Source: an uncultured Mycoplasmatota bacterium (lineage in GTDB: Bacteria; Bacillota_I; Bacilli_A; RF39; UBA660). Taken from it: DNA of 9,040 bases. Of the stretch, positions 1 to 9,040 are shown piece after piece (position 1 is the stretch's first letter; every line of letters starts with the position of its first letter). A program made the position numbers and the translations under genes. A model generated the notes under the pieces. That model had not been told where the DNA came from and did not search any database. It saw only the letters and a list, made by a program, of their open reading frames with translations. The stretch is from contig CANRVM010000044.1 of the NCBI GenBank assembly GCA_947643295.1, positions 1 to 9,040 of the forward strand, written 5' to 3'.

Positions 1-473
1 TATTAGTATTAGATATGCAAGAAGCATTTATGAATCAATATACAAAAGAATTAGTAGATAAAATAGAAGATTATATCAGTACGACTTATTATGATGAGAT
101 AGTACTTGGAACATTTATCAATAAAGAAAATAGTATCTTTAGTAAGAGATTAAAAAATAATACTTGTCTATCTAAAGAAGAGTGTATTTCTTCTATACGA
201 ATCAATAGATCACATGTTGTCATGGAAAGAACTGCTTATACCATGTATACTGAACAATTAGAAAATTATTTAAAAGAAAATAAAATCAAATATGTTTATA
301 TTTGTGGATTAGATACAGATAGAAGCATTTATAAAACTGCACTTGATTTATTAGAACGTGGATATTATGTTTATGTAATTAAAAATTTATGTAAAAGTAG
401 TGCAGGAATAGAATATCATGACATGGCAATTCATTTACTTGAAAGACAAATTGGAAAGGAATACGTAATATAG
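1..473 (+). CDS. Isochorismatase-family cysteine hydrolase, 5'-partial, probable pseudoenzyme
   Basis: The frame is open from the window edge: codons 3-14 read LVLD and continue into MQEAF. This is the first beta strand of the isochorismatase/nicotinamidase fold with its catalytic Asp (codon 12-14), so the ATG at 15 is internal and the true start lies upstream. Numbered from that Met, residues 97-109 (CGLDTDRSIYKTA) match the family's GxxTDxCVxxTA nucleophile loop, but Ser104 (AGC, 324-326) stands where the catalytic Cys belongs. Residues 71-78 (ERTAYTMY) match the Lys-containing EKxxYxxY strand, with Arg72 in place of Lys. The C-terminal EYHDMAIHLLERQIGK segment is typical of one Firmicutes subfamily. 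Two of the three triad residues are therefore substituted; loss of hydrolase activity is an inference. The stop lies 10 bases before tex, so they probably share a transcript. Substrate is unknown. Confidence 0.8.
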   Translation, partial: LVLDMQEAFMNQYTKELVDKIEDYISTTYYDEIVLGTFINKENSIFSKRLKNNTCLSKEECISSIRINRSHVVMERTAYTMYTEQLENYLKENKIKYVYICGLDTDRSIYKTALDLLERGYYVYVIKNLCKSSAGIEYHDMAIHLLERQIGKEYVI

Positions 474-483
474 GTGAAAATAT

Positions 484-2646
484 ATGAATGAATTTATTAT
501 AAATGAAATAGCTGGAGAATTAAACGTAAAAATAAGACAAATAGAAGCAACATTAAAATTATTAGAAGAAGGGAATACAATTCCTTTTATTGCTCGTTAT
601 AGAAAAGAAGCAACGGGAAATTTAGATGAGGAACAAATTAGAAAAATATCAGAGGTTTATACATATCAAGTAAATTTATTAAAACGAAAAGAAGATGTAA
701 TTCGTTTGATTGATGAGAAAGGGCTACTTACAGAAGAACTTAAAAATCAGATTTTAAATGCAAGCAAATTAGTAGAAGTAGAAGATTTATATCGTCCATA
801 TAAAGAAAAGAAGAAAACGAAAGCAACAGAAGCAATTAAAAATGGATTAGAGCCATTAGCTAAAAAAATACTTTCATTTCCAGTGGAAGGCTCTTTAGAA
901 ATACTTGCAAAATCTTATATTAATGAAAATGTAAAAGATATAGATGCAGCTTTAGAGGGTGCATCATATATTATTGCTGAGTGGATTAGTGACAATGCAA
1001 GCTATAGAAAATATATCAGAACCAATAGTTATTTATATGGAATGATTGTCACAACAAAAAAGAAAAATGCAGAAGATCCAGAACTTGTTTATTCTATGTA
1101 TTATGATTATAAAGAAAATGTAAAAAATATTAAAGCTCATCGTGTACTTGCTTTTAATAGGGGAGAAAATGAGAAAGTATTAACTGTTAATTTAGAAGTA
1201 GATGAAGAAAAATATATAGATTATTTAAAGAAGAAAATGATAAAAAATGATAAATCATTTGTTGTTCCTGTTGTAGAGGGCGCTATTAAAGATAGTTATA
1301 AGAGACTTATTGCTCCTTCTATTGAAAGAGAAATTAGAAGTGAAATGACTGATAAAGCCAACGAGATAGCTATTGATAATTTTGGTAAAAATCTAGAAAA
1401 TTTATTATTACAGCCCCCAATGAAAGATAAGATGGTACTTGGATTTGATCCAGCTTATCGTACTGGCTGTAAACTTGCTGTAATAGATCCTACTGGAAAG
1501 AAAATTGCGATTAAAGTAATTTATCCACATGAACCTAAAAATTTATATGAAGAAAGTAAAAAAATTGTTTTAGATTTAATAGAACAAAATAAAATAGATA
1601 TTATTGCTATTGGTAATGGAACAGCTAGTCGTGAAAGTGAAGCATTTATTGCTGATGTTATTAAATCATCTACTAGAAAAGTAGAATATATTATTGTAAG
1701 TGAAGCAGGAGCAAGTGTATACTCTGCTAGTAAACTTGCAATTGAAGAATTTCCTGATTTACATGTAGAAGAGAGAAGTGCGATTAGTATTGGAAGAAGA
1801 CTTCAAGATCCACTTGCAGAGTTAGTCAAAATTGACCCAGAAAGTATTGGAGTAGGCCTTTATCAACATGATGTTCCAAATAAACGATTAAGAGAAGTAC
1901 TAGATTTTGTTGTTGAAAAAGCAGTAAACTTAGTAGGAGTAAATATCAATACAGCAAGTGCCTTTTTACTAAAATATGTATCTGGAATTACCAAGAAAAA
2001 TATTGAAAAAATTATTAGTTATAGAGAAGAAAAGGGAAGAATAGATTCTAGAGAAGAACTTAGAAAATCTAAAATATTAAGTGAAAAAGCATATGAACAA
2101 GCAGTAGGATTTTTACGTATTGTAGATGGTGATAATCCATTAGATGTAACAGGAATTCATCCTGAAAGTTATAAAATAACAGAAGAATTATTGAAAAGTT
2201 TAAATTGTAATATCACTGATATTGGTAGTGATAAGTTAATTTCTATATTAGAGCAAATAAATATTGAAGAAGCTTCTAAAAAATTAAATACAGATATTTA
2301 TACATTAGAAGATATTATTGCGTCACTAAAAAAACCAATGCGTGACCCTCGTGATGAAATGCCAAAGCCAATCTTAAAAAGTGATATTCTTCATTTAGAA
2401 GATTTAAAAGTAGGCATGAAATTACAAGGTACTGTCCGTAATGTCGCACCTTTTGGAGTATTTATTGATATTGGACTTAAAAATGATGGGCTAGCTCATA
2501 TTTCTAAGTTAGCTTCTCATTATGTAAAAGATCCTATGGATGTTGTAAGTGTTGGAGATATTGTAGATTGTTATGTAGATGAAATACTAATTGATAAAAA
2601 GAAAGTATCTTTATCATTAGTTGAGCCATCACAAATTCCATGTTAG
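484..2646 (+). CDS. tex: Tex family RNA-binding transcription accessory protein (S1 domain)
   Basis: The 720-residue length and full domain order match Tex, a cytoplasmic nucleic-acid-binding protein linked to transcription and RNA metabolism. An N-terminal helical Tex region (about 1-310) carries IPFIARYRKEATGNLDEEQ near residue 33. A YqgF/RNase H-like domain (about 316-440) starts with VLGFDPAYRTGCKLAV and includes GNGTASRES (377-385) and SEAGASVYSAS (406-416). A helix-hairpin-helix region (about 480-548) contains NLVGVNINTAS, and a C-terminal S1 domain (about 643-712) contains APFGVFIDIG and GLAHIS. The start ATG follows AGGTGA (472-477), which overlaps the preceding stop, so translation is probably coupled. 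The gene lies 10 bases after the isochorismatase-like gene and 13 bases before the membrane protein gene. No truncation or frameshift is seen. The precise cellular role of Tex in this lineage cannot be read from sequence. Confidence 0.95.
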   Translation: MNEFIINEIAGELNVKIRQIEATLKLLEEGNTIPFIARYRKEATGNLDEEQIRKISEVYTYQVNLLKRKEDVIRLIDEKGLLTEELKNQILNASKLVEVEDLYRPYKEKKKTKATEAIKNGLEPLAKKILSFPVEGSLEILAKSYINENVKDIDAALEGASYIIAEWISDNASYRKYIRTNSYLYGMIVTTKKKNAEDPELVYSMYYDYKENVKNIKAHRVLAFNRGENEKVLTVNLEVDEEKYIDYLKKKMIKNDKSFVVPVVEGAIKDSYKRLIAPSIEREIRSEMTDKANEIAIDNFGKNLENLLLQPPMKDKMVLGFDPAYRTGCKLAVIDPTGKKIAIKVIYPHEPKNLYEESKKIVLDLIEQNKIDIIAIGNGTASRESEAFIADVIKSSTRKVEYIIVSEAGASVYSASKLAIEEFPDLHVEERSAISIGRRLQDPLAELVKIDPESIGVGLYQHDVPNKRLREVLDFVVEKAVNLVGVNINTASAFLLKYVSGITKKNIEKIISYREEKGRIDSREELRKSKILSEKAYEQAVGFLRIVDGDNPLDVTGIHPESYKITEELLKSLNCNITDIGSDKLISILEQINIEEASKKLNTDIYTLEDIIASLKKPMRDPRDEMPKPILKSDILHLEDLKVGMKLQGTVRNVAPFGVFIDIGLKNDGLAHISKLASHYVKDPMDVVSVGDIVDCYVDEILIDKKKVSLSLVEPSQIPC

Positions 2647-2659
2647 AAAGGAAAATTAT

Positions 2660-3175
2660 ATGGCAGAAAATTTAGTACATTCTTTTTTAGATTTATTTAG
2701 TGGAATGATAGGAATGCCTTTTGGAAAAGAAATTATTATCTTTATCATTTCTATGATGCCAATTTTAGAACTTCGTGGAGGATTAATTGCAGCCTCTCTT
2801 TTGAATATGAATCCAATCGTAAGTTTTATTGTTTGTTTTATTGGAAATTTACTTCCAATTCCATTTATACTATGGTTTATTACACCTCTTTTTGATCGAT
2901 TAAAGAGAACAAAGCATTTGTCAAAATGGGTAACAAAAATAGAAAATAAAGCGATTTCCAAAAAAGAACAAATTGAGAAAAGAGAATTTTGGGGATTACT
3001 TCTTTTTGTTGGAATCCCTCTTCCAGGAACAGGAGCTTGGACTGGTTCGTTAATTGCTTCTATTATAGGAATGAATAAGAAAAAATCACTTTTCGCATCC
3101 TTCTTAGGAGTTACGATGGCAGGTATTATTATGCTTGTTTTATCGTTTGGATTACTAAAAGGGATTATTGGGTAA
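2660..3175 (+). CDS. COG2426-type small multidrug export family membrane protein
   Basis: This 171-residue integral membrane protein resembles the Sm_multidrug_ex/COG2426 family. Recognisable signatures are MPILELRGGLIAA (residues 33-45), GNLLPIPFILWF (62-73) and VGIPLPGTGAWTGSLIAS (117-134). Hydrophobic segments lie at about 23-47, 52-77, 110-135 and 146-170, with a charged cytoplasmic-type loop (about 80-108). The paired glycine/proline-rich signatures suggest re-entrant hairpins; that is inference from the pattern. The family name comes from an old export annotation and the transported substrate is not established. ATG 2660 is chosen because AGAAAGGA (2645-2652) sits at good spacing. An upstream in-frame ATG at 2621 would overlap tex and add 13 hydrophilic residues without a better ribosome site. 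The terminator hairpin begins inside its last codons. Confidence 0.85.
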   Translation: MAENLVHSFLDLFSGMIGMPFGKEIIIFIISMMPILELRGGLIAASLLNMNPIVSFIVCFIGNLLPIPFILWFITPLFDRLKRTKHLSKWVTKIENKAISKKEQIEKREFWGLLLFVGIPLPGTGAWTGSLIASIIGMNKKKSLFASFLGVTMAGIIMLVLSFGLLKGIIG

Positions 3176-3193
3176 AATCTAGTAATCTTTTTT
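3150..3193 (+). terminator. Intrinsic terminator of the tex operon
   Basis: A perfect 8-base stem GATTACTA (3150-3157) / TAGTAATC (3180-3187) is followed at once by six T (3188-3193). The 5' arm is coding sequence for the COG2426 protein. The 22-base loop is large and the stem AT-rich, so termination may be incomplete. Confidence 0.55.
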
Positions 3194-3199
3194 ACTTTC

Positions 3200-3208
3200 T
3201 GATATAAT
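3200..3208 (+). promoter_or_regulatory. Extended -10 promoter for the first small-protein/metallopeptidase unit
   Basis: TGATATAAT is an exact extended -10 element (TGnTATAAT) in the gap between the terminator and the next gene. No convincing -35 box lies 16-18 bases upstream, which extended -10 promoters can tolerate. A start about 7 bases downstream (near 3215) would leave a leader of roughly 10 bases, with the ribosome site AGGTGA (3215-3220) at its 5' edge. Confidence 0.55.
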
Positions 3209-3224
3209 ATAGGTAGGTGATACT

Positions 3225-3461
3225 ATGGGGCAAGAGTTAAAAAATAAGTATTATAAACTAATTGAAGTGGAAGATGGTGCAACGTTATCATTAGTAGATT
3301 CTATTTTTACAAAAATAGATACGTTATTATTAACTGAGAGAGGAAGAGACTCTAATACTGAATTATTAGATTTAATTTCGGTATTAGAATTTACAGAGGA
3401 AAAATTATTTGATGTAATAAAATCAGATATTGAAAGTGGTGTAATAAGATGGAACCAATAG
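3225..3461 (+). CDS. Small helical protein of unknown function, copy A (partner of metallopeptidase-like protein A)
   Basis: I do not recognise this 78-residue family. It is acidic, probably all-alpha, has no signal peptide or membrane segment, and contains no Cys and no visible helix-turn-helix or metal motif. Conspicuous segments are ELKNKYYKLIE (4-14), TLSLVDSIF (20-28), IDTLLL (31-36) and ISVLEFTEE (51-59). ATG 3225 follows AGGTGA (3215-3220). Its last 13 bases overlap the next gene, implying translational coupling and probably balanced production. A paralogue at 5857-6081 precedes a second, related large gene and matches at 46 of its 74 residues without gaps (hand alignment). The fixed pairing suggests a partner, inhibitor, adaptor or substrate of the large protein; this is inference only. 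Confidence 0.85.
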   Translation: MGQELKNKYYKLIEVEDGATLSLVDSIFTKIDTLLLTERGRDSNTELLDLISVLEFTEEKLFDVIKSDIESGVIRWNQ

Positions 3462-4936
3462 AAAAGTTGAAAAAGAAAATAGAAGATATTTTAGAGAGTA
3501 AGTCATTTGATGAGAATGCAAAAGAAAATATAAAAGAAACTTTATTGTTTATTTTCGAACATTATTATTCTCCATCTTACATAGGAATTTCTAAAGATGA
3601 TTATATTGATATGTATTTAGAGACACTTAAAAATATAAATGGTTATTCTATTTTTAATTTGAATAATATCAATGAGGATAGTGATATTGCTGAAATATTT
3701 AGAGAAGGAATCATAGAAGTAAAAGATAATAAGGGAATTTTAGACTATGTAAATGATAAATATGAGTTAGTAAACGAAGGTCCATATTATCCAGCATGTA
3801 AAGGATTTTCGTGGAAAAAGTCAGGTAGTATGTATACACTTGATGAGAATAATAAAAATGAGATGATTAAATCTTGTTATCATGAAATAACAGAGTTAAG
3901 TAGTGGGAAAAATCCATATCCATTATTTTCATCAGTTCCATTTAGTTTTTCACTTAAAAAGATGTTTATAGATGGAGATTTGAGTGTTAGAGATAGTTAT
4001 TTAGATTTAAAGACAAATTATCAAGTAGAGATATTGAAAGAAAAAAATATTGTATTAAAAATTTGTTCTGAGTATTCTTATCCTTTATATGGAATGCTTT
4101 ATCAAATGATGCAATTATTATTTGGGGGAGAATTATTAGAAGAATTTAGACGAAACGATATTGAAGAAATAAGTTTATTTGATGCATTAAAAGAAAAACA
4201 TCCAGATATGGAAATAGAAACTATTTTTGCTCATGTAATTTATATATTAAGTTGTTATAATGATGATAGTAAAGTAAAGTATAACAAAAAGAAAGCATTA
4301 GAAATGGCAATTAAGCATTATCAAAAAGTAGTAGTAGAAACTCATAAGAGTATTGCGAAAAGGTGTATTTCTTTAGGTGATGATATTACAAATACAAAAG
4401 AATGGCTTAGTGAAAATCAGAAAATAGAAGAAGAGATTTTAGATAAATTAAATAATAAAAAGAAGCTAGAAGAAGCATTTGAACATCAAATGAAATTAGT
4501 AAGAGAAGAAACTTTAAAGAAATACGAAGAAGGTATTATTACGAATAAAGAATATCTTGCAGCTTTAAATGAATTTGATAGAGAAGGTACCATTGAAAAT
4601 TTTAAATTAGCTCAAAAACAAGATTTGAAGTTAATGGGAAAAACAATCAAAGAAGGAGAAAAAAAACTAGTATCTTTACAAAATGAATTTGATGTATTGT
4701 ATATGAAAAAGAAAGAATTAGAAGAAAATAAATTTGGAAAAGCATTAGAAGAAATATGTATTACAAAACCATCTTTAATAGACTCTATAGAGTATTTAAA
4801 GAAAAAATGTTCAAAAGCAATACAAAAAGATCATACATTATCAGATGATGATGATGAACATAGTGTATATTTAGATAAAATGAAATTATTTGTTCATATT
4901 AAATCACAAATGGTTTTATCAAAAACAAGTAAATAG
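3449..4936 (+). CDS. Metallopeptidase-like protein A with degenerate zinc motif (HEITE) and coiled-coil tail
   Basis: This is a 495-residue protein of a family I cannot name. It aligns along its whole length with the protein at 6083-7582. The N-terminal half (about 1-275) contains the metallopeptidase-like core. At residues 145-149 it reads HEITE where the paralogue has HEMTH, and at Asp175 (MFIDGD) where the paralogue has Glu (MLVEGR). First His and general-base Glu are kept, but the second His ligand is Glu and the third ligand is Asp. Conserved structural segments include MYTLDE (128-133), YPLYG (211-215), LFGGELLEE (224-232) and IFAHVIYILSC (259-269). Residues about 285-425 are highly charged coiled coil, interrupted by EEGIITNKEYLAALNEF (360-376), then NKFGKALEEIC (427-437). 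No signal peptide or membrane segment is seen, so it should be cytoplasmic. It is probably a pseudoprotease or uses altered metal binding (inference). The ATG overlaps the small gene by 13 bases; GAAAGTGG (3432-3439) is the likely ribosome site. Confidence 0.85.
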   Translation: MEPIEKLKKKIEDILESKSFDENAKENIKETLLFIFEHYYSPSYIGISKDDYIDMYLETLKNINGYSIFNLNNINEDSDIAEIFREGIIEVKDNKGILDYVNDKYELVNEGPYYPACKGFSWKKSGSMYTLDENNKNEMIKSCYHEITELSSGKNPYPLFSSVPFSFSLKKMFIDGDLSVRDSYLDLKTNYQVEILKEKNIVLKICSEYSYPLYGMLYQMMQLLFGGELLEEFRRNDIEEISLFDALKEKHPDMEIETIFAHVIYILSCYNDDSKVKYNKKKALEMAIKHYQKVVVETHKSIAKRCISLGDDITNTKEWLSENQKIEEEILDKLNNKKKLEEAFEHQMKLVREETLKKYEEGIITNKEYLAALNEFDREGTIENFKLAQKQDLKLMGKTIKEGEKKLVSLQNEFDVLYMKKKELEENKFGKALEEICITKPSLIDSIEYLKKKCSKAIQKDHTLSDDDDEHSVYLDKMKLFVHIKSQMVLSKTSK

Positions 4937-4958
4937 ATAAGTAAAGTTGCTTGTTTTT
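4921..4958 (+). terminator. Intrinsic terminator after metallopeptidase-like gene A
   Basis: A 12-base-pair stem with one G-T pair is formed by AAAAACAAGTAA (4921-4932) and TTGCTTGTTTTT (4947-4958), with a 14-base loop and a T-run inside the 3' arm. The upper arm encodes the last residues of protein A. It separates A from the Ppx/GppA-like gene, whose ribosome site begins 7 bases later. I see no clear promoter in the remaining gap, so readthrough or a promoter inside gene A must supply the downstream genes. Confidence 0.7.
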
Positions 4959-4976
4959 GTTGTTAGGAGAAATTTT

Positions 4977-5846
4977 ATGAAAAAATTGATTATAGAAGTT
5001 GGTTCTACTTGTACAAAAGTAGATATATATGACGGAGAAAAAATTGAAAGATTAGAGAATATAACAATTCAATTAAAGAAACATTATGAAGAAAATAAAT
5101 GTTTAAGAGAAGAAGATGTAAATCTATTAGTACAAAGTATCAATAAATTAAAAGAAGTTACAGAAGATATTTATGTATGTGGAACAAGTATTTTTAGAAC
5201 AATATCAGAAGAAGAAAAAGAAAAATTTTTAAAAGAATTTTATACACGAACAGGATATGAATTTCATATTATTTCACAGGAAGAAGAAAATTTCTTTACT
5301 GTCTATGGAGTATCAAGATGTATAAATCAAAAAATTGGTGTTATGATAGGTGGAGGAGGTTCTACTGAAATTGCAATTGTGAATGATAAAATATTAGAAA
5401 CAGTAAATTCTAAAATTGGTGTCATCGATGTGATGAGAGAATTTCCTGATTTAGCTAGTGATATAGCCACTACCAATATAGAAGTAGTAAAAGATTTTAT
5501 TAGAAATAAAATTAACTTACCAAAAGGAAAAGCTGATATTTTAGTACTAGCAGGAGGAGGACATGAAAGATTTGCTCGTCAGTCTGGCATTACATATAAA
5601 GATAATACATTATATAAAGATATTGCAGCTTCGATTATGATGGATATAGAAACTAGAAAAAAAGACACAAAAAGATTTTATGAAGAAATATCACTTAATG
5701 AAATACGAGAGGTATTCGGTGATAAAGAATGGTGGTATGGAACTCGTGCAATGTGTGCATTTGTATTAGTTGTGGCAGAAGAGATGGGGGCAAAATACAT
5801 TGTTCCAACTGATATTACAATGACATATGGAATTTTGAATAAATGA
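4977..5846 (+). CDS. Ppx/GppA-like ASKHA-fold phosphatase (exopolyphosphatase-like)
   Basis: This 289-residue protein resembles the short Ppx/GppA phosphatases, which act on polyphosphate or pppGpp. The N-terminal phosphate loop is IIEVGSTCTK (5-14), where Ppx usually has a DIGSNS-like loop. CGTSIFRT (68-75) matches the ATSAxR strand, and IISQEEEN (98-105) matches the ISGxEEA motif with the catalytic Glu. The second phosphate loop is IGGGGSTEIAIV (124-135), where the usual DIGGGS has lost its Asp. VLAGGGHERFA (190-200) and WYGTRAMCA followed by PTDITMTYGIL (277-287) fit the C-terminal elements. ATG 4977 is preceded by AGGAGA (4965-4970); an upstream TTG at 4947 lies in the terminator stem and is rejected. 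The gene is 10 bases upstream of small protein B, implying cotranscription. Whether it hydrolyses polyphosphate or pppGpp, or only binds a ligand, cannot be told. Confidence 0.8.
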   Translation: MKKLIIEVGSTCTKVDIYDGEKIERLENITIQLKKHYEENKCLREEDVNLLVQSINKLKEVTEDIYVCGTSIFRTISEEEKEKFLKEFYTRTGYEFHIISQEEENFFTVYGVSRCINQKIGVMIGGGGSTEIAIVNDKILETVNSKIGVIDVMREFPDLASDIATTNIEVVKDFIRNKINLPKGKADILVLAGGGHERFARQSGITYKDNTLYKDIAASIMMDIETRKKDTKRFYEEISLNEIREVFGDKEWWYGTRAMCAFVLVVAEEMGAKYIVPTDITMTYGILNK

Positions 5847-5859
5847 GGGGATTAGATTG
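5846..5859 (+). promoter_or_regulatory. Ribosome binding site deciding a TTG start
   Basis: AGGGG (5846-5850) overlaps the TGA stop of the Ppx/GppA-like gene and lies 6 bases before TTG (5857-5859). The next residues (KQELKNKYY) align with the start of paralogue A, and no in-frame ATG competes. The start is therefore TTG. Confidence 0.75.
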
Positions 5860-6081
5860 AAACAAGAATTAAAAAATAAATATTATAATTTAATTGAAAA
5901 TAAAGATTATGATACATTATCTTTGATCAATTCTATTTTTAGTGAAATTGATACATTATTGCTTATGAATCGTGGAAAAAATCAAATAGAAAAATTTTTA
6001 GATATTATTTCTGTGCTTGAATTTACAGAAGAAGCATTATATCAAAAAATGAAAATAGATATAGAAAGTGGCGCTTTTTGA
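5857..6081 (+). CDS. Small helical protein of unknown function, copy B (partner of metallopeptidase-like protein B)
   Basis: A 74-residue paralogue of the protein at 3225-3461. A gapless hand alignment gives 46 identities of 74, including QELKNKYY (3-10), IDTLLL (31-36), ISVLEFTEE (51-59) and DIESG (68-72). The last four residues of copy A are absent because the TGA comes earlier. The protein is predicted helical, cytoplasmic and without Cys. Translation starts at TTG with AGGGG in front, a weaker start than the ATG of copy A. The stop lies one base before the most likely start of metallopeptidase gene B, so the two are coupled. The DNA itself is still visibly similar to copy A near the start (for example 3230-3265 against 5862-5897), confirming a duplication. 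Function is unknown; as in copy A, a dedicated partner of the adjacent large protein is the simplest reading. Confidence 0.85.
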   Translation: MKQELKNKYYNLIENKDYDTLSLINSIFSEIDTLLLMNRGKNQIEKFLDIISVLEFTEEALYQKMKIDIESGAF

Positions 6082-6085
6082 AGTG
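6064..6085 (+). promoter_or_regulatory. Coupling site and GTG start of metallopeptidase gene B
   Basis: GAAAGTGG (6064-6071) is the same sequence that precedes gene A's ATG (3432-3439). It lies 11 bases before GTG 6083, against 9 bases before ATG 3449. An in-frame GTG at 6068 falls inside this element and would add five residues with no counterpart in A. GTG 6083 is preferred, but 6068 is not excluded. Confidence 0.55.
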
Positions 6086-7582
6086 CAAGAAGATGAAAGA
6101 ACAGTATTACAGCACAAAATAGAAGAAATCTTATCTAGGAAAATATTCACAGAAGAAGCTAAAAATAAATTATTACAATCTATATTATTTGTTTATGATA
6201 ATTATAATCCACCAAAATATTACAGAAAAACAAGAGAAGAATATGTCAATGAATATCTTAGAGTATTAGAAAATATGAATGGATATGCAGTTATAAAATT
6301 AGAAGAATTAAATTTAGATTATTATGAGCCAATCACTATTTTTCGTAATGATATAGAAAAAGTAACTGATGGAAGGGGAAATTTAGAATATGAGAATGGA
6401 ACATATATCCCATCAAAAAACGGTTCATATGTTTGTCTTTGTAAGGGACTAGCATTCCATCATGATAATACTATGTATACTCTTGATGAAGGAAATATCT
6501 ATAAAGAGTTAATGACAATTCACCATGAAATGACTCATTTGGGTGAAGGTGAAAGACCGTTTTTATTAGGAAGTCAAGTACCACTTTCTTTTGAATTGCG
6601 TGAAATGCTAGTCGAGGGACGTGCAGTAACAAGAGAAGCCAATATTAACACTAGTAATGATTATTATCAGATAGAACGTATTTCTGATCAAAATTCTTCT
6701 TTTAAAATTGAATCAGAAAGAGCTTATCCATTATATGGAAAATTATATCAAACTTTAGAGTTGATATTTGGGGGAGATGTACTTGAAGAACTAGCTTTAA
6801 ATAATAATAGAGAATTTGATATGCTTGAAGAGCTAAGAAAAAGATTTCCAGAAATTTCAGTAGATGTAATTTTTGCTCACATCATTTATATTATTAGCTG
6901 TAAGGAAAATGTAGATAAAAAAAATATAGAAAATGCAATTGATCATATGAATTGGAAATTAAAAGCTTTAATAGAAAAATATAATAATGATTTAGAAAAC
7001 GCCAAGTATTTAGAAGGATCAATATTGCAACAACAACTTGAAATTGAACAAGGAACAGCTTTGTTGAATAATCAGACCTTATTACAAGAAGAATTTCAAA
7101 AGAAATGTGAAACAATAAAACAAGAAATAGAAGAGTGGTATAAACGTGGTGAGATATCTGAAGTAGAATATCAACAAGAAATGAAAGAATTTGAGATAGA
7201 GGCAACTTTAGAAAATTATCGTAGTATAAAAGAACAAGAATTAAATCAAAGTATAGAAAATAAAAAAAGAGAAGAGGAATCACTTCAGCAATTAAAAGAA
7301 ACTTTATCAGAGTTATATGAAGAAATACAAAGAGATTCAAAAAATAAATTTGGAATTATATTAGAAGTGATTTGTTTAAAAAATCCATCATTAGAAGCAT
7401 CCTTTTCCTTTTTAGAAAATACAGTACTTGAAAAAATTCAGGGTGAATATGCAAAATTATCAGATGAAGAGAAAGAAAGTGAAAAAGGAAGTGTTCTACT
7501 AGCACAAATACAAAAATTATTTGATTTAAAAGAACATACAATAATTGTAGATGAAAAACAAAAAACCAGTATAGCCTCTTAA
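6083..7582 (+). CDS. Putative gluzincin-like zinc metallopeptidase B with coiled-coil C-terminus
   Basis: From GTG 6083 the protein has 499 residues, full-length relative to paralogue A; GTG 6068 would give 504. Residues 148-152 are HEMTH (6524-6538), an intact HExxH zinc and catalytic motif. Glu178 (6614-6616, in MLVEGRA) lies 25 residues after the second His, the spacing expected of a third ligand in gluzincins. Conserved with A are MYTLDE, VPxSF, YPLYG, GGxxLEE and IFAHIIYIISC. The tail (about 290-425) is charged, heptad-like coiled coil with KRGEISEVEYQQEMKEF (354-370), loosely like a SHOCT motif, then NKFGIILEVIC (421-431). No secretion signal or membrane segment is seen, so it should act in the cytoplasm. 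No named peptidase family is recognised and the substrate is unknown. The gene follows small gene B by one base, and its end overlaps the ldh stop by four bases. Confidence 0.85.
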   Translation: MQEDERTVLQHKIEEILSRKIFTEEAKNKLLQSILFVYDNYNPPKYYRKTREEYVNEYLRVLENMNGYAVIKLEELNLDYYEPITIFRNDIEKVTDGRGNLEYENGTYIPSKNGSYVCLCKGLAFHHDNTMYTLDEGNIYKELMTIHHEMTHLGEGERPFLLGSQVPLSFELREMLVEGRAVTREANINTSNDYYQIERISDQNSSFKIESERAYPLYGKLYQTLELIFGGDVLEELALNNNREFDMLEELRKRFPEISVDVIFAHIIYIISCKENVDKKNIENAIDHMNWKLKALIEKYNNDLENAKYLEGSILQQQLEIEQGTALLNNQTLLQEEFQKKCETIKQEIEEWYKRGEISEVEYQQEMKEFEIEATLENYRSIKEQELNQSIENKKREEESLQQLKETLSELYEEIQRDSKNKFGIILEVICLKNPSLEASFSFLENTVLEKIQGEYAKLSDEEKESEKGSVLLAQIQKLFDLKEHTIIVDEKQKTSIAS

Positions 7583-7592
7583 CTGGTTTTTT
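7560..7592. terminator. Bidirectional terminator shared by metallopeptidase gene B and ldh
   Basis: A perfect 11-base stem AAAAAACCAGT (7560-7570) / ACTGGTTTTTT (7582-7592) encloses an 11-base loop. The T-run on the plus strand and the A-run giving T on the minus strand let it work in both directions. The loop holds both convergent stop codons, TAA (7580-7582, plus) and TAA (complement of 7579-7581, minus), so both arms are coding sequence in one or the other gene. Confidence 0.85.
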
Positions 7593-8496
7593 CTAATCCT
7601 TCAATTGCTTTTTTTAAAGTATCTATTGATAGTTGTAATTTATTTAATTCATCATTATTTAGATTTACAAGAACTCTTTCTTTAATTCCATTTCTATTTA
7701 GAATACAAGGACTACCTATATAAATATCATTACTATCATCATAAGCAGATACAGTAATAATACTATTTTCATCTCCTAATATAGCATTTGTAATTCTAAC
7801 TAAGCACATACCAATACCATAGTAAGTAGCACCTTTTCTATTGATAATTTCATAAGCAGCATCTCTTACATTTACATATATTTTATTGCATTCTTCTTCT
7901 GTTAAGAAATGACTAATATTTTGAAGTCCTACATTAGCATTACTCCAAGGAACAAATTCACTATCTCCATGTTCACCGATAACATAAGCATGAACATTTT
8001 TAGGACTAATACCTAATTTTTCTCCTATCATATAACGTAATCGAGCTGTATCTAAGCTTGTTCCAGAACCAATTACTTTATTTGTAGAAAGTCCAGAATA
8101 TTTCCAAGTGATATAAGTCATTACATCAAGAGGATTTGTAGCGACTAAAAAGATTCCTTGAAAACCATTATTCATTACTTCGTTTACAATAGATTTAAAA
8201 ATTTTACTATTTTTTTGAATCAAATCCATTCTTGTTTCTCCAGGATTTTGATTTGCTCCAGCACAAATACAAACAATAGATGCATCGTTGCAATCTTCGT
8301 AAGTACCAACTTTAATATTGATTTTAGATGGTGCAAAGGCAAGACAATGATTTAGATCCATAACTTCCCCTTTAATTCTTTCTACATCTAAGTCAATTAG
8401 TACTAATTCGTTGACAAATGTTTTTTGATTTAATAAAGCATAAGCATAACTCATACCTACATTGCCACATCCGATTAAAACAACTTTATTATTCAT
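7579..8496 (-). CDS. ldh: L-lactate dehydrogenase
   Basis: This 305-residue protein is a typical L-lactate dehydrogenase, reducing pyruvate to lactate with NADH in the cytoplasm to recycle NAD during fermentation. The Rossmann glycine motif GCGNVG is at 9-14 and the adenosine-ribose Asp at 35 (VLIDLD). NQNPGETRMDL (82-92) has the lactate-type Gln83 and the mobile-loop Arg89; malate dehydrogenases have Arg at the Gln83 position. Catalytic and substrate residues are Asp149 and Arg152 (SLDTARLRY), His176 (GEHGDSE) and Thr224. Arg154 and His169 match the Bacillus stearothermophilus fructose-1,6-bisphosphate site (Arg173 and His188), so allosteric activation is plausible. The minus-strand start is preceded by AAGGAAG (complement of 8504-8510) at 7 bases. 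Its promoter is at 8526-8554. It converges on metallopeptidase gene B, with which it shares a terminator. Confidence 0.95.
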   Translation of the reverse strand: MNNKVVLIGCGNVGMSYAYALLNQKTFVNELVLIDLDVERIKGEVMDLNHCLAFAPSKINIKVGTYEDCNDASIVCICAGANQNPGETRMDLIQKNSKIFKSIVNEVMNNGFQGIFLVATNPLDVMTYITWKYSGLSTNKVIGSGTSLDTARLRYMIGEKLGISPKNVHAYVIGEHGDSEFVPWSNANVGLQNISHFLTEEECNKIYVNVRDAAYEIINRKGATYYGIGMCLVRITNAILGDENSIITVSAYDDSNDIYIGSPCILNRNGIKERVLVNLNNDELNKLQLSIDTLKKAIEGLEKTS

Positions 8497-8525
8497 AAAT
8501 TTTCTTCCTTTCTATTTTCTATTTC

Positions 8526-8554
8526 ATTATAACAAACTATAAAGGCTACTTCAA
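8526..8554 (-). promoter_or_regulatory. ldh promoter
   Basis: On the minus strand, TTGAAG (complement of 8549-8554) and TATAAT (complement of 8526-8531) are 17 bases apart. A TG one base upstream of TATAAT adds an extended -10. The expected start near 8519 leaves a leader of about 22 bases containing AAGGAAG. Confidence 0.75.
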
Positions 8555-8567
8555 TAGATTTATTGAA
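8550..8567. repeat. Perfect 18-base palindrome over the ldh -35 box, candidate operator
   Basis: TTCAATA (8550-8556), four bases, then TATTGAA (8561-8567) form a perfect 7-base inverted repeat that covers most of the ldh -35 box. A dimeric repressor bound here would block ldh transcription. Its size and arm/spacer layout resemble redox-sensing Rex sites in Firmicutes, but the arm sequence differs from the usual TTGTTAA or TTGTGA. The regulator is therefore not assigned. Confidence 0.5.
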
Positions 8568-8607
8568 AAAGAAATATAAGTCTATTAGTTCATTCATTTA
8601 TTATTTG

Positions 8608-8636
8608 TTGACAGAAAGAATACTTCATTATAAAAT
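8608..8636 (+). promoter_or_regulatory. Promoter of the thioredoxin-like gene
   Basis: A consensus -35 TTGACA (8608-8613) is followed after 17 bases by TAAAAT (8631-8636), five of six matches to TATAAT. The predicted start is near 8643, giving a leader of only about 10-19 bases depending on the start codon used. Confidence 0.75.
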
Positions 8637-8661
8637 GGAAGTTAGAAAGTAGATGAAGTAT
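8620..8661. repeat. 9-base inverted repeat flanking the -10 box of the thioredoxin-like gene
   Basis: ATACTTCAT (8620-8628) and ATGAAGTAT (8653-8661) are exact reverse complements separated by 24 bases. The left arm is in the promoter spacer and the right arm begins with the ATG at 8653. Because the left arm lies upstream of the predicted transcription start, it would act as DNA (for example an operator pair) and not as an mRNA hairpin. It could be chance in AT-rich sequence. Confidence 0.35.
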
Positions 8662-9040
8662 ATGGAAAAGAAAAAAATAATTTTATATGTTGTGATTGCT
8701 ATACTTGGAATAATGGCTGGATTACTTGGAAACAGAATATATCGTCAGATAAAATTTGATTCTCTTTATAATAGCTTATTAAAAGAGAATACGAGTAATG
8801 TTCTTTTTATAGGTAGACCTACTTGTTCTTTTTGCAATTTATTTAAACCTATTTTAGAAGATACAAGTAAACAATATAATATTCAGTATCGTTATATCAA
8901 TACAGATGATTTAACACAAACTCAGTTAAATCAATTATTAGATAAATTAGGAATCGATAGAGATACATTTTCAACACCACGGTTAATTATTACAGAAGGC
9001 ACATCAATTAAAGATCATCAGATTGGTTATATGGATGATA
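8653..9040 (+). CDS. Membrane-anchored thioredoxin-like protein, 3'-partial
   Basis: The visible 129 residues run to the window end. A short basic N-terminus is followed by one hydrophobic segment (about 9-27, IILYVVIAILGIMAGLLG), predicted as a membrane anchor with the rest outside the cytoplasm. The thioredoxin-fold strand VLFIGRP (50-56) leads into the redox motif CSFC (Cys58, Cys61), and FSTPRLII (106-113) holds the cis-proline (Pro109) that lies beside the active site in this fold. It could support extracytoplasmic thiol redox or resemble bacteriocin-accessory thioredoxins; no such neighbours are visible. The start is uncertain: ATG 8653 has AGAAAG only 3 bases upstream, and ATG 8662, in frame, has it 12 bases upstream. 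The gene is divergent from ldh and has its own TTGACA/TAAAAT promoter. Confidence 0.75.
   Translation, partial: MKYMEKKKIILYVVIAILGIMAGLLGNRIYRQIKFDSLYNSLLKENTSNVLFIGRPTCSFCNLFKPILEDTSKQYNIQYRYINTDDLTQTQLNQLLDKLGIDRDTFSTPRLIITEGTSIKDHQIGYMDD

Follow-up and report, generated by a model that had tools for sequence, protein, structure and literature searches.

A twice-occurring gene pair encoding a candidate gluzincin-type metallopeptidase and a putative small accessory protein in an uncultured Mycoplasmatota bacterium

The window analysed, a stretch of 9,040 nucleotides from an uncultured Mycoplasmatota bacterium, raises the question of what is encoded by a pair of genes that occurs within it twice, and whether the two products act together. 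The original prediction described a duplicated unit of a gene for about 75 residues followed by an overlapping gene for about 500, the larger product being a cytoplasmic protein of unrecognised family that combines an HExxH core with a long helical part.

Arrangement and age of the two pairs

The pair is present twice on the forward strand, as predicted, with small genes of 74 to 78 aa and large genes of about 500 aa. The first pair consists of a small gene at 3225 to 3461 (78 aa; called as an ORF and supported by 63% identity to its counterpart and by homologue alignments) and a large gene at 3449 to 4936 (495 aa), the reading frames of which overlap by 13 nt. The second consists of a small gene at 5857 to 6081 (74 aa, TTG start; ORF call and identity to copy 1) and a large gene at 6068 to 7582 (504 aa from the GTG at 6068). 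The predicted overlap in both copies therefore holds for copy 1, whereas in copy 2 it exists, at 14 nt, only if the GTG at 6068 is used. An alternative GTG at 6083, one base past the TGA of the small gene, gives 499 aa and a 1-nt gap, and is the likelier start because it agrees better with the N-termini of relatives. Across loci, 12 of 13 pairs overlap, copy 2 being the ambiguous one.

The description of a duplicated two-gene unit stands as far as the two pairs are concerned, but a Ppx/GppA-family gene at 4977 to 5846 (forward strand; Pfam PF02541, E 1.8e-16) separates them. This gene is unrelated and no part of the pair; it ends 10 nt before small gene 2, with which it is possibly co-transcribed, and it is absent from this slot in the single-unit loci L027-L030, with relatives elsewhere in two other genomes of the genus. 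The region immediately upstream of the first pair (3172 to 3224, forward strand) contains a TATAAT-like box and is conserved in alignment with L027-L030; no such region was seen in the alignment before small gene 2. A generic promoter scan gave no more matches than shuffled sequence (30, against a shuffle mean of 33.6).

The small proteins share 63% identity over 73 aa (E 2e-30) and the large proteins 33% over 496 aligned columns (E 1e-86), in both cases a similarity that by these values is far beyond chance. Large protein 2 shares 70% identity with its nearest orthologues, whereas large protein 1 shares only 32-36% with the six other sequences of the genus compared. On the tree, large protein 1 falls in a region whose branching is left open, outside the group formed by large protein 2 and the remaining loci of the genus. 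A recent tandem duplication is ruled out on these grounds, and the identities and tree position indicate that the two pairs are ancient, deeply diverged paralogues.

Putative catalytic motif and predicted fold of the large protein

The HExxH motif of large protein 2 lies at 6524 to 6538 (forward strand; H153, E154 and H157 in 504-aa numbering) and reads HHEMTH. It is followed by EGRA at 6614 to 6625, in which Glu183, on the following helix of the model (residues 174-191), is a putative third metal ligand. HExxH is kept in 19 of the 20 aligned large proteins, copy 1 being the lone exception, and was also found by eye in the sequences of L076-L080; the Glu183 position is likewise E in 19 of 20 rows and D in copy 1. 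The AlphaFold2 model of large protein 2 (pLDDT 91) bears out the prediction of an HExxH domain joined to a long helical part, with an N-terminal alpha/beta domain containing HExxH and the EG glutamate followed by a long helical hairpin (residues 284-424, 6917 to 7339, forward strand). When the N-terminal domain was modelled alone, pLDDT fell to 76. The first part of the hairpin is the fastest-diverging stretch of the protein in an identity profile. No secretion signal was seen in the large protein, nor any segment matching a transmembrane control in hydrophobicity, consistent with the predicted cytoplasmic location.

Neither family was recognised in the original prediction, and database searches gave the same outcome, with no convincing Pfam, NCBIfam, PADLOC or PHROGs match for either protein. 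For the large proteins, no family passed the cut-off in Pfam or, for the proteins of the window, in NCBIfam; the best PHROGs match had an E of 0.0037, and PADLOC returned only weak helical matches (E 0.005, to a helical stretch of Cmr5, and E 0.026). A large-protein profile found only helical matches among the sequences of solved structures (best E 0.01), and no description of the family was found in the literature searched. At the level of structure, Foldseek gave no match at E <= 0.001 for either model and full-length searches gave generic long-helix matches, whereas the list for the N-terminal domain was filled by solved metallopeptidases, each a weak match and all with Z < 8. By these weak fold matches, the closest known systems are zincin or gluzincin metallopeptidases such as the collagenase peptidase domain (family M9), lugdulysin (M30), lethal factor (M34) and selecase. 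The matches to them are at the level of fold only and have no bearing on substrate or toxicity; the large protein differs from them in its hairpin, its pairing with a small gene and the apparent absence of a secretion signal, and no sequence-family match links them. Proteins of about 290 aa from another family of Bacilli (L064 and L067) show a comparable HExxH...EG arrangement, with the pattern YHELGHV...FTEGVAMYFE and a profile match at E 3.2e-5, but they have no hairpin, and no small gene was recognised by eye in their loci of about 3.3 kb.

An HExxH core had been expected in both copies and was found in copy 2 only. In copy 1 HExxH is replaced by HEITE (in the context YHEITE, with a GAG codon at the position of the second His) and EGRA by DGDL, suggesting that large protein 1 is probably a pseudo-peptidase, although it may merely be decaying or may retain an altered metal site. 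Metallopeptidase pseudoenzymes are described in a review as inactive homologues of active enzymes (PMC11266112), and copy 1 is likewise proposed to be an inactive homologue. The reviewed pseudoenzymes belong to other peptidase families, and the role of copy 1 is a prediction.

Proposed function, distribution and divergence

The preferred reading, to which a probability of about 0.5 is assigned, is that the large gene specifies an undescribed intracellular metallopeptidase of gluzincin type and the small gene a dedicated accessory protein. The absence of a single strong fold match and the missed Pfam cut-off count against this reading, as does the drop in pLDDT of the N-terminal domain modelled alone. 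The small protein would be translated immediately ahead of the large one by coupled translation, would bind it during synthesis, the conserved N-terminal part of the large protein being the likeliest site, and would control how it folds, its activity or its choice of target. The variable hairpin would make the target-selecting contacts, and the catalytic domain, with zinc as its likely metal, would cut that target in the cytoplasm. Ahead of copy 2 lies the other, deeply diverged pair, whose large protein, a presumed pseudo-peptidase without the metal-binding pattern, could modulate the active enzyme or bind targets without cutting them. The pair would represent a metallopeptidase-like family not yet catalogued, from uncultured gut Bacilli with small genomes, and would offer a natural pair of active and inactive paralogues and unusually rapid divergence at one fixed locus, making partner dependence and target choice directly testable with two short operons.

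The unit occupies one chromosomal slot of the genus, and the slot is empty in one of six genomes (G002, with 46 bp between both flanking genes). Across the order the unit is present in 16 of 385 genomes, after removal of one match confined to the hairpin region. The large-gene matches discarded were G085 and G247 (limited to the hairpin and located, as judged from translation, in a membrane-insertase-like gene), G083 (same frame length as these two) and G218 (hairpin region) and, from another search, G629 and G717 (both in the hairpin region), G608 (profile positions 246-300) and G408 (broken frame). Large proteins share 32-56% identity for most pairs within the genus, against 85-94% for Tex, and dN/dS of the unit is 0.25-0.68; by this comparison the unit is diverging far faster than its neighbours. 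The sequences also indicate that it is exchanged between species as a block. Two divergent alleles are present in one MAG, and P0005 has the appearance of a mosaic between two types of allele, although it could also be an assembly chimera.

These data bear on two alternatives. A housekeeping protease particular to the lineage, serving processing or quality control and having no role in conflict, its rapid divergence reflecting weak constraint on the arm, is possible, if on the unlikely side. The dN/dS range fits this reading, as do the strict retention of the catalytic residues while the arm drifts and the position of the slots among core genes named from translations, with rplQ and/or an ecfA-like gene at L036, L037, L055 and L078 in three genera, and uvrB at L038 and L076; the patchy presence in the order and the empty site within the genus do not. 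Those two features, together with the divergence far above that of neighbours, the block exchange and the coexisting alleles, instead favour a conflict or defence module, in which a hypervariable intracellular protease and its partner use the variable arm to sense phage or rival factors before cleaving a host or invader protein. This is nevertheless judged unlikely, given that PADLOC returned no informative match, dN/dS stays below 1, neighbours are mostly housekeeping genes (named from translations; the exceptions are an Rhs-like fragment at L034 and a RhuM-like gene at L076), and an IMG/VR scan for a phage or plasmid origin produced 92 pattern matches, none of them confirmed as a relative. 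A viral fold library likewise gave no significant match, and a phage or plasmid origin was rejected on the IMG/VR scan, this library and the weak PHROGs matches. Distinctly unlikely is the fuller proposal of a new conflict system, a recombining, fast-diverging metalloprotease whose variable arm recognises invader or rival factors, with the small protein arming or restraining it and the dead paralogue serving as decoy or regulator.

The small gene and its linkage to the large gene

The predicted linkage of the two genes is upheld by a search of 370 genomes of the order, in which all 11 confident small-gene matches immediately precede a large gene, a clean genetic signature for an accessory gene placed before an enzyme gene; matches at E 9e-4 to 0.05 were discarded. 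An obligate partnership was not borne out by the neighbourhood survey, as 7 of the 20 large-gene loci lack a small gene. These seven include L079, a gene broken near its 5' end and counted as without a small gene; L083 (G366:C40), a fragment, was excluded from the 20. The small gene is therefore not generally required, and its product looks like a dedicated accessory of the large protein and not an obligatory partner. Its presence is not clustered on the tree beyond shuffles (123 of 500 as low).

The same loci make a type II toxin-antitoxin-like pair, with the large protein as a toxic protease and the product of the upstream gene as antitoxin, very unlikely. The small gene does come first, overlaps the start of the large gene and encodes about 70-80 aa, but the seven solitary large genes indicate that an antitoxin is not required, the pair keeps the same chromosomal slot throughout the genus, and a toxin of about 500 aa would be unusual.

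The small genes of L030 and L031 are 99% identical and the adjoining large genes only 56% identical overall, which argues against tight co-evolution of the small protein with the variable hairpin. The correlation between small and large identities is highest for large-protein residues 1-75 (Spearman 0.91, against 0.77-0.85 for other segments; 21 pairs, not independent), and linkage accounts for it equally well. The hairpin is longer where a small gene is present (p 0.016, 13 against 6 loci, L079 excluded), an association that is too weak to rely on and fades to p 0.068 once each diverged lineage is reduced to a single row (9 against 6).

Small helical partners are found for the phospholipase TslA, which is T7-dependent and has two of them, at least one binding its C-terminal domain (PMC10730906). 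TslA/TlaA1-TlaA2 resembles the present pair in its N-terminal enzyme, C-terminal helices and small partners. A type VII-secreted effector of this reversed domain order, with an N-terminal enzyme, a C-terminal helical stack and a small helical targeting partner, shares the polarity and the partner gene but is highly improbable, and type VII secretion as a general route is largely ruled out, since among the 11 genomes with the pair, which are MAGs and so incomplete, EssC passes the TIGR03928 cut-off in only two (G000 and G307) and not in the other nine, no LXG match was found in Pfam at E <= 1, and there is one partner, not two, LDH being the next gene after the large one in the genus slot.

Because the small-gene profile derives from known members, it would miss small genes that are more remote. 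Among the weak small-gene matches, the 21 with loci (L095-L115) contain no large gene detectable by profile in any locus, and 19 of them sit in frames of at least 192 aa. The match at L104 contains a stop, and L102 is a free-standing frame of 86 codons (E 0.003) that lacks the start conserved among small-family members and has no large gene in its 3.2-kb locus. Both were taken as unrelated to the small gene, although L102 could be a remote solitary small gene.

Gene layout and distribution of the unit

The window (G000:C7:15802-24841, minus strand) lies in a 1.39 Mb metagenome assembly that is 71% complete. It contains small 1 (3225-3461) with large 1 (3449-4936), and small 2 (5857-6081) with large 2, which has two candidate starts and runs from 6068 or 6083 to 7582. 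The duplication first noted stands in that two small-large units are present, with 63% identity between the small and 33% between the large proteins, but a Ppx/GppA-like gene (4977-5846) is inserted between them. Relatives of this gene at 30-35% identity occur elsewhere in two other genomes of the genus, G002 and G003 (3/6 with the window's own). The five-gene stretch has a small multidrug-export-like gene on one side and an L-lactate dehydrogenase (LDH) gene on the other. Small 1 shares its upstream region, which includes a TATAAT-like box, with the single unit of the genus loci L027-L030, whereas small 2 starts 10 nt after the Ppx/GppA-like gene; copy 1 and the Ppx/GppA-like gene therefore appear to be an additional block in the window. 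Near the window edge, an isochorismatase-family gene (3-473) exhibits 61-74% identity with five relatives, below the conservation of its neighbours.

In line with the original note, neither family was recognised: profile searches gave no Pfam or NCBIfam match above cut-off and no convincing PHROG or PADLOC match. The protein database holds 13 large relatives at E <= 0.001 (14 by profile) and 21 small relatives at E <= 0.1, the window's own counted. One large relative, P0005, looks like a mosaic of two allele types, differing from P0004 at residues ~60-140 and matching it on both sides, which reflects either recombination or an assembly chimera. The large gene is present in 5/6 genomes of the genus; in the sixth, G002, the site is empty, with 46 bp between the export gene end (3331) and the LDH gene start (3378) of L054. 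A broader profile, run on 385 genomes drawn evenly from the order, matched 17, of which G218 was dropped as its match was confined to the hairpin region, leaving 16. Weak matches (E 2e-4 to 9e-4) among 395 genomes of the class fall in six genomes outside the window's family; those of G623 and G563 are ~290 aa HExxH...EG proteins, and the other four fall on the hairpin or other stretches.

Linkage and translation of the small and large genes

Twenty large-gene loci were examined: two in the window, five from the genus (L027-L031) and 13 from other genera. A small gene lies directly upstream of the large gene in 13 (both window copies, L027, L028, L029, L030, L031, L034, L035, L038, L055, L076 and L077) and is missing from seven (L032, L033, L036, L037, L078, L079, where the gene is broken, and L080). 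A small-gene profile run on stop-to-stop frames of >=35 aa found nothing in the loci without a small gene (best E 0.24) and recovered 7/7 positive-control loci. Across 370 genomes, it gave 11 confident matches (E 4.6e-23 or better) in nine genomes, all directly preceding a large gene. Below these, the best match has E 9e-4, and most matches fall within longer frames. The constant co-occurrence originally expected thus holds for the small gene but not for the large, indicating, within the reach of the profile, a one-way dependence of the small gene on the large. Small-gene presence requires five changes on the tree, of which supported branches impose at least three, and its clustering does not exceed that of shuffled labels (123/500 as low), so the tree reads as repeated loss or gain.

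Three further frames were observed. A free-standing frame of 85-86 codons in G020 (L102 1438-1695), with no large gene in its 3.2 kb locus, matches the small-gene profile weakly (E 0.003) but is probably unrelated to the small family. A 133 aa gene without a small-gene profile match (L036 4731-5132) separates an rplQ-like gene from a large gene lacking a small gene. Of the loci read, only that of G307 has a third gene (L035 3113-3613; 166 aa), which overlaps the large gene's end and has no Pfam family above cut-off.

The first start of the large frame lies 1-23 nt within the small gene in 12/13 pairs; that of copy 2 lies 14 nt within it or one base past its stop. From the linkage, translation of a partner gene immediately precedes that of the large gene. 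In five distant relatives (L034, L035, L038, L076, L077), the codons for DIxNG, the conserved C-terminus of the small protein, contain the large ATG, suggesting that part of this motif's conservation may be due to constraint on the DNA. DIxNG is also present in the genus, where the large start has moved, and so constraint at the protein level is likely too.

Divergence and exchange at the locus

Identity is 32-56% for the large gene in most locus pairs (70% for window copy 2 with L027 and L028; 91% for L027 with L028) and, again in most pairs, 56-80% for the small gene (89% for L027/L028; 99% for L030/L031), versus 85-94% for Tex, 82-96% for the export gene and 87-98% for LDH at the same loci. 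The dN/dS values are 0.25-0.68 (large), 0.14-0.52 (small, with near-identical L030/L031 set apart) and 0.04-0.10 (Tex); because many dS values are near saturation, they show that both genes evolve fast, not that dN/dS exceeds 1.

Between L027 and L028, dS is low in small (0.24), large (0.18) and LDH (0.11), with Tex and the export gene at 0.88-1.18, and a tract at ~5800-9290 exhibits 89-100% DNA identity versus 81-89% upstream. The unit and LDH have therefore moved between species together, as one block. Two contigs of G003 (L030 5747-7467 and L031 134-1857) carry small proteins one residue apart and large proteins 56% identical, each followed by LDH, and are probably alleles of two strains, with the breakpoint lying within the large gene.

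The putative metal-site motif and proposed working

HExxH, a glutamate 26 residues past the last histidine (E183, large 2 numbering) and G184 are retained down to 17-19% identity, and the same pattern was read by eye in five further relatives (L076-L080). Among 20 aligned members, only copy 1 departs from it. The predicted HExxH-type core is thus borne out in copy 2 and all other aligned members and fails in copy 1, which carries H157 to E, E183 to D and A186 to L. The other 13 genus-level sequences share 58 invariant columns; copy 1 keeps 46 of them and loses 12, including these three positions. Its second-histidine codon is GAG versus CAT in copy 2, which is not a single-base error. Given that the motif is altered yet the gene is otherwise open, the copy 1 protein is probably a pseudo-peptidase, although it may keep an altered metal site, as Glu and Asp can ligate metals. 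No segment of the large protein matches the transmembrane control in hydrophobicity; in agreement with the cytoplasmic location first proposed, the protein is predicted to be soluble, with a long arm in addition to a likely metal site.

The small protein would bind the large protein as a partner and control it, the long arm would select the target, and the copy 1 large protein would be a dead paralogue with a regulatory role. Regulation of active metallopeptidases by inactive homologues is a known theme (PMC11266112). A conflict or defence role is attractive given the fast divergence and exchange of the unit, but has no direct support. A toxin-antitoxin pair is unlikely, given the seven loci with a large gene and no small gene. 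PMC10730906 describes TslA, of a type VII system, as having an N-terminal enzyme, a C-terminal helical part and small partners; the large protein shares this polarity and a small partner. However, EssC is above cut-off in only 2/11 pair-carrying genomes (G000 and G307). The EssC of the window's genome (L116, G000:C25; 1021 bits) has no counterpart above cut-off in the other genus genomes (0/5) and may be contamination.
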